DNA from: an uncultured Anaerolineae bacterium
GTDB lineage: Bacteria > Chloroflexota > Anaerolineae > JACIWP01
Length of the DNA stretch: 62,985 nt
Direction of reading: 5' to 3'
Assembly: GCA_938049385.1 (NCBI GenBank)
Contig: CALIBQ010000052.1
Span: 1-62,985, forward strand
Numbering within the stretch: position 1 is the stretch's first letter; each line of letters begins with the position of its first letter. The notes beneath the pieces were generated by a model. The model saw only the letters and a list, made by a program, of their open reading frames with translations, did not search any database and was not told the DNA's origin. Below are positions 1-62,985 of this stretch, piece by piece. A program made the translations under genes and the position numbers.

Positions 1-159
1 AGTACCTTCTTGGCCGCTCTCGACTTGGCCCAGGAGATCGGTCACCCGCTTGTCGGAGATTCGCCGGCGGCTTCCAGCCGCCTGCTTAGGAAGCGAAGCC
101 CCGCAGGGGCTTGGCACCGTAAGCCTGGCGCTTCAGCGCCAGGCGAAGTGCAAGGATGA
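1..159 (+). other. possible 3' end of an interrupted coding region
   Basis: Frame 1 is open from the window edge to a TGA at 157-159. The first residues (ALDLAQEIGHPLV) resemble a helix of TPR-type regulatory proteins, but the rest of the frame runs through hairpin repeat DNA and looks non-coding. If real, it is the tail of a gene starting outside the window. This is a weak guess from one short stretch of sequence. Confidence 0.15.
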
Positions 160-267
160 AGAGGTCCCCAGCACTTTCATAAATCGCGGTAGTATCTGCG
201 AAGCCGGCGACGGCTGACGTCGCAAACACAGCCGCTGTCTCAAGTGCCAGGCTTTTTCACCACCCTC
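66..267 (-). repeat. diverged hairpin repeat, outermost copy of the TIR family
   Basis: On the minus strand this begins with GAGGGTGGTGAAAAAG (252-267), close to the terminal inverted repeat of the elements at 12556 and 22428. It continues with a diverged form of their core (CCTGGCA, GCGGCTGTG). Three tight hairpins lie at the other end: 66-82 (7-bp stem), 96-112 (7-bp stem) and 123-144 (10-bp stem, 2-base loop). The far terminal repeat is not recognisable, so the left boundary is approximate. Confidence 0.5.
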
Positions 268-315
268 GAAAATGTCGGATGTACGTTCTATCTTGAGGTG
301 TTCATGAGGGCGGTA

Positions 316-344
316 TTGACAATCCGCTGGTCCCTTTGTACAAT
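316..344 (+). promoter_or_regulatory. sigma-70-type promoter of the Fur gene
   Basis: TTGACA (316-321) and TACAAT (339-344) are separated by 17 bp. The expected start of transcription lies near 351, about 30 bases before the ATG at 380. Confidence 0.75.
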
Positions 345-379
345 GCCGGCGGTACCCAGGGCTTGACGGGAGATGGCAG

Positions 380-847
380 ATGTCTTGTGAAGAGCTGTTC
401 CTGAAGAAACTGCGCGAGCGGGGCTTTCGGCTCACGCCCCAGCGTGAGATTGTCCTGCGCGTCATGCACCAGATGGCCGGCTTTGCCACCGCCGAGGAGA
501 TTTTTCAGCGTGTCCAGGCAATGAGCAGTGCCATTGATATCTCCACCGTGTACCGCACGCTGGAACTGCTCCAGGAGTTTCAGATGGTGTCTGTGGTGGA
601 CCCAGGCGACGGCCAGCGGCGGTATGAGCTGGTGGGGGTGCATGGGCCGCATATCCACCTGGTGTGTCAGGAGTGCGGAGAGGTGACGCCGATTGATCTG
701 GATGAGTTTCAGGAGTTTGTGGACCATATCCGCCGGCGCCACGGCTTCACTATTGATGTCAGCCAGGTGAGCCTGCCCGGATACTGCAACGCCTGTGCCA
801 GCCGACATCCAGGGCCGGCTGAGGAGGAAATGCAGTATCCTGGGTGA
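380..847 (+). CDS. Fur-family metal-responsive repressor
   Basis: A 155-residue DNA-binding repressor of the Fur/Zur/PerR superfamily, which senses metal or peroxide and represses uptake or defence genes. The N-terminal winged helix spans about residues 15-75 (RLTPQREIVL, STVYRTLELL). The dimerisation and metal domain follows: HIH at 91-93, and structural zinc cysteine pairs C96/C99 and C136/C139. Length is typical of the family. GGGAG at 368-372 supports the ATG at 380. It is a single-gene unit with its own promoter and a perfect hairpin behind it. Which metal it senses (Fe, Zn or Mn) cannot be told from the sequence, and the neighbouring glycosyltransferase gives no hint. Confidence 0.93.
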   Translation: MSCEELFLKKLRERGFRLTPQREIVLRVMHQMAGFATAEEIFQRVQAMSSAIDISTVYRTLELLQEFQMVSVVDPGDGQRRYELVGVHGPHIHLVCQECGEVTPIDLDEFQEFVDHIRRRHGFTIDVSQVSLPGYCNACASRHPGPAEEEMQYPG

Positions 848-874
848 TTTCATTGCCCATTCGCTGGGGTCAAT

Positions 875-912
875 ATAGGGGCACAGCGCGCTGTGCCCCT
901 ATGCTTTCATTT
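875..912 (+). terminator. hairpin terminator after the Fur gene
   Basis: A perfect 28-bp palindrome (875-902, arms ATAGGGGCACAGCG) is followed by a weak T-rich run. It probably ends the Fur transcript before the next promoter. Confidence 0.65.
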
Positions 913-931
913 CGGCGGATTCGGGTGGTTG

Positions 932-940
932 TGTTATAAT
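932..940 (+). promoter_or_regulatory. extended -10 promoter of the glycosyltransferase gene
   Basis: TGT followed by TATAAT (935-940) fits an extended -10 element. No good -35 box is seen 17 bp upstream, which is usual for this class. Confidence 0.5.
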
Positions 941-1008
941 GCAGGTGTCACACGGCGTGCGGGCGTTCGTTCTCTTCCCGGCATACACTTCTTCCATGGA
1001 GAGACGGG

Positions 1009-2199
1009 GTGACGACGTACGGTCAGGAACGGAAAGACTTCAGGCAGGACCGGCTGTCCTTTCCCAAGGATATCCTGATTTTGACGTCGGATGCCGGCTC
1101 CGGCCACCGCAGTGCCGCCAGGGCTATCGCGACCGCGCTACAACGCCAGTACGGCGAAAGGTGCCGCATCAAGATTATCAACCCGTTTCATCTCCCCAAG
1201 GCGCCGGCGGTACTGCGCCTTTCCGAGCGCACGTACCTTGCCCAGATCAAGTATACCCCGCAGTTGTACCACTTCCAGTTCGAGGCCACGGATACCCGCT
1301 TTCTCGGCCAGCTCATCAACCTAGGGGCAACGACCCTGATGCGGGAGACCCTGTTGGAACTGCTGGAAAGCACGCCGGCCGACGTGGTGGTCTCCGTATA
1401 TCCCATCTACGGCCATACTATAGCCACCCTGCGGAAGCGAGACAATATTGCGATCCCCCATATCACGGTCATTACGGATCTGGTCAGCGTTCACGCCGCA
1501 TGGTTCGAGCCGGAGGATACTCTATGTCTGGTGCCGACGGATGCGGCCTGTGAAAAGGGGCTTCGCCTGCACATGGAGCCGCATCAGATCAAGGTCACTG
1601 GACTGCCGGTGCATCCTGATTTCGCTCAGCCGCCGGCGGACCGTGCGGAGCTTCGCCGTTCGTTAGGATGGGACCCCGAGCGTCCTACGGCGCTGGTGCT
1701 GGCCGGCGGTGCCGGCATTGGCCCGCTGGTGGAGATCGCCGAGGAAATTGCTCGACGCTGTCCGTATGCCCAGGCCGCCGTGGTCACGGGGAAGAATAAG
1801 GAAGCCTATGAGCGGTTGATGGAACGTTCGTGGCCGATTCCCATGCATGTGTACGGCTTCACGGAGCAGATACCGGCGCTGATGCATGCTTCGGATGTGC
1901 TAGTGTCGCGTGCCGGCGGCCTGACAGTCAGTGAGGGCCTGGCCGCCGGCCTGCCTATCATCATTTACGGCGTCGTGCCTGGACAGGAACGCGGCAACCT
2001 GACATACATGGAGACACATGAAGCTGGCCTCTATGCCGAGGAACCGGAGGATGTGGGGGTTGTGCTGGAGCGCTGGCTACGGCCCGGCAGTGAAGAGCGA
2101 GAATTGTATGCGGTGAATGCGCGCGAGGCCGGCAAGCCGCGCGCGGCGGAGCGCATTGCGCAGTGGGTCTGGCGCGTGGCCACGCGCGAGCTTGCCTGA
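1009..2199 (+). CDS. MGDG-synthase-like glycosyltransferase (GT28 type)
   Basis: A 396-residue GT-B fold glycosyltransferase of the MGDG synthase/MurG group, which moves a sugar from a nucleotide donor to a membrane lipid such as diacylglycerol. The N-terminal acceptor domain opens with ILTSDAGSGHRSAARAI, the glycine-rich loop typical of MGDG synthases. The C-terminal donor domain has VLAGGAGIG and SRAGGLTVSEGLAAGLP, the UDP-sugar-binding signature. The start is GTG with GGAGAG at 998-1003. It stands alone after an extended -10 promoter and converges on the deoxynucleoside kinase gene with 8 bases between stop codons. A role in glycolipid synthesis is likely; the exact sugar and acceptor are unknown. 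Confidence 0.85.
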   Translation: MTTYGQERKDFRQDRLSFPKDILILTSDAGSGHRSAARAIATALQRQYGERCRIKIINPFHLPKAPAVLRLSERTYLAQIKYTPQLYHFQFEATDTRFLGQLINLGATTLMRETLLELLESTPADVVVSVYPIYGHTIATLRKRDNIAIPHITVITDLVSVHAAWFEPEDTLCLVPTDAACEKGLRLHMEPHQIKVTGLPVHPDFAQPPADRAELRRSLGWDPERPTALVLAGGAGIGPLVEIAEEIARRCPYAQAAVVTGKNKEAYERLMERSWPIPMHVYGFTEQIPALMHASDVLVSRAGGLTVSEGLAAGLPIIIYGVVPGQERGNLTYMETHEAGLYAEEPEDVGVVLERWLRPGSEERELYAVNAREAGKPRAAERIAQWVWRVATRELA

Positions 2200-2207
2200 A
2201 ACCGTCC

Positions 2208-2843
2208 CTACGGCAGGATCATCTCCTCTTTCCCGTGCAGGCGGTCCAGCATCTTTTTGACGATCAAATCCATATGCGCGGTGTAGCGCACGAAGTCTAG
2301 GTCGTCCGCCAGGATGGTCAGCACTGGGCAGAGCTTGAACCCCTGGATCCATTCATCGTACAGGCGGTTGAGCTGGGCCAGGTATTCCTCCGAGATATCC
2401 CGCTCGAACTCGCGGCCGCGCAGGGCAATGCGCCGGCGTAGTGTCGTCTCCGATGCCTTCAGATAGATGATCAGGTCCGGCGGAGGCAGGAAGGTTACCA
2501 CTGCCTCGTAGATATCCCGGTAGGTGCGGTAATCGCGCGGGGAGAGGTATCCCTGCCGGTACAGGTTCTCGGCAAAGACCTCGGCATCCTCATAGATGGT
2601 GCGGTCCTGGATGACTGAAGTAGGGTGCTCCACCAGCCGGTGATAGTGGTGGAGCCGGCGCGCCAAGAAAAAGACCTGCGAGTGAAAGCTCCAGCGGTGC
2701 ATGTCCGCGTAAAAGTCGCTGAGGTAAGGGTTATCCGAGACCGCCTCGAAAAAGGGCTTCCAGCCGAGCCGATAACACAGCAGTTCGGTGAGAGTGGATT
2801 TGCCAACCCCGATGTTGCCGGCCACCGCTACAAAGAACTTCAC
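2208..2843 (-). CDS. deoxynucleoside kinase (dGK/dAK type)
   Basis: A 211-residue salvage kinase of the deoxynucleoside kinase family, which phosphorylates deoxynucleosides (usually purine ones in bacterial homologues) to monophosphates. The P-loop is GNIGVGKST at residues 9-17. The catalytic DRT motif is at 80-82 (DRS in many relatives), and the lid arginines are around LRRRIALRGREFE. The start is GTG with GGGAGG just upstream. It lies 15 bases downstream of a second, longer kinase of the same family in the same direction, so the two probably form one transcript and may make a heterodimer, as in Lactobacillus dGK/dAK pairs. Substrate preference cannot be read from the sequence. Confidence 0.88.
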   Translation of the reverse strand: MKFFVAVAGNIGVGKSTLTELLCYRLGWKPFFEAVSDNPYLSDFYADMHRWSFHSQVFFLARRLHHYHRLVEHPTSVIQDRTIYEDAEVFAENLYRQGYLSPRDYRTYRDIYEAVVTFLPPPDLIIYLKASETTLRRRIALRGREFERDISEEYLAQLNRLYDEWIQGFKLCPVLTILADDLDFVRYTAHMDLIVKKMLDRLHGKEEMILP

Positions 2844-2858
2844 GTTTGCCTCCCGTTG

Positions 2859-3764
2859 CTAATGCTCTACGGCATCCGCCGGCACGCCGCCGGCCAGTGC
2901 ACTGCGCATCCTGCGCAGGAGTGCCTCACAGCGAGCCAGTTCTTCCTCTGCCTGTTGCCATGCCTGGGCGTCCTGGTCGGCCGCGAACAGGACGCTGGCC
3001 AGCCGGCCCATGGCCTCCATCAGCCGCAGATATTCGGCGGTGAGGGAGGGTGCCGCCGGCCTGGGGGCTGGCGCGGATGGCTCGGTGGATGGTTTTTCCG
3101 CTGGGAGTATCACCATTTCGGCCGGCGCCAGGCTCGGCAGGCCGAGCTGTACGGCGCGCTGTTCCAGCGCCGCGCGCACCTGGTTGGTTACCCAAGCGAT
3201 GTCATCCGGGTTGTCCACCAGGTCAAGCGCATTGGTGTCCACTGACAGGACGGGGCATTCCTGATACGTGGCAAAGAAGCGCTCATAGGCCAGGCGCAGG
3301 TCATCAATGTACTGGCGCGACATGGCGCGCTCATACGGCCGGTCGCGGTGCGCGATGCGGTACATGAGGGTGTCAGTGCTGGCGCGCAGGAACACGATGA
3401 CATCCGGCTGGGAGACGTTGCGGCCCAGGATGGCATGCACCTGCTCGTACATGGCCAGCTCCTCGCCGGCGAGGTTCAGTTGGGCAAACAGCCGGTCCTT
3501 CAGGAAAGCATAGTCACTGACGACGGCCTGGCGTTGAAGCACTTCGCGGATGTGCTGTTGTTGGCGGTAGCGGCTGAGCAGGAAGAAGATTTGGGTCTGG
3601 AAGGCATAACGAGCGCGGTCCTGATAGAACCGCTCAAGGAAGGGATTTTCCTCGAAAATCTCCAGCACCAGATATGCGCCCAGGCGTTCGCTGAGGTGTC
3701 GGGCCAGGGTGGTTTTGCCCACACCAATGGGCCCTTCGACGGCCACATGGAAGCGTGCGGACAA
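2859..3764 (-). CDS. deoxynucleoside kinase with C-terminal extension
   Basis: A 301-residue protein whose first 200 residues are a deoxynucleoside kinase: P-loop GPIGVGKTT at 11-19, a DR motif in AFLKDRLFA, and a lid with YRIAHRDRPYE. After that comes a Pro/Ala-rich linker and a charged, probably coiled-coil tail of about 70 residues that the partner at 2208-2843 lacks. The frame can be opened at an ATG at 3785, but that codon would translate the Shine-Dalgarno itself (AAGGAGG). The TTG at 3764, six bases after AGGAGG, is the better start. The tail may mediate pairing with the second kinase; that is inference. Confidence 0.85.
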   Translation of the reverse strand: MSARFHVAVEGPIGVGKTTLARHLSERLGAYLVLEIFEENPFLERFYQDRARYAFQTQIFFLLSRYRQQQHIREVLQRQAVVSDYAFLKDRLFAQLNLAGEELAMYEQVHAILGRNVSQPDVIVFLRASTDTLMYRIAHRDRPYERAMSRQYIDDLRLAYERFFATYQECPVLSVDTNALDLVDNPDDIAWVTNQVRAALEQRAVQLGLPSLAPAEMVILPAEKPSTEPSAPAPRPAAPSLTAEYLRLMEAMGRLASVLFAADQDAQAWQQAEEELARCEALLRRMRSALAGGVPADAVEH

Positions 3765-3853
3765 TGTTCTCCTCCTTCCAAGCAAGGATGTCGTGATGAA
3801 GGCAACATGTACGCGGGCCGGCCGTGGAAATCATGTGCCGGCAGTCCCGGCAG

Positions 3854-3882
3854 ATAATAGCACTGAGTGTGGGATTCGTCCA
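3854..3882 (-). promoter_or_regulatory. candidate promoter of the kinase pair
   Basis: On the minus strand TGGACG and TATTAT are 17 bp apart, about 90 bases upstream of the TTG start at 3764. Confidence 0.4.
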
Positions 3883-3931
3883 GAATTGGGGGTGGGGTTT
3901 GCCGGCGGGGAAGAGCCTTTTCCCCGCTCGA

Positions 3932-3960
3932 TTGACAACTCGCCAATATAATGGTAATAT
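3932..3960 (+). promoter_or_regulatory. promoter of the aspartokinase-threonine synthase operon
   Basis: TTGACA (3932-3937) and TAATAT (3955-3960) have a 17-bp spacer. A TATAAT at 3947-3952 lies only 9 bp from the -35 box and is probably not used with it. Transcription would begin about 225 bases before the start codon. Confidence 0.65.
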
Positions 3961-4191
3961 CTGCGCTCACAGAGATGATGAGATATTTCACTATACTGCC
4001 TGGCTCCCGCCGGGAAGCGGGAGAAAGCGACGCCGGCGTCGCGGTGTAAGCCGGCTGGCCCCATGGCATACCCCCGTTGGTATCACCAGCCCTTCTTCTG
4101 TCGAAGATGACGCTTTCCCACTGGTCTTGATCCTGGCTGTCCTATGCCGGTTATTTGATTTTACTGTGAAAAGGAGGTTCAGGAGGTTCCT
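3961..4191 (+). other. long 5' leader of the aspartokinase operon
   Basis: About 225 transcribed bases precede the start codon. A hairpin with arms CTCCCGC/GCGGGAG is followed by the palindrome CGACGCCGGCGTCG. A 24-codon reading frame runs 3975-4049 but lacks a good ribosome-binding site and has only one Thr and one Ile codon. I see neither the lysine-riboswitch core nor a T-box sequence. A regulatory leader is plausible for an amino-acid operon but not shown. Confidence 0.3.
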
Positions 4192-5645
4192 ATGCGCACC
4201 CTGGTCATGAAGTTCGGCGGAACATCGGTCGGAGGCCCGGAAGCGATCCGTCAGGTCACCGACATCGTGCTGGAGCACACCCCGCATTGGGATCGTCTGG
4301 TGGTGGTGGTGTCTGCGATGAGCGGTGTGACCGATGCCTTGACTAAGGGTGCGTTGACTGCGGCCGCCGGCGACGACCAAACGTACCGCGCGCTCGTGGC
4401 TGACCTGCGTGCCCTGCATTACCGTGCCGTGGACCAGCTTCTGCGCCCCGACGGCGAGCGCGGCGCGCTGTTCGCCGTCGTGGACGAATATCTGGATACC
4501 TTTGAGACCTTCTGCCGCAGTATCCATGTGCTGGGGGAAGTGACCCCGCGAGCCATGGATGCGGTGACTTCCCTGGGCGAGCGCATCAGCGCTCGCATCG
4601 TGGCGGCATACCTGCGCCAGCGTGGGGCAAAGAGCGAGGCGCTGGATGCGATTGAGCTGGTCATCACGGACGATACGTTCCAGAACGCCGCGCCGCTGAT
4701 GGAGGAGACGCGAGAGCGGGTGCAGGGCCGGCTGGTGCCCCTGCTGGACGCCGGCATCCTTCCCGTTGTCACCGGCTTTATCGGTGCTACTCGCGACGGC
4801 ATCACCACGACCCTGGGGCGCGGCGGGAGCGATTACAGCGCCGCCATCTTGGCTGACTGCCTGGATGCTGACGAGCTGTGGATTTGGACCGATGTGGACG
4901 GCGTCATGACCGCGGACCCACGGCTGGTGCCGGAGGCGCGCGTCATCCCGACCCTTTCGTACAGCGAGGTGGGGGAGCTGGCCTATTACGGCGCCAAGGT
5001 GGTGCATCCCAAGACCATCCGCCCGGTCATCGAGCGCGACATCCCGGTGTGGGTGAAGAACACCTTCAACCCGCAGTTCCCGGGCACCCTTATCACGCGA
5101 GAGGCAGAGCCGGCCGCCGGCACCGTCAAAGCGGTTACCGCCATCAAGGGCATGAGCATGGTCACTGTGGAAGGCAGGGGCATGATCGGCGTGCCGGGTA
5201 TTGCGGCGCGCACCTTTGCCGCCGTCGCCAGCCAGGGCACCAGTGTGCTGATGATCTCCCAGTCCTCATCCGAACAGTCCATCTCCTTCGTCATCCCCAC
5301 CAATTCGGTGCCCAAGGTAGTGCGCGCCATTGAGAAGGAAATGGCACTGGAGCTGGCGCGGCGGGATATTGATCGGGTCTGGTCGTTGGACGACGTGGTT
5401 ATTGTAACGGCAGTGGGCGCCGGCATGCGCCGCACCACCGGTGTGGCGGCCCGCATCTTCGGCGCACTGGCCAAGGCCGACGTCAACGTCATCGCCATCG
5501 CTCAGGGCTCTTCGGAGTGCAGTATCTCGCTGGTGGTGGAGGGGAACGCGGCGGCGCGGGCGGTGCGGCAGATCCATGATGAGGTCATCCTGAACGCCCG
5601 GATGTCAGAGGCCAAAGCCGTGCCGGCGGCTGAAGGAGGTGCCCA

Positions 5646-5649
<4 letters not shown>
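4192..5649 (+). CDS. lysC: aspartate kinase
   Basis: A 485-residue aspartokinase, which phosphorylates aspartate as the first step to threonine, methionine and lysine. The kinase signature MKFGGTSVG is at residues 6-14, and the nucleotide and aspartate site is seen in [13 protein letters not shown] and [13 protein letters not shown]. Two C-terminal ACT domains follow (about 325-395 and 400-470, each with a QGSSE/QSSSE stretch), which bind the feedback amino acid. It is a monofunctional enzyme with no fused homoserine dehydrogenase. The start has two AGGAGG-like sites just upstream. Its stop overlaps the threonine synthase start by four bases, so feedback by threonine is likely. Confidence 0.93.
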
Positions 5650-6974
<1,325 letters not shown>

Positions 6975-6983
6975 CAGGAGCAG

Positions 6984-7018
6984 AAAGGGCCGGCCGAGCT
7001 TCTTCAGCCGGCCTTTTC
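6984..7018. terminator. bidirectional terminator
   Basis: A hairpin with arms GGCCGGC/GCCGGCC flanked by A-rich and T-rich runs lies between two converging genes. It overlaps the last codons of the OsmC-like gene. Confidence 0.65.
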
Positions 7019-7453
7019 ATTGTCCTCCGGCCGGCGGAGCATCAGCATGAAGTGCATGCCGACGCCGGCGGCCAGCGTGTTCGTGACGGTGCCGTACTGG
7101 ATGGCCAGTTCCTTCAGCCGGCGCAGTTTATCCTCTGGCTCGGGGCTTTCCAGCGTGATGGTAACATCAATTCGTACCAGGGCAGGCGGGTCCTCTCGGC
7201 GGTAGCCGGCCAGGTCCACGGTCACCCCATCCACCTGCAGATGCATTTTGCCGGCGAGGGAGTTGATGCTAGTAATGATGCACGTCCCCAGCGCGGCCAG
7301 CAGGGTTTCGGCGGCGTTGAAGCCGGCGGCCGGGTCTCCTCGACGCACTCCAAGCCGTAGTTCGTGATCCCGGGTGCTGGCGGCGGCGTGCATTTCGTCC
7401 TCGCGCCGCACCTGCACCCGATAGACCCGCAGGCCTTTCTCCTCAAAGGTCAT
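7004..7453 (-). CDS. OsmC-like protein lacking the second cysteine
   Basis: A 149-residue OsmC/Ohr-fold protein. Family members reduce organic peroxides with two active-site cysteines. The first is present (C58 in LLAALGTC, on the central helix), and the AAET lead-in is typical. Where the second cysteine normally sits (CPVSNTL-like) this protein reads YGTVTNTL (residues 120-127), so a classical two-cysteine peroxidase reaction is unlikely. The frame extends upstream to 7630, but the family start and a weak GGAG favour the ATG at 7453. It lies downstream of, and in line with, the MFS transporter gene. The function may be binding or sulfur-related rather than peroxidatic. Confidence 0.8.
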   Translation of the reverse strand: MTFEEKGLRVYRVQVRREDEMHAAASTRDHELRLGVRRGDPAAGFNAAETLLAALGTCIITSINSLAGKMHLQVDGVTVDLAGYRREDPPALVRIDVTITLESPEPEDKLRRLKELAIQYGTVTNTLAAGVGMHFMLMLRRPEDNEKAG

Positions 7454-7524
7454 AGGACTGCTCCGATGTCCTGTCCACAGCCCTGCAGTGGTGAGAGGCA
7501 TTATAGGAGAGAGCGCGAGGGCTG

Positions 7525-8844
7525 TCAAGATGCGCGCCGGCGAGCGCCGACGCCCAGCCGCCAGCAGAGGAAAGCCCCGAAGATGGAGAGGATGCCGGCG
7601 ATGCCCAGGGTAATGCGGATGCCCAGCCATTCTGCCAGCGCGGAGCCGAGCAAGGGGCCGGCGAATACCGCCAGGTTGGCGAAGACCGCGTTCAGGGCGG
7701 CGAAGCTGGCGCGCTTATCGGCCGGCGTCGTCTCCAAGAGGCCTTCAAAGAAGGAAATGTCCACCCCGCCGGTGAAGAACCCCCATAGGATCGCTACCGG
7801 CAGGAGCCACCAATCCCGATAGATGAAGGCGGTGGCGATAGGGTACAGGGCAATACCGACGGAGCTGAGGATGAGCACCTCGCGATGGCCGCGGCGGGCC
7901 GCCAGCCGGCCGAACAGGAAATAGCCGGCGACCAGCGACGCCTGTGCCACAGTGGTGCGCAGACCGATGATAGTGTCGCTGGCATGCAGTTCCCGCACCC
8001 AGAAAATGCTGAAGAGGGCCACCGGCAGGGCCGCGCCCAGGCGCACGAAAAAGGTCGCCCAGTTGTACTTCATGAACTCCGGCGACCCGAGCATGGGGCC
8101 GATCAGTTCCTGCAGGCGCTCGCGCAGGGAACGGCGCGCCGGCGGGATGACGGGCCGCGTCTCCGGCATTTTGATGCGGGTGAAGTATCCCAAGCTGACG
8201 AAGCCGGCGATGGCTGAGATAAAGAACACGAACTGGTAGTTCCAGGGGAATGGAATGAAGGGCAGGTCCAGGAGCTTGCCGAAGCCGGCTACACAGATAG
8301 CGGTGACCACGCTTAACAGCGCCCATCGGCCGCCGTTGACCGCCGGCCGGCGCGCCGGCGGCACGATGGCGCCGACCACCGAGGTCCACGCCGGCACTAC
8401 CACGGCCGCCGGAAAGGCCTGGATCGTCCAGATAAGCACGATGAGCCAGGGCTGTGCCCCCACGGCCAGGAACGGCACGAAGGCGACCAGCACATATGTC
8501 AGCCGGAAAAAGAAGCGGAAGAGGGTGGTGATATAGACGTGGTCGCGCTGGCGCTCCACGTACATGCTGGCCGGCAGGGAGAAGAGCACCCCCACCAGCG
8601 CCGGCAGGGCGGTCAGCGCGCTGATGAAGAAACTGCTGGCCTGGATGCGCGCTAGATAGACCGGCAGGAAGGTGCCGGTGCCGGCGGTCAACACGCCTTG
8701 CCAGGCCGTGTCCCAGTACAGCAGGCGGATATTTTCTTCTTCCAACGACGGCGGCACCTGGGCGCGGAAAGCGCGCCGCCTCTGCCATCGCCAAAGCTGG
8801 TATCGCAACAGCCAGTGCCAGTACTTCCAGGACGCGAGTTTCAT
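7525..8844 (-). CDS. MFS transporter
   Basis: A 439-residue membrane protein of the major facilitator superfamily with about 12 predicted transmembrane segments in two halves of six. A basic cytoplasmic N-terminus (RYQLWRWQRRRAFR) comes first, and there is a large basic loop in mid-protein (PPARRSLRERLQELIG). A motif-A-like loop appears as GRLAARRGHREV. The substrate cannot be inferred. It sits 32 bases downstream of rlmN in the same direction. Confidence 0.82.
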   Translation of the reverse strand: MKLASWKYWHWLLRYQLWRWQRRRAFRAQVPPSLEEENIRLLYWDTAWQGVLTAGTGTFLPVYLARIQASSFFISALTALPALVGVLFSLPASMYVERQRDHVYITTLFRFFFRLTYVLVAFVPFLAVGAQPWLIVLIWTIQAFPAAVVVPAWTSVVGAIVPPARRPAVNGGRWALLSVVTAICVAGFGKLLDLPFIPFPWNYQFVFFISAIAGFVSLGYFTRIKMPETRPVIPPARRSLRERLQELIGPMLGSPEFMKYNWATFFVRLGAALPVALFSIFWVRELHASDTIIGLRTTVAQASLVAGYFLFGRLAARRGHREVLILSSVGIALYPIATAFIYRDWWLLPVAILWGFFTGGVDISFFEGLLETTPADKRASFAALNAVFANLAVFAGPLLGSALAEWLGIRITLGIAGILSIFGAFLCWRLGVGARRRAS

Positions 8845-8876
8845 AGGGTGAAAATGCCCGGATGCGCTCTACAGGT

Positions 8877-9956
8877 TCAGGAGGCGGTTGGGGTCAGGTG
8901 ACGACTGCGCAGTTGGCCACAGCCGGCCTGCACATCCAGCCCGCGGCGCAGTCGCACGCTGCAAGGGATATGATGGCGCTCCAGCTCTTCCACGAAGACC
9001 TTGACCCGCGAGGGGGGCGAGGGGCGGTATGGGCTGTCCTCGACGGGGTTCACCGGGATCAGGTTGACGTGCACCGGCAGGCCGGCGAAGAGCTGTGCCA
9101 GCTCTGCGGCTTGCGCCCGATGGTCGTTGACCTCCTTGATGAGGGCATATTCGATGGTGATGCGCCGGCCAGTGTGCTCGAAATAGGTCTGCAGGGCCTG
9201 CCGCACCTGTGCGATGGGATAGCGGCGGTTCAGGGGCACCAATTTGTCGCGCAGCTCGTCCGTCGGCGCGTGTAAGGAGATGGCCAACCGCACCTGCATA
9301 GGCTCTTCAGCCAGGCGCAGGATGCCGGGCACCACGCCGGCGGTGGAGATGGTGATATGCCGGTCGCCCATGTTGAACCCTTTGGGATCGGTCAGGATGC
9401 GGAGGGACTTCAGCACGGCATCGAGATTCAGCAGGGGTTCACCCATGCCCATGTAAACCACGTTGGTGAGGGGACGGGCATCCGCCGGCGCGAAAGGCCG
9501 CGCCGCTCGGGCGATATAAATCACCTGGGCGACGATTTCGCCGGCGGTCAGGTTGCGGCGGAAGCCGGATTTGCCCGTGGCACAGAAGTCACAGCGAATG
9601 GGACAGCCCACCTGGGTGGAGATACAGGCGGTGCGCCGGCGCTCGTACAGCATCAGCACGCTCTCGATGGTCTCGCCGTCTGGAAGCTCCAGCAGGTACT
9701 TGCGGGTAAGCTGGTCGCGGGAGACGAGTTCCTCCAGCACGCGCAGGGGCTGGATCGCGGCATGGCGCGCCAGGTGGTCCCGCAACTGCCGGGGCAAATT
9801 GGTCATCTCCGCGAAATCTGCCGCCAGGTGCTCGTACAGCCACTGCCAAAGCTGTTCGGCGCGGTAGGCCGGCTGGCCCCATTCCGACAGCAGTTCGGTC
9901 AGCTCAGAGCGAGTATATTCGTACAGATTCAAGAGCCGGGTTCGGTCTTCCGACAT
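8877..9956 (-). CDS. rlmN: 23S rRNA/tRNA adenine-C2 methyltransferase RlmN
   Basis: A 359-residue radical SAM enzyme that methylates C2 of A2503 in 23S rRNA and A37 in some tRNAs. The N-terminal accessory domain (YRAEQLWQWLY) is followed by the [4Fe-4S] motif C118-x3-C122-x2-C125 (CPIRCDFC) and the methyl-carrying cysteine near the end (C346 in DVQAGCGQL). GMGEPLLN and STAGVVPGI are family hallmarks. The frame is open to 10049, but the ATG at 9956 has GAAGG five bases upstream and matches the family start. Confidence 0.93.
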   Translation of the reverse strand: MSEDRTRLLNLYEYTRSELTELLSEWGQPAYRAEQLWQWLYEHLAADFAEMTNLPRQLRDHLARHAAIQPLRVLEELVSRDQLTRKYLLELPDGETIESVLMLYERRRTACISTQVGCPIRCDFCATGKSGFRRNLTAGEIVAQVIYIARAARPFAPADARPLTNVVYMGMGEPLLNLDAVLKSLRILTDPKGFNMGDRHITISTAGVVPGILRLAEEPMQVRLAISLHAPTDELRDKLVPLNRRYPIAQVRQALQTYFEHTGRRITIEYALIKEVNDHRAQAAELAQLFAGLPVHVNLIPVNPVEDSPYRPSPPSRVKVFVEELERHHIPCSVRLRRGLDVQAGCGQLRSRHLTPTAS

Positions 9957-9985
9957 CGGTGCCTTCGCCCCTTCCATCCCCTTTT

Positions 9986-10177
9986 CAGGGCTTTGAAAAA
10001 GTTTCCTGGGTCCAGATGCCTCATCCCCCTGTACCCCTTCCCCGTACACGGGGAAGGGGCAGTAGTTGGGGGTTCACGCCGTTATTCTACTATATAGGGT
10101 ATCGTAAGCTGGGCTTTGATCGTTCTCTTGCTCCAGCACCCGACACGCCATATTGGAGCGGCTTTTTCAACACCCTC
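9986..10177. repeat. TIR-bounded repeat (MITE-like), copy 2
   Basis: The ends are CAGGGCTTTGAAAAAG (9986-10001) and CTTTTTCAACACCCTC (10162-10177), inverted copies of each other with three mismatches and matching the ends at 12556-12739. The inside differs from the other copies: it carries the second repeat family (10009-10074) instead of the usual hairpin core. Confidence 0.6.
10009..10074 (-). repeat. GC-rich palindromic repeat, family 2
   Basis: Contains the inverted arms CCCCTTCCCC (10034-10043) and GGGGAAGGGG (10050-10059). On the minus strand the tail GGGGGATGAGGCATCTGGAC matches the copy at 49915-49975 almost base for base. Confidence 0.6.
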
Positions 10178-10195
10178 TCTCGATATGCTGGCGCT

Positions 10196-11029
10196 TCACA
10201 AACTAAAGCGACGCTTCCAGAGGGATAAAAGTTCCACCAGGTTTTCCACAATGAGATGGGGGTGGACGCCTGAGCTTTCGGCATCCTGCCGGCGGGTACT
10301 GCCGGTGAGCACCAAGACGGTGAAGAGGCCCACTCGAAGCCCGCCGGCGACATCGGTGTTCAGGCGATCTCCGACGATGGCGGCGCGTTCCGCCGGCACG
10401 CCCAGGCGCTCCAAGGCCAGGGAGAGCATGGTCGGCTCCGGCTTGCCGATGACCAAGGGAGTGACGCCGGCGGCGGTGGCAATGGCGGCGAGAATAGCGC
10501 CGGCGCCGGGGATGAAGCCGTCTTCCACTGGCAGGGTGGGGTCCGGGTTGGTGCCGATGAGCTGGGCGCCGGCGTACACGGCGCGTGCGGCCTGCGCCAG
10601 GTCATGGTAGGTGACGCGATTGTCATAACCCACGACGCAGTAGGCGGCTTCGGAGGGGTCCTGGGTGATGCGGAAGCCGGCCTTTTCCAGCGCCTGGCGG
10701 ATGCCGTCCATGCCGATGACGAATATCGGGATGCCGGGCTGAGCCTCTCGCCGCAGGTACTCCGCCGTCGCCTGAGAGGAGGTATAGAAATCCTGTGGGC
10801 CGGCGGGGATGCCCATACGGGACAGTCGCTCGGCGTACTGTTCTGGTGTGCGCGAGGAATTGTTGGTCAGGAAGAGGAACGGGACCTTTTCTTCCCGCAG
10901 GGCGGCCACAAATTCGGGCGCGCCGGCCAGCAGTTGGTCGCCGCGATAGATGACGCCGTCCAGGTCAATGAGCCAGCCCTGGACGCCGGCGAGTTGGGCT
11001 ATCCCTTGAGGATGAGACGATGTCTGCAT
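10196..11029 (-). CDS. HAD-IIA family phosphatase (NagD-like)
   Basis: A 277-residue haloacid dehalogenase superfamily phosphatase of the NagD/4-nitrophenylphosphatase/phosphoglycolate phosphatase group. Motif I is DLDGVIYRG, motif II is FLTNNSSR, the C2A cap lies in the middle, motif III lysine is in IGKPEPTM and motif IV is GDRLNTDV. The natural substrate in this group varies (nucleotides, glycolate-P, sugar phosphates). An ATG also exists at 11041, but GGAG six bases before the ATG at 11029 favours the shorter start. It lies 36 bases downstream of the mocA-like gene and may share its transcript. Confidence 0.88.
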   Translation of the reverse strand: MQTSSHPQGIAQLAGVQGWLIDLDGVIYRGDQLLAGAPEFVAALREEKVPFLFLTNNSSRTPEQYAERLSRMGIPAGPQDFYTSSQATAEYLRREAQPGIPIFVIGMDGIRQALEKAGFRITQDPSEAAYCVVGYDNRVTYHDLAQAARAVYAGAQLIGTNPDPTLPVEDGFIPGAGAILAAIATAAGVTPLVIGKPEPTMLSLALERLGVPAERAAIVGDRLNTDVAGGLRVGLFTVLVLTGSTRRQDAESSGVHPHLIVENLVELLSLWKRRFSL

Positions 11030-11065
11030 GAAGTGCTCCATATCTTCGGATTGTGATATAGTCAG

Positions 11066-11722
11066 CTAGCTGGTTGCACGCTGGCTCTGCCAGCGTTCCC
11101 AGTCTTCGGGTGTGTCAATGTCCACCAGCACGCCGGCGTCTTCCACCTCTACCGCCAGGGTCTCGAAGCGTCCAGAGGAAATCAGCGCGCGGCCTCCTTG
11201 GTCGCCGGCCAGCTCCTGAAGGGCTGGGAAGGTGACGCGGGACATCAGGACGGGGTTGCCGCGCCGGCCGCCAAACGTGGGATAGATGATGTCCGCCGTT
11301 GATGCGGCAAATGCCTCTATCAGCGCGTGAATATGTTCTGTGCGCAGGCCGGGCTGGTCCCCAAGCACGAAGAGCACGCCCTCTGTATCAGGGCAGACGG
11401 CGGACAGGCCGGCTTTCACCGAGGTGCTCATGCCCTCGGGCCAGCGTGCATTGTCCACCAGTGCCACAGCGCGGCCGGCGAGCGCTTCCCGGATTTGAGA
11501 GGCGGATGCTCCCAGCACCACAATGACCCGATGCACAGCACTGGCAAGGACCGCGTCCACCACGTGGGCGATGAGCGGTTGGGCGGATGGGCCGGGGATC
11601 GGGAGGAGCAGTTTGGGCGCGCCGAAGCGGTTGGCCCCGCCGGCCGCCAGCACAACGGCGTCCACGTGCGGCCGGCGGATGGTGTATCCTGATGTTCCCC
11701 TCGCGCCCTGCTCATTCATCAC
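11066..11722 (-). CDS. MocA-like molybdopterin nucleotidyltransferase
   Basis: A 218-residue MobA/MocA-type nucleotidyltransferase, which attaches CMP or GMP to molybdopterin for Mo-hydroxylases. The N-terminal nucleotide-binding signature is VVLAAGGANRFGAPKLLLP; further family motifs are WPEGMSTSVKAGL, LGDQPGL and RRGNPVL. It starts at a GTG that overlaps the stop of the upstream yqeC-like gene; an ATG one codon later (11719) is an alternative. The pairing with YqeC is a known arrangement for maturation of molybdenum/selenium-dependent hydroxylases, which supports the MocA reading over a sugar nucleotidyltransferase. Confidence 0.85.
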   Translation of the reverse strand: MMNEQGARGTSGYTIRRPHVDAVVLAAGGANRFGAPKLLLPIPGPSAQPLIAHVVDAVLASAVHRVIVVLGASASQIREALAGRAVALVDNARWPEGMSTSVKAGLSAVCPDTEGVLFVLGDQPGLRTEHIHALIEAFAASTADIIYPTFGGRRGNPVLMSRVTFPALQELAGDQGGRALISSGRFETLAVEVEDAGVLVDIDTPEDWERWQSQRATS

Positions 11723-12537
11723 CGCGTATATATCTCCCAGCGGATCGGGTTGGAGCGCAGATGCGCCACCACCACGTGATGGATATGCGGGCTGAGCAGG
11801 ATGAGCCGGATGGCGTGGCCCAAGGCGACGAAGCGGGCGTTAGGGGTATGGGTGGTCAGCAGGGGGACCACGCGCGCGCCAGCCGGCACTCCCTTCAAAC
11901 CACCCTGAGGGTGAGCGATGGCGATGGCCAGTACCTCGGGGGCGACAGCCTGGCCGAGGGGCACGCCGGCCAGGTCCGCCAGCAGGGCCGGCCGGTGCAC
12001 ATATTCGTCGGCGAGCGGCCGGCCGAGCACTTCGGCATCCGCCATAGGTACGACAAGTGTGGCGCAGGAAGGAATCACCGGCTCATGGATATTGGGTGCC
12101 TTCAGCATGCGGTGGGCCGCACCGTCGGCTTCCACCAGCACCACGTCGGCGCCGCTGTGCCGCGCCAGCGGCCCCACCCATTCAGGGGGAATACCTTCCA
12201 GTTTATACGGCTTCACCGCGATGGGATAGTCCCTGCCCAGCGCGGCGACATCTCCTTCCGCTTTGCCCAGCCGTTTCTGGGCCAGGATGACCACCGGCGC
12301 TTCTTCGAATTGGGCCGGCACCTCCTGCAGGGCCTCTTCCAGCGTCCGGGCGAGCACTAGCCGTTCATCGGGTGCCGGCTCCGGTTCCAGGATTTTGGTG
12401 GTGGTTGTGACCAGGACGCGGTAATCCCTTCCGACAAGCTCGGAAGCGAGCTTCATCATAGCGGTGGTTTTGCCGCCGGCTCCCACGAAACAGACGATAT
12501 CACCTGGTCGGATGCGCAGTGCGTCAGCCAGTGCCAC
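11719..12537 (-). CDS. yqeC: YqeC-like hydroxylase accessory ATPase
   Basis: A 272-residue P-loop protein of the YqeC family, associated with selenium-dependent molybdenum hydroxylase maturation. The P-loop is FVGAGGKTTAMM (residues 17-28), followed by TTTTKILEPE and VLVEADGAAHRMLKAP, all conserved in YqeC. GTG start with GAGAGG upstream. It is the first gene of a minus-strand unit with mocA and the HAD phosphatase. A molybdenum hydroxylase itself is not in the window; the molybdoenzyme at 54164-54733 is of the sulfite oxidase class and would not need it. Confidence 0.85.
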   Translation of the reverse strand: MALADALRIRPGDIVCFVGAGGKTTAMMKLASELVGRDYRVLVTTTTKILEPEPAPDERLVLARTLEEALQEVPAQFEEAPVVILAQKRLGKAEGDVAALGRDYPIAVKPYKLEGIPPEWVGPLARHSGADVVLVEADGAAHRMLKAPNIHEPVIPSCATLVVPMADAEVLGRPLADEYVHRPALLADLAGVPLGQAVAPEVLAIAIAHPQGGLKGVPAGARVVPLLTTHTPNARFVALGHAIRLILLSPHIHHVVVAHLRSNPIRWEIYTR

Positions 12538-12555
12538 GGAATCCCTCTCCGAAAT

Positions 12556-12739
12556 GAGGGTGTTGAAAAAGCGGGTATCGGCTCATCACCTGGCAGTTGA
12601 AACTGCGGCTGTGTGACTGCGCAGTCGGCCTGCGCCGACTGCGCAAAGCCTGCCCTGCGCAGGCTTTGCAGTTGTTGCTGTGGCTTCAGCCGCCAAGCCG
12701 CTTCCACAGATTGTATGTTTGGACTTTTTCAACATCCTC
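12556..12739 (+). repeat. TIR-bounded multi-hairpin repeat, copy 3 (best preserved)
   Basis: Bounded by GAGGGTGTTGAAAAAG (12556-12571) and CTTTTTCAACATCCTC (12724-12739), a 16-bp terminal inverted repeat with one mismatch. The core has two strong stems: 12619-12629 with 12634-12644, and 12643-12653 with 12659-12669. A GCAGTT/AACTGC stem and a GGCTTCAGCC hairpin lie outside them. There is no reading frame for a transposase, so it would be non-autonomous if mobile. It sits between the yqeC start and the propeller gene promoter. Confidence 0.8.
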
Positions 12740-12819
12740 CGGAATATAACCGGAATATAACCTTCCAGCAACAAGCGCAAGTATAACATAATCGGGCGCT
12801 AGAAGGCCAATTCGCGGCT

Positions 12820-12848
12820 TTGACATGCCGTACCGCGTTTGCTATGAT
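12820..12848 (+). promoter_or_regulatory. promoter of the propeller protein gene
   Basis: TTGACA (12820-12825) and TATGAT (12843-12848) are 17 bp apart. This rules out the upstream ATG at 12825, which overlaps the -35 box, as translation start. Confidence 0.75.
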
Positions 12849-12881
12849 GCGGGGGAACTCATCAACTGGCTGGGGGTCTGT

Positions 12882-14873
12882 ATGGGCGTACTGCGGAACA
12901 CGTGGTTGTATCTGAAGTTGGCCGGCGTCTGCCTGGTCTGCTGGATGTGTCTCCTGTTTCCCGCTCCATCGAACGCCCAGGAACCGTTTCACCTTTCCGT
13001 GCTGGGGCAGGTCGGCGGCGTAGGGCATGCGGCGGCGTGGGACGGCGGACGTCTTTACGCCGGCATCGGCCCCCGATTGACCGTTTGGGATATCACCGAC
13101 CCGGATCACCCGGCCAAGTTGGGCCAATCCGCCCTTTTGCCCGGCATCGTGCGGGATATCGCCCTGGCCGGCGGTTATGCCTATGTTGCCCTGGACCCCG
13201 CTGGTTTGGGCGTCCTTTCCCTGGAGGACCCGGCTAGGCCGGCCTGGGTGGGCGGTTGGGAGCCGCCGGCGCCGGCCGCGGCGCTGGTGCATCAGCCGCC
13301 GTATCTGTTCCTGGCGTTAGGGCCGGCCGGCGTGGTCATCTTGGATGTGAGCGACCCTGTCCACCCTGCCGAGTTGGCGCGCATCGAGACCCCCGGGATC
13401 GCCAATGACGTGGATGTATGCGGCGCCGGCCTGCTGGCCATCGCCGACGGGCCGGCCGGCGGACTGCGTCTCTGGAGCGTGGCGGATGTCCATGTGCCGG
13501 CGGAGCTAGGGAGCTTGGACACGCCGGGTGATGCCAACGCGGTGGCCTGCGCCGGCGGTACTGCCTGGGTGGCCGATGGCCTGCCCGGCCTGCTGGGGAT
13601 TACAGTGGCTGATCCGACGGCGCCGGCGGAAGTCGGCCGCTACAACAGCCCGGGAGATGCGCGCCACGTGGTCGTGCGCGGCGAACTGGCCTATCTGGCC
13701 GATGGCTGGGTGGGAGGGCTGTCCATCGTTTCCCTGGCGGACCCGGCGCACCCCAGCCGGCTGTCGCGCTTGGATACCGACGGCTTGGCACTGGCGGTAG
13801 CATTGGGGGATGGTTTGGCGGCCGTCGTGGATGGGCCTCTGCCGGGCATCCAGCTCGTGGACGTGTCCTCCGCCGCCGCGCCGGCGCGCCGCGGCATCAT
13901 TCCCACGCTGGGCTATGCCTGGGATGTGGATGTGGCCGGCGGCGTGGCCTATGTGGCCAACGGCTTTGGCGGTCTATGGACGGTATCCGTCGCTGACCCT
14001 CGGCACCCTGTGCCGCTGGCAAACGTTCGGTCCGGGCCGGCCAGCGTGGACGAGTGGGCGAGGAGAATGGGGGTAACATCGCCGGCCAATGCCGCGCTGG
14101 GAGAACTGCGCACCGGCGCCGAAGCTATGGGTATTCGGGTTGCCGGCACGCGCGCCTATCTGGCGGATGGATGGGCCGGACTGCGGGTGATTGCGATCGC
14201 CGACCCGGCAGCGCCGCATTTATTGGGCACCCTCGACACGCCTGGGACAGCGCAGGCGCTGGATATCGCCGGCGAGATGGCCTATGTCGCGGATGGCGCC
14301 GGCGGCCTGCGGGTCGTCTGGGTGGGGGCGCCGACAGTGCCGCAGGAGGTCGGTGCTTCGACGGTGCCGGCAGAGGCGGCAGATGTGGCGGTGTCTGGGT
14401 ATATCGCCTATGTGGCTGACCGGTTGGCTGGCCTGCGTTCCATCGCCGTTGTGGACCCTTCTCATCCCATCTCATACGGGATGTTCCCCCTGGCCGGCCC
14501 TGTGCTTGGCGTGGATGTCCAGGGCACTTGGGCGGCGGTGGCAGAGGGACCGGCCGGCGCGCACCTGCTGGACGTGAACGACCCGACGGACATGCGCCGG
14601 CTGAGCACGGTGGCCGGCCGTGATGTGGTGCAGGATGTTGAGCTGGCGGACGGGCAGATGTTCCTGGCGGATGGAAAGGCCGGCGTCATGGCCGTTCAGC
14701 TCGATGCGGGTGGTGTGCCTGTGGATACGGCCTGGCTGAGGCTTGCCGGCGAGGCGACGGCGGTGTGTTATGCGAACGGCCGGCTGTATGTAACTACCCG
14801 CGAGGGAGGCCTGTGGATCGTGGGCCTTGGCGCGCAGGCCGGCCGGGTGTTCCTGCCCTTGCTCATACGTTGA
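12882..14873 (+). CDS. secreted LVIVD-type beta-propeller protein
   Basis: A 663-residue exported protein. A signal peptide (basic MGVLRNT, then a hydrophobic stretch to about residue 33, ending PSNAQ) is followed by roughly a dozen repeats of 40-45 residues. Each has the pattern 'DVAVAGGYAYVADGAGGLRV' then 'DPAHPxxLG', the LVIVD repeat that builds beta-propellers. The last eight residues are VFLPLLIR, a hydrophobic-basic tail that I recall on many exported Chloroflexota proteins. No catalytic residues can be named; a binding or surface role is likely. The ATG at 12882 is chosen because the promoter overlaps the earlier ATG; GGGGG lies just upstream. Confidence 0.8.
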   Translation: MGVLRNTWLYLKLAGVCLVCWMCLLFPAPSNAQEPFHLSVLGQVGGVGHAAAWDGGRLYAGIGPRLTVWDITDPDHPAKLGQSALLPGIVRDIALAGGYAYVALDPAGLGVLSLEDPARPAWVGGWEPPAPAAALVHQPPYLFLALGPAGVVILDVSDPVHPAELARIETPGIANDVDVCGAGLLAIADGPAGGLRLWSVADVHVPAELGSLDTPGDANAVACAGGTAWVADGLPGLLGITVADPTAPAEVGRYNSPGDARHVVVRGELAYLADGWVGGLSIVSLADPAHPSRLSRLDTDGLALAVALGDGLAAVVDGPLPGIQLVDVSSAAAPARRGIIPTLGYAWDVDVAGGVAYVANGFGGLWTVSVADPRHPVPLANVRSGPASVDEWARRMGVTSPANAALGELRTGAEAMGIRVAGTRAYLADGWAGLRVIAIADPAAPHLLGTLDTPGTAQALDIAGEMAYVADGAGGLRVVWVGAPTVPQEVGASTVPAEAADVAVSGYIAYVADRLAGLRSIAVVDPSHPISYGMFPLAGPVLGVDVQGTWAAVAEGPAGAHLLDVNDPTDMRRLSTVAGRDVVQDVELADGQMFLADGKAGVMAVQLDAGGVPVDTAWLRLAGEATAVCYANGRLYVTTREGGLWIVGLGAQAGRVFLPLLIR

Positions 14874-14953
14874 GCCGGAAGGCATGTTCGGGACATACGG
14901 AAGACTTACTGAGCTTTCCTGGCGCTCGTAATTACAGCTAGTCCGCACTTATA

Positions 14954-15583
14954 CTAATCGTTTACTGTGGTCTGGAATAGTTCCACAGCCCTTTCCATAT
15001 CCTCTGGGAAGCCTATAAGGATGACTTCGTCATCGGAGAACAGTTCAACATCCCCGTCCGGGTTCGAAATCACATGAGAACCTCGGCAAACAGCCAGCAG
15101 GGTGACGTTGAACTGTCTTCGCAGATCAATTTCCGCCAGTGTTTTGCCGGAGACAACAGAGCGGGTTGGAATACGCAGTTTGGTTACCTGCATATCGGGT
15201 AAGTGCAGTTCCAGCTCAGGGAAGCAGATGGATTCGAGTTTATGGGTGCGCAAATCGTAATGGCCCTTCAATTCGTCTGCGATCGAGAGATTGCATAACG
15301 GCACGCCGGTGAAGTATGCGGCGCGTGCGATCATATGCGCCGCCACTGGAGCGGTCAGCAGGAGAAACGCGACAGTCGCCAACGCCCGGCTGGTGATGCC
15401 AAGCTCCTGGAAATACACGGCAATGGCCAGCAGTATGGAGCCTACTCCCATTGTGGCCACTTTGGTGGTGGCGGACATACGGATATACAAGTCGGGCATG
15501 CGCAGTACACCGATGCCGGCGATTACCATGAAACTGGTGCCGATGAAGATCAAGACAATTGTGACAATATCCCGCAGTATCAT
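14954..15583 (-). CDS. mnhG: Mrp antiporter subunit G fused to a TrkA-C domain
   Basis: A 209-residue protein. Residues 1-95 are MnhG/MrpG: three transmembrane segments with VLRMPDLYIRMSATTK, a hallmark of this subunit. Residues 128-205 are an RCK_C/TrkA-C-like cytoplasmic domain (SGKTLAEIDLRRQFNVTLLAV, ending FSDDEVILIGFPEDMERA), which in potassium channels and transporters binds small ligands. Stand-alone MnhG is about 100-120 residues. The start overlaps the mnhF stop by four bases, and this is the last gene of the operon. The fusion suggests ligand gating of cation/proton exchange; the ligand is unknown. Confidence 0.88.
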   Translation of the reverse strand: MILRDIVTIVLIFIGTSFMVIAGIGVLRMPDLYIRMSATTKVATMGVGSILLAIAVYFQELGITSRALATVAFLLLTAPVAAHMIARAAYFTGVPLCNLSIADELKGHYDLRTHKLESICFPELELHLPDMQVTKLRIPTRSVVSGKTLAEIDLRRQFNVTLLAVCRGSHVISNPDGDVELFSDDEVILIGFPEDMERAVELFQTTVND

Positions 15584-15846
15584 ATTCGCTTCTCCAGGTA
15601 GCTGGCGAAGGCCACGGTTCCAAGGAAGGAGAGCAAGGCAAGGACGATCGCGACATCCAGGAGGGCCGGCTGGTTGCGAGCGATGGCGTAGACGGCAGTG
15701 AAGCCGATGGCCATCGTGGCAATCAAGTCCAGCGCGATGACACGATCAGGGAGGCTTGGGCCGCGAACCAGCCGGATAAAGGCAAAGAGCATCGCCAGGG
15801 TTAGCAGAGGTAAAGCACCGTACAGGATCAGCCCCGTCAGGCTCAT
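15580..15846 (-). CDS. mnhF: Mrp/Mnh cation:proton antiporter subunit F
   Basis: An 88-residue membrane protein with three transmembrane helices. RLVRGPSLPDRVIALDLIATMAIG is diagnostic of MnhF/MrpF (quoted in part: GPSLPDRVIALD). It is a small subunit of the hetero-oligomeric Na+(K+)/H+ antiporter. It overlaps mnhE upstream and mnhG downstream by four bases each, consistent with translational coupling. Confidence 0.92.
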   Translation of the reverse strand: MSLTGLILYGALPLLTLAMLFAFIRLVRGPSLPDRVIALDLIATMAIGFTAVYAIARNQPALLDVAIVLALLSFLGTVAFASYLEKRI

Positions 15847-16322
15847 CGCAGTACCTCCAGCAGTCTTGCCTCCATACCTTTTTTGATCAGCCGGCGAAAC
15901 TGGTCTATATCGTCTTTGAGGTCCATGACATGCAGATATAACACGCGCCGGTCATTCGAAACGTCCAGGCTCAATGTGCCCGGCGTGAGGGTGATCAGAT
16001 TCGCGAGCAGGGTGATTTCAGCATCTGTCTGGGCATCCAGAGGAATGGCGATGATGCCCGGGCGCAGGCGGTAGCGAGGGGACAGCACCTTGTAAGCGAC
16101 TTCCAGATTGGCTTTGGTCATTTGCCAGATGAAAAACAGCATGAAAGCGATCAGCCTGCCGGCTCTGCCGAAATACGTGGAAGGGCCGACGATCCGATGG
16201 GCAAGCCATAACAATACATAACCCAGGGCAAAGCCGAAGGCGAAATTGCTGGCAGAGAACTGACCGGTGAGTGCTACCCAGGCAAGCGCCAGCAGTACGT
16301 TCAGCAGGAAAGTGTTCATCAT
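15843..16322 (-). CDS. mnhE: Mrp/Mnh antiporter subunit E
   Basis: A 159-residue MnhE/MrpE with N-terminal membrane helices and a soluble C-terminal part. Typical motifs are [27 protein letters not shown] (in part: [11 protein letters not shown]) and a basic end. It overlaps its neighbours in the operon by four bases on both sides. Confidence 0.92.
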
Positions 16323-17803
16323 GCTCCTCCTAATACCGCTTGAATGTAGCCGGCCGGGTCGCTCAACTGTTCTGCGGCGCGCGCAGCGAGGGTGAACAAT
16401 GGGCCGGCGAAAAAGCCAATCCCTAGGATAACCAGCGCCAGCAGTACAATGGGAATTATCAAAAGGACGGGCTGTGCACTGGCACAGGTTGCCGCAAGGG
16501 GTTGAGGTTTCCAGAAAGCCTCGTTCCAGATTTTGATCATCGAGAAGAGCGTGAGGATGCTCACCGCCAGTGCCACTGCCGAAATGACATACTGTCCTAA
16601 CTGAAGGCCGGCCCCAACCAGCGCTAGTTTGGCGAAGAAGCCTGGCAGTGGGGGAATGCCGGCCAGCGAAAGCGCTGGGATCAGGAAGAGGAGCGCTAAT
16701 CCGGGCGCAGATGCGTATAGCCCTCCCAGTTTCTTCAAATCGTAGGTGCCCTGCAGCCAGTGGACCACTCCGCTGACCAGGAAGAGGGTGGATTTCGCCA
16801 GGACGACATGCACCATGAAAAAGACGGCGGCGGCCATCGCGGCGGGGTGGTATAACCCCAAGCCCATCAACAGGTAGCCTATCTGGCTGACGATGTGGAA
16901 GGAAAGGAGCCGGCGGAATTCGGTCTGGGCGACCGCTCCCAGCACTCCAGTAACCATCGTGAAGCCGGCGATAATCAAAATCATGGTATGGGTGTAGCGG
17001 ATATTATGCACGAACAGCAGGGTGAAAACCCGGAAGAGCGCGTACACCCCCACTTTGGTCAGCAGACCCGAGAAAATGGCGGACACAGCCACCGGCGGCG
17101 TGTGATACGAGGCTGGTAGCCAGAAGAACAGGGGAAACACGGCGGCTTTGATGCCGAAGGCAATCAGAAACAGCATGGATACCGCTGTGACGATCTCAGG
17201 ATGTTCCATCTTTGCCAACTGCACGGCCAGGTCGGCCATATTGAGCGTGCCGGCGATGCCGTACAGAACTCCCACTCCCGCCAGGAACAGTGCGGAGGCC
17301 ATCAGATTGAGAGTGACATACTTGATAGCTCCTTCGAGCTGAGCGCGCTCTCCACCCAATGTCAGCAGGACGAATGAGGCGATCAGCAGTACCTCGAACC
17401 ATACGTATAGGTTGAAAATGTCCCCGCTGAGAAATGCACCGCAGACTCCCATCAGCAAGATGTGCAGGATGGGATAGTAGCCGAATGACTCTCGCTCCAT
17501 GTCCATACTGGCCAGCGAGTACAGGGTTACCGTCACTGCCAATAGGCCGGCCAGCACCACCATAATGGCACTGAACAGGTCAGCCGCCAGGGTGATGCCG
17601 AAGGGAGCCGGCCAGCTTCCGATCTGGAGCGCCAGGATGCCGTCGGTCCAGACGGTGAGCAGGAGTTTCAGGCCGGCGCCTAACAGGGCGGCAGAGCCTA
17701 TAACACTGAGCACGCGCTGGACACGGCGCCAGTTCCACGCCAGAACTGCGCCAACGGCCGTCAATAGTGGGATCAAAATGGGCAGGACAATCCAGATGTT
17801 CAT
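16319..17803 (-). CDS. mnhD: Mrp/Mnh antiporter subunit D
   Basis: About 494 residues and 14 transmembrane helices, homologous to complex I NuoM/NuoN proton-pumping subunits. The conserved Glu helix is seen in [15 protein letters not shown] and a lysine helix in [19 protein letters not shown]. An ATG at 17824 overlaps the mnhC stop (ATGA), but AGGTGA further in and homologous starts (MNxLxILPILIPL) favour the ATG at 17803; both are possible. Confidence 0.92.
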
Positions 17804-17820
17804 CACTGTGTTCACCTGCA

Positions 17821-18171
17821 TCATATTCCATCGGTGGCTTTCATGTCGTCTAGGTCATCCGTGCCGACAGTCTGGTACGCCCTTTTGATGAGCACGATGG
17901 CGAACGCCTGGATGCCAAAGCCGATTACTATGGCTGTCAGGATGAGTGCCTGGGGCAGAGGGTCGGCGAAGGGGGCCTGCAGTTGGCCGGCGCCGGTCGG
18001 TATGATCGGCGGCCGGCCGCGTACCAGCCGACCCATAGTGAATATCAATAGATTGGCGGCATGGCCCAACAAGGCAAGCCCGATGACCAGTTTGACGATG
18101 CTCCGCCGCTTCATCATGTACAGCCCGCCGGCGTACAGCACTCCGATGACAATGGCCAAGATGATCTCCAC
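17821..18171 (-). CDS. mnhC: Mrp/Mnh antiporter subunit C
   Basis: A 116-residue NuoK-like subunit with three transmembrane helices ([35 protein letters not shown]). The C-terminal part, with [25 protein letters not shown] (in part: [15 protein letters not shown]), is diagnostic for MnhC. It lies one base downstream of mnhB. Confidence 0.93.
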
Positions 18172-18172
18172 C

Positions 18173-18580
18173 CTATTCCTCCATCAAGGTAAAAATGATG
18201 GTCAATGTCACGCCGATGACTACCAGGTATACGCCAAAATCAAAGAGCAGGGGAGTACCGACTTTCCCCAATACAGGGATATCCCGTGCGATCCAAGCGG
18301 CGGTCATAAAAGGCTGGCCGGCGATCAATGCCTGCAGTCCGCTGACTGCCGCCGCCAACAGCCCAACGCCGATGAGCACGCGTGGATTGACCCCCATCGT
18401 CCGCTGGGCGGTCCAAACATTGTTCGCCAGCGCGACGAGGGAGAAGGCGGCGGCAACTACCAGTCCGCCCACAAAGCCACCTCCAGGCTCATTGTGCCCC
18501 CGCAGTAACAGGAAAATGGAAAAGAGCAGTTGGAGCGGAAAGATATACCGGACCGCTGTGGAGAGGATTAGGGAAACCAT
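18173..18580 (-). CDS. mnhB: Mrp/Mnh antiporter subunit B
   Basis: A 135-residue membrane subunit. [19 protein letters not shown] is the MnhB signature. The frame is open upstream to 18706, into the mnhA coding region, but AGGAGG placed four bases before the ATG at 18580 fixes the start. It lies 16 bases after mnhA. Confidence 0.93.
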
Positions 18581-18596
18581 CGCACCTCCTGGAAGC

Positions 18597-20906
18597 TCAA
18601 TGTTCTTTGCGCAGTTTGAGCAGTGCGAAAATGCCGAGTGCGGCGACCGATAGTACGGTGATTTCTCCCAGGGTGTCGAAGCCGCGAAAATCCACCAGGA
18701 TGACATTCACAACATTGCGACCCTTGGCCAGGTCAAGGCTGTGGGCGGCGAAGTACGGCGCCAGATGTGACTGGAAGGGGCCGGCTACAGCGGCGAGCAC
18801 GAGCAGGGACATCATGCCGCCGGCGAGCAGTGCCACCAGCGCGTCACGGATGCGCGCCGGCGTGCTGGACAGCAGCGCGAAACGCGGCAGGCGGTAAATC
18901 ACCAGCACGAACAGGATGACTGTCAGTGTCTCAATGGCGAACTGGGTCATTGCTAGATCAGGTGCACTGAAAAGGATGTAGAGCAGGGCGACACCGTATC
19001 CCACCGTGCCCATGGCGGCAATGGCCGCCAAGCGCGAGCGGGTGGTGACCGCCATGATGGTGGCGAGGATAATGATGCCGGCGATCACGCCCTCGTGAAC
19101 GAGGATATCGAGTTTGCTCTCGGTTGTCACTGTTGGCAATCCGGGCATGAACAGAGTGTATCCCACCAACCCGATAGTGGTAGCGACAATGGTCAGCAGG
19201 TAATACCGGAGATAGCCATTCTGGAGCAAGCGGGTCTGTGCGCGCGCCAGCTTGTTCAGCCCGACCAGCCCAAGTTCATACAGCCGCTGAGGGCTGATAC
19301 GGCTGGTGGTCTGCAACAGCCAGGCGCGCCAGTTCTCTCGGAACCAGAGGTCATGGCTGAGGAAAAGGCCGACGCCGGCGATGACAGTGATCACGCTCAG
19401 GCCGAAAACGGGATTGATGCCGTGCCAGAGCTTCAGTTCCACAGAGGTGATCTCCGGCTGGACGGCGTTCACCGCGGCGGTAATCAGAGGATTTACGAGA
19501 ACGTCTGGCCATAGGCCGTTGAACAATCCCCAGCCGGCCAGGACGAGCGGGCCAATCCAAAGCGCTGGTGCAACCTCGTGTGCATGTTGTAGCGTAGTAT
19601 GGCGCTTGCTGAAGAAGGGCTTGACACCCACAATGCCGGCCACACCTACCAGTGCAACGTTAGCCAGGATGCCAAGGGTAGTGATTAATTCGGACGCGCG
19701 TGGGGCCTGGAGTTTGGCCTCGTACAGCAGTTCCTTGTTGATAAATCCGAGCATGGGCGGAAAGCCGGCCATGGAAAGGGCGGCCAGGACTGCGGCGGTT
19801 GCTGTGATGGGCATAGCTCTGGCCAGTCCGCCAAGCTGGGTGATATCCCGAGAGCCGGCGGCGTGGTCCACAGCGCCGGCGACCAGGAAAAGCGCCCCTT
19901 TGTACAGCGCATGGACTAGCAAGAACACCATCGCCGCTTTTATGGATAGCGAGGTGTCCAGCCCAATAAGCAGTACGAGTGTCCCCAGTGTGCTGACGGT
20001 GGAATACGCCAGGATGCGCTTCAAGTCGGTTTGCCAGAGGGCGAGGACTGCGCCGATCACCATAGTGACGGCGCCGGCGGTCGTCACTAGATAGTGCCAG
20101 GCCTCAGTGCCGCCGAGGACCGGGCCGAGCCGGACGAGCAGATATACTCCAGCCTTCACCATCGTCGCAGAATGCAGGTAGGCACTGACAGGTGTGGGGG
20201 CTTCCATGGCGCCCGGCAACCAAAAATGGAAGGGTACCTGGGCAGATTTGGTGAAGGCCCCGAGAAGGATCAGCAGTAGGATAGGTAGGTATAGGGGATG
20301 CTGGCGCACAGCGCCGCCCTGGGAGAGCAGATGGGGCAGTGCGAAAGTCCCATTGGCCTGACCTATGAGAAGAAGGCCGGCCAGCATGGCAAGGCCGCCG
20401 GCGCCGGTCACCAAGAGTGCTTGCAGTGCCGCGGCTCTGGACTGTTCCCGCTGATGGTCGAAGCCGATGAGCAGGAAGGAGCTGATGCTGGTAAGCTCCC
20501 AGAAAATGAACATGGTAATGAGGTTGCCGGCCATTACAACCCCGAGCATCGAGGCCATGAACGTCAGGATGATGGCGTAGAATCGCCCCAAGTGGGGATG
20601 GCCATGCAGGTACTCGCCGGCGTACAGGATAACGAGGGCGCCAATACCAGTAATAATGAGCGCGAACAACAGGCTCAGCCCGTCAATGAAGAAGGCCAGG
20701 TCAATACCTAGGGTAGGAATCCAGGGATAGGCAGTGTAAACTGCGTTCCCTGCAATGCATGTTCCCAGAAAGGAGGAGAAGTACAGGAACAGGCCGGCCG
20801 GGAACAGGGCCAATAACCAACCGGTGGCACCGCGTGCCAGCCGATACAGCCAGGGGGATGCTACTGCCAAGGCGAAGCCAGATAGACAGGCCAATACGAT
20901 GCTCAT
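18597..20906 (-). CDS. mnhA: Mrp/Mnh antiporter subunit A
   Basis: A 769-residue large subunit, related to NuoL of complex I, with about 20 transmembrane segments. The N-terminal antiporter core contains [16 protein letters not shown] and [21 protein letters not shown]. The C-terminal part is the MbhD/MbhE-like module, ending with the family hallmark [20 protein letters not shown]. Its ATG overlaps the stop of the CBS-domain gene by four bases, so it is translationally coupled to it. The whole A-G set is present, so the complex should be functional in Na+/H+ or K+/H+ exchange. Confidence 0.94.
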
Positions 20907-21355
20907 TGTTCCCCTCGTGCGAGCAGTCGAATCAGGTCGGAACGCGAGACGATGCCGGCGAGCTTCCCATCCTTAAGCACAGGCATCGAGACGACACCGC
21001 GCTGGGCCATCAGCCAGGCAACACGGCCGATATCATCATCTACATCCGCGCATACCACCTCTCGGGTCATAATATCTTCTGCTGTGTGATGACGCGCCGC
21101 TTCATACACCTCGACAATGCGGTTCGGCTCCACCAACTGTTTGAACAGTGCCGGGAACTTGACCGCAGTGAACGGCAAGCCCTTTTCTTTGAGGAAAAGG
21201 TCACTCTCGCTCACGATTCCGATCACCCTTTGTTCTTCATCAACAACGGGTACGGCGTGAATGCGATGTGTCGTAAGCAGACGGGCGATCTCGGATACGG
21301 TGGTATTAGGTCGAACGGTAATTACATCTTTGGTCATGATTTCTGAGACTTTCAT
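20903..21355 (-). CDS. CBS-domain pair protein, first gene of the Mnh operon
   Basis: A 150-residue protein made of two CBS domains (about residues 1-58 and 88-148; repeats [19 protein letters not shown] and [19 protein letters not shown]). CBS pairs bind adenine nucleotides and regulate partner proteins. It has no output domain of its own. Being coupled to mnhA by a four-base overlap, it probably senses cell energy state or nucleotides for the antiporter; that link is inference from position. Confidence 0.88.
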
Positions 21356-21467
21356 GGGGTATTTTACCTCCGCTTACCGGTGCTTCGTAGGAGTATGGAA
21401 GGCATGCCAACGGCCGGCAATGGTTGCGCTGTACCACATGCAGACCAGCTCGCTGGTTTTGATTAAC

Positions 21468-21496
21468 AATATAACCGAAATGTCACGATCGTACAA
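21468..21496 (-). promoter_or_regulatory. promoter of the CBS-mnh operon
   Basis: On the minus strand TTGTAC (-35) and TATATT (-10) are 17 bp apart, about 110 bases upstream of the CBS gene start. Confidence 0.5.
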
Positions 21497-21581
21497 GCAC
21501 CTGGTGAAAACTTGTGTTCGGGAGTTTGGGATCAGGGCAAATGGGGCCGGTCTGTACGCCAGCTTCCCCCGCTGTCGTAAT

Positions 21582-21610
21582 TTGACGAACGGTATTACCA
21601 TCTATACAAT
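21582..21610 (+). promoter_or_regulatory. promoter of the ribosomal protein L25 gene
   Basis: TTGACG (21582-21587) and TACAAT (21605-21610) have a 17-bp spacer, leaving a leader of about 85 bases before the GTG at 21701. Confidence 0.75.
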
Positions 21611-21700
21611 ATAGTGCGAAGGCGGACTCTGTGCCGCCTGTTTGATTGTCTTGCGGTATTACAAGCACACTCGCCAAACGGGCGACAGTGGGAGGTAGCC

Positions 21701-22318
21701 GTGGAGACGATCGAACTGACACTGGAAAGACGAACGGTAAAAGGCAAGCAGGTGAATCAACTGCGCCGGCAGGGGCTGGTGCCGGGTATCGTGTATGGAC
21801 ATTACTTTGAACCGGTGGCGGTGCAGGTGCCGGCCAGGGTCCTGCAGCCAGTGCTGAGCCGTGCCGGCTTCACCCATTTGATCGACCTGCGCCTGCCGGA
21901 ATGGCCCAAGCCGGAAAAAGCCCTGGTGCGCGAGGTTCAGCGCGATCCTATCACCAACGCGGTCCTGCATGTCGATTTCTTCCGCGTCAGCCTGACGGAG
22001 CGCATCCGCGCCGAGGTCCCCATCACCTTTGTGGGCGAGTTCCCCCTGCGCGACAGCGGTAATGCGGTGCTGTTGCATGGGGTGGATGTCATTGAGGTGG
22101 AATGTCTGCCGGCAGACCTGCCCGAAGCGATAGAGGTGGACCTCGCTGAACTGCGGGAAATCGGCCAGGCGGTGTACGTGCGGGACCTGAAGCTGTCGGA
22201 CAAGGTCGAGGTGCTGACCGACCCCGACGAGCTGGTGGTGAAGGTGGAGCCGGCGGAGGTGCCGGAGGAAGTTGCGGAAGGGGCCAAGCAAGCCGGGGAA
22301 CCTTCGGAAAACGGATGA
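21701..22318 (+). CDS. rplY: 50S ribosomal protein L25 (CTC form)
   Basis: A 205-residue CTC-type L25, the two-domain form that binds 5S rRNA. The N-terminal RNA-binding barrel (ELTLERRTVKGKQVNQLRRQG, LVPGIVYG) is followed by the TL5/CTC C-terminal beta domain (LPADLPEAIEVDLAEL). The tail is Glu-rich. The frame opens at 21614, but a GGGAGG site and family homology place the start at the GTG at 21701. Monocistronic, with promoter and terminator. Confidence 0.92.
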   Translation: METIELTLERRTVKGKQVNQLRRQGLVPGIVYGHYFEPVAVQVPARVLQPVLSRAGFTHLIDLRLPEWPKPEKALVREVQRDPITNAVLHVDFFRVSLTERIRAEVPITFVGEFPLRDSGNAVLLHGVDVIEVECLPADLPEAIEVDLAELREIGQAVYVRDLKLSDKVEVLTDPDELVVKVEPAEVPEEVAEGAKQAGEPSENG

Positions 22319-22349
22319 TGTGTTCCATCGCATGCGCATCTGCTTCTTC

Positions 22350-22382
22350 AGGGACGTGATCCGTCACGTCCCTTTCTTTATG
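22350..22382 (+). terminator. rho-independent terminator after rplY
   Basis: A 10-bp perfect stem (AGGGACGTGA/TCACGTCCCT) with a TCCG loop at 22350-22373 is followed by TTCTTTAT. Confidence 0.85.
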
Positions 22383-22427
22383 CATGCGCCGCGCCGGCTC
22401 TCAAGACCCCGTCTCCGCATTCTCTCC

Positions 22428-22600
22428 GAGGGTATGGAAAAAGCTCATCGCCTGGCAGTTGAAACTGCGGCTGTGCCTGCGAAGTCGGCCGGCGCCGACT
22501 TCGCGAAGCCTGTGCAGGCAGGCTTCGCAGTTGTTGCCGCGGCTTCAGCCGCCAGGCCGCTCTTCCCCAGATTGGATGTTTGGACTTTTTCAACACCCTC
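22428..22600 (+). repeat. TIR-bounded multi-hairpin repeat, copy 4
   Basis: The right end CTTTTTCAACACCCTC (22585-22600) is intact and the left end GAGGGTATGGAAAAAG is slightly degraded. The core has the same two stems as copy 3 but with paired base changes (GAAGTCGGC/GCCGACTTC instead of GCAGTCGGC/GCCGACTGC; GCGAAGCC/GGCTTCGC instead of GCAAAGCC/GGCTTTGC). Confidence 0.8.
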
Positions 22601-22684
22601 CTCTCGGCATTTGACTTTTCTATGATCTTGTACAATACTATAGACAAGCGAGCGGTTCTATACTGCAGTTCCTTGGATGGAGAA

Positions 22685-23452
22685 ATGACCTTGGGTGCGA
22701 AAGTGGCGGATACCATTGATAGGGACTCATATATACCCGCGTATGTACAGCTAGCGGATATCCTGCGCCAGCAGATTGCCGCCGGCGTGTTCAAGCCGGG
22801 CGACCAGCTCCCGTCCGAGGCGCAGTTGTGCCGGCGCTATAACGTCAGCCCCATGACTGTTCGTCGCGTCATCAACATGCTGGTGGATGAGGGCGTGGTG
22901 GTTGCCATCCAGGGGCGCGGCACCTTTGTCAAGCCCATTGAGCTGGGTACCGCTTTCTTCTCCCTGCAGGATTTCCAGAACCTGTTCACCAATCAGGAAG
23001 AATCGCGGGTTAAGCTCCTGGAGACCCGCATCCTTACCGCGGACCAGCGCACCGCCCAAAAGCTGGCGGTGGAGCCGGGCCGGCGCGTGGTGTTTATCCG
23101 CCGGCTGATTTTCCAAACCGGTCAGCCCGTGCTCTATCACAAGGAATATCTGGTTTATGACCCTTATCGGCCGCTCATCGAGGCGGAGATGGAGGTCACT
23201 TCTCTGTACGGACTGTTCAGTGGCAAAGGTACCAATCTGAAATGGGGCGAGCTGTCCATTGAGGCGACAGTGCTGACCGAGGAAGAGGCGGAACTGTTGA
23301 AATCGTCGGCCGGCACGGCGGCCTTCCGCTTGGAGCATATCTTTTATGATTTTGAGGATCATCCCGTAAGCTGGGGCTGGTTTATCTGTCCCAGCAACCG
23401 CTTGCGGTTCCGCACAACGGTGGGAGTCAGGGGCAAGGAGCGCACAGGCTGA
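22685..23452 (+). CDS. GntR-family regulator with UTRA domain
   Basis: A 255-residue HutC-type transcription factor. The N-terminal winged helix has QLADILRQQIAAGVFKPGDQ, LPSEAQLCRRYNVSPMTVRR and the wing GRGTFV. The C-terminal UTRA ligand-binding domain spans about residues 80-250. The frame is open back into the upstream repeat; the ATG at 22685, with GGAG just before it, is chosen. The stop overlaps the ATG of the corrinoid protein gene (TGATG), so it probably controls that gene in response to a methyl donor or its product. A TTGACT at 22611 lacks a well-spaced -10 box, so the promoter is unclear. Confidence 0.9.
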   Translation: MTLGAKVADTIDRDSYIPAYVQLADILRQQIAAGVFKPGDQLPSEAQLCRRYNVSPMTVRRVINMLVDEGVVVAIQGRGTFVKPIELGTAFFSLQDFQNLFTNQEESRVKLLETRILTADQRTAQKLAVEPGRRVVFIRRLIFQTGQPVLYHKEYLVYDPYRPLIEAEMEVTSLYGLFSGKGTNLKWGELSIEATVLTEEEAELLKSSAGTAAFRLEHIFYDFEDHPVSWGWFICPSNRLRFRTTVGVRGKERTG

Positions 23453-24099
23453 TGGATGCAAGGATGGCATTGATCTCGGCGATCGCAGACCTAGAGGAAG
23501 AGAAGGCTCTGCAGTTGGTGCGGCGGCGGCTGGCGGCCGGCGAGGACCCTATGGCAATCATCGAGGACAGCCAGGAAGGGATGCGGCTCGTCGGGCTGAA
23601 TTACGAGCGGCAGAACTATTTCCTGGCCGGCCTCATCATGGGTGGGGAAATCTTCCGCCAAATCATGGAACTGGTCAAACCCAGGATCGAATCCAATCTG
23701 TGCCCCGGACAAGCGACGGGACGCGTGCTGTTGGGAACGGTGCAGGGCGATATCCACGATCTGGGGAAAAACATCGTCAATATGCTGTTGTCCTGCCGCA
23801 GGTTCACTGTCTGCGACCTGGGCGTGGACGTCCCGCCGCGGGTCTTCCTGCACGCGGTGGAGGATGTCCATCCGGATATCGTGGGCCTGTCGGGGTTGAT
23901 GACGATTTCCTATGACTATATGCGGGAGACGGTGGCGCTCCTGCGCGAGCATGGGTATCGGATGCCGGTCATCATTGGCGGCTCGCTGGTGAACGAGAAC
24001 ATCTGCCGCTATGTGGGCGCGGATTACTGGGCGACCGATGCGATGCGCGGCATTGAGCTGTGCGAGCGGCTGGTCGCGCAGTCGCAGAACGTGCCATGA
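23452..24099 (+). CDS. corrinoid (methyl-carrier) protein
   Basis: A 215-residue B12-binding protein of the MtaC/MtbC/MttC class. The N-terminal helical cap (residues 1-90) is followed by a Rossmann-like cobalamin domain with the DxHxxG motif (GDIHDLGKN, cobalt-ligand H102) and the later GG motif VIIGGSLVN. It takes a methyl group from a substrate via one methyltransferase and passes it on by another. No substrate methyltransferase (MtaB/MttB) lies next to it. The pterin methyltransferase at 39217-40083 could be a partner in trans. The gene is coupled to the GntR regulator. Confidence 0.9.
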   Translation: MDARMALISAIADLEEEKALQLVRRRLAAGEDPMAIIEDSQEGMRLVGLNYERQNYFLAGLIMGGEIFRQIMELVKPRIESNLCPGQATGRVLLGTVQGDIHDLGKNIVNMLLSCRRFTVCDLGVDVPPRVFLHAVEDVHPDIVGLSGLMTISYDYMRETVALLREHGYRMPVIIGGSLVNENICRYVGADYWATDAMRGIELCERLVAQSQNVP

Positions 24100-24141
24100 G
24101 GGACTGCCGGCGCCATCACGCTCAAGGATATACCATCCCTG

Positions 24142-24182
24142 GCTGGGTTCAGCGTACCAATCGCTGAACCCAGCTTTGTTTC
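24142..24182. terminator. bidirectional terminator overlapping a stop codon
   Basis: A 13-bp perfect stem (GCTGGGTTCAGCG/CGCTGAACCCAGC, 24142-24154 and 24162-24174) with a 7-base loop is followed by TTTGTTT on the plus strand. The stop codon and last codons of the minus-strand DUF362 gene lie inside it. Confidence 0.75.
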
Positions 24183-25294
24183 AGTGTAATGGCCTTTTCC
24201 GGGCACAGCTCGTGACAGCAGTAACAGCGGATGCAGTTGCTCAGGTTGATGATGGCGCGCTGATTTTCGATGCGGATGGTCTGCATGGGGCAGTTCTGAG
24301 CGCAGATACCGCATCCCACGCACTTTTCCCCAACCTGTGGGCTGGCCACCAATTGCCGCACGAAAAACTGACGCATGGAGTGCGGCAGGATGCTGAAATC
24401 TTTCGCGCCGCTGCCGGGGGCACGGAATCCCTCCAGCCGCACGGATTCCAGCGGTTCACCCACAATCTGTATATCCTGAATAGAGCCTGTTGTGAGGCCG
24501 CGCCGGCGCGCTACCCGCAGAGGCGCTACCCGTTCCAGCGGCAGGCCGGCAAGATGTGTTGCCACCAGGTCGAGGGCTACCGCATCGGTGGAACAGAGCA
24601 GGATGCCGGCCGGGTACGGGTCGCCGGCGGAAGGACCATCGCCGTCCATCCCGACGATGCCGTCCATCAGGTGAAAGGCCGGCTTCACCGCTGTGACGAT
24701 GTCCAACAGCATCTCGGCGAACTGGTCCAGGGTCTGCAGTTTGGCATGATAGCCGGCCTTGGTGACGCCCGGGACAAGTCCAAACAGGTTTTTGGTGGCG
24801 CCGGTGAAGCCCATCAGGCCGTGGGTCTTCAGCTTGGGCAGGGAGATGATCACGTCGGCATCCAGGGCAAAGCCGCAGATGTCGAGGATTTTGATGAGCC
24901 GTCCCTCGGGGGCAGGGAGGCGCTCTGCACGAACGTCGTAATTCAGCTCCGCGCCCGTTTCCTCGGCCACTTCCACGAGGCCGGCGCTTTGGTACACGCC
25001 GCGCAGTAACGTCGGTGAGAAAGGCCCGCCGGGGGAATCGCCGATGATCGGCCTGCCGCCGGCCTCCTGCACCAACCGCACCACTGCCCGCACTACAGTG
25101 GGGTGGGTAACAATAGCCTGGTCAGGGGGCGATTTGCGGAGCAGGTTGGGTTTGATGAGTACCCGCTGACCGGGCCGGACAAAGCGGCCAATGCCGCCGA
25201 TAAGGTCCACGGCGCGGCGCACCATGTGCTCCACCCGGAGCTTGTCATAACAATTATCAGCATAATTTACCAGGGCGACAGTGGATTTGGTCAT
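24149..25294 (-). CDS. DUF362 protein with two [4Fe-4S] clusters
   Basis: A 381-residue iron-sulfur protein. Residues 1-300 are DUF362 (VLIKPNLLRKSPPDQAIVTHP, DADVIISLPKLKTH, GMDGDGPSAGDP). Two ferredoxin motifs close the protein: CVGCGICAQNCP and CIRCYCCHELCP. The DUF362 function is unproven; the ferredoxin part implies electron transfer. The frame is open to 25516, but the family start MTKSTVALV at 25294 with GAGG upstream is preferred. It is the last gene of a unit with a response regulator and a V4R protein, and converges on the corrinoid protein gene. A role in reducing corrinoid cofactor is a tempting guess from this context. Confidence 0.85.
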   Translation of the reverse strand: MTKSTVALVNYADNCYDKLRVEHMVRRAVDLIGGIGRFVRPGQRVLIKPNLLRKSPPDQAIVTHPTVVRAVVRLVQEAGGRPIIGDSPGGPFSPTLLRGVYQSAGLVEVAEETGAELNYDVRAERLPAPEGRLIKILDICGFALDADVIISLPKLKTHGLMGFTGATKNLFGLVPGVTKAGYHAKLQTLDQFAEMLLDIVTAVKPAFHLMDGIVGMDGDGPSAGDPYPAGILLCSTDAVALDLVATHLAGLPLERVAPLRVARRRGLTTGSIQDIQIVGEPLESVRLEGFRAPGSGAKDFSILPHSMRQFFVRQLVASPQVGEKCVGCGICAQNCPMQTIRIENQRAIINLSNCIRCYCCHELCPEKAITLKQSWVQRLVR

Positions 25295-25317
25295 GGAATA
25301 CGAGCCTCGAATAAGCA

Positions 25318-26175
25318 TCAAGCCGGGTTGAGCGGCCGGCGCGGCAGGGCCTCTAAAAACGCAGCCAGGGACTGCCAGTCGTCCAGCGGAGCGCCAGTGA
25401 GCGGGGTCGTTCGGACGAATGCATGGAGCAAAGAGGGGGTGCCGACCTGCCGGGCCTGGAATGGGTAGAAGGTAGTGAGCGCTGGCGGCAAGCGCTGGCG
25501 GAGCATGTCGAGGCATTCCTCCGCCCGCTCCTGGGGCACTAGCAGGATGAACTGCTCCTCCAGCGGGTGGGTGAGGAAATGGCCGGCCAGCCCCAACGTT
25601 TCCATGACAGCGGATGCTGTGGCGTTGACCGCGCGCAGGAGATCATCCCGTGCGACGAAGCCGTACTGGTCGCTGAAGGCATCCAGCCCCTCGAGTTCCA
25701 GGCTGAGCAGGGTCCAGCCGGCAGGGGAGGAGAGACTGCGCAGATGCTCTAGCAGGAGCTGTCGGCCGGCCAGCCCCGTGACTGGATGGGTCAGGGGCAG
25801 GAGGCTGGCGCGGCGCAGGGCGTTCTCCACGCGCAGGCGCAGTTCGTGAATGTCGAAGGGTTTGGTGATGTAGTCTTCCGCGCCGAGTTCCAGGCCGGCG
25901 ATTTTGGATTCTCGCTCGCGCTTTTCGGTGAGAAAGATAATGGGCACCTGACGGGTGCGTTCCTGCTGGCGCAGGCGCCGGCAGACCTCGTACCCGTCCA
26001 CGTCCGGCAGGCGGATGTCGAGGATGACCAGGTGAGGGGGATGAGCAGTGGCCTGGTCAATGGCGCTCTGTCCGAACGGCGCGGTGACGACCTGATAATC
26101 AAATCGGCGGAAGTACGAGGCCAGCATTTCCAGCGTATCGGGGTCATCCTCGACGATTAAGATGCGCTCTTTCAT
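25318..26175 (-). CDS. response regulator with degenerate GGDEF domain
   Basis: A 285-residue protein. Residues 1-120 are a receiver domain (acidic pocket E9 D10 D11, phosphoacceptor D53 in LVILDIRLPD, K in ITKPFD). Residues 130-285 look like a GGDEF domain by position and by the HPVTGLAGR start (normally DPLTGLPNR). The catalytic GGDEF is replaced by HPLEEQF, so cyclic-di-GMP synthesis is not expected. It may act by protein contact or bind GTP. It lies between V4R (42 bases) and DUF362 (23 bases) in one minus-strand unit. Confidence 0.82.
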   Translation of the reverse strand: MKERILIVEDDPDTLEMLASYFRRFDYQVVTAPFGQSAIDQATAHPPHLVILDIRLPDVDGYEVCRRLRQQERTRQVPIIFLTEKRERESKIAGLELGAEDYITKPFDIHELRLRVENALRRASLLPLTHPVTGLAGRQLLLEHLRSLSSPAGWTLLSLELEGLDAFSDQYGFVARDDLLRAVNATASAVMETLGLAGHFLTHPLEEQFILLVPQERAEECLDMLRQRLPPALTTFYPFQARQVGTPSLLHAFVRTTPLTGAPLDDWQSLAAFLEALPRRPLNPA

Positions 26176-26217
26176 GAGAACACACTTCCCCTGGGAGAGT
26201 GCCGGCGGTGAAACTGT

Positions 26218-26850
26218 TTATTCCAGCGGCTCTTTGAAGATATCGAAGGAGCAGACCGGGTCCCCTTTGGCGACGCACTGTGTCTCGACCACTTTGTAGC
26301 GCCGGCCGGTGCCCCATTCGATGCCAGCCTCCAGCAGGCCGACGGCGGCGTAGCAGATGGGGTGGTCGGAATGCCGGCCCCAGCAGACCGGACAGCGCTC
26401 GATAATATAGACGTAGCGATCGGGCAGTTCTTCGACGCGGCTGACCTGGTCGCTGAACTGGCTGAAGGTCTTGGCCATGGCCTTCAGGCCGACGTTCAAG
26501 CGGATATGGAGCGGCAGGAGCTTGAAGGCCCTGTCGGCGACGCCGACGACGGCGCCGAAGTCCTTGAGGCCTTGATCGAAAGACTTGCGGCCGGCGCGCA
26601 GTGCCAGGCCGCGACCGCCGCGCGGGCCGTACAGGTCTTCCAGTGCTTGGTTGATGGCGGCGTAGTCCTCGAACGGGAATTCCAGCGCCAGGTTATCCGG
26701 CGGCAGGTTGTCAATGAGATGGTCCAGCTTGGCGTAGCGGAGGATGGCCTTAAGGCCGTGGTCCCCCATGACCTCGGCCAGGGCCTGGAGGTAAATGCGC
26801 CCAATGCGGTTGGGATAATGATAGCCGCTTTTCTGCTGTGCGTCTGACAC
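26218..26850 (-). CDS. V4R-domain protein
   Basis: A 210-residue protein with a V4R (4-vinyl reductase) domain, the small-molecule-binding fold of BchJ and of the XylR/DmpR sensor region. Recognisable are GYHYPNRIGRIYLQAL, PRGGRGLALRAGR and the C-terminal cysteine-rich ligand site (CPVCWGRHSDHPICY, then CVAKGDPVCSF). V4R domains bind hydrocarbons or tetrapyrroles, sometimes with a metal. It is the first gene of the operon with the response regulator and DUF362, and is divergent from a B12 radical SAM gene with a shared regulatory region. It may sense or bind the product of that enzyme. Confidence 0.85.
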   Translation of the reverse strand: MSDAQQKSGYHYPNRIGRIYLQALAEVMGDHGLKAILRYAKLDHLIDNLPPDNLALEFPFEDYAAINQALEDLYGPRGGRGLALRAGRKSFDQGLKDFGAVVGVADRAFKLLPLHIRLNVGLKAMAKTFSQFSDQVSRVEELPDRYVYIIERCPVCWGRHSDHPICYAAVGLLEAGIEWGTGRRYKVVETQCVAKGDPVCSFDIFKEPLE

Positions 26851-26917
26851 GCCCTGTCCTCCTCAGGTGGTGCGCGCCGGCGGCCGGCGCTGTGTCCTTC
26901 GGCAGTGCTCTGGGGCG

Positions 26918-26946
26918 ATGTTACCACGAGCAGTAACCTTTGTCAA
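26918..26946 (-). promoter_or_regulatory. promoter of the V4R operon
   Basis: On the minus strand TTGACA (plus 26941-26946) and TAACAT (plus 26918-26923) are 17 bp apart. A GTTAC-8-GTAAC dyad (26920-26937) covers the space between the two boxes and could be an operator. Confidence 0.65.
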
Positions 26947-26963
26947 AAGGGGAAGACAACTGT

Positions 26964-27003
26964 TTGACAATCCGTATCTTTGGGGTTACTATGGGGTTAT
27001 AAT
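26964..27003 (+). promoter_or_regulatory. promoter of the B12 radical SAM gene
   Basis: TTGACA (26964-26969) and TACTAT (26987-26992) have a 17-bp spacer; a second TATAAT lies at 26998-27003. A GTTAC half-site (26985-26989) like those in the facing promoter overlaps the -10 region. The rest of the leader, to 27160, shows no clear structure. Confidence 0.65.
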
Positions 27004-27160
27004 AGTTAGATTCGCCTCACCGTTGAGCGCCGGACATCTGCGGAAGTCCAACAGCCCTTCGCCGAAAAGCGCATACCACCAGGCATGCCTACGAAGGACC
27101 CTTTCTCTCTGTCCATTGATTCTGTGTATTATTCGCAATTATTATCCTGAGGAGGGTACC

Positions 27161-28642
27161 ATGAACATTCTGTTAGTCTATCCGGAGTTCCCCGAAACCT
27201 TCTGGAGCTTCCGTCATGCCTTGCGCTTCATCGGCAAGAAGTCGGTGATGCCGCCCTTGGGACTGCTGACCGTGGCGGCCATGCTGCCGAAGGAATGGAA
27301 CAAACGGCTGGTGGATATGAACATCCAGCCGCTGACGCACAAGGACCTGGAATGGGCGGACTATGTGTTCGTCAGTGCTATGACCGCTCAGCGCAAGTCC
27401 ACCCGCGAGGTGGTGGCGATGAGCAAATCCGCCGGCAAACCGGTGGTGGCCGGCGGCCCGCTCTTCCTGAGCGAATACTCCGACTTTCCCGAGGTGGACC
27501 ATTTCGTCCTCAACGAGGCCGAGATCACCCTGCCGCAGTTCCTGCGGGACCTGGAGCGCGGTGAACCTCAGTGCATCTACACCACTGACCAATATCCTGA
27601 CCTTTCCCTGACCCCCATCCCGCTGTGGGAGCTGGTAGATATGCGCCGCTATGCGGAGATGTGCATCCAGTTCTCGCGCGGGTGTCCCTTCAACTGCGAT
27701 TTCTGCAATGTCACCGCTATGCTGGGGCATGTCCCGCGCACGAAGAGCGGCGCGCAGTTGGTGGCGGAGCTGGAGAGCCTGTACGCCGCCGGCTGGCGCG
27801 GGGATATCTTCATCGTGGATGACAACTTCATTGGCAACAAGCGCATCCTCAAGAAAGAGGTCCTGCCGGCCATCATCGAGTGGCGTAAAGATAAGCCCGC
27901 CGTCACGTTCCAGACGGAGGTTTCCATCAACCTGGCGGACGATGATGAGCTGATTGACCTGATGGTGCGCGCCGGCTTCACCACGGTGTTCATCGGTATC
28001 GAGACGCCGGATGAGGAAAGCCTGGTGGAGTGCAGTAAGGTGCAGAACCGCGGGCGCGACCTGGTGGCCAACATCCGCAAACTGCATCGGGCGGGGCTGG
28101 ATGTGCAGGCCGGCTTCATCGTCGGCTTTGACAGCGACAAGCCCTCGATCTTCGAGCGGCAGATTCGCTTCATCCAGGAGAGCGGCATCATCACCGCCAT
28201 GGTGGGACTTTTGCAGGCGCCGGCCGGCACCAAGCTCTATGAGCGCCTGCGCAAAGAGGGTCGTTTGCTCGAAGGCTTCACCGGCAACAACACCGACTTT
28301 TCCATAAATTTTATCCCCAAGATGGACCTGCAGACGCTGATTGACGGCTATAAGCGCATCGTGGAGACCATCTACTCCCCGGAGGCCTATTACGAGCGGG
28401 TGAGGAAATTCCTGAGCGAGTACCAGCCGCCCAAGTTCGTCAAGCCGAAGATCAAACTGCCGGAGTTGAAGGCCTTCTTCCGCTCCATCTACCTGCTGGG
28501 CATCAAGGGTTCCGAGCGTCTGGAGTACTGGAAGCTGTTCTTCTGGACGTTGTTCCGCCGGCCTAGCCTCTTTCCCAAGGCCATCACCTACGCCATTTAC
28601 GGCTTCCACTTCCGGCGGGTCTTCGAGTCGTACAAACAGTGA
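27161..28642 (+). CDS. B12-binding radical SAM protein (DUF4070)
   Basis: A 493-residue protein. The N-terminal B12-binding domain (MNILLVYPEFP to about residue 140) lacks the cobalt-ligand histidine motif and so binds base-off without it, as usual in this class. The radical SAM core has C175-x3-C179-x2-C182 (CPFNCDFC), and a DUF4070 domain closes the protein. Close relatives include the HpnR/HpnJ-type hopanoid enzymes and many uncharacterised C-methylases. The start is fixed by TGAGGAGG. It faces the V4R gene across a shared promoter region, and a strong terminator follows. The substrate may be a lipid or tetrapyrrole; not determinable here. Confidence 0.88.
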   Translation: MNILLVYPEFPETFWSFRHALRFIGKKSVMPPLGLLTVAAMLPKEWNKRLVDMNIQPLTHKDLEWADYVFVSAMTAQRKSTREVVAMSKSAGKPVVAGGPLFLSEYSDFPEVDHFVLNEAEITLPQFLRDLERGEPQCIYTTDQYPDLSLTPIPLWELVDMRRYAEMCIQFSRGCPFNCDFCNVTAMLGHVPRTKSGAQLVAELESLYAAGWRGDIFIVDDNFIGNKRILKKEVLPAIIEWRKDKPAVTFQTEVSINLADDDELIDLMVRAGFTTVFIGIETPDEESLVECSKVQNRGRDLVANIRKLHRAGLDVQAGFIVGFDSDKPSIFERQIRFIQESGIITAMVGLLQAPAGTKLYERLRKEGRLLEGFTGNNTDFSINFIPKMDLQTLIDGYKRIVETIYSPEAYYERVRKFLSEYQPPKFVKPKIKLPELKAFFRSIYLLGIKGSERLEYWKLFFWTLFRRPSLFPKAITYAIYGFHFRRVFESYKQ

Positions 28643-28649
28643 GCGAGTG

Positions 28650-28690
28650 AGCCTCCTGCGGGGTGTTACTCTGCAGGAGGCTCTTTTGTG
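28650..28690 (+). terminator. rho-independent terminator
   Basis: An 11-bp perfect stem (GAGCCTCCTGC/GCAGGAGGCTC, 28650-28660 and 28674-28684) is followed by TTTTGTG. It overlaps the last codons of the convergent membrane protein gene. Confidence 0.88.
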
Positions 28691-29058
28691 CGGCTCGTTC
28701 CGCCGGCCAGCGCTCCCACAAGAGCGCCGAGGACCTGGAAGCCGGCGGCCGCCAGATACTGACCGCGCAGGACCGCTTCTACTTTGGACATCCCCGCGGC
28801 GACCCCTACCGCCATCAGCAGGAGGAGCGCCGCGACGGTACTGCTGGCAAGGGCGAGTTTGACGGCCAGCCGGCGTTCGGAGAAGGTGCCCAGGATGCCG
28901 CCGGCGATGAAGCCGGACAGACCGGCGATGACCCACAGGACGAAATGCGCCGCCGGCCCGACATATGCCACTGCCAGCGCTACGATCCCGATCAGGTCCA
29001 GGATGAGCGTGGTCAGGAGGGCGATGATGCCTAGTTCGAATGCGGAATATCGCGCCAT
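28666..29058 (-). CDS. small membrane protein of unknown function
   Basis: A 130-residue protein with four predicted transmembrane helices (starting at about residues 9, 38, 65 and 103) and a short charged C-terminal tail. Gly/Ala-rich helices with GFIAGGILGTFSERR resemble TIGR04086-type small integral membrane proteins, but the match is loose. It stands alone between the radical SAM gene and the sensor protein gene. Confidence 0.65.
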   Translation of the reverse strand: MARYSAFELGIIALLTTLILDLIGIVALAVAYVGPAAHFVLWVIAGLSGFIAGGILGTFSERRLAVKLALASSTVAALLLLMAVGVAAGMSKVEAVLRGQYLAAAGFQVLGALVGALAGGTSRTKEPPAE

Positions 29059-29101
29059 GGGAGCCTCGATGTTACCCGTAATATTGTTTCATCAGGAAAG
29101 G

Positions 29102-30394
29102 TCAATGGTCGTTGGGGGAGGGTGATTGTGAGGTCACTGCGGCATCCGGCGGCTGGGAGTGCCGCAGGTCCAACATTTGGGCATCGCCAGCGTAAGGCAC
29201 TACGCGGTCCTGCACCTCGTCCAATTGGCGCAGGACGTCGCGAATGCGCAGTGATTCCCGGGCGATGACCCGCAGGATGTCCCGCACTTCATCCGGCACA
29301 TTGGCGCGTTCCGCCAGCCACTGCGCGTTGCCCAGCACTGCAGTAAGCGGGTTGCTGACCTCGTGCTGGACGGCGGCGGCGACCTGGCCGATAGCGGCCA
29401 GGCGTTCACTGCGGATCAACTGCTCGCGCGCGGCGATGAGCTGGGAATTGGCCTCCTCCAGCCGGCGGGCGTGCTCCCGCAGTTCGTCCACCAGGCGCAT
29501 GTTGTCGATGACGGCACCCAGGGAGCCGGCCAGGATTTCCATCATCTCGGCATCTTCTTGGGTCAGACTTCCCACCTGTGTGCTCTGGATGTCCAGCACT
29601 CCCAAAATGCGTTCTCCCACACATAGGGGCACCGCCAGCTCACAAAGGGTGGAAGCATCCCAAGGGCATGGAAGGAACCGCTCTTCCTGGCGCACATCAG
29701 GGACAAGGAGCGTTTTGCCGTTCTGTGCAACCCAGGCCATGATTCCAGGGCAGTCGGGATATAAGGGGATGCGGTAGCCGATCTTTTCCGCCGGCACCTG
29801 TGCGCCGGCAGCCGCGCTAACGGTCAGCGCGTCATCCTCGATCAGGGCAATGATGACCTCGTAGTATCCGAACTGGGTCTGGATGCGTTCGGCAACCTGT
29901 TGCAGGACGTGCGAAAGGTTTGTGCCGGCGGAGCCTGCCGTGCTGGCCAGGTAGCGCACAATGTTATGGGCGAGGGCGAGGTGGAAGGCGCGCTGTTCCG
30001 CCGCCTGGCGCAGTTTCTGCATGGTGCGCATATCCTCAAAGCGTGCCCGGGCAACGATAAGCGCGCGCTGAAGGTCGCGTCCATCAATGGGCTTGGTCAG
30101 ATAGGCGTGGATGCCGGCCTGGGTGGCCTGGAGGACTAGGTCATCTTCCTCGTGTGCGCTGATCATCACCACCGGCACCGGAGCATGTTCCATAATCTGG
30201 CGGGCGACCTCGATTCCGCTCATGTCGGGGAGTTCGACGTCAAGCAGTACCACATCAGGCCGGCATTCTTCCAGCGCCGTCAGCGCCTCGGTGCCGGTGG
30301 ATGCTTCTTGGACAACGCTGTGCCCGTGGCGCTCCAGAAACCCACGCAGTACCGCCCGGGTGGTGCGCTGGTCATCCACAATCATGACTTGCAT
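29102..30394 (-). CDS. REC-GAF-HisKA protein without an ATPase domain
   Basis: A 430-residue signalling protein. A receiver domain (about 1-120; DVVLLDVELPD, YLTKPIDG) is followed by a GAF domain (about 155-305) and a coiled coil leading to a HisKA dimerisation helix with the phospho-histidine H344 (AAVQHEVSNPL). Only 86 residues follow H344, and no N, G1 or G2 boxes of an HATPase_c domain are present. The protein ends with a disordered Pro/Ser tail at a normal stop. It cannot phosphorylate itself and may receive phosphate from another kinase (phosphotransfer) or act as a scaffold. The ATG at 30394 has GAGG seven bases upstream. Confidence 0.85.
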   Translation of the reverse strand: MQVMIVDDQRTTRAVLRGFLERHGHSVVQEASTGTEALTALEECRPDVVLLDVELPDMSGIEVARQIMEHAPVPVVMISAHEEDDLVLQATQAGIHAYLTKPIDGRDLQRALIVARARFEDMRTMQKLRQAAEQRAFHLALAHNIVRYLASTAGSAGTNLSHVLQQVAERIQTQFGYYEVIIALIEDDALTVSAAAGAQVPAEKIGYRIPLYPDCPGIMAWVAQNGKTLLVPDVRQEERFLPCPWDASTLCELAVPLCVGERILGVLDIQSTQVGSLTQEDAEMMEILAGSLGAVIDNMRLVDELREHARRLEEANSQLIAAREQLIRSERLAAIGQVAAAVQHEVSNPLTAVLGNAQWLAERANVPDEVRDILRVIARESLRIRDVLRQLDEVQDRVVPYAGDAQMLDLRHSQPPDAAVTSQSPSPNDH

Positions 30395-30495
30395 CGCCGT
30401 GCCTCACTGTGCGCTGTTTGCAATCATATCACAATGTGCGAAGCCCGGCAATTTACATCAGCGAGGGTGGAAAAGTCAAGGTTGTCATTCGATTT

Positions 30496-30620
30496 GTGGG
30501 TGTTGGTTCATCACCTGGCAGTTGAAACTGCGGCTGTGCTTGTGAAGTCGGCCTGCGTCGACTTCGCAAAGCCTGCGGAGGCAGGCTTTGCAGTTGTTGT
30601 CGCGGCTTCAGCCGCCAGGT
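30496..30620 (+). repeat. multi-hairpin repeat, copy 5 (terminal repeat degraded)
   Basis: GTGGGTGTTGG at the left is a remnant of the terminal repeat. The core from CACCTGGCAGTTG to CAGCCGCCAGG is intact, with both inner stems. The right terminal repeat is missing. Confidence 0.72.
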
Positions 30621-30704
30621 CCTCGTTCGAACTGCCAGGCGATGTTCACAAAGCCTATCAATTCAATATTATGGAAGCGGCATCTGACCAGGGCGATAAG
30701 GAAT

Positions 30705-30733
30705 TTGACGAAATTGCCATACTCGGCTAGAAT
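30705..30733 (+). promoter_or_regulatory. promoter of the ffh operon
   Basis: TTGACG (30705-30710) and TAGAAT (30728-30733) have a 17-bp spacer, about 70 bases before the ffh start. Confidence 0.65.
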
Positions 30734-30801
30734 GCAAAGGCATGGTCGAGCGGCCGGCAGGGCCGCTCGTCTGTTGTGCACTGCGCTGGGAAGTCCAGGG
30801 G

Positions 30802-32127
30802 ATGTTTGAGAATTTAACGGAGAAATTACAGGCGGTCTTCGATAAGCTCTCTTCGCGCGGCCGGCTGACCGAAGCCGATGTCGATGCCGCCCTGCGCGAG
30901 GTGCGGCTGGCGCTCCTCGAAGCTGACGTGAATTACAAGGTTGTCAAGGCCTTCCTGGAACGGGTGCGGGAGCGCGCCATCGGCGCGGAAGTCGTGCGCA
31001 GTCTGACCCCTGCCCAGCAGGTGGTCAAGATCGTGCATGAGGAGCTTATCGCTACTCTGGGCGAGGGCGCCAAGCTCAACCTGAGCGGGCCGGCCCCGCA
31101 CGTCATCATGCTCGTGGGCCTGCAGGGCGCCGGCAAGACCACTGCTGTTGCCAAGCTCGCCCTCCGCCTGCGGAAGCAGGGACAGCGTCCCCTGATGGTG
31201 GCGGCGGATATATACCGGCCGGCGGCCATCCACCAGCTTGAGGTGCTGGGCAAACAGCTCGATATCCCGGTGTACAGTGAGCCGAACAACCGCCGGCCGC
31301 CGGAAATCTGCGCCAACGCCGTCCAGCATGCCCGCAAGGCGGCCTACACCGTTGTGCTGTTGGACACCGCCGGCCGCCTGCACATCAATGACCAGATGAT
31401 GGCGGAGCTGGAGGCCATCAAGGCCAAGGTCCAGCCGGCGGAGGTGCTCCTGGTCGCCGATGCGATGACGGGCCAGGATGCCGTGCGGGTGGCCGAGGAG
31501 TTTCACCGCCGCGTGGGGCTGACCGGCCTCATCCTGACCAAGGTGGACGGCGATGCACGCGGCGGCGCGGCCATTTCCATGCGGCATGTGACCGGCGTGC
31601 CCATCAAGTTCCTGGGCACCGGGGAGAAGCCGGATGCGCTGGAAGAATTTCATCCCGACCGCTTGGCCTCGCGTATCCTGGGCATGGGGGATGTGCTCAG
31701 CCTGATTGAGAAGGCAGAGCAGACCCTGGACCAGCAGAGGGCGATGGAGATGGGCCGGCGGCTGGTGAGCGGCGAGTTCACCCTGGAGGATTTCCTGGAA
31801 CAGCTCCATGAGGTCAAGAAGCTGGGGCCGCTGTCGCAACTGCTGGACATGATCCCCGGCATGGCGCGTGTCAGCAAGGATCTGGCGCCAGATGTCACGG
31901 AGCAACAGCTTAAGAAGGTGGAGGCCATCATCAATTCGATGACGAAAGAGGAGCGCCGGCGGCCGGAAATCATCAACGCCAGCCGCAAGCGCCGCATCGC
32001 TCGCGGCTCCGGCACCACGGTTCAGGATATCAATCAGTTGCTGGGCCAGTTCCGGCAAATGCAGAGGATGATGAAGCAGTTCGGCAAGGCCCCCAAACGG
32101 GGCGGCCTGTTTTCCATGTTTCAGTGA
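30802..32127 (+). CDS. ffh: signal recognition particle protein Ffh
   Basis: A 441-residue SRP54 GTPase, which binds 4.5S RNA and signal sequences at the ribosome. The N domain (about 1-85), the G domain (P-loop GLQGAGKTT, then DTAGR, TKVDGDARGG) and the methionine-rich M domain with RKRRIARGSGTTVQDIN (RNA binding, in part) are all present. The frame opens at 30742; the ATG at 30802, preceded by CAGGGG and matching the family start MFENLTEKL, is used. It heads the cluster ffh-rpsP-khpA-rimM, a common arrangement. Confidence 0.95.
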   Translation: MFENLTEKLQAVFDKLSSRGRLTEADVDAALREVRLALLEADVNYKVVKAFLERVRERAIGAEVVRSLTPAQQVVKIVHEELIATLGEGAKLNLSGPAPHVIMLVGLQGAGKTTAVAKLALRLRKQGQRPLMVAADIYRPAAIHQLEVLGKQLDIPVYSEPNNRRPPEICANAVQHARKAAYTVVLLDTAGRLHINDQMMAELEAIKAKVQPAEVLLVADAMTGQDAVRVAEEFHRRVGLTGLILTKVDGDARGGAAISMRHVTGVPIKFLGTGEKPDALEEFHPDRLASRILGMGDVLSLIEKAEQTLDQQRAMEMGRRLVSGEFTLEDFLEQLHEVKKLGPLSQLLDMIPGMARVSKDLAPDVTEQQLKKVEAIINSMTKEERRRPEIINASRKRRIARGSGTTVQDINQLLGQFRQMQRMMKQFGKAPKRGGLFSMFQ

Positions 32128-32175
32128 CGTCAATCCTATCATTCGCACGATTTTGCATAAGGAGAGAGCAAACGC

Positions 32176-32451
32176 ATGGTACGCATCAGACTTCGTCGAG
32201 TGGGAGCCAAGAAACAGCCGAGCTACCGCATCGTGGTGGCGGATGCCGAAGCGCCGCGCGATGGCCGTTTTATCGAGATTATCGGCCACTACAACCCGCG
32301 CACCGAGCCTGAGACCCTGCATGTTGAGAAAGAGCGGGCGCTGTACTGGCTACGCCAAGGCGCTCAGCCTTCCGAGGCGGTGGAACGCCTCCTGCGGCGG
32401 GTCAGCGTGATGGAAGAGTTCGAGGCGTCCAAGAAAGCGGTAGTGCAGTAA
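32176..32451 (+). CDS. rpsP: 30S ribosomal protein S16
   Basis: A 91-residue S16 ([35 protein letters not shown]), a primary 16S rRNA-binding protein of the small subunit body. AAGGAGAG lies ahead of the ATG. Second gene of the ffh cluster. Confidence 0.96.
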
Positions 32452-32509
32452 TCCAACCTGGCAGGTCGTGTGGAGCATACCCCTGCTGGCCAAGAAAGGA
32501 CGCTGTGCA

Positions 32510-32737
32510 GTGAAAGAGCTTGTCGAATATATCGCCAGATCGCTGGTCCAGGAGCCTGAGCAGGTTCGTGTGCAGGAAAAGCAGTCGGGGCGCTCTGTGA
32601 CCATCACGCTTCATGTGGCCTCGGATGATATCGGCCGCGTCATCGGCAAGAACGGGCGCGTGGCCAACGCCATCCGCACCCTGTTGAAGGTGCAGGCCTC
32701 GAAAGAGGGCAAGCGCGTGTTCCTGGAGATTGAATGA
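32510..32737 (+). CDS. khpA: KH-domain RNA-binding protein KhpA
   Basis: A 75-residue single KH-domain protein (GxxG loop as IGKNG in DDIGRVIGKNGRVANAIRTL), the partner of KhpB in RNA chaperoning and linked to cell elongation and ribosome biogenesis. The frame is open to 32468, but homologues begin with VKELVEYIA, here the GTG at 32510 after AAAGGA. Its stop overlaps the rimM start (ATGA). This S16-KhpA-RimM order is standard. Confidence 0.93.
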   Translation: MKELVEYIARSLVQEPEQVRVQEKQSGRSVTITLHVASDDIGRVIGKNGRVANAIRTLLKVQASKEGKRVFLEIE

Positions 32738-33324
32738 AAGGTCAGATGCCGCAAGAGGAATCCGCACCATCCGAATTGGAGAGGCGGGGATTGGGAGGCT
32801 CAGAGGGGCGAAAGGCTTCTGAGCCTCCTCGTTACCTGGCCGTAGCGCGCATCCGCCGGCCGTGGGGGTTGCGCGGCTTCGTCAAAATTGACGTGTGGAC
32901 CGATTTCCCCGAGCGCTTCCGCCGGCCGGGCCGCTTCTTCGTCGGCGAGGACTACCGCCCTATCTGGTTGGAGCACGGCCGCATCTTCAAAGGACAGTGG
33001 CTGGTGAAGTTCGCCGGCTATGATACCCCCGAGGCCAGCGGCGAGCTTCGCAATCAAATCCTTTACATCTCTGCAGAAGATGCCATGCCCTTGGGCGAGG
33101 ATGAATACTACATCCACGAGATCATCGGGCTGGAAGTATGGTCCGACGAGGGAGAACGCCTGGGGCTGGTAACCGATGTCATCGAGACCGGCGCCAACGA
33201 TGTGTATGTCGTAGATTGGCAGGGCAAAACTCTCCTCCTGCCGGCCATCTCTCAGGTTATCCTCTCCATTGACCGGGAGGCGCGGCGCATGGTCGTGCAT
33301 CTGATGGAAGGTCTGGTGCCTTGA
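32734..33324 (+). CDS. rimM: ribosome maturation factor RimM
   Basis: A 196-residue 16S processing factor that binds S19. The N-terminal barrel (AVARIRRPWGLRGFVKIDVWTD) and PRC-barrel domain (YYIHEIIGLEV, ending LLLPAISQVI) are clear. An extra Ser/Glu-rich stretch of about 30 residues precedes the family start. The usual next gene, trmD, is missing here and lies alone at 46019-46774. Confidence 0.93.
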   Translation: MKGQMPQEESAPSELERRGLGGSEGRKASEPPRYLAVARIRRPWGLRGFVKIDVWTDFPERFRRPGRFFVGEDYRPIWLEHGRIFKGQWLVKFAGYDTPEASGELRNQILYISAEDAMPLGEDEYYIHEIIGLEVWSDEGERLGLVTDVIETGANDVYVVDWQGKTLLLPAISQVILSIDREARRMVVHLMEGLVP

Positions 33325-33349
33325 CAAACCCCTCTAGACATGTTATCCT
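33321..33349 (+). promoter_or_regulatory. promoter of the dprA-topA-xer operon
   Basis: TTGACA (33321-33326), overlapping the rimM stop codon, and TATCCT (33344-33349) have a 17-bp spacer. This excludes the ATG at 33340 as start of dprA. Confidence 0.6.
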
Positions 33350-33399
33350 GGCCCCGTTGTACCACATGGTTCAGCAATTCAGTTAGGATTCCTGCCGGC

Positions 33400-34530
33400 A
33401 TGGACGAGCGGGCATACTGGTTGGGATGCCATATGGTGCCTGGGGTGGGGCCAGCGCGCTTCCGCATCCTGCTCCAGGCCTTTGGGACGATGGAGGAAGC
33501 CTGGTGCGCGCCGGCGGATGCCCTCCGGCAGACCGGCCTTGACCGCCGCACGGCGGAGCGGATTGCCTCGGCGCGCCAGCAACTGGACTTGGAGGTCGAA
33601 CTCCGGCGGCTGGAGGCGCACGGCATCACCTTTCTAACTTGGAATGACCCCGCGTATCCCCGGCTCCTGCGTGCAGTGGACAGCGCGCCGCCCGTGCTGT
33701 TCATGCTGGGGGAGCTGACGCCGGCCGATGAATGGTCCTTGGCGGTGGTGGGCACACGCTATGCCACAGGCTACGGCCGCGAGGTCACGCGCCGGCTGGT
33801 GACGCCGCTGGCCAGGATGGGACTCACCATTGTCAGCGGTCTGGCCCTGGGCATTGATGGCGAGGCGCATCGCGCCGTGCTGGATGCCGGCGGGCGCACC
33901 ATCGCCGTTCTGGCATGCGGGCTGGACCAGATATATCCCCCGGAACACCGTCGGCTGGCCCAGGAAATCGCCGAGAACGGCGCCCTGCTCTCGGAATATC
34001 CCCTCGGTACCCTGCCCGAACGCCGCAATTTTCCGCCCCGCAACCGGCTTATCAGCGGCCTGGCGCGTGCCGTGCTGGTGGTGGAAGCCGGCAGTCAAAG
34101 CGGCGCGCTCATCACCGCCCGGTTTGCCGCTGAGCAGGGCAGGGACGTGTTCGCCGTGCCCGGCAGTATCCTTTCCCCACGCCAGACGGGCACCAACTGG
34201 CTCATCCAGTCCGGTGCGATCCCGGTGACGAGCCATGAGGATATCGTGCGCTGTCTGCAGTTGGAGATGCTGCCGGCCAAGCAAGAAGCCCAGCGCGACC
34301 TGGATATCTCGCCGGCGGAAAGCACACTGCTCGCCTGTTTGGGGGATGAACCCCTGCACATTGATGAGCTGGGCCGGCGGTCAGGACTCGCGATAGATGT
34401 GGTCAGCAGTACCCTCACCATCATGGAACTGAAGGGGTTGGTGCGGCAAATGGGCGGCATGCAGTACGTCAGCACGGCGCAAACGCCGTCGGGCCGCCCG
34501 GCCGGCCTTTCCAAACCAATGCGCGAATGA
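33400..34530 (+). CDS. dprA: DNA-processing protein DprA
   Basis: A 376-residue DprA/Smf, which loads RecA on incoming single-stranded DNA in transformation. An N-terminal HhH-like region (LGCHMVPGVGPARFRILL), the Rossmann-like core (VVGTRYATGYGREVTRRL, SGLALGIDGEAHRAVLDAGGRTIAVL in part) and a C-terminal winged helix (about 305-365) are present. The ATG at 33400 is chosen because the promoter overlaps the earlier one. The stop overlaps the first possible topA start. Its presence hints at, but does not prove, competence. Confidence 0.94.
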   Translation: MDERAYWLGCHMVPGVGPARFRILLQAFGTMEEAWCAPADALRQTGLDRRTAERIASARQQLDLEVELRRLEAHGITFLTWNDPAYPRLLRAVDSAPPVLFMLGELTPADEWSLAVVGTRYATGYGREVTRRLVTPLARMGLTIVSGLALGIDGEAHRAVLDAGGRTIAVLACGLDQIYPPEHRRLAQEIAENGALLSEYPLGTLPERRNFPPRNRLISGLARAVLVVEAGSQSGALITARFAAEQGRDVFAVPGSILSPRQTGTNWLIQSGAIPVTSHEDIVRCLQLEMLPAKQEAQRDLDISPAESTLLACLGDEPLHIDELGRRSGLAIDVVSSTLTIMELKGLVRQMGGMQYVSTAQTPSGRPAGLSKPMRE

Positions 34531-34538
34531 GGTTCGTT

Positions 34539-36878
34539 ATGATGGAAGAGACCTTGGAAGCATACTGCTTGAAATGTCGGACGAAGGTTCCCCTGGCAGA
34601 CCCGGTCGCGACATTCAATAAGAAAGGCCAGCCGATCACCCGGGGGCGCTGTCCGCAGTGCGGCACGACGCTGACGCGTCTTGGCCGCACGCCGGCGCAC
34701 GAGAAGCTGGCGCCGCCGGACCCGCCGGCGCGTTCCGGCAAGCTGGTGATCGTGGAGTCGCCGGCGAAGGCGCGCACCGTCGACCGCTTTCTGGGCAAAG
34801 GATACAAAGTGGAAGCCTCCATCGGCCATGTGCGCGACCTCCTGCGTTCGCGGCTGTCGGTGGATGTGGAAGATAATTTCAAGCCGCAGTACCGTGTCCC
34901 CAACGAGAAGCGAGCAGTAGTGAAAAAGCTGGCCCAGGAGGCGGAGAAGGCGGAGGAAATCTATCTGGCCACCGACCCGGACCGGGAAGGAGAGGCCATC
35001 GCCTGGCATCTCCTAGAGGCGGCCAGCATTGACCCCTCCCGGGCGCGGCGCGTGGTCTTCCACGAAATCACGCGTGATGCCATTGAGGAGGCGTTCGCCA
35101 ACCCGCGCGGCATCAACCAGAACCTGGTGAATGCCCAGCAGGCACGCCGCATCCTGGACCGGCTGGTGGGCTATCAGATCAGCCCACTGCTGTGGGAGCG
35201 CGTGCGCAACCGCACCACCGCCGGCCGCGTCCAGTCCGTCGCCGTGCGCCTCATCGTCGAGCGGGAGCGCGAGATACAATCCTTCGTCCCGCAGGAATAC
35301 TGGTCCATCAGCGCCGAGCTGGCCAAGCATGAGGAGCCGACGCCAAAGTCCCGCAAGACCTTCACCGCGAAGCTGGCGCGCATTCACGGCGCCGAGGTGG
35401 ACCTGAAAAACGAGGCGGAGACCCGCCGCGTCGTCGAGGAGCTGGAGCGCTCGCTGTATCGGGTGGCGGAGATCAAGCGCGGCCAGCGCAAGCGCCGGCC
35501 ATCCCCACCCTTCACCACGAGCACCATGCAGCAGGAAGCCTCGCGCCGGCTGGGCTTCACCGCCAAACGCACCATGGCTGTCGCCCAGGCCCTGTATGAA
35601 GGCATTCCTCTCGGCGACAAAGAGGGGCCGGTCGGTCTCATCACGTATATGCGCACCGACTCGGTGCACGTCGCAGAAGTTGCCCAGCGGGAGGCGCGCC
35701 AGTTCATCCAGCAGGAGTTCGGGGAGTCCTTCCTGCCCCCTCATCCGCCGTTCTATAAGACCAAGGTGAAGGGCGCGCAGGAGGCGCATGAGGCCATCCG
35801 CCCCACCTCGGTGTTCCGCACACCGGAGAAGGTGCGGCCGTACCTGAGCCGCGATCAGTTTCGCCTGTACGAGCTGATCTGGAAGCGTTTTGTGGCGAGC
35901 CAGATGGCGCCGGCCGAGATGGACACGCTGACGGTAGATATTCATGCCGGCCCCTCCTCGGAACAGATGCCCTATCTTTTCCGGGTGAGCGGCTCATCGG
36001 TGCGCTTCCCCGGTTTCCTGGCGGTGTACGAGGAAGCGCAGGATGAGGATGCGGCGCCGGCGGAGGGCGAAAGCCCCATTGACCTGCCGCCGCTGGAGAA
36101 GGGCGACCCGCTGGACCTCATCCGCTTACTGCCGGAACAGCATTTCACCCAGCCGCCGCCTCGCTATACCGAGGCCACGCTGGTGCGCGCCCTGGAGGAG
36201 CGCGGCATCGGCCGGCCGAGCACTTACGCGCCGATTATCTCGACCATTCAGGCGCGCGGCTATGTGGAGCGGGTAGACCGCCGGCTGGTGCCCACACAGT
36301 TGGGCATGATTGTGAATGACCTGCTGATGGAGCACTTCCCGGACATTGTGGATTACGATTTCACGGCGCGTATGGAGGAGAATCTGGACCGCATCGCGGC
36401 CGGCGAAACGGATTGGATACCGGTGCTGAAAGATTTCTACGCATCGTTCTCGCAGGAACTGGAAAAGGCCCGCCAGACCATGCAGAAGGTCGAGCTTGAC
36501 GAAGGCACGACCGATGAGGTCTGCGAGCTGTGCGGCAGTCCCATGGTCGTCAAGTACGGGCGGTTCGGAAAGTTCCTGGCCTGCAGTAATTATCCTGCCT
36601 GCCGCAACACCAAGTCGTATGCCGAAAAGGTCGGGGCGCACTGCCCGGAATGCGGCGGAGACCTGGTCAAGCGGCGCACCCGCCGCGGCCGCACCTTTTA
36701 CGGCTGCGCCAATTACCCGGCCTGCAGTTTTACCATCTGGAAAGAACCGTTATCCACAGCTTGTCCCCAGTGCGGCGGTCTGCTGGTGATAGACCGCAAG
36801 GGTTGGGCAAAGTGCTATCACTGTCAGGAAGAGTTTGAGATAGACTCTCTGCCGGTGGGAGAGGCAGTGAGCGAATAG
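34539..36878 (+). CDS. topA: DNA topoisomerase I with N-terminal DUF5679-like zinc module
   Basis: A 779-residue type IA topoisomerase relaxing negative supercoils. Unusually, about 50 residues (EAYCLKCRTKVPL, CPQCGTTLTRLG) precede the toprim domain and look like a DUF5679 zinc ribbon. The core follows: VIVESPAKARTV, acidic toprim motif ATDPDREGE, active-site tyrosine Y370 in GLITYMRTDS. Three C-terminal zinc ribbons close the protein (CELCGSPM, CPECGGD, CPQCGGL). An ATG at 34527 overlaps the dprA stop, but GAGG before 34539 supports the later start. Confidence 0.94.
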   Translation: MMEETLEAYCLKCRTKVPLADPVATFNKKGQPITRGRCPQCGTTLTRLGRTPAHEKLAPPDPPARSGKLVIVESPAKARTVDRFLGKGYKVEASIGHVRDLLRSRLSVDVEDNFKPQYRVPNEKRAVVKKLAQEAEKAEEIYLATDPDREGEAIAWHLLEAASIDPSRARRVVFHEITRDAIEEAFANPRGINQNLVNAQQARRILDRLVGYQISPLLWERVRNRTTAGRVQSVAVRLIVEREREIQSFVPQEYWSISAELAKHEEPTPKSRKTFTAKLARIHGAEVDLKNEAETRRVVEELERSLYRVAEIKRGQRKRRPSPPFTTSTMQQEASRRLGFTAKRTMAVAQALYEGIPLGDKEGPVGLITYMRTDSVHVAEVAQREARQFIQQEFGESFLPPHPPFYKTKVKGAQEAHEAIRPTSVFRTPEKVRPYLSRDQFRLYELIWKRFVASQMAPAEMDTLTVDIHAGPSSEQMPYLFRVSGSSVRFPGFLAVYEEAQDEDAAPAEGESPIDLPPLEKGDPLDLIRLLPEQHFTQPPPRYTEATLVRALEERGIGRPSTYAPIISTIQARGYVERVDRRLVPTQLGMIVNDLLMEHFPDIVDYDFTARMEENLDRIAAGETDWIPVLKDFYASFSQELEKARQTMQKVELDEGTTDEVCELCGSPMVVKYGRFGKFLACSNYPACRNTKSYAEKVGAHCPECGGDLVKRRTRRGRTFYGCANYPACSFTIWKEPLSTACPQCGGLLVIDRKGWAKCYHCQEEFEIDSLPVGEAVSE

Positions 36879-36887
36879 GGGGCAGAT

Positions 36888-37916
36888 GTGGCGCGGGAGG
36901 AACGCGCACCGCAGGGCAAAGATGAACGGCCGGCGCTCCAGCCGGCGCTGGAAGCTTGTCTCCAGCGCTTCCTCACCTACTTGATGGCTGAGCGCAATGC
37001 CTCGACCTACACCTTGCGCAATTACCAGCGCGAGGTGCAGGAATTCCTGGAGTTCGTCCAGGAAGAGGGCATTTCTGACCCGAACCAAGTCACCCGGGTG
37101 ATCGCCCGGCGCTACATCGCCTGGTTGGGAAGTAAGGGGTATGCCCAGGCGAGCGTGGCGCGGCGCATGTCGGAGGTGCGTTCGTTCTTCCGCTATCTGC
37201 AGAGGATTCACTGGGTGACAGCGAATCCCTTTGAGCGGGTCGCCGGCCCTAAGCTTCCTCGCCGCCTGCCCCAGTACCTGACGGTGGAAGAGGTGGAGCG
37301 CCTGCTGTCGGCTCCGGACCTTTCGACCCCCCTGGGCATCCGCAATGCGGCCATCCTGGAAGTGCTCTATTCCGCCGGCGTGCGCATCAGTGAGCTGGTC
37401 TCCCTGAATGTCAGCAGTGTGAACCTGCCGGCGGGGGAGATCCGCGTCTGGGGGAAAGGCGCCAAGGAGCGCGTCGCCTTCCTGGGACGTCAGGCACAGG
37501 TCGCGCTGGCGCGCTATCTGGAAGAAGCGCGCCCCAAGCTCGCGGCCGGCAGTCGGCGCGGCCGGCCGTCGCCGGCACTCTTCCTGAACCAGCGCGGGGA
37601 GCGCCTCTCGGCGCGAGGAGTGCAGGGCATCCTGCAGGAGCTGGCCCGGGCCGCCGGCATCGAGAAAAAGGTCACCCCGCATGTCCTGCGGCATTCTTTC
37701 GCCACCCATCTGCTGGAGGGCGGCGCCGACCTGCGGGCGGTGCAGGAACTGCTGGGGCATGCCAACCTGTATACCACCCAGATTTACACCCATGTGAGTC
37801 AGCGGCATATGCGTCAGGTGTACCTGCAGGCGCATCCGCGCGCCGGCGTCGAAGAGCCGGCCGATATCGTCCACGTTCCCGATTCATCCACGCCGTCACA
37901 AGAGGAGGAATCATGA
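36888..37916 (+). CDS. XerC/XerD-type tyrosine recombinase
   Basis: A 342-residue site-specific recombinase, most likely resolving chromosome dimers at a dif site. The SAM-like N-terminal core-binding domain (YLMAERNASTYTLRNYQREV) is followed by the catalytic domain: Arg in AGVRISEL, Lys in WGKGAKER, HxxR in HVLRHSFATH, His in GHANLYTTQIYTHV with the nucleophile Tyr. GTG start after AGGGGGCAGAT. The dprA-topA-xer order is widespread, which favours a housekeeping rather than a mobile-element role. An N-terminal tail of about 20 residues is extra. Confidence 0.92.
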   Translation: MAREERAPQGKDERPALQPALEACLQRFLTYLMAERNASTYTLRNYQREVQEFLEFVQEEGISDPNQVTRVIARRYIAWLGSKGYAQASVARRMSEVRSFFRYLQRIHWVTANPFERVAGPKLPRRLPQYLTVEEVERLLSAPDLSTPLGIRNAAILEVLYSAGVRISELVSLNVSSVNLPAGEIRVWGKGAKERVAFLGRQAQVALARYLEEARPKLAAGSRRGRPSPALFLNQRGERLSARGVQGILQELARAAGIEKKVTPHVLRHSFATHLLEGGADLRAVQELLGHANLYTTQIYTHVSQRHMRQVYLQAHPRAGVEEPADIVHVPDSSTPSQEEES

Positions 37917-38992
37917 TTCCCGAACGACTGGCCCGTCTGCGGCAGAAGATGCAGGAGCTGGGTGTGGATACCTTTATGGTGACCCAGCCCGAGAACCGGC
38001 GCTATTTGAGCGGCTTCACCGGCTCCGCCGGCGTGCTCTTTATCACCCAGGAAGCCGCCCTGATCGCCACCGATTTTCGCTACTACGAACAGTCCCAACA
38101 GGAAGCCCCGCTGTTCGAGCTAGTCAAGATCGAGGGGAAGTTCGAGGAGTTACTGCCCCACATCCTGGAGCGCCTGGGTTCGCACAAAGTGGCGTTCGAG
38201 GGCGATCACCTGACCTACGATGCCTACAGCACCTACCGTCAGGCCGTTCCTGAGCAAATTGCACTGATTTCGACCAAAGATGTGGTGCGCTGGCTGAGGG
38301 CGGTGAAGGAGCCGGAGGAGATCGAGGCGATCCGCAAGGCGGTGGCGCTGACCGACCGGGCTTTTGATATCCTACGGGAGATGATGCAGCCCGGCATGAT
38401 CGAGCGGGAGCTGGCCTGGAAGCTGGAGCAGGAGATGCGGCAGGCCGGCGCCGAGAAGCTTTCGTTCGATGTCATTCTGGCCGGTGGGCCGGCCTCCGCC
38501 ATGGCCCATGCCAAGGCGAATGAGCGCCCGCTGGCAGCCGGCCAGCCCATCGTCATTGACACGGGCTGTATGTGGAAGGGCTACTGCTCCGACCTGACCC
38601 GTACGGTCATCTTGGGCGAGCCGGAGGCGCGGTTCATGGAGATTTATGGGATTGTGCGGCAGGCGCAGGAGCGCGCCGAGGCGCACATCAAGGCTGGCAT
38701 GAAGGGGAACGAGGCGCACAAACTAGCCGAAGAGGTCATCGAGCAGGCCGGCTACGGCGATGCCTTCGGCCATGGGCTGGGGCACGGCGTCGGCCTGGCC
38801 ATTCACGAACTGCCGGTGCTCAGCCCGCTCTCCGACCATACGCTCCAGCCTGGGATGGTCTTCAGCGTGGAGCCGGGCATCTACCTCCCGGGATGGGGCG
38901 GGGTGCGCATCGAGGATCTGGTCCTGTTAGGCGTGGACGGTGTCGAAGTGCTCAGCCGGGCGAAGAAGGAGCCGGTGATACCGGTGCGCTAA
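37913..38992 (+). CDS. Xaa-Pro aminopeptidase (M24B)
   Basis: A 359-residue metallopeptidase of the pita-bread fold cleaving X-Pro peptides. The creatinase-like N-terminal domain (about 1-130) precedes the catalytic domain with five metal ligands: Asp in VIDTG, Asp in SDLTRTV, His in GHGLGHGVGL, Glu in SVEPGIYLP and Glu in RIEDLVL. The ATG overlaps the recombinase stop (ATGA), with AAGAGGAGG upstream. Last gene of the dprA-topA-xer unit. Confidence 0.93.
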   Translation: MIPERLARLRQKMQELGVDTFMVTQPENRRYLSGFTGSAGVLFITQEAALIATDFRYYEQSQQEAPLFELVKIEGKFEELLPHILERLGSHKVAFEGDHLTYDAYSTYRQAVPEQIALISTKDVVRWLRAVKEPEEIEAIRKAVALTDRAFDILREMMQPGMIERELAWKLEQEMRQAGAEKLSFDVILAGGPASAMAHAKANERPLAAGQPIVIDTGCMWKGYCSDLTRTVILGEPEARFMEIYGIVRQAQERAEAHIKAGMKGNEAHKLAEEVIEQAGYGDAFGHGLGHGVGLAIHELPVLSPLSDHTLQPGMVFSVEPGIYLPGWGGVRIEDLVLLGVDGVEVLSRAKKEPVIPVR

Positions 38993-39087
38993 GCCGTCCT
39001 GGCGCGGTCTATTCCGAGGTTCGCCTCGCTAGGGAATTCTCTACCTGGTGCTGAAGCAGCCCTTTCGACACCTTGGGGTTGTTCCAG

Positions 39088-39116
39088 TTGACAAGATGAT
39101 GCTTTGCTGGTAATAT
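39088..39116 (+). promoter_or_regulatory. promoter of the methyltransferase gene
   Basis: TTGACA (39088-39093) and TAATAT (39111-39116) have a 17-bp spacer. The roughly 90-base leader to 39216 shows no obvious riboswitch. Confidence 0.72.
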
Positions 39117-39216
39117 AGCGAATATACTAATGGTATACAGCGCGTCGATACCAGCGTGCCGCATCCCAGGCTTCTATCCCCCGGGTTCATCTTTCTTGTA
39201 AAGAGAGGAGAGTGCC

Positions 39217-40083
39217 ATGAAAACTGTACTGCGAGGAACGAAGAAAGAAGTCGTCATCCAGCCGGATGCCCTCACGGTCATCATCGGAGAGCGCATTAAC
39301 CCCACTGGCCGCAAGAAGCTGGCCGCCGCGCTGGTCGCCGGCGACCTGGAGTACGTGCGCCGTGAGGCCGTCGCCCAGGTGCGCGAAGGCGCCCATGTGA
39401 TTGATGTCAACGTGGGAGCCGCCGGCGTGGATGAGGTGGACCTCCTGCCCAAAGCGGTGCTGGCCGTGGCCGAGGTCGTGGATGTCCCCATCTGCATTGA
39501 CAGTTCCAGCGTGGAAGCTATCGAGGCGGCGCTGGCGGTCTGCCCTGGCCGGCCGCTGGTCAACTCCGTCAATGGCGAAGAGGAAAAGCTCGAGCGCATC
39601 CTGCCCCTCGTCAAGAAATACAATGCCGCCGTTATCGGCCTGACCATGGATGATAAGGGCATTCCCAACGACCCGCATGAGCGCCTGGCCATCGCCAAGA
39701 AGATCGTGGACCGGGCGGAAGCCATCGGCATTGCCCGCGAGGATGTCATCATTGACTGTCTGGCCCTGACCATGGGCGCCGATTCGAAGGCCGGCCTGGT
39801 TACCCTGAAGACCATCGAGCTGGTGCGCAAGGAGTTGGGCAACAATATTACCCTGGGCGCCAGCAACGCCTCTTTCGGCCTGCCCGAGCGCGAGGTCATC
39901 AATGCCGGCTTCCTGGCTATGGCGGTCTATGCCGGCATGAACTGCCCCATCGTCAACCCGCGTAAGTCCCGCCTGGCGCTGGCCGTCGCCGACCTGGTGC
40001 TGGGGCGCGATGACTATGCCATGAACTATCTGCGGGCGTATCGCGAACTGCAGAAGCTGGCGCAGGAAGAGGCTCAGCAGTAA
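39217..40083 (+). CDS. methyltetrahydrofolate:corrinoid methyltransferase
   Basis: A 288-residue pterin-binding TIM-barrel methyltransferase of the AcsE/MeTr/MtrH type, moving methyl groups between tetrahydropterin and a corrinoid protein. Clear motifs are IGERINPTGRKKLAAAL, VIDVNVGAAGVDE, PICIDSSS, VNSVNGEE and GASNASFGLP. GAGAGGAG precedes the ATG. It stands alone with its own promoter and terminator. The corrinoid protein at 23452-24099 is a candidate partner. This fits one-carbon metabolism (Wood-Ljungdahl type or methyl catabolism), but CODH/ACS genes are not in view. Confidence 0.9.
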   Translation: MKTVLRGTKKEVVIQPDALTVIIGERINPTGRKKLAAALVAGDLEYVRREAVAQVREGAHVIDVNVGAAGVDEVDLLPKAVLAVAEVVDVPICIDSSSVEAIEAALAVCPGRPLVNSVNGEEEKLERILPLVKKYNAAVIGLTMDDKGIPNDPHERLAIAKKIVDRAEAIGIAREDVIIDCLALTMGADSKAGLVTLKTIELVRKELGNNITLGASNASFGLPEREVINAGFLAMAVYAGMNCPIVNPRKSRLALAVADLVLGRDDYAMNYLRAYRELQKLAQEEAQQ

Positions 40084-40106
40084 TATCCGCCTGCATTGAG
40101 GTGCGG

Positions 40107-40136
40107 AAAGCGGGGCCGCAAGGCCCCGCTTTTTAC
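40107..40136. terminator. bidirectional terminator with GCAA tetraloop
   Basis: An 11-bp perfect stem (AAAGCGGGGCC/GGCCCCGCTTT, 40107-40117 and 40122-40132) closed by GCAA, with T and A runs on both sides, lies between converging genes. Confidence 0.9.
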
Positions 40137-41821
40137 GTGGTGAACGTGAAGGCGATGCCGAGGGATTTGGCCTCGCGCGCCAGCCGGCGCGCCTGGCCTT
40201 CCAGCAGGAGGACCTTCGCCGGCCCCAGCTCGACCGCGGCGGTGAAGAGCGCCGGCAGTCTCTCTTTTAGCCAGCGGAGCACCTCCGCGTCGGCGAATTC
40301 CAGCGCGACCCAGCGCGTCATGCGGACATGCGTTCCGATATCCCACAGCCGCGTCACCGCTTCCTGCTCATCGGGCGTCAGCGGCCGGCCGCAGGCGTGC
40401 TCGATGAAGCGCTGGATGGCCTGCGGGTTGATGCCCTGCTGGCGGGCGGTGAGGAACGAGGCCGGCGTAATGCGGAATCGCCATGTATTCCCGATCCGCT
40501 CCGCAAAGCGTGCAAGCTGAAGCGCGTAGTACAGCGGGCCATCGGGATGCAGTTCCAGCACAAGACCCTCGTGGAGTTGGACGGCAGGTGCCGGCAGGGT
40601 TTGTTCCGGCTCGGGAGTTCCTGAGATGAAGCGGACGCCGGCGTCAGTTAGACGGAAATAGGGGCAGGCGCCGGCAGGGTCCTGTCCCAGCTCCACCGCT
40701 CCTAACCAGAACAGCGGCCCCTCCAAATAAAAGCGAATCAGCGCGCCCTCGACCTTGTCCCAGGTCTCGAAGCCGCGCAGGAGTTCCCCGGTGTCCGCAT
40801 CCCGGATGTACCAGGATTGATAGTCCCCGTCCGGCCGCTGGAAATCAGGGTCTTCCGCGTGCAGATATTCCACCAGGTCAGTAATGCGGTACGGGCTGGC
40901 CGGCGCCAGTCCCTTCAGGTGCGAGAGGAAGCGCTGGCGCGCCGCTCGCGGGTCATTGGCCCAGCCGGTAGGCTCGCACTGCAGGCCCGGCACATGCCAG
41001 AGGTCGTTCCATTCGCTCGATTCCCGCCACGCTTCCAGCAGGGAACGCTGTTGATGCAGGCGCGGCAGTCGGAGCCACTGCCGGCTGGACTGCGGGTGCA
41101 GGGACAGCCGCCCCTCTTTGACCTGGTAGAGGCTCAGCTCCTGGCAGAGCTGGAGCAGGAAGGCAAGATGGGTCTTGACATAAGGCTCGTCTGCCCGGGA
41201 GAGTTGGCCGGCCAGCCGCTGTATCTCGGATTCCGCCAGGGGGAAGCCCTCCCCGGTTCGGGGATGGAAAAGCTGGATGAACAGCAGGATATGGAAGATA
41301 TCCAGCAGGCCGGCGCCAGCCTTCCACTGGATGTCGGATGGCGCCTCTGTGAGCGGTTCGGGATATGTGCCGGCGGTCAGCCCTTCCGCCAAGTTGGGCA
41401 GGAGAGGGAGCAGATCGGATGGGATGAAAATGGTTTCGACCATATCCCCGCCGATCTGGGCGAAGCCGCGGCCGAGGAAGCCTTTGTACCAGAGCAGTTC
41501 CGCTGGGCCGGCCGGCGCCAGCCAAGGCTTCTCCCGTTCCAGCCGGCCGGGGCCGAAGCGCCGGATGGGGCCGTAGCGGTGGAGAAAGACATGTGCGCGC
41601 TGGGCTCCGCCGGCGCGCTGGAGGTCGGCCAGCGCTTTTCGCTCCTCCGGTGTCATGCCCCGCAGGGCCTGGTGGACGGCATCTGCCTGGAGCAGGGCCT
41701 CTGCGAGTCGGTCTGCCAGCTCCGGCCGGCTGACCCCACTTACATCCACGCCCCTCAGCCAGGCAATGGCCCGCAGGTGCACCTCGTCGAAATCGTACAG
41801 GACCTTGGCCAAGTTGCGCAT
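40133..41821 (-). CDS. XPB/Ssl2-like helicase-associated domain protein
   Basis: A 562-residue protein without helicase motifs. The overall pattern (HLRAIAWLRGVDVSGVSRPELADRL at the start, winged-helix-like YFRLTDAGVRFI, then a C-terminal half with ITPASFLTARQQGI and HACGRPLTPDEQEAV) resembles the XPB/Ssl2-like 'helicase C3' proteins frequent in Chloroflexota and Actinobacteria. Their function is unknown; a DNA- or partner-binding role is assumed. It is a single gene, convergent with the methyltransferase and divergent from the MerR gene. Confidence 0.6.
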   Translation of the reverse strand: MRNLAKVLYDFDEVHLRAIAWLRGVDVSGVSRPELADRLAEALLQADAVHQALRGMTPEERKALADLQRAGGAQRAHVFLHRYGPIRRFGPGRLEREKPWLAPAGPAELLWYKGFLGRGFAQIGGDMVETIFIPSDLLPLLPNLAEGLTAGTYPEPLTEAPSDIQWKAGAGLLDIFHILLFIQLFHPRTGEGFPLAESEIQRLAGQLSRADEPYVKTHLAFLLQLCQELSLYQVKEGRLSLHPQSSRQWLRLPRLHQQRSLLEAWRESSEWNDLWHVPGLQCEPTGWANDPRAARQRFLSHLKGLAPASPYRITDLVEYLHAEDPDFQRPDGDYQSWYIRDADTGELLRGFETWDKVEGALIRFYLEGPLFWLGAVELGQDPAGACPYFRLTDAGVRFISGTPEPEQTLPAPAVQLHEGLVLELHPDGPLYYALQLARFAERIGNTWRFRITPASFLTARQQGINPQAIQRFIEHACGRPLTPDEQEAVTRLWDIGTHVRMTRWVALEFADAEVLRWLKERLPALFTAAVELGPAKVLLLEGQARRLAREAKSLGIAFTFTT

Positions 41822-41845
41822 GCCTTGTTCCTCATGCCGGCCAGT

Positions 41846-41874
41846 TTGTCATTCCCTATGACGCACATTATAAT
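41846..41874 (+). promoter_or_regulatory. promoter of the MerR-type gene
   Basis: TTGTCA (41846-41851) and TATAAT (41869-41874) have a 17-bp spacer, about 110 bases upstream of the ATG. A family 2 repeat lies in the leader. Confidence 0.6.
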
Positions 41875-41913
41875 CATTACCAGCGTGCCGGCGCAACGCG
41901 CAAGGGAAACTCT

Positions 41914-41950
41914 AATCCCCAACCCTTTCCTCGCATGCAGGGAGGGGGAC
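41914..41950 (+). repeat. GC-rich palindromic repeat, family 2, degenerate copy
   Basis: AATCCCCAACCCTTTCC, then TCGCATGCAGGGAGGGGGA, resembles the copies at 49915 and 62749 (CCCCAACCCC, GCATGC centre, GGGAGGGGGA) but lacks the ATCTG tail. Confidence 0.45.
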
Positions 41951-41985
41951 GCGTGAACAGACCTTTCAGAGAGGGGAAAGCGATA

Positions 41986-42618
41986 ATGGAGCAAAGCCTA
42001 TTGACGCCAGGCGAAGTCGCGCAGATGCTGGGCATCTCCTCTTCGACACTGCGGCGCTGGTCCACCCGCTTCGCGGAGTTCCTCTCGTCCGGCGCCGGCC
42101 ACTCCGTCGGCGGCTCCTCTTCCCACACCCACCGCCGCTATACCCAGGAAGATGTCGCTGTTTTACGCATCATCCGCGACATGCTCTCCCAGGGCTTCAC
42201 CTATGAGCATGTGCTGAACAGCCTCTCCCTGCGCTCCGAAGCGAGGGGAACAAGCGGTGGAGGGCTGGCTACACTCCAGGAGGAGACTGCGGCATCGCCG
42301 GCGCTGACCCTGTTCACCAATGCCATGCATACCATCGCGGATGGCCAGCAGTTGCTCTTGAATTCCCAGCAGGCAAGCCGGGAACTGCTGAACGTGGTCA
42401 TCCAGGACAATTTCCTGCTCAAAGAGGAAAACGCCCGTCTGCGGGAGCGCATGATGCGGCTGGAGCAGGAGCTTTCCGAGAACCGCCGGCGCGCTGAGGC
42501 ACGTATCGAGATGCTGGAGAGACGGCTGGAGCGCTTGGAGTCAGCGGAGAAAGAGCCGCCGGTCCAGCCTGTGAGGCGCACCCGCAAGGGGTGGCTGGCC
42601 AGACTGTTGGGGCTTTAG
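41986..42618 (+). CDS. MerR-type HTH protein with coiled coil
   Basis: A 210-residue protein. The N-terminal MerR-like winged helix (LLTPGEVAQMLGISSSTLRRW, RRYTQEDVAVLRIIRDML) is followed by a long charged coiled coil (about 120-190; ENARLRERMMRLEQELSENR) and a basic tail. It has no metal-binding cysteines. Such proteins (MlrA/RacA-like layout) may organise DNA or control genes. The frame opens at 41935, but GAGGGGAAA precedes the ATG at 41986. Its stop overlaps the convergent rimO stop by a few bases, so the two transcripts collide. Confidence 0.82.
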   Translation: MEQSLLTPGEVAQMLGISSSTLRRWSTRFAEFLSSGAGHSVGGSSSHTHRRYTQEDVAVLRIIRDMLSQGFTYEHVLNSLSLRSEARGTSGGGLATLQEETAASPALTLFTNAMHTIADGQQLLLNSQQASRELLNVVIQDNFLLKEENARLRERMMRLEQELSENRRRAEARIEMLERRLERLESAEKEPPVQPVRRTRKGWLARLLGL

Positions 42619-43952
42619 CGCCGGCGCGTTTCCTGCGCGACCCACTCCCCCCACAGGTCGTATTCGCTGGCCGACGTTACCCGCACCGGCAGGAGGTCTC
42701 CGACCCCGGCCTCCCCTTCCACCAGGATAAGCCCATCAATCTCCGGCGCGTCACGATAGGTGCGGCCGACGCTGATGCCGTCCCCGACCCCTTCCACCAG
42801 CATGTCCAGGACGCGGCCAACCTGTTCCTGATTGCGCCGCAGGGAGATGGCCTGCTGGCGCTCCATCAACTGCGCGTAGCGGGCCTGCTTGACCTCTGCC
42901 GGCACTTGGCCGGGCATTTCGGCCGCCGGCGTGCCCTCTTCCGGCGAAAAAATGAAGGCACCGACCCAATCGAAGGAAATGGCATCCACGAATTCCAGCA
43001 GTGCCTGGAACTCCGTCTCGGTTTCGCCTGGGAACCCAACGATGAGCGAAGTCCGCAAAGCGATATCGGGCATGGCAGCGCGCAGTGCCTCGATCTGTGC
43101 CATGACTTTGTCCAGGTCATGGGGCCGGCGCATGCGCCGCAGGACCTCCGGGTGGCCGTGCTGGAGCGGGATGTCCAAATAGTGGCAGACCTGCGGATGG
43201 GCCGCCATGACCTCAATGAGGCGGGGCGAGATGCGCTGGGGATAGGCGTACATCAGGCGCAGCCAGTCCAGCTCCGGCACTGCCCGCAGGATGCGCTCAA
43301 TGAGATCGGGCAGGGCATCCTCCATGCCCAGGTCAGCCCCGTAGGAAGTGATGTCCTGTGCGATGAGGATCAGCTCCCGCGCGCCGGCTTCCACCAGCTC
43401 CCGCGCTTCCGCCACGATATGCTCCATAGGGCGGCTGCGCGCCGGCCCTTTGATGAGCGGGATGGAGCAGAAGGAGCAGGAGGCACTGCATCCGTCAGCG
43501 ATCTTGAGATACGCGCTGGGACCGGCGAAGGGCCGGCCGGGCGCCGGCATCTTCTCCATATCCAGCGAGCCGTCCAGCCAGGCCAGCGGTTCCCCAGGGG
43601 ATGTGCGGCTGGAAAGGACGTCCACCAGGCGGGTGATCTCGTCCCAACGGCGGGTGCCCAGCAGGGCATCCACTGCCGGCGCCTCTTGGAACAGGCGAGT
43701 GCCCCAGCGCTGGGCAAGACAGCCGGCGGCGATGACCCGCTGGCGCCGGCGCTTGCCGCGGGTGAGTTCCCGCAGGACATCGAGCGATTCGCGGCGGGCC
43801 GGCTCGATAAAGCCGCAGGTGTTGACGATGATGACATCGGCCCGGCGCGGGTCCTCGACGATGTCATGGTGTGCCAGGGCCAACTGCGCCGCCATATTCT
43901 CGCTGTCCACCACGTTTTTGGGACAGCCCAGGGTGGCGATGAAGATGCGCAT
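42615..43952 (-). CDS. rimO: ribosomal protein S12 methylthiotransferase RimO
   Basis: A 445-residue radical SAM enzyme that adds a methylthio group to an aspartate of ribosomal protein S12. Three parts are visible: UPF0004 domain (TLGCPKNVVDSE, VNTCGFIEPA, AAGCLAQRW with three cluster cysteines), radical SAM core (CSASCSFCSIP) and a C-terminal TRAM domain. LIAQDITSYGADLG and PLQHGHPEVLRRMRR separate RimO from MiaB. It lies 20 bases after the RodZ-like gene, presumably one transcript. Confidence 0.94.
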   Translation of the reverse strand: MRIFIATLGCPKNVVDSENMAAQLALAHHDIVEDPRRADVIIVNTCGFIEPARRESLDVLRELTRGKRRRQRVIAAGCLAQRWGTRLFQEAPAVDALLGTRRWDEITRLVDVLSSRTSPGEPLAWLDGSLDMEKMPAPGRPFAGPSAYLKIADGCSASCSFCSIPLIKGPARSRPMEHIVAEARELVEAGARELILIAQDITSYGADLGMEDALPDLIERILRAVPELDWLRLMYAYPQRISPRLIEVMAAHPQVCHYLDIPLQHGHPEVLRRMRRPHDLDKVMAQIEALRAAMPDIALRTSLIVGFPGETETEFQALLEFVDAISFDWVGAFIFSPEEGTPAAEMPGQVPAEVKQARYAQLMERQQAISLRRNQEQVGRVLDMLVEGVGDGISVGRTYRDAPEIDGLILVEGEAGVGDLLPVRVTSASEYDLWGEWVAQETRRR

Positions 43953-43972
43953 GCATCTGCTCCAGGGGGATA

Positions 43973-44989
43973 TTATTCGCCGGCCGGGCGCATGGCCGCA
44001 GATTCGGTCGCGGATGCGGTGGGAGTAGCGGCCGGCTGTGCGGGTGTAAGGCTGGAGGCGGTGGTCGGCGTTGGCGCTGGAGTGCCTTCCTGCTCAGCCA
44101 CCGGCCCCGTGCCGGTGGGCATCGGCACGCTGGCCGGCCCGCCCTGACGCACCCATTCCACATCCTTGACCTCACCCAGCTCGCCCAGCAGGCCGAGGGG
44201 TTCGCCGTTGACAGTGACGCGCACACCGCCGGCGTTCCCCACCCGCAGGGCCACGCTCTCCTGGCCCTCCCAGGTGCGCGTCTCGCCCGGTTCCAGGGTG
44301 CCGACGAAGACCCGCACCCCATCCACGGTGACCTGTATCCAGGACGCTGCGACGATCTCCACCTGGACTTCCACACCCTGGTACACTTTGGGGGTGGGTG
44401 TTGGTGTCTGGGTAGGGGTAGGGGAGGCAGTCGGCGACAGGGTAGGGGATGGGCTGGGGAGCGGCGAGGACTCCGCCGGCGCAGTCCCCAATCCCTCCGG
44501 CGTACTGGTAGTCACGGCGGCCTGTATGGTTGGGGAAGGCGCGGTGCCGGCCGGCGGCAGGATGCCGCTCAGGAACGGGGGCAGGCTGTTACGGCCGATG
44601 GTGGTGAAGTACCACACTCCCACGGCGGCCAGCGCGATCACCAGCAGGATGACCGAGACCAAACGTGCCGAGGAGCGTGCCGGCTCCGCAAGCGCCACCT
44701 CCACCGGTTCATCCAGGGAAAGGCGGGCGGCAGAACCCGCCTCAGCGTTGTTGGGCTGTGCAATCAGCGCTTTATAGCGCTGGAGCGCCTCGTTGGGGTC
44801 CAACCCCAGGAAACTGGCGTAATTGCGCAGGAAGCCGCGCGTATACACATCTCCCGGAAGCCGGGAAAAGTCCTCCCCTTCGAGAGCGGCAAGAAAATAG
44901 GCACGGATGCGCGTCTCTCGTTCCACATCTTCCAGGCTCAGCCGTTTGGCCTCGCGCGCCTGGCGCAACCAGGAGCCCAATTCGGTCAT
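43973..44989 (-). CDS. RodZ-like membrane-anchored HTH protein
   Basis: A 338-residue protein. A Cro-like HTH domain (1-75; LGSWLRQAREAKRLSLEDVERET, in part, and YTRGFLRNYASFLGLDP) is followed by a single transmembrane helix (about 108-128), a Pro/Thr/Ser-rich extracellular linker with SPTPTQTPTPTP, and a DUF4115 domain (about 205-275; SWIQVTVDGVRVFVGTL). A second disordered tail closes it. This is the layout of RodZ, which links MreB to the cell wall; no mreB is in view. Coupled to rimO downstream. Confidence 0.88.
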   Translation of the reverse strand: MTELGSWLRQAREAKRLSLEDVERETRIRAYFLAALEGEDFSRLPGDVYTRGFLRNYASFLGLDPNEALQRYKALIAQPNNAEAGSAARLSLDEPVEVALAEPARSSARLVSVILLVIALAAVGVWYFTTIGRNSLPPFLSGILPPAGTAPSPTIQAAVTTSTPEGLGTAPAESSPLPSPSPTLSPTASPTPTQTPTPTPKVYQGVEVQVEIVAASWIQVTVDGVRVFVGTLEPGETRTWEGQESVALRVGNAGGVRVTVNGEPLGLLGELGEVKDVEWVRQGGPASVPMPTGTGPVAEQEGTPAPTPTTASSLTPAQPAATPTASATESAAMRPAGE

Positions 44990-45025
44990 GGGGCAACCTC
45001 TCCTCGAAAGTGACGCGTTACGCGT

Positions 45026-45054
45026 ACTATACGTTGGCCGGCGATGTTTGTCAA
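45026..45054 (-). promoter_or_regulatory. promoter of the rodZ-like/rimO operon
   Basis: On the minus strand TTGACA (plus 45049-45054) and TATAGT (plus 45026-45031) are 17 bp apart. Confidence 0.72.
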
Positions 45055-45172
45055 AATCGCCGGCTGTCTAAGGTACTGCATCAATTTTCGTATCAGCCCG
45101 TGAGATATACGCCGGCGTTTACCTGGCAGTTAACGAGAACCTCGCCTGGCGCTTCCAGCCGCCGGCAAACTT

Positions 45173-45201
45173 TTCCCAAATCGGCCTTTTCGGGCTATAA
45201 T
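45173..45201 (+). promoter_or_regulatory. candidate promoter of the DUF364 gene
   Basis: TATAAT at 45196-45201 with a poor TTCCCA at 45173-45178. Just upstream (45120-45166) is a short stretch resembling part of the hairpin repeat core (CCTGGCAGTTAA, CTTCCAGCCGCC). Confidence 0.4.
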
Positions 45202-45259
45202 CTCTGCCGGCTGTACGGCTGTCCGCAGTATTCTGGGATACGATACAAAGGGTGTTATC

Positions 45260-46012
45260 ATGGCATATTATCCTGCACTGCATGCCCTGCTCGATTGGAT
45301 TCGTCCGTATGCGGACGAAATCATCCTCGATGCGCAGATCGGGCCGTTCTGGACGGCGGTGCTGAGCCGGCGCTGTGGGCTGGCGTCCACGCCGCATTTG
45401 AGCCATGAGGATGCCCTGCGGCATCTACCATCCCTGCGCCGGGAGGAGCTGATCGGCCGGCCGGTGTGGGAAGCCGCCCAATGGGTGCTGGGAGATGACC
45501 CCGTCCGCGCCGGCGCTGGCCTGGCGGCCATCAATTCGGTCATTGAGCCGGACCTCTCCCGATGTCGGCAGATGAACGCCAAAGACCTGTTGATTCAGCG
45601 GGCACCGGGGCATCGGGTCGCCATTATAGGCCACTTTCCCTTCACGGATGAGGTGCGGGCCGCGGCCGGCGAGCTGTGGGTGCTGGAGCTGAACCCCCGC
45701 CCCGGGGATTTGCCGGCGCATATGGCGCCCCAGGTCATTCCACAGGCGGATGTGGTCGCCATCACCGGCGTGACGCTCATCAATCACACCTTTGATGAGC
45801 TGGTGCGGCTGTGCCGGCCGGATGCCTATGTGGTTATGTTGGGCGGAAGCACCCCGCTCTGTCCGGCGCTGTTCGACTACGGCGTGGATGTGCTGGGCGG
45901 CACAGTGGTGGATGACCCGGAGCTGGTGCTGAAGGACATTGCCAGCGGCGCCACCTTCCGCCAACTGCGCGGCAAGCGCCCCCTGTTGATGTTCAGTGAG
46001 CCGCAGGAGTAG
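45260..46012 (+). CDS. DUF364-family protein
   Basis: A 250-residue protein of the DUF364 family (with a DUF4213-like N-terminal part), proposed from structure to chelate heavy metals or bind an anionic cofactor. Recognisable are GLAAINSVIEPD, VAIIGHFPFTDEV and the C-terminal Rossmann-like VVAITGVTLINHTFDELVRL, VVMLGGSTPLCPALFDYGVD. Relatives are often found beside molybdenum, siderophore or ABC-transport genes. Here it stands alone and converges on trmD with 6 bases between the stops. Function unknown. Confidence 0.8.
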   Translation: MAYYPALHALLDWIRPYADEIILDAQIGPFWTAVLSRRCGLASTPHLSHEDALRHLPSLRREELIGRPVWEAAQWVLGDDPVRAGAGLAAINSVIEPDLSRCRQMNAKDLLIQRAPGHRVAIIGHFPFTDEVRAAAGELWVLELNPRPGDLPAHMAPQVIPQADVVAITGVTLINHTFDELVRLCRPDAYVVMLGGSTPLCPALFDYGVDVLGGTVVDDPELVLKDIASGATFRQLRGKRPLLMFSEPQE

Positions 46013-46018
46013 ACTGTC

Positions 46019-46774
46019 TCAATCTGCCTCGCCGCGCTCGAGCTTCTGCAGGTATTCCCAGTCCTCCGGGGTGAGGCGGGCTTTCTTGAGGAGGTCCGGC
46101 CGGCGCTCCCAGGTGCGCTTCAGCGCTTGCTGACGGCGCCAGCGCACGATCTCCGCATGATTCCCCGACAGGAGCACCTCCGGCACGGCCGCCCCGCGAA
46201 AGACGCGCGGCCGGGTGTAATGGGGATACTCCAGCAAACCCTCGGCCAGCGAATCCTCGAACGGGGCGCCAGGGTCGCCGAGCACGCCGGGGATGAGCCG
46301 TACAGTGGCTTCCACGATGGCCATGGCGGCGATCTCCCCACCGCTGAGGACATAATCCCCGATGGAGATTTCGTCCGTGGCGAGCAACTGCCGCACGCGC
46401 TCATCCACGCCTTCATACCGGCCGCAGATAAAGATGAGACGTGGATGGCGGGCCAGTTCCTTGGCCACCTCATGGGTGAAAAGCCGGCCCTGGGGGCTGA
46501 GCAGGATAATGGGCACGTTCTCCGCCGGCAGGCCCGGCTGCGCCAGCAGTGCTTCCACGGCGCGAAAGATCGGCTCGGGCTTCATCACCATGCCGCCGCC
46601 GCCCCCATACGGCGTATCGTCGGTGGTGCGGTGCTTATCCGCGGCATAGTCCCGCAGGTTGTGCACGGCGATGCTGGCCAGGCCGGCCTCCCTCGCCTTA
46701 CGCACCATGCCGATGGAAAATATCCCCTGGAACGCTTCGGGGAAAATCGTCAAGATGTCATAGTGAATTGCCAT
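46019..46774 (-). CDS. trmD: tRNA (guanine37-N1)-methyltransferase
   Basis: A 251-residue SPOUT-family enzyme with a trefoil knot, methylating G37 next to the anticodon. Hallmarks are [40 protein letters not shown] and the knot region [21 protein letters not shown] just before the ATG. It is normally behind rimM; here it is 13 kb away and single. Its start codon abuts the -35 box of the divergent M23 peptidase promoter. Confidence 0.95.
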
Positions 46775-46796
46775 TTCCCTCGCTCATGCATATAAT
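46768..46796 (+). promoter_or_regulatory. promoter of the M23 peptidase gene
   Basis: TTGCCA (46768-46773) and TATAAT (46791-46796) have a 17-bp spacer. Transcription from here would begin near 46803 and so excludes the TTG at 46806 as a normal start. Confidence 0.65.
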
Positions 46797-46832
46797 GTCC
46801 GCAACTTGCGGCACATTGAGGCTGACTCTCCG

Positions 46833-47930
46833 GTGAACCATTCGTCTTCAATGTTCGCTGAAGACCGCATATTTTTCCTGACCGCCGTCGTGCTGGTAGC
46901 GGCACTGGTCGCGGCGGTGGGCGCCGGCGCGATGGAGACCGGCCGGCCGCCCCTGGGAACTCCGACGTTTACCCCAACGCCGACACAGACACCGACGCTC
47001 ACTCCCACACCCATCCCGACGGCAACGGCAACGCTGACCCCGACGCCATCACCGACGCCGACCGAGGCCGCTACAGCCGCGCCTACTGCAACGCCTGCGG
47101 CCGGCACTGCCACGCCCCGGCCGGCCGCTGCGCTCCCACGACCCACGCGCCAGAGCTACAGCGTGCCGGCGGGCCGGCATGACTGGCTACTGCGTCCAAC
47201 CGGCGAGCAGGATTGGCAAAGCGGGAGCGTCTTTTACCCCTACGGCACGGACGGCCGCGGCCAGTATCTCCTGCATCACGGCATGGACATCGTCAACCCC
47301 ATGGGGACGCCGGTGCTGGCGGTGGCCGACGGCGAAATCATCTTCGCCGGCGCTGATTCTGCGCAGGCCATTGGGCCGCAGACCAATTTTTACGGCAACG
47401 TCATTGTCCTGAAGCCTGACCGCACGCTGGGCGATTATCCCTTCTTCTGTGTGTACGGCCATTTGAGCCGCATTGATGTTTCCGCCGGCCAGCGGGTGCA
47501 GGCCGGCCAGGTCATCGGCGCCGTCGGCATGAGCGGCATCGCCATGGGGCCGCATCTGCACTTTGAGGTGCGCTTCGCCCAGAACGATTATTTCCACAGC
47601 GTCAACCCGGAATTGTGGATCGTGCCTCTGCCTGGCCTCGGCAGCATCGCCGGCCGCGTGCTGGACAGCCAGGGCCGCGACCTGGAAAACCACCCCATCG
47701 TTGTCTATCGCTCCCAGGAACCGGATAAGGTCTGGCGCGAGGCTTTCACCTACATCCAAGCCGAGGGCATCGGCCCTGACCCGGCCTGGGGCGAGAACTT
47801 CGTTATCGGCGATGTGTGGGCCGGCACCTATATCCTCAAGACCAAGGTGGATGGGCAGTGGCTCTCCGCCACGGTGACGGTGCCCGACGGCGAGACGGTG
47901 TTCGTCACCTTGCAGCCGACCAGCCCCTAG
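46833..47930 (+). CDS. membrane-anchored M23 peptidase
   Basis: A 365-residue cell-envelope protein. An N-terminal signal anchor (FFLTAVVLVAALVAAVGAGA) is followed by a roughly 60-residue Pro/Thr linker (TPTFTPTPTQTPTLTPTP) and an M23/LytM domain with zinc ligands in LHHGMDIV and GPHLHFEVRF. A C-terminal carboxypeptidase-regulatory-like beta domain (GSIAGRVLDSQGRDLENHP) closes it. M23 enzymes cut peptidoglycan cross-bridges. The GTG at 46833, eleven bases after GAGG, is the best start; the ATG at 46851 is possible. Confidence 0.85.
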   Translation: MNHSSSMFAEDRIFFLTAVVLVAALVAAVGAGAMETGRPPLGTPTFTPTPTQTPTLTPTPIPTATATLTPTPSPTPTEAATAAPTATPAAGTATPRPAAALPRPTRQSYSVPAGRHDWLLRPTGEQDWQSGSVFYPYGTDGRGQYLLHHGMDIVNPMGTPVLAVADGEIIFAGADSAQAIGPQTNFYGNVIVLKPDRTLGDYPFFCVYGHLSRIDVSAGQRVQAGQVIGAVGMSGIAMGPHLHFEVRFAQNDYFHSVNPELWIVPLPGLGSIAGRVLDSQGRDLENHPIVVYRSQEPDKVWREAFTYIQAEGIGPDPAWGENFVIGDVWAGTYILKTKVDGQWLSATVTVPDGETVFVTLQPTSP

Positions 47931-47931
47931 C

Positions 47932-48774
47932 TCATTGGGACAGCATCCACTTCCGGATAAGTTCGTCCAGGAAGCCGGCGCCCCGCAGGCGGGTAAGCGC
48001 GGCGTTCAACTGGCGCGCTAGCACAGGGCTGTTGCGGCGCACCGCGATGGCATAGCTCGCCTCGGTCAGCGGCGCCCCGACGATGGTCAGGTCTTCATCC
48101 TTCCCTAAGGCTTGGTAGGCGGAGACCGCATCCACCAGACAGGCGTCCGCCTCGCCGGCCTGCACCGCTTCCAGCGCTTGCGCCGGCGATTCCATCGCCA
48201 GCACCTCGACCTGACCGTGTTCCCGCTCCAGCCGGCGGATAAAGGCATCCCCTTCCGATCCCCATTCCACCGCCGCGCGCCGGCCGACCAGGTCTTCGGG
48301 ACGCTGGATGGTGGAGGAAAGTGCTTGGGTGGTGACGAGCACCAGGCCGGCCTGGAAGTACGGTTCGGAGTAACGCACATCCTCCGTCCAAGTATAGTCC
48401 ACCGGCAGGGCGGAGATAACCGCATCGTAGCGGCCGGCGAGAAGCTGGTCGTAGAGGCTGTCGAAGCCGATATTGAGAAACTCCGCCCGCACCCCCAGCT
48501 CCGCGGCCAGCGCGTTGGCCAGGTCCACATCGAAACCGCGGATTTCGCCGCTTGCCGGGTCAATCATCTCAAAGGGTGGGAAGCTGGCATCCAAACCGAC
48601 CCGCAGTATCCCTTCGGCACGGATGCGCTCCCAGGTACGGTCGCGGGAAAGCGGCCCGCCCTGTGCCAGGAGAGACCAGAGCAGGAAGATCAGCACTGCC
48701 AGCGCCAATGCGGCGCCGGCGATCCAGCGGCGGGGCACGGCGTACCGCACGCTACGGCTCTCCTGTCCGCGCAT
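47932..48774 (-). CDS. amino-acid-type ABC transporter solute-binding protein
   Basis: A 280-residue periplasmic-type binding protein family 3 (SBP_bac_3) with an N-terminal membrane anchor (IAGAALALAVLIFLLWSLLA). The fold is clear: LRVGLDASFPPFEMID, GFDVDLANALAAELGV, YDAVISALPVDYTWTEDVRYSEPY. No permease or ATPase gene is adjacent. It overlaps the end of the upstream glycoside hydrolase gene by 23 bases. GGGAGG nine bases before the ATG at 48774 supports that start; a GTG at 48750 after AGGAG is an alternative. As an orphan it may act as a sensor or feed a transporter coded elsewhere. Confidence 0.85.
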   Translation of the reverse strand: MRGQESRSVRYAVPRRWIAGAALALAVLIFLLWSLLAQGGPLSRDRTWERIRAEGILRVGLDASFPPFEMIDPASGEIRGFDVDLANALAAELGVRAEFLNIGFDSLYDQLLAGRYDAVISALPVDYTWTEDVRYSEPYFQAGLVLVTTQALSSTIQRPEDLVGRRAAVEWGSEGDAFIRRLEREHGQVEVLAMESPAQALEAVQAGEADACLVDAVSAYQALGKDEDLTIVGAPLTEASYAIAVRRNSPVLARQLNAALTRLRGAGFLDELIRKWMLSQ

Positions 48775-49879
48775 AGCGCTGGACCTCCCAATAAATCGGC
48801 TTCGGATAGAAATCATCTGCCACGAAAGTGAAATAGTCCTGATACGTGCGGGCCGGCCGCGGGAAGCGGAAGGCCCACATCACCACCGCCTGGCACCAGT
48901 CCCATTTCTGGAGCGCCCATTCGTAGGCGGCGATGGTGTAGGCGATGCGCTGGGCCGGCCGCACCGCCTTGGACCAGCGCGGGTGGTCGTTCCAGCCGGC
49001 CTCAGTGATAATAATGGGCTTATTCCCATCCCCATTGTTCACCATGATCTCCCGAATCAGCTCGGTACGCCGAAAGTTGACCACCTCCGGGTCCGGTGGG
49101 TCCTCCGGCGGATAGACCCAGCCGTAGGCGTGGACGGCCAGGATGTCGAACCAGGGCGCGGCGCCGGCCTCGTACATGCGCTGAAGGTAAATTAGGTCGT
49201 TCATGCCGTCGGGACTGCCCTCCGGGGCCAGGGTAGGGGCCAGGGCGCCGGCCAGCACCTGGACCTCGGGATTGGCTTCTTTGGCGCGCTGGTAGGCGCG
49301 GCGGAGAAGCTCCACATAGCCGGCGGGGTCCACGTCGCGGTTGCCCCATTCATGGCGCAAATTTGGCTCGTTCCAGATAATGATGTAGTCCACACGGCCG
49401 CGGAAGTGCTCGACGAAGGCATAGACATAATCCGCGAAGTCATCGTAGCCCGCTTCATCCAGGTACAGAGCAGTGGTATCCTTTGGGCGGGCCCAATCCG
49501 GCACGAAGCCCAGGCGGGCGATGACCGTCAGCCCCTGGGCGCGGGCGTGGTCCACCACCATGTCGGCATGGTTCCAGACGAAGCGCCCTTTGGCCGGCTC
49601 ATAGTAGGCCCAGGGGAAGTATTCTACGATCCAAGGCGCGCCCATCTCCCGCACCATCTCCAGGGTGCGTTTGATCTTCCACTCCTCCACCTCATCGGTC
49701 AGGCGGGTGTGCACGCCCATTTTCGGGTTGTGGGTCTGCACGTGCTGGGCCGGCCCGATGGTGATAAGCGGTCCCCGCCAGGCACCGAACACCCATAATG
49801 CCGCCAGGATTATCACCGTCAGTATGATATACTGCCGCCGGCGGCGTATCCCTTCCAACCATCTCTCCATGGCTGTCAC
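48752..49879 (-). CDS. membrane-anchored clan GH-A glycoside hydrolase
   Basis: A 375-residue protein with a signal anchor (about residues 17-33) and a TIM-barrel hydrolase domain resembling GH39/GH5-like families. The catalytic acid/base is E171 in IIWNEPN and the nucleophile E293 in IITEAGWN; FDILAVHAYGW is also typical. The substrate is unknown. It starts at a GTG (49879) or the ATG at 49870, neither with a strong ribosome site. It is transcribed away from the membrane glycosyltransferase-like gene, which suggests that both act on surface glycans. Confidence 0.83.
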   Translation of the reverse strand: MTAMERWLEGIRRRRQYIILTVIILAALWVFGAWRGPLITIGPAQHVQTHNPKMGVHTRLTDEVEEWKIKRTLEMVREMGAPWIVEYFPWAYYEPAKGRFVWNHADMVVDHARAQGLTVIARLGFVPDWARPKDTTALYLDEAGYDDFADYVYAFVEHFRGRVDYIIIWNEPNLRHEWGNRDVDPAGYVELLRRAYQRAKEANPEVQVLAGALAPTLAPEGSPDGMNDLIYLQRMYEAGAAPWFDILAVHAYGWVYPPEDPPDPEVVNFRRTELIREIMVNNGDGNKPIIITEAGWNDHPRWSKAVRPAQRIAYTIAAYEWALQKWDWCQAVVMWAFRFPRPARTYQDYFTFVADDFYPKPIYWEVQRYARTGEP

Positions 49880-49914
49880 GCAGTTTGGTATGCTCCTAAG
49901 TTAGATTGGGGGCT

Positions 49915-49975
49915 AAAACCCCAACCCCTGGCCTCTTCCCCGCACGCGGGGGAGGGGGATGAGATATCTGGACCA
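49915..49975 (+). repeat. GC-rich palindromic repeat, family 2
   Basis: AAACCCCAACCCCTGG, then CTTCCCCGCACGCGGGGGAG and GGGGGATGAGATATCTGGAC. It matches the reverse complement of 10009-10074 in its tail and its palindrome. It lies between the hydrolase start and its promoter. Confidence 0.65.
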
Positions 49976-50002
49976 TCAGCCAATGCGCTATTTTCTAACA
50001 CC

Positions 50003-50031
50003 ATTATACAGTTTTCCATAGATGTCTCCAA
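50003..50031 (-). promoter_or_regulatory. candidate promoter of the hydrolase/binding-protein unit
   Basis: On the minus strand TTGGAG (plus 50026-50031) and TATAAT (plus 50003-50008) are 17 bp apart. Confidence 0.5.
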
Positions 50032-50077
50032 AGCCGGGTATCCGCAGGTAACTGTCACCTCAGAGGCGATAGTCACC

Positions 50078-50106
50078 TTGCCAAACCTGCTTGAACATGG
50101 TATAAG
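50078..50106 (+). promoter_or_regulatory. promoter of the membrane protein with FAM3/ILEI domain
   Basis: TTGCCA (50078-50083) and TATAAG (50101-50106) have a 17-bp spacer, some 30 bases before the start codon. Confidence 0.6.
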
Positions 50107-50139
50107 GAAGCCAGTCCAGGCACTGCCGGAGAATCTGCG

Positions 50140-52863
50140 ATGCGCAAACAGCGCCGGCCGTGGGTCATCCATCTCACGGTCCTGCTCACCTATATCCTCC
50201 TGAGTGTTTTGCTGACTCTGCCGCTGGTGACCCGCTTCGCTACCCACGTGCCGGGGGACGGCGGCGACGACCCAGCCCTGGCATGGAACCTGTGGTGGGT
50301 CAAACATGCCTTGATTGACCTGGGGACGGATCCCTTCGACTGCCGCTGGATGTTTTACCCCATCGGCATCAACCTGGCCTTTTATACCCTGACTGTCCTT
50401 AACGGCATGCTGTCCATACCCCTGCAGGCCGTCTGGGGGGTGATCCCGGCCAGCAATGTGCTACTGCTGTCCTCGTTCGTGTTGGGCGCCTTTGGCGCGT
50501 ATCTGCTGGCGCTGGATCTCCTGCGCCGGCGGCTGGCCGCCTTCTCATTGCCGGCGGCGCTGGCTGGCGCGTTCCTCGCCGGCCTCATCTACGGTTTCTC
50601 CTCCAGCAAGCTTTTCTATGCCTCCCTGGGGCAGTTCAACATCGCCAGCACCCAATGGATACCGTTCTACGCCCTGATGCTGGTGCGCATGAGCCGATAC
50701 CCGCGCCGCTGGCGGTATCCTTTGCTGGCCGGCCTGTTCCTGGTGCTCCAGGCCTGGGCGGAGATGACCTTCGCCGCCTTCCTGCTGGTCTTTACCGGCC
50801 TGTACGTGCTGTGGATGGCGGTGGAAGGCGCGCGTTCCCGCAGCGCGGCCGCTTCCGCCGGCGAGATACCGCCCCGGCCGGCGGACTGGCTCCCTCGGCT
50901 GGGCGGGCTGGCTGTCCTCGGCGCGCTCTTCGTGCTGGGCATCAGTCCGATGCTGGCCGCCATGCTCCCCGACATGCGGGCGGAAGGGGATTTCTTCGTC
51001 GTCGGTTCCGGCTTTGCCGAGGCGTTTTCCAGCGATCTGCTGGGCTTTTTCGTGCCGACCCAGCTCAATCCCTGGTTCGGCTCGCTGGTCTCGCGCTTGC
51101 ATTTCCCCCATGACAAGGCCCAGCATTATTACATTGGTTACAGCGTGCTCGCGCTGGCACTGTTGGGCACGGCCGCCGGCCGGCGGCGTGCCGGCATCCG
51201 CTTCTGGGCTATCTCCGCCTTTGTCTTTTTCATCCTGACGCTGGGGCCATCCCTGCGGGTCAATGGGATGGATACCGGCATCCCGCTCCCCTTCCGCATC
51301 TTCCAGGAACTGCCTTTCTTCAAGGGCAACCGCTATCCGAGCCGGTTCGGGGTGCTGATGGTGCTGAGCCTGGGGGTGCTGGCCGGCTGGGGCACGGCAC
51401 AGCTCTGGCAGTGGATATCCCGCCGGCGGGCGCTTTTGGCGCCGGCCGCGGTTGGGTTGATCACTGCTGTCTTCATCCTTGAACACGTCTCTGTCCCGCT
51501 TCCGCTCTCGGACCTCAGCCTGCCGCGCGCCTATATGGCTTTGATGGAAGACGCCGGCGAGGAGGCGCGCGGTTCCCATCCACCGGCGCTCCTGGACCTG
51601 CCCATCGCCTGGCGCAACGGCTTCCGCATCACTGGTGTTATGCATCCCATCTTTATGTATGCCCAGTTCTACCAGACCTCTCATCATCTGCCCCTGCTGG
51701 GAGGCAATACCTCCCGCAACCCGGAGCACAAGTTCCAGTACTTCACTGAGACACCGGTGCTGAACAGCCTGATCGCCTTGGAAGGAGGACATGCCCTGCC
51801 GGCAGAGGTCATCGCCGGCGACCGAGAGGTTGCCCCCGAAGTCCTGCGCTTCCTGAACGTCCGCTACATCATGTTGCACAAGCCGACCGCCGGCGCCGTC
51901 ATGGAAGAATACGTGCGCCAGGTACTGCCGGGACAGGTCATCTATGAGGATGAAAACTATCGGCTGTATCGGGTGGAGGGCCTGTCCCCGCATCTTGCGA
52001 GGACTGTTTCCCCGCGCGATGATATCGGTCGGCTGATGTTGGGGGAGGGGTGGGGACTGCCGAATGCCGGCGGGTCGGTCTGGATGGAATCGGCACGCGC
52101 TCGTTTGCTAGCACCACTTCCTGGGGGGGATATCACTCTGCGCCTGGAGCTTCGGGCGCCGGTCTCTCAATCGGTGAGGGTGCGGGTGAGCGACTGCCAG
52201 CTGGGGGATGTAGCGGTTGGGCCGGCCTGGCAGACGCTGACCCTGGAGGTGCCGGCATCCTGCATCCGGCCGGGCGTGAGCGACATCTGGCTGGAAGCGG
52301 AGATACCTGCGGCAGTGGATGGGCGCCTGGGGCCGGCGAAACAGCGCCTCATCGGCCGCACCGGGGTCAGCTCGCCAGTACACATCACGGTGCGCAGTGC
52401 CGGCAAAGAAGTGGGGGACTTCGGCCATATCTTTGTGGACGGCAGAGATATCTCCCCCAATCGGCGAGGGTACAACCTGGCAGTACTGGATGCGGCCAGC
52501 GGAAGAGTGCTGGAAGTGGCGAACTTCGACACCCATCTGGACCCGACCGCATCCGAACGGTTGATTCGCTTTGTCGAGGGGCTACCACAGGGAGCCATTG
52601 TCGCGGCGGCGGCTATGGATGAGGCGTCCATGAATCTGAGCGAGCCGGCGGCGCAGGCGCTGGGGGCCATCGGTATGGCCGGCAGTGTGCGCGGCCGCTT
52701 TCGCTGGAGCCATGCCGCGGTGGGGGTCAAGGGCGCAGCGCCGGGTTCGGCGGCGGAGGTGCTGTCGGAGACCTGGCCGACGACCATCGCCGTTGGCGGA
52801 GGGTTCACCCGGCCGCAGGCCTATCTGGAACTGCGCACCCTTTCCTGGCAGGCGCACAAGTGA
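50140..52863 (+). CDS. GT-C/YfhO-like membrane protein with C-terminal FAM3/ILEI-like domain
   Basis: A 907-residue protein. Residues 1-450 hold about 11-12 transmembrane helices with a first extracytoplasmic loop PGDGGDDPALAWNLWW, the layout of GT-C glycosyltransferases and YfhO-like proteins. Residues 460-750 are an extracytoplasmic region ending in beta-rich sequence. Residues about 753-885 closely follow the FAM3/ILEI fold: GDFGHIFVDGRDISPNRRGY, NFDTHLD, VAAAAMDEASMNL, RGRFRWSHAAVGVKGA. In animals this fold occurs in FAM3 cytokine-like proteins and in the stem domain of POMGNT1, which binds carbohydrate. A role in building or recognising surface glycan is inferred. Confidence 0.8.
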   Translation: MRKQRRPWVIHLTVLLTYILLSVLLTLPLVTRFATHVPGDGGDDPALAWNLWWVKHALIDLGTDPFDCRWMFYPIGINLAFYTLTVLNGMLSIPLQAVWGVIPASNVLLLSSFVLGAFGAYLLALDLLRRRLAAFSLPAALAGAFLAGLIYGFSSSKLFYASLGQFNIASTQWIPFYALMLVRMSRYPRRWRYPLLAGLFLVLQAWAEMTFAAFLLVFTGLYVLWMAVEGARSRSAAASAGEIPPRPADWLPRLGGLAVLGALFVLGISPMLAAMLPDMRAEGDFFVVGSGFAEAFSSDLLGFFVPTQLNPWFGSLVSRLHFPHDKAQHYYIGYSVLALALLGTAAGRRRAGIRFWAISAFVFFILTLGPSLRVNGMDTGIPLPFRIFQELPFFKGNRYPSRFGVLMVLSLGVLAGWGTAQLWQWISRRRALLAPAAVGLITAVFILEHVSVPLPLSDLSLPRAYMALMEDAGEEARGSHPPALLDLPIAWRNGFRITGVMHPIFMYAQFYQTSHHLPLLGGNTSRNPEHKFQYFTETPVLNSLIALEGGHALPAEVIAGDREVAPEVLRFLNVRYIMLHKPTAGAVMEEYVRQVLPGQVIYEDENYRLYRVEGLSPHLARTVSPRDDIGRLMLGEGWGLPNAGGSVWMESARARLLAPLPGGDITLRLELRAPVSQSVRVRVSDCQLGDVAVGPAWQTLTLEVPASCIRPGVSDIWLEAEIPAAVDGRLGPAKQRLIGRTGVSSPVHITVRSAGKEVGDFGHIFVDGRDISPNRRGYNLAVLDAASGRVLEVANFDTHLDPTASERLIRFVEGLPQGAIVAAAAMDEASMNLSEPAAQALGAIGMAGSVRGRFRWSHAAVGVKGAAPGSAAEVLSETWPTTIAVGGGFTRPQAYLELRTLSWQAHK

Positions 52864-52867
52864 CTGC

Positions 52868-53021
52868 CAGGGCCTTTCAATGTGCTAACAAGCGACGGTG
52901 GAAACTGCGCCAACGACTGCGAAGTCGGCCGGCGCCGATAGGTATAGCCCACACAGGTGGGCTTCGCAACTGTAGCCGCGACGTCGAGTCGCCCAGAATG
53001 CTATAACATTGAAAAGCCCTG
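52868..53021. repeat. TIR-bounded hairpin repeat, diverged copy 6
   Basis: Ends CAGGGCCTTTCAATGT (52868-52883) and ACATTGAAAAGCCCTG (53006-53021) are inverted repeats with one mismatch. The core (GAAACTGCG, GCGAAGTCGGCCGGCGCCGA, GGGCTTCGCAACTG) is related to copies 3-5 but shortened. The terminal repeat differs from that of the other copies. Confidence 0.6.
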
Positions 53022-53062
53022 CGTGACCGCGAATGGGACTTCTGGAAGCGGTGGAAATGGGG

Positions 53063-53068
53063 TATAAT
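53063..53068 (+). promoter_or_regulatory. -10 element ahead of the thioredoxin-like gene
   Basis: TATAAT at 53063-53068 with only TTCTGG at the -35 position (53040-53045). It probably serves the thioredoxin-like, Crp, molybdoenzyme and metalloprotease genes. Confidence 0.4.
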
Positions 53069-53174
53069 ATATTGTAGGCAGTCATACAGAAGGCGGGAGG
53101 GGCATGGAATACACTTTACCTATCTATGTTCATGGCCGTGCCGGCGCGGCCGGCGCGTCAGGAGGATGTGTTCC

Positions 53175-53444
53175 ATGCCTACTGCGGTCCTGTCAGTGTA
53201 TATCGCCGGCCACTGTCCCACCTCGCGCTATTCCCGGGAGCTGGCCCAGGCTATAGCGAACATCTTCCCGGAGCTGTATGTCGAGGTGATTGATATGGAT
53301 GAGCCGACGGCACTGCCGCCAAGGGGGATGGATGTGCTGTTCACCCCGGGGTATTTCCTCAACGGCCGGCTGGTTGCGTATGGCAATCCCCGTCAGCAAG
53401 AGCTGGAGCGGGTTGTGCGGCAGGCTCTGGCCGGCGGGGCATAA
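53175..53444 (+). CDS. monothiol thioredoxin-like small protein
   Basis: An 89-residue protein with a thioredoxin-like pattern. After the first strand (LSVYIAGH) comes C14-P-T-S17, a CxxS motif as in monothiol glutaredoxins. Later TPGYFLNGRLVAYGNP has the cis-proline and the strand-turn-strand of thioredoxins. AGGAGG at 53160-53165 is in contact with the ATG at 53166 but nine bases from that at 53175, so the latter is chosen. It lies 12 bases before a Crp/Fnr gene, which suggests redox control or use with the molybdoenzyme downstream. Function inferred only. Confidence 0.65.
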   Translation: MPTAVLSVYIAGHCPTSRYSRELAQAIANIFPELYVEVIDMDEPTALPPRGMDVLFTPGYFLNGRLVAYGNPRQQELERVVRQALAGGA

Positions 53445-53456
53445 AGGAGCAGAAAA

Positions 53457-54143
53457 ATGCCGCGCCAGAAAACAGCAGAGAAAATGCACTATCTCCAGCA
53501 GATGGAGCTGTTTCGCGACCTGACCGGGCGCGAGCTGGAGGAGCTGGACCGCATCACCACCATGAGCGCGGTGCAGAAGGGAAAGATTTTCTACCGCCCG
53601 GACGAAATGGGTGAGGTGCTGTTCCTGCTGAAGAAAGGCCGGGTCCAACTGTACCGCATATCGCCAGATGGGAAGAAGCTGATCATTGATGTCCTGGAAC
53701 CTGGGGCGATCTTCGGGGAGATGTCGCTGATTGGCCAGCGCATGTACAACACCTTTGCGGAGGCGCTGGATGACTGTCTGATTTGCGTGATGAGCCGGGC
53801 GGATGTAGAGCGGCTCATCATGGAGAAGCCCAAGGTGGCCCTGCGCCTGCTGGAGATCACCGGCCGGCGTCTGCAAGAGGTCGAGGCACGCCTGGAGGAC
53901 ATGGCCTTTAAGAGCGTGCCGGCGCGCCTGGCCTCTCTGCTGGTGCGCTTGGCGCAGGAAGAGGGCAAGGTCATCCAGGGGTATACCCACCAGGACCTGG
54001 CCGAGACGGTCGGGACATATCGCGAGACCACTACCCAGGTGTTGAACAGCTTCAAGGAAAAGGGGCTGATTGACCTGGGGCGCAAGCGCATCACCATTCT
54101 GGACCTGGAAGGACTGCGCGCGATCGCAAGCGCAGACGCATGA
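53457..54143 (+). CDS. Crp/Fnr-family regulator
   Basis: A 228-residue transcription factor. The cyclic-nucleotide-binding-like barrel ([33 protein letters not shown]) and dimer helix are followed by a winged helix with [21 protein letters not shown]. There are no Fnr-type N-terminal cysteines, so it is not an iron-sulfur oxygen sensor. AAAGGAG precedes the ATG. The stop overlaps an ATG at 54140 of the next gene. It may control the surrounding operon; the ligand is unknown. Confidence 0.92.
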
Positions 54144-54163
54144 CCAGTACAACGGAGGGGAAA

Positions 54164-54733
54164 ATGGCGAAACCGCCGGCCGAACGCCTGCCGCCGGGGC
54201 AGTACCTGGAAGATGAGATGCCGGTACTGCACTATGGACCGATACCTCGATTTGACCCCCGCACATGGGACTTCCGCGTCTTCGGGCTGGTCGCCAATCC
54301 TCTGCAACTGCGGTACGAGGATATCCTGGCCATGCCGGCCAAGCGCATTGTCGCCGATGTTCACTGTGTGACCCACTGGAGCGTGCTCGACACCGTGTGG
54401 GAAGGGGTGCCGGCGCGCGACATTCTCCTGCTGGCCCAGCCCCTGCCCGAAGCGCGCTACGTCTTGGTTCACGCCGAGCACGGCTATACGGCGAATGTTC
54501 CTCTGGAGCGCCTGATGGACGATGATGTCCTGCTGGCCTACCGCTATCGGGACGCGCCGCTGGCGCCGGAACACGGCTATCCTCTTCGGCTTGTCCTGCC
54601 AAAGCTGTATTTCTGGAAGAGCGCCAAATGGGTGCGTGGGTTCGAGCTGATGGCGCAGGAGCGTAAAGGCTTCTGGGAATCGCGGGGGTATCATAATGAG
54701 GGCGACCCCTGGAAAGAAGAACGCTACGATTGA
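54164..54733 (+). CDS. sulfite-oxidase-like molybdopterin oxidoreductase
   Basis: A 189-residue single-domain enzyme of the sulfite oxidase/MsrP (YedY) class. The Mo-binding cysteine is C68 in VADVHCVTHWS; LRLVLPKLYFWKSAKWVRGFEL is the conserved C-terminal core. There is no twin-arginine signal peptide and no haem or dimerisation domain, so it is probably cytoplasmic. An ATG at 54140 overlaps the Crp stop, but GGAGGGG five bases before the ATG at 54164 decides the start. It may reduce or oxidise small sulfur compounds; the reaction is not known for this subgroup. Confidence 0.88.
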   Translation: MAKPPAERLPPGQYLEDEMPVLHYGPIPRFDPRTWDFRVFGLVANPLQLRYEDILAMPAKRIVADVHCVTHWSVLDTVWEGVPARDILLLAQPLPEARYVLVHAEHGYTANVPLERLMDDDVLLAYRYRDAPLAPEHGYPLRLVLPKLYFWKSAKWVRGFELMAQERKGFWESRGYHNEGDPWKEERYD

Positions 54734-55340
54734 GCTGAGCCGGGATGGCTTCACCATCCAGGTTGTGCGGGAGCGCCGGCGCAAACGGACCGTGACTTTT
54801 GACCTGGATGCGGATCGCATGCTCTTGGTCCTGCATGTGCCGGCGGTGATGCCGGATACCGCGCTGGAGGATGTGATCCAGCAGGCGGTCGAGCAGGCCG
54901 AGGAGTACCTTCGTCGGCGTATGCGCCGGCGCACGCCCCAGAACGACGCCGGCCTGCTGTTGCGTGCCCAACAGCTCAACGAGCGGTATTTCGACGGCAA
55001 ACTGACCCTCCACTCGATTCATTACGTCACCAATCAGCGCAAGCGGTTTGGGAGCTGTTCGCCCACTGCCGGCGAGATACGTATCTCCGCACGGCTACAG
55101 AAAGCGCCCTACTGGGTGCTGGATTATGTCCTGCTCCATGAACTGACCCATTTGGTGGAGCCTTCGCATAACGCACGTTTCCGGGAGCTGATGAAGCGCT
55201 ATCCGCTGGCGGAGCGTGCGCGGGGGTTCCTGATGGGCGCGGCATGGGCGGCCGGCGTGGATATCGCGGAAATAGACATGGGGGGCGCGGAGGTAGAAGC
55301 GGAAGACGCGGAAGCAGAGACGAAAGGCGCGAAAGATTAG
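54696..55340 (+). CDS. YgjP/SprT-like metalloprotease
   Basis: A 214-residue DUF45 (YgjP) metalloprotease. The zinc motif is H148-E149-x2-H152 in LLHELTHLVEPSHNARF, with RFGSCSPTAGEIRIS ahead, typical for the family. The first 38 bases overlap the end of the molybdoenzyme gene. The last 25 residues are Glu/Ala-rich and look disordered. The biological substrate is unknown. Confidence 0.88.
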   Translation: MRATPGKKNATIELSRDGFTIQVVRERRRKRTVTFDLDADRMLLVLHVPAVMPDTALEDVIQQAVEQAEEYLRRRMRRRTPQNDAGLLLRAQQLNERYFDGKLTLHSIHYVTNQRKRFGSCSPTAGEIRISARLQKAPYWVLDYVLLHELTHLVEPSHNARFRELMKRYPLAERARGFLMGAAWAAGVDIAEIDMGGAEVEAEDAEAETKGAKD

Positions 55341-55473
55341 GTAACCACCGTCGGCCAGGTGATGTCATTTTCTTGTCTATCCCCTGATTCCTAGCCCCGT
55401 GAGGGTCGCCGCGCCGGCCCCGTTCGCATAAGGAACCAGCGAACCCACTTTCCTTACAACACTGCCCAAAACT

Positions 55474-55502
55474 TTCGCAATTCTGTCCCTCTATAGTATA
55501 AT
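55474..55502 (+). promoter_or_regulatory. promoter of prs (and secA)
   Basis: TATAAT at 55497-55502 with TTCGCA at 55474-55479, spacer 17 bp. The preceding stretch from 55341 shows no gene. Confidence 0.5.
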
Positions 55503-55552
55503 GAACCCTGCCTGTATATGGATTACAGTGAAATGCGCCTGGGAGGGCCGTT

Positions 55553-56509
55553 ATGTTCAAGATGTATGGTGAGCTGGCGATTTACAGCGGGACAGCCAAC
55601 CCTGAGCTGGCCGAGGAGATTGCGGAATATCTCGGCGTGCCATTAGGGGGGCGGGATATCATCCAATTTCCCAATGAAAACTTGTTTGTGCGGCTCCATT
55701 CCAGCGTGCGGGCGAAGGACGTATTCGTCATCCAGCCCACTGGCAACAGCCCGGTGAACCAGAACATCATGGAACTGCTGATTATGATTGACACCCTGCG
55801 GCGGGATTCCGCCGGCCGCATCACTGCCGTCGTGCCTTATTTCGCCTACGGCCGCACCGACAAGAAGGACCAGCCGCGTGTGCCCATCACTGCTCGCCTG
55901 ATGGCTAACCTCATCACGGTCGCCGGCGCCGATCGCTTCCTGACCGTGGACCTGCATGCCGGCCAGATCACCGGTTTCTTTGACATCCCCGGTGATGAGA
56001 TCACCGCCTTTCATCTGCTGAGCGATTACTTCGTCGAGAAGAACCTGGAGGATGTGGTGATCGTGGCGCCGGACATTGGGGCCAGCCGGCGCGCCCGCAA
56101 CTTTGCCGAGAAGCTGGGCGCACCGCTGGCGATTGTGGAGAAGCGCCGTTCGCTGGATGGCAAGAAGACGGCGATGCTGAATCTCATCGGCGAGGTGGCC
56201 GGCAAGAACGCCATCATTTTCGATGATGAGATTGACACCGCCGGCACGCTGACCCAGGCCGCCCATTTCCTGGTGGAGAAAGGCGCGCGCGATATTTACG
56301 CCTGCGCCACGCACGCGATACTTTCGCCGCCGGCGACGGATCGCCTGCGGGAAGCCCCGCTGAAGGAGATCGTGGTGACCAATACGGTGCGCATCCCGCC
56401 CGAGAAGCGCTTGCCCAACATGACCATCCTGTCCATCGCCCCGCTGTTGGGCGAGGTTATCCGGCGCATTCATCTCGGCATTTCGGTGGGCGCGCTGTTC
56501 AACGAGTAA
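55553..56509 (+). CDS. prs: ribose-phosphate pyrophosphokinase
   Basis: A 318-residue PRPP synthetase. It makes PRPP from ribose-5-phosphate and ATP for nucleotide, His and Trp synthesis. Family motifs are FPNENLFVRLHSSVRAKDVF (flexible loop region), YFAYGRTDKKDQPRVPI, TVDLHAGQITGFF and the PRPP loop FDDEIDTAGTL (usually DDMIDT). VIVAPDIGASRRARNFA is the binding strand, slightly unlike the classical DxGGxxRA. GGGAGG lies ahead of the ATG. It is 91 bases upstream of secA, with no terminator between. Confidence 0.92.
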   Translation: MFKMYGELAIYSGTANPELAEEIAEYLGVPLGGRDIIQFPNENLFVRLHSSVRAKDVFVIQPTGNSPVNQNIMELLIMIDTLRRDSAGRITAVVPYFAYGRTDKKDQPRVPITARLMANLITVAGADRFLTVDLHAGQITGFFDIPGDEITAFHLLSDYFVEKNLEDVVIVAPDIGASRRARNFAEKLGAPLAIVEKRRSLDGKKTAMLNLIGEVAGKNAIIFDDEIDTAGTLTQAAHFLVEKGARDIYACATHAILSPPATDRLREAPLKEIVVTNTVRIPPEKRLPNMTILSIAPLLGEVIRRIHLGISVGALFNE

Positions 56510-56600
56510 GGGAAGGGGCCGGCGCACAGGGCGGAGTCGAAATGATATGCGGCTATCCCAGGATGACTGCATAGATGCATAGAGAGGAAGTGCTGTTCGC

Positions 56601-59600
56601 ATGTTGAAAAGCTTAGTGAGCAAGATCCTTGGCGACCCGAATGCCAAGGAGATCGAGCGCTTGAAACCGATCGTCGCGCAGATCAACGCTCTGGAGCCGG
56701 CGTATCAGCGCATGACCAACGAGGAACTGCGCGCCCAGACCGATATCCTGCGCGGCCGGCTGCAGAGCGGCGAGACCCTGGACGATATCCTGCCCGACGC
56801 CTTCGCACTGGTGCGTGAGGCCGCCAAACGCACCGTTGGCATGCGCCATTTCGACGTGCAGTTGATGGGCGGCATCGTGCTCCACGAGGGCAAGATCGCC
56901 GAGATGAAGACCGGCGAGGGTAAGACGCTCGTGGCGACCCTGCCCATTTATCTCAACGCGCTGACCGGCAAAGGCGTACACCTGGTGACGGTGAACGACT
57001 ACCTGGCGCGGCGCGATGCGGTGTGGATGGGCCCCATCTATCACCTGCTGGGCCTGCGCGTGGGCCTGCTCCAGCAGAGCAACAAATCGTACCTGTATGA
57101 GCCAGGGTATACCAAGAGCGAGTATAAGCATCTGCGGCCGGTGCCGCGCCGGCAGGCCTATGCCGCCGATATCACCTACGGCACGAACCATGAGTTCGGC
57201 TTTGACTATCTGCGCGATAACCTGGCCTACTCCCTGGAGGAGCAGGTCCAGCGCCCCCTCTATTACGCCATCGTGGACGAGGTGGACAACGTCTTCATTG
57301 ACGAAGCGCGCACCCCGCTCATCATCTCCGGCCCATCCGAGGAGAGCGACGAGGAATATAAGCTGTTCGCCCGCATTGCGCCCAAACTGCAGGCCGGCAC
57401 CGATTACGTGGTGGACGAAAAGGCACGCACGGTCTATCTGACTGAGGCCGGCCTGGCCCGGGTGGAGGAGATGGCCGGCATTGACAACATCTACGACCCG
57501 GTCAATCAGCGCTACGTGCACTACATGGAGCAGGCGCTGAAGGCCGAGGTGCTCTTCCGCGAGGGACGCGACTACATTATCCAGCGCGGCAGTGTTGTGC
57601 TGGTGGATGAGTTCACCGGCCGGTTGATGCCCGACCGCCGGCTGAGCGACGGCCTGCACCAGGCGCTGGAGGCCAAGCACAACTTGAAAATCCATCCCCG
57701 TCTGGTCACCCAGGCGACCATTACCATCCAGAACTACTTCCGCATGTACCCGAAGCTGGCCGGCATGACCGGCACCGCCGCCTCCGAGGCCGAGGAGTTC
57801 TACAAGATATACAAGCTCGAGGTGGTGGTGATCCCCACGCACAAACCGGTCATCCGCATTGACGCACCGGACGTGGTGTACCGCACGCGAGAGGCCAAAC
57901 TGCGCGCCATCGTGCGCGAGATTGAGGACGCGCACAAGCGCGGACAGCCGGTGCTGGTCGGCACTACGTCGGTGGAAAAGTCGGAAGAGCTGAGCAGGAT
58001 GCTCCAGGCGCGCGGCATCGAGCACGTGGTCCTGAACGCCAAGGAGCATGCCCGAGAGGCGCAAATCATCGCACGCGCCGGCGAACCGGGCCGGGTGACG
58101 GTGGCCACGAATATGGCCGGCCGCGGCGTGGACATCAAGCTGGGCGGCGAACTCACTGACGAAGTGATTCAGCAGGCGCATAAGGTCCTGCGCCAGCGCG
58201 GCATTGACCCATTCCAGGCGACGCCGGAGCAGTTCGACTCGGCCGTGGCTGAAGTGGACCCGGAATATGCCCTGCGGCGGGAGAAAGTGCTGGCCGCCGG
58301 CGGGCTGTATGTGCTGGGGACCGAGCGCCATGAGGCCCGACGTATTGACAATCAGCTTCGCGGGCGCTCCGGCCGGCAAGGGGAACCCGGCCTGTCGCGC
58401 TTCTTCCTTTCCCTGGAAGATGACCTGATGCGCCGGTTCGGCGGCGACAGCATCGCCAACCTTATGGCGCGGCTGGGCGTGGAAGACGACATGCCCATCG
58501 AACACGGCCTGGTCAGCAAGTCCATCGAATCGGCACAGATGCGGGTGGAAGGATACAACTTCGACATCCGCAAGCATCTGCTGGAATACGACGATGTGCT
58601 CAATCAACAGCGCGAGCTGATTTACAGCCAGCGCCAGCGCATCCTTACCAAGGATAACCTGTGGCCAGACCTGTGGGGCATGATTGACACCGAACTGCAG
58701 GAGCGCTTCGAGGAAGTGCGCAAGGACTCGTCTCGCCTGACGAAATGGGTGCAGTTCTACGACATCCTGATGCCCCTGCAGTTCGCTCCGGTCGAGGTGC
58801 AGAAAGGCGCAAGCCGGAAGAAGGGTGGCAAGACCGTGGCGTCTGCTACGGCGGTGGAAGTGATGCGCTATCCCTACCGCTTGGGGCAGGACCGCACCCT
58901 CTTCCCGCCGTTCAGCATCAGTTTCCTGGCAGAATATCTGGCCGGCCTGGAGCCGGCCCAGCGCCGCCCCAGCTTCCTCTCCGTGGTCCATAAGAGCCTG
59001 GAGCTGTACAACGAGGATATCGAGGAACAGTTCGTGCAAGCGGCCTTTCGCGAGGCTGTTGCAAGCTACGACGACCAGTGGGAACAGCAAAGGGAATTCC
59101 TGTCCCAGCGGGTGCAGACCTATCTGAGCATGCTGGAGGAGCGCAGCCGGCCGTTCAATCCGCGCGAGATGGTGGATCAGGTCCTGCGGGGGCTATCCAT
59201 CCGCATGGAATTCCCGCGCGACATGCGCTGGGATGGGCTTTCGTCGGAAGACGTGCAGGAGATGGTGGAATCTGCCCTCCAGCAGGCGTTCCACACCGGG
59301 GTATGCCTGCAGAGGGTAGCGGTAGTGAAGTCCGCTTTGCCGGAGCGCTACGGCCTGGACCAGGTGGGCGTCGCGGAGCTGGATGAAGGGACCCGGGAAT
59401 GGTTCGCCGGCGTCCTGCTCGCGAATGCCTATACCGATTCTGCCGCTGAGCAGTTAGAGCGTTTGCTGGAAGGGCGGAACAAGGGGCAGGGCACGTACTC
59501 GGTCCTCCAGTGGCTGAACGAAGCGCTTCCTCTGTCCCGCGTTCCCTTGGCCGACCTGGAGCAGTTTCTTGCCGGCGTGGTGCGGGGGCAGTTGACCCGG

Positions 59601-62600
59601 TGGAGCGAGCGGGTGGAGCAGGACCTGGCGGCCAGGCTCCATCTTCTCCAGGTGCCGGCAGGGCAGGACATCGTCTCCGTGGGGCAGTGGCTGTTGGATG
59701 CGCTGGCGGTGGTGGACCCGCAGGCCTACCGCCTGCTGTGGCGCGTGCCGCCGGCCTATCTGGCCGCCGCAGTGGTAAGCACCCAGTTCTCCTTGGAAGA
59801 GGCGTATGATGCCTTCCGACAACAGCTTGGACGCTGTATTACCGAGCGCCAGGCGGTCTGGGGTGAGGTGGAGCTATCCCGATATGCTCACCTGCGTCTG
59901 CGGGACCTGGAGCTGAAATACCTGGATGCCCTGGCGCGCTTCTGGGCCCTGCGAGAGCTGGAGGCGGTTGATCTAACGCCCCTGCAGTTGCCGGCGGAGT
60001 GGTACGATATCTTCGCCAAGTCGCTGATGGTCTATTCCTGGCGCGACCAACAGCTCGGCGTCTGGCCGGTGTTTGAGGAGATCGCCGGCCGCGTGGCAGA
60101 ACACCTTCCTGAGCGCCTTGACCCTCGCGGTGGAGAGCTGGACCAGCCGCTCTTCGATGCCGTAGGAGCTGAGCTGTTGGAGGCAGGGGCGTTCAATGAC
60201 CCGCGGGCTGAGGAGGAGTTCGCCGGCCGCCGGCTCTCGGAAATGCCGCGCGCAGATATCGAAGAGCTGGCCGAGTATGTCGGGGAGCAGTACTTGAATC
60301 CCCTGCGGAGCAGTGCGGTTGGCTCTCTGGAGGCTCCGCTTCAACAGCACGTCCAGCATGTCCTCCATCAGCGCGGCTATTTCCGGGACGAACGCCGGCT
60401 ACAGGAATTCCTCGTCCATCAATCCCTGAATGACCTGGGCGATGAGGAGGCGCGGCTGGTCGCTCGCGCGCTGGTGCGCCGGCAAATGGAGGAATCGCGC
60501 GGCCGCCCGGTGGAAGAGCTGGAGTACTCCCAGCGCGAGCGGGTCATCGCGGCGGTGCGCTCCGCCGGCATCGTCTTGAACGAGAGCGCCTTTGCCCCTT
60601 GGCGGGAGAAGGCGTTCGCGGACTGGGACCCGGAACTGCAGGAAGCGTTACAGCGTTCGCTGGGGGCAGTGCTGTGGCCGAGGGGCATGCCGGCCGGCTC
60701 TCTGCCCGAGGACCTGCGGGAGGCCCTCTGGCGCGAAGCCATTCAGGCCGGCCTGTTCACCGAACGCGCCCGCCTCAGCGCGTTTCAACTCTCTGCGGTG
60801 CGCGAACTGCCGCCTGATATACAGCCCGCTCTGCGGGCTTTCCTGAGCGCGCGCCTGCGGGGGCAGTTGGCCGGCCGGACGGGGCGACAGCTTCCGCCGG
60901 CGCTGTACAAGCGCCTGCGCGGTTTCCTGGAAGCGGAAGGGTATTTCCTGGACCGGGAAAAGCTGGCCCAGATGGAAAGCCGCTCCCTCTCCAGCATGGA
61001 TGGCAAGGTGGTCACCGCGGTGGAGCGGGCGGTGGGCCGGCGCATCCTGGCCGGCGCCGACCAGCGCAAGATCGCGAACCTGGACAAAGAGCTCCGCGAG
61101 AGCATCCTGCGCTATCTGGACCAGGAGAACATCTACCGCAAGCCAGACAAGCGGCGGGCGTTCCTCCAGCGCACATTATCCGAGATTGATGCTTCCCTCT
61201 ATAACGGCATTGCCCAGTACCTGGGTCGGCAGTCGCTGGCCGAGGTTCGTTCGCTACCGCTGTCCTCCCTGCCGGCGGAGCTGGCGGAGATAGTGCGGGC
61301 GGAGGCGCTGACGGCCGGCGAACTGCTGGACCGCGCCCGCCTGCGGCAGTTTGAGGAATCCCCCCTTGAGACCCTGCCGGAAGAAGCGCGTCAGTCCCTC
61401 TTGCGCTTCCTGGACGCCCAGCTTGACCAGTTCCTGAACGCGCCGCAAGAAACGGGTGAGCTGTATGAGGGCATGCTGGAGGATGTCCGGGAGTTCCTGG
61501 AGCGGCAGGGATATTTCCTGAAAGAGAACGCTTGGCAGGAATTTCAGACGCTTCAGCCTGAGCGCCTGGAAATTCCCACGCGCCAGGCCCTGTATGCGGC
61601 GCTGGGGCGGTACGTGTGGTCGCAGATTACGGATTATCCGCCGGCACAGGTGCCGCCGGCATGGCGGGCGCGTGTGGAACAGGCGGTGTATCACTGCGAG
61701 CCGTTTATTGATCGGGAGCGCGAGCAGTCGCTCCTGCGCCGGCGGTTCGAACAGTGGGAACCGGCCGAACGCCAGCGTGTGGAGGAGCGGCTGGCGGAGC
61801 GGTTGCTGGCGGAGATCGGAACGGAGCGCGTCGCCGGCCTGGGCGAGGAAATGCGTCAGTCCATCCGACAGTGTCTGGACGAACTGGCAGTCTTCCATGA
61901 CGAGCGGCGGGAACAGGCGTTACTGGAGGAGAAGCTGGGAGGACTGCGCGTCGAAGATTGGCGGGCGGTGGCACAGAGCTGGGGCATGAAACTGCTGGAA
62001 CCTTGGCTGGAGCGTCCGGTGCGGGATATGCCGGCCGACCTGCAGGAATGGGTCATACGCTATATGCGTGGCAAAGGGGCTTTCTTGGACCAGGGCCGGC
62101 GGGAAGCCTTCCGACAGGAAGGGCTGGCCAGCCTCCATGAAGATTTCCGCCGGCGCGCACTGGACTTTGCCAGGGAGTGGGACCGCGAGCGTCTGTCCAG
62201 GAGCGTGCTGGGCGATCTGCCTCTACCCCTGCGCTGGCAGGTGGAGCAGGCGGCGATCGAGGCCGCGCCGCCGGCGGAGGTCAAGCGCCTGCGGAACTAT
62301 GAGGGACAGAAGCTCAGCGATATGGATTCTGAGCTGGTGAACATGTTCCTGCGCTATATCGGCCTTCCGCATGTGCGCACACTGCTGGATGTGCCGCTGG
62401 GTGCGCTGGATGGCGAGGACCGGGTGCTGGTGCGCGATTTTCTCGGCGACCGGGTCATGCTGGAGGTTCAGCGGCGGGTGATGCTGGCATTTGTCAGCCG
62501 GCTGTGGATTGACTACCTCACCGAGATGGAAGACCTGCGGCAGGGCATCGGGCTGGAGGCGTTCGGCCAGCGCGACCCGCTGGTGGAATACAAGCGCCGA

Positions 62601-62717
62601 GCCTATCAGATGTTCCAGCAATTGATCGAATCGATCCGCCGCGCGGTGATTGAACGTGTGTTTGCGCTGGAGCCTCTGCCTTTGCAGTTGGAGCGAGCAT
62701 CGCTTTCTTCCGGGTGA
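56601..62717 (+). CDS. secA: giant SecA translocase ATPase with tandem-repeat insert
   Basis: A 2038-residue SecA (normally 800-1000), the motor driving proteins through SecYEG. Residues 1-682 are ordinary: Walker A MKTGEGKT (102-109), [16 protein letters not shown], preprotein cross-linking domain, NBD2 ([20 protein letters not shown]) and the scaffold helix ([20 protein letters not shown]). Residues 1953-2038 resume the scaffold and two-helix finger ([20 protein letters not shown]), with F1988 where E. coli has Y794 at the tip. Between them, where E. coli has about 100 residues, lie about 1,275. Of these, 683-1195 is a helical non-repeated block and 1196-1951 is twelve units of 61-64 residues. 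The C-terminal zinc motif is absent. GAGAGGAAG precedes the ATG. The frame is uninterrupted. Confidence 0.95.
   Translation: [2038 protein letters not shown]
60186..62453 (+). repeat. twelve tandem 63-residue repeats inside SecA
   Basis: Unit lengths in residues are 63, 64, 61, 63, 63, 63, 64, 63, 63, 63, 63, 63, a DNA period of about 189 bp. Each unit starts like GYFxDRxKLxxFxxxxL, then [L/M/W][D/P]xE-type turns, and has a second half resembling the first (LxxLPxELxxxVRxFL). Examples of unit starts are [48 protein letters not shown] and [12 protein letters not shown]. DNA similarity between units is low, so this is an old, protein-level repeat rather than a recent duplication. Confidence 0.85.
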
Positions 62718-62748
62718 GTGAGACAGGGGATAAAATGGAAGCGCTTGT

Positions 62749-62801
62749 CCCTATCCCCTTCTTCCCATGCGGGGAAGGAGATGGGGGATGGGGTATCTGA
62801 A
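62749..62801 (+). repeat. GC-rich palindromic repeat, family 2
   Basis: CCCTATCCCC, then CTTCCCATGCGGGGAAGG and GGGGGATGGGGTATCTGAAA. It shares the palindrome and the GGGGATG-TATCTG tail with the copy at 49915-49975. Located just behind secA, where it may help end transcription. Confidence 0.55.
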
Positions 62802-62888
62802 ACCGGGTTTGTTACGCGCATTTTTTCTCCTCGAGATGAAAAAGGGTTGCTAATTTGCATTATACATGCTAGTACTTCACCACAATAA

Positions 62889-62985
62889 TTATTGATGATA
62901 TAGGCGATGGAACTTAAGCCGAGCATCGGTCGTGGTAAAGCGCCATTCGACGGTGGCCTGCGCCGCATTGCGGGTCTTCGCCCAG
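62889..62985 (-). CDS. IS630-type transposase, 3' end only
   Basis: On the minus strand the frame entering from the window edge reads ...RNAAQATVEWRFTTTDARLK, then FHRLYHQ and a TAA stop at 62889-62891. This is the well-conserved end of IS630-family DDE transposases (NAAQATVxWxFTTxDARxKLxRLYP). About 32 codons are in the window; the rest lies beyond 62985, so it cannot be told whether the gene is intact. The AT-rich DNA next to it (62810-62890), unlike the surrounding GC-rich DNA, probably holds the insertion sequence end and target. Confidence 0.75.
   Translation of the reverse strand, partial: WAKTRNAAQATVEWRFTTTDARLKFHRLYHQ

Follow-up and report, generated by a model that had tools for sequence, protein, structure and literature searches.

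The C-terminal domain of a 907-residue membrane protein from an Anaerolineae bacterium is a true ILEI/FAM3-fold domain, carried on a membrane part whose predicted fold is that of the GT-C glycosyltransferases. The gene lies in the window, by which we mean the whole stretch of 62,985 nucleotides that was analysed. The domain as such is already known, and the apparently new aspect is its fusion to a bacterial GT-C protein, although the Pfam model recognises these proteins. Our computations establish what the domain is and how it folds, the predicted GT-C fold, how far the sugar site is conserved and how often the GT-C fusion recurs. With a probability of about 60%, we read the protein as an extracytoplasmic glycosyltransferase that would use a lipid-linked sugar and carry a built-in carbohydrate-binding module positioning the glycan acceptor or product. 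The features discussed below are as follows.

50140..52863, + strand: gene encoding the GT-C membrane protein of 907 aa that ends in the ILEI domain (open frame; membrane-part homologues 21-56% identical)
50140..51984, + strand: predicted GT-C membrane glycosyltransferase region, residues 1-615 (AF2 pLDDT 88.5; fold matches)
50266..50268, + strand: Asp43, candidate catalytic Asp, first outer loop (invariant in 36 homologues)
52075..52305, + strand: CBM-like beta-sandwich, main part, residues 646-722 (BcsB, CBM35, CBM4 and CBM29 matches, Z 9-10.6; model strands)
52375..52797, + strand: ILEI/FAM3/GG-fold domain, residues 746-886 (Pfam, family profile, predicted fold, Foldseek, VIA-align)
52465..52467, + strand: Arg776, equivalent of POMGNT1 Arg129, a GlcNAc contact (alignment; PMC9802357)
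52618..52620, + strand: Asp827, equivalent of POMGNT1 Asp179, a GlcNAc contact (alignment; PMC9802357)
52702..52704, + strand: Arg855, equivalent of POMGNT1 Arg207, a GlcNAc contact (alignment; PMC9802357)
52816..52857, + strand: last strand, residues 893-906, probable closing strand of the beta-sandwich (model strand 257-266; CBM superpositions)

Identity and fold of the ILEI domain

PF15711 (ILEI) was the single Pfam family found in the whole protein. It matched residues 776-866 (52465-52737) with an E value of 7.6e-18 and 65.2 bits, the curated cut-off being 27 bits, and the match covered the profile completely (positions 1-90 of 90). The same profile was matched by all of the homologues (35/35) and by none of the 14 control genomes (14/14 without a match). 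A PDB search with the window protein as single sequence returned FAM3A, the POMGNT1 stem, FAM3B, TMEM2 and FAM3C with a best E value of 5e-6, and a 35-sequence family profile placed the POMGNT1 stem first (E 5e-19), followed by FAM3B, TMEM2, FAM3A and FAM3C. Both conserved ILEI glycines are present, one after the Arg and the other in the KG end; among 73 aligned bacterial ILEI domains, the Gly130 and Gly217 columns are each kept in 71/73.

The outer tail (residues 640-907) was modelled with AlphaFold2 from 35 homologues at a mean pLDDT of 94.4. Foldseek gave the POMGNT1 stem, FAM3C, FAM3B, FAM3A and TMEM2 as top PDB matches of this model. In VIA-align, the tail superposed on the POMGNT1 stem with Z 18.6 and 1.8 Å over 134 residues at 26% identity, and the ILEI model on FAM3A/B/C with Z 17-18, far above the rows that followed. 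The predicted domain thus has the beta-beta-alpha fold of FAM3/PANDER proteins, with Z 17.3-18.6 to the POMGNT1 stem and FAM3A/B/C. These results agree with the first-pass annotation, which had placed an ILEI/FAM3 domain with the FAM3 globule fold at the C terminus and had quoted motifs that are all present.

The next-best VIA-align matches were the carbohydrate-binding region of BcsB, CBM35, CBM4 and CBM29 (Z 9-10.6), and they fell on sandwich residues ~646-722. Because these CBM superpositions extend to the final residues of the tail model, the ILEI domain is probably nested in the CBM-like sandwich, ahead of its closing strand, as judged from the strand positions. The domain had earlier been drawn up to the last residue of the protein. 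Its C-terminal placement stands, but the fold spans approximately residues 746-886, and the last ~20 residues lie outside it, where the chain probably returns to the sandwich.

Sugar-contact residues and gene neighbourhood

POMGNT1 contacts beta-GlcNAc via Arg129, Asp179 and Arg207, and GlcNAc is also bound by FAM3C and C. elegans Fam3L2 (PMC9802357). All three contacts have counterparts in the window domain, namely Arg776, Asp827 and Arg855. Over the 73 bacterial ILEI domains the conservation of these positions is graded (Arg129 in 64, Asp179 in 53, Arg207 in 36), and on a tree of 91 ILEI domains, including 4 human ones, the split tracks ancestry. In the window's clade the triad is RDR in 30/32 domains and KDR, with Lys for Arg129, in the other 2/32, so Arg/Lys-Asp-Arg is found in 32/32, whereas RDR occurs in 0/23 domains of the sister clade. 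Chloroflexota YfhO-ILEI domains carry RDG in 8/8. Moreover, the Asp179 and Arg207 columns reach 100% conservation in the window's clade, where the column mean is 67%; the same columns show ordinary conservation in the sister clade.

The source genome carries one member of each clade. Beside the window protein it encodes a second ILEI GT-C protein of 932 aa (G000:C10:14549-14818(-), locus L018), in which the triad is lost and which offers a natural negative control. A third, diverged ILEI-like domain resides on an 885-aa GT-C (PTPS_related) protein of the same genome (G000:C7, locus L146 1797-4451(-)); it was missed by the Pfam model and detected with the family HMM (E 3e-15). An apparent ILEI-free paralogue was also seen (G000:C27), but its open reading frame is cut by the contig end.

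The conserved sugar contacts, together with the repeated ILEI-GT-C fusion, fit the carbohydrate-recognition role that had been proposed for the domain at first sight. Since the sister clade, the Chloroflexota YfhO-ILEI domains and the paralogue of the same genome have lost the triad, not all members can function by binding sugar at this site. In the main rival explanation, ILEI serves chiefly for protein-protein contact or as a structural element and docks a partner glycosyltransferase, with sugar binding as a side feature kept in one clade. Persistence of the fold where the triad is lost, as in the sister clade and the YfhO fusions, is consistent with docking, and the POMGNT1 stem also binds FKTN (fukutin) (PMC8478517). 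Gene order speaks for docking in one clade and against it in the other: among loci with enough sequence, a gene for a TMEM260-like protein O-mannosyltransferase, itself of GT-C type, lies directly downstream in 8/12 loci of the sister clade but is beside the ILEI gene in 0/12 of the window's clade. In addition, the full or nearly full conservation of the sugar-site columns in the window's clade argues against docking there. Docking is favoured for the triad-lost clade, and as a general explanation we hold it to be rather unlikely.

Loci in which a TMEM260-like gene comes right after the ILEI GT-C gene (L056, L057, L058, L059, L060, L064, L066, L074, L076, L079, L082) belong mostly to the triad-lost sister clade, and the source genome has five TMEM260-like matches elsewhere. 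A gene of family-2 glycosyltransferase type is nearby in 8 loci, one of them confirmed by Pfam. In other systems, this class probably charges polyprenyl phosphate.

The neighbourhood of the window copy is not conserved, which counts against our sugar-reader reading. The gene adjoining the ILEI gene encodes a membrane-anchored glycosidase-like protein (48752-49879(-)) with weak GH35/42/39/10 matches, and a partnership with it had been suggested in the first-pass annotation. We abandoned this link: the GH-like family appears in 1 of ~90 related loci, several kb off and not adjoining the ILEI gene. Neighbouring genes for a solute-binding protein (SBP) and an M23 peptidase showed no recurrence among the ~90 related loci, and recurrence of the downstream Crp, oxidoreductase, metallopeptidase-like and PRPP-synthetase genes is confined to the same genus. 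Elsewhere, the window contains a SecA-like open reading frame of 2038 aa (56601-62717(+)), over double the typical length of SecA, with long stretches past the motor part that look repetitive, and a 769-aa Proton_antipo_M protein (18597-20906(-)) with fused MbhD and MbhE parts, an Mrp/MBH-type antiporter subunit.

Membrane part of the protein

Residues 1-655 were modelled at pLDDT 88.5 (AF2), and the best fold matches of the membrane part, which was also compared with Foldseek, were all GT-C glycosyltransferases. The Z scores were 26.2 for yeast STT3 (469 residues), 22.1 for AftD, 20.6 for PglB, 19.0 for Pmt and 17.8 for ArnT. A PDB sequence search with the membrane profile gave weak unrelated matches (opioid receptors etc.) and was set aside for the fold comparison.

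An acidic residue is expected in the first outer loop throughout the GT-C superfamily. Asp43 directly follows the first helix and is unchanged in 36/36 aligned homologues; by analogy with GT-C enzymes, we infer that it is the catalytic residue. The assignment of the membrane part as a putative GT-C glycosyltransferase is based on the predicted fold and this one invariant Asp. Given the GT-C fold matches and where Asp43 lies, the outer face of the enzyme is the most likely location of the ILEI domain.

The membrane part of the window protein matches no Pfam family, GT families included; among the 36 homologues, this part matches PMT_2 in 5 and YfhO in 1. The absence of a GT family match would suit an inactive scaffold of GT-C-like type or a protein that handles lipid-glycans, comparable to some loosely characterised PTPS-related and YfhO families, in which ILEI would sense or present glycans without helping catalysis. 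However, the invariance of Asp43 and structural matches to the active enzymes STT3, AftD, PglB and ArnT over 430-500 residues make this explanation improbable. The membrane domain had originally been described as GT-C/YfhO-like. The GT-C half of this description agrees with the predicted fold, but the YfhO half does not hold for the window protein, which shows no match to YfhO (PF09586) up to E 1, though related ILEI proteins do match that family.

Distribution and fusions

ILEI was present in 117/298 sampled genomes of the window's class, in 11/400 genomes of a phylum-wide sample and in 7/247 genomes of the phylum of one Acidobacteria-labelled genome. Scanning genome contigs yielded 53 ILEI loci, almost all in Chloroflexota MAGs. 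The fusion to a membrane glycosyltransferase anticipated by the first-pass annotation recurs widely: in the fetched loci, 74/91 ILEI open reading frames have the window-type GT-C region in frame, and the others are cut by a contig end, follow an upstream frame that holds the GT-C part, or belong to a different GT-C type. Altogether, ILEI is found on three GT-C families (window type, YfhO and TMEM260-like). This repeated fusion to outer-face glycosyltransferases, together with POMGNT1 in animals, suggests that the domain helps such enzymes with glycans, and it is our strongest argument.

In one group of YfhO-ILEI proteins the domain is placed ahead of the final YfhO segment. Since starred branches of the tree separate this group from a second one, at least two separate ILEI-YfhO fusions occurred. 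In the second group, tandem pairs of ILEI domains are carried on YfhO-type proteins, in 9/14 genomes of the phylum of the RI_285 genome (L131-L138, L147, L148), and a partial ILEI match was seen on a TMEM260-like protein O-mannosyltransferase of a Chloroflexi MAG and of a Methylomirabilota MAG (L083, L084).

The fold shared with FAM3A/B/C might suggest a secreted, signal-like role as in animal FAM3 proteins, which is very improbable. Nearly all intact copies have the domain within a large membrane protein, and most short frames either adjoin a contig end or come after an upstream frame with the GT-C part. None of the loci studied showed an intact secreted copy standing on its own.

The first-pass annotation had proposed that the module could be ancestral. 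The 4 human domains group together on the 91-domain tree (SH-aLRT 92), which rests on a short alignment with long branches; this tree does not assign them a position among the bacteria, and we claim no direction of transfer. No relatives of the window protein were found in viral_contigs, and thus there is no sign of phage spread of this version; PHROGs gave weak matches to phage tail proteins only.

Proposed mechanism and significance

According to our preferred reading, the gene product would be an extracytoplasmic GT-C glycosyltransferase that uses a polyprenyl-linked sugar or glycan as donor, with Asp43 as the putative catalytic centre. In the outer tail, the growing glycan or glycoprotein would be gripped by the CBM-like sandwich together with the sugar pocket of ILEI. 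ILEI may act like the POMGNT1 stem and hold a terminal sugar via Arg776, Asp827 and Arg855; this sugar would probably be GlcNAc-like or a different hexose. The glycan acceptor or product would then be kept near the active site, an arrangement also proposed for the POMGNT1 stem, and the membrane catalytic site would modify positions nearby on a surface glycoprotein or polysaccharide. Sugar binding, substrate and catalysis of the window protein are all inferred in this scheme.

In animals, FAM3 proteins may act as signals or as sugar readers, and POMGNT1 belongs to a muscular dystrophy pathway. The repeated finding of ILEI fused to bacterial GT-C proteins, with a triad that one clade retains and another lacks, supports the view that recognising carbohydrates is an old and general job of the domain. 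The bacterial domains are simple and soluble, and the triad-plus and triad-minus pair in one genome is natural test material for sugar recognition. The data also point to an unstudied surface-glycosylation system in Chloroflexota. In a wider and speculative version, which we regard as unlikely, glycoprotein O-glycosylation would be widespread in Chloroflexota, ILEI-GT-C proteins and TMEM260-like O-mannosyltransferases would extend or position O-linked sugars as POMGNT1 does in animals, and the animal FAM3/POMGNT1 domain would derive from the bacterial module or share its use.

Comparison with known systems

The ILEI/FAM3/PANDER/GG domain is known from FAM3 proteins, POMGNT1, TMEM2 and phage gp35 (PMC10276149). 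We found no description of a bacterial ILEI-GT-C fusion in the open-access papers that were searched. The human POMGNT1 stem (PDB 5ggf, 5ggj-5ggn) shares with the window domain the fold and the three residues that contact GlcNAc, and each is joined to a glycosyltransferase on the lumenal or outer side. However, POMGNT1 has a soluble catalytic domain of GT13 type with a one-helix anchor, whereas the window protein is a predicted polytopic GT-C enzyme, and the window ILEI domain, unlike the stem, stands at the C-terminal end, next to a CBM-like sandwich to which it is linked.

FAM3A/B/C (ILEI, PANDER) share the fold, and the Arg, Asp and Arg positions are kept in FAM3A and FAM3B; these proteins are small and secreted, whereas the window ILEI is one domain of a membrane enzyme. 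Outside animals, the same domain class occurs in the GG domain of the phage long-tail-fibre protein gp35 and in CBM_1 of phage TP-778L Tal. The latter is POMGNT1-stem-like and predicted to bind carbohydrate, with Arg129 and Asp179 kept (PMC9437275). Both phage proteins are structural and have no glycosyltransferase, unlike the window protein.

The solved GT-C enzymes STT3/PglB/AglB, AftD, Pmt and ArnT have in common with the window protein the predicted membrane fold, an outer C-terminal soluble region and an Asp after the first helix, at ~10-13% sequence identity. To our knowledge, none of these enzymes carries ILEI. TMEM260-like protein O-mannosyltransferases (PF11028, a family without a match in the window protein) are likewise of GT-C type; some bacterial members carry a partial ILEI match, and others adjoin ILEI-GT-C genes.
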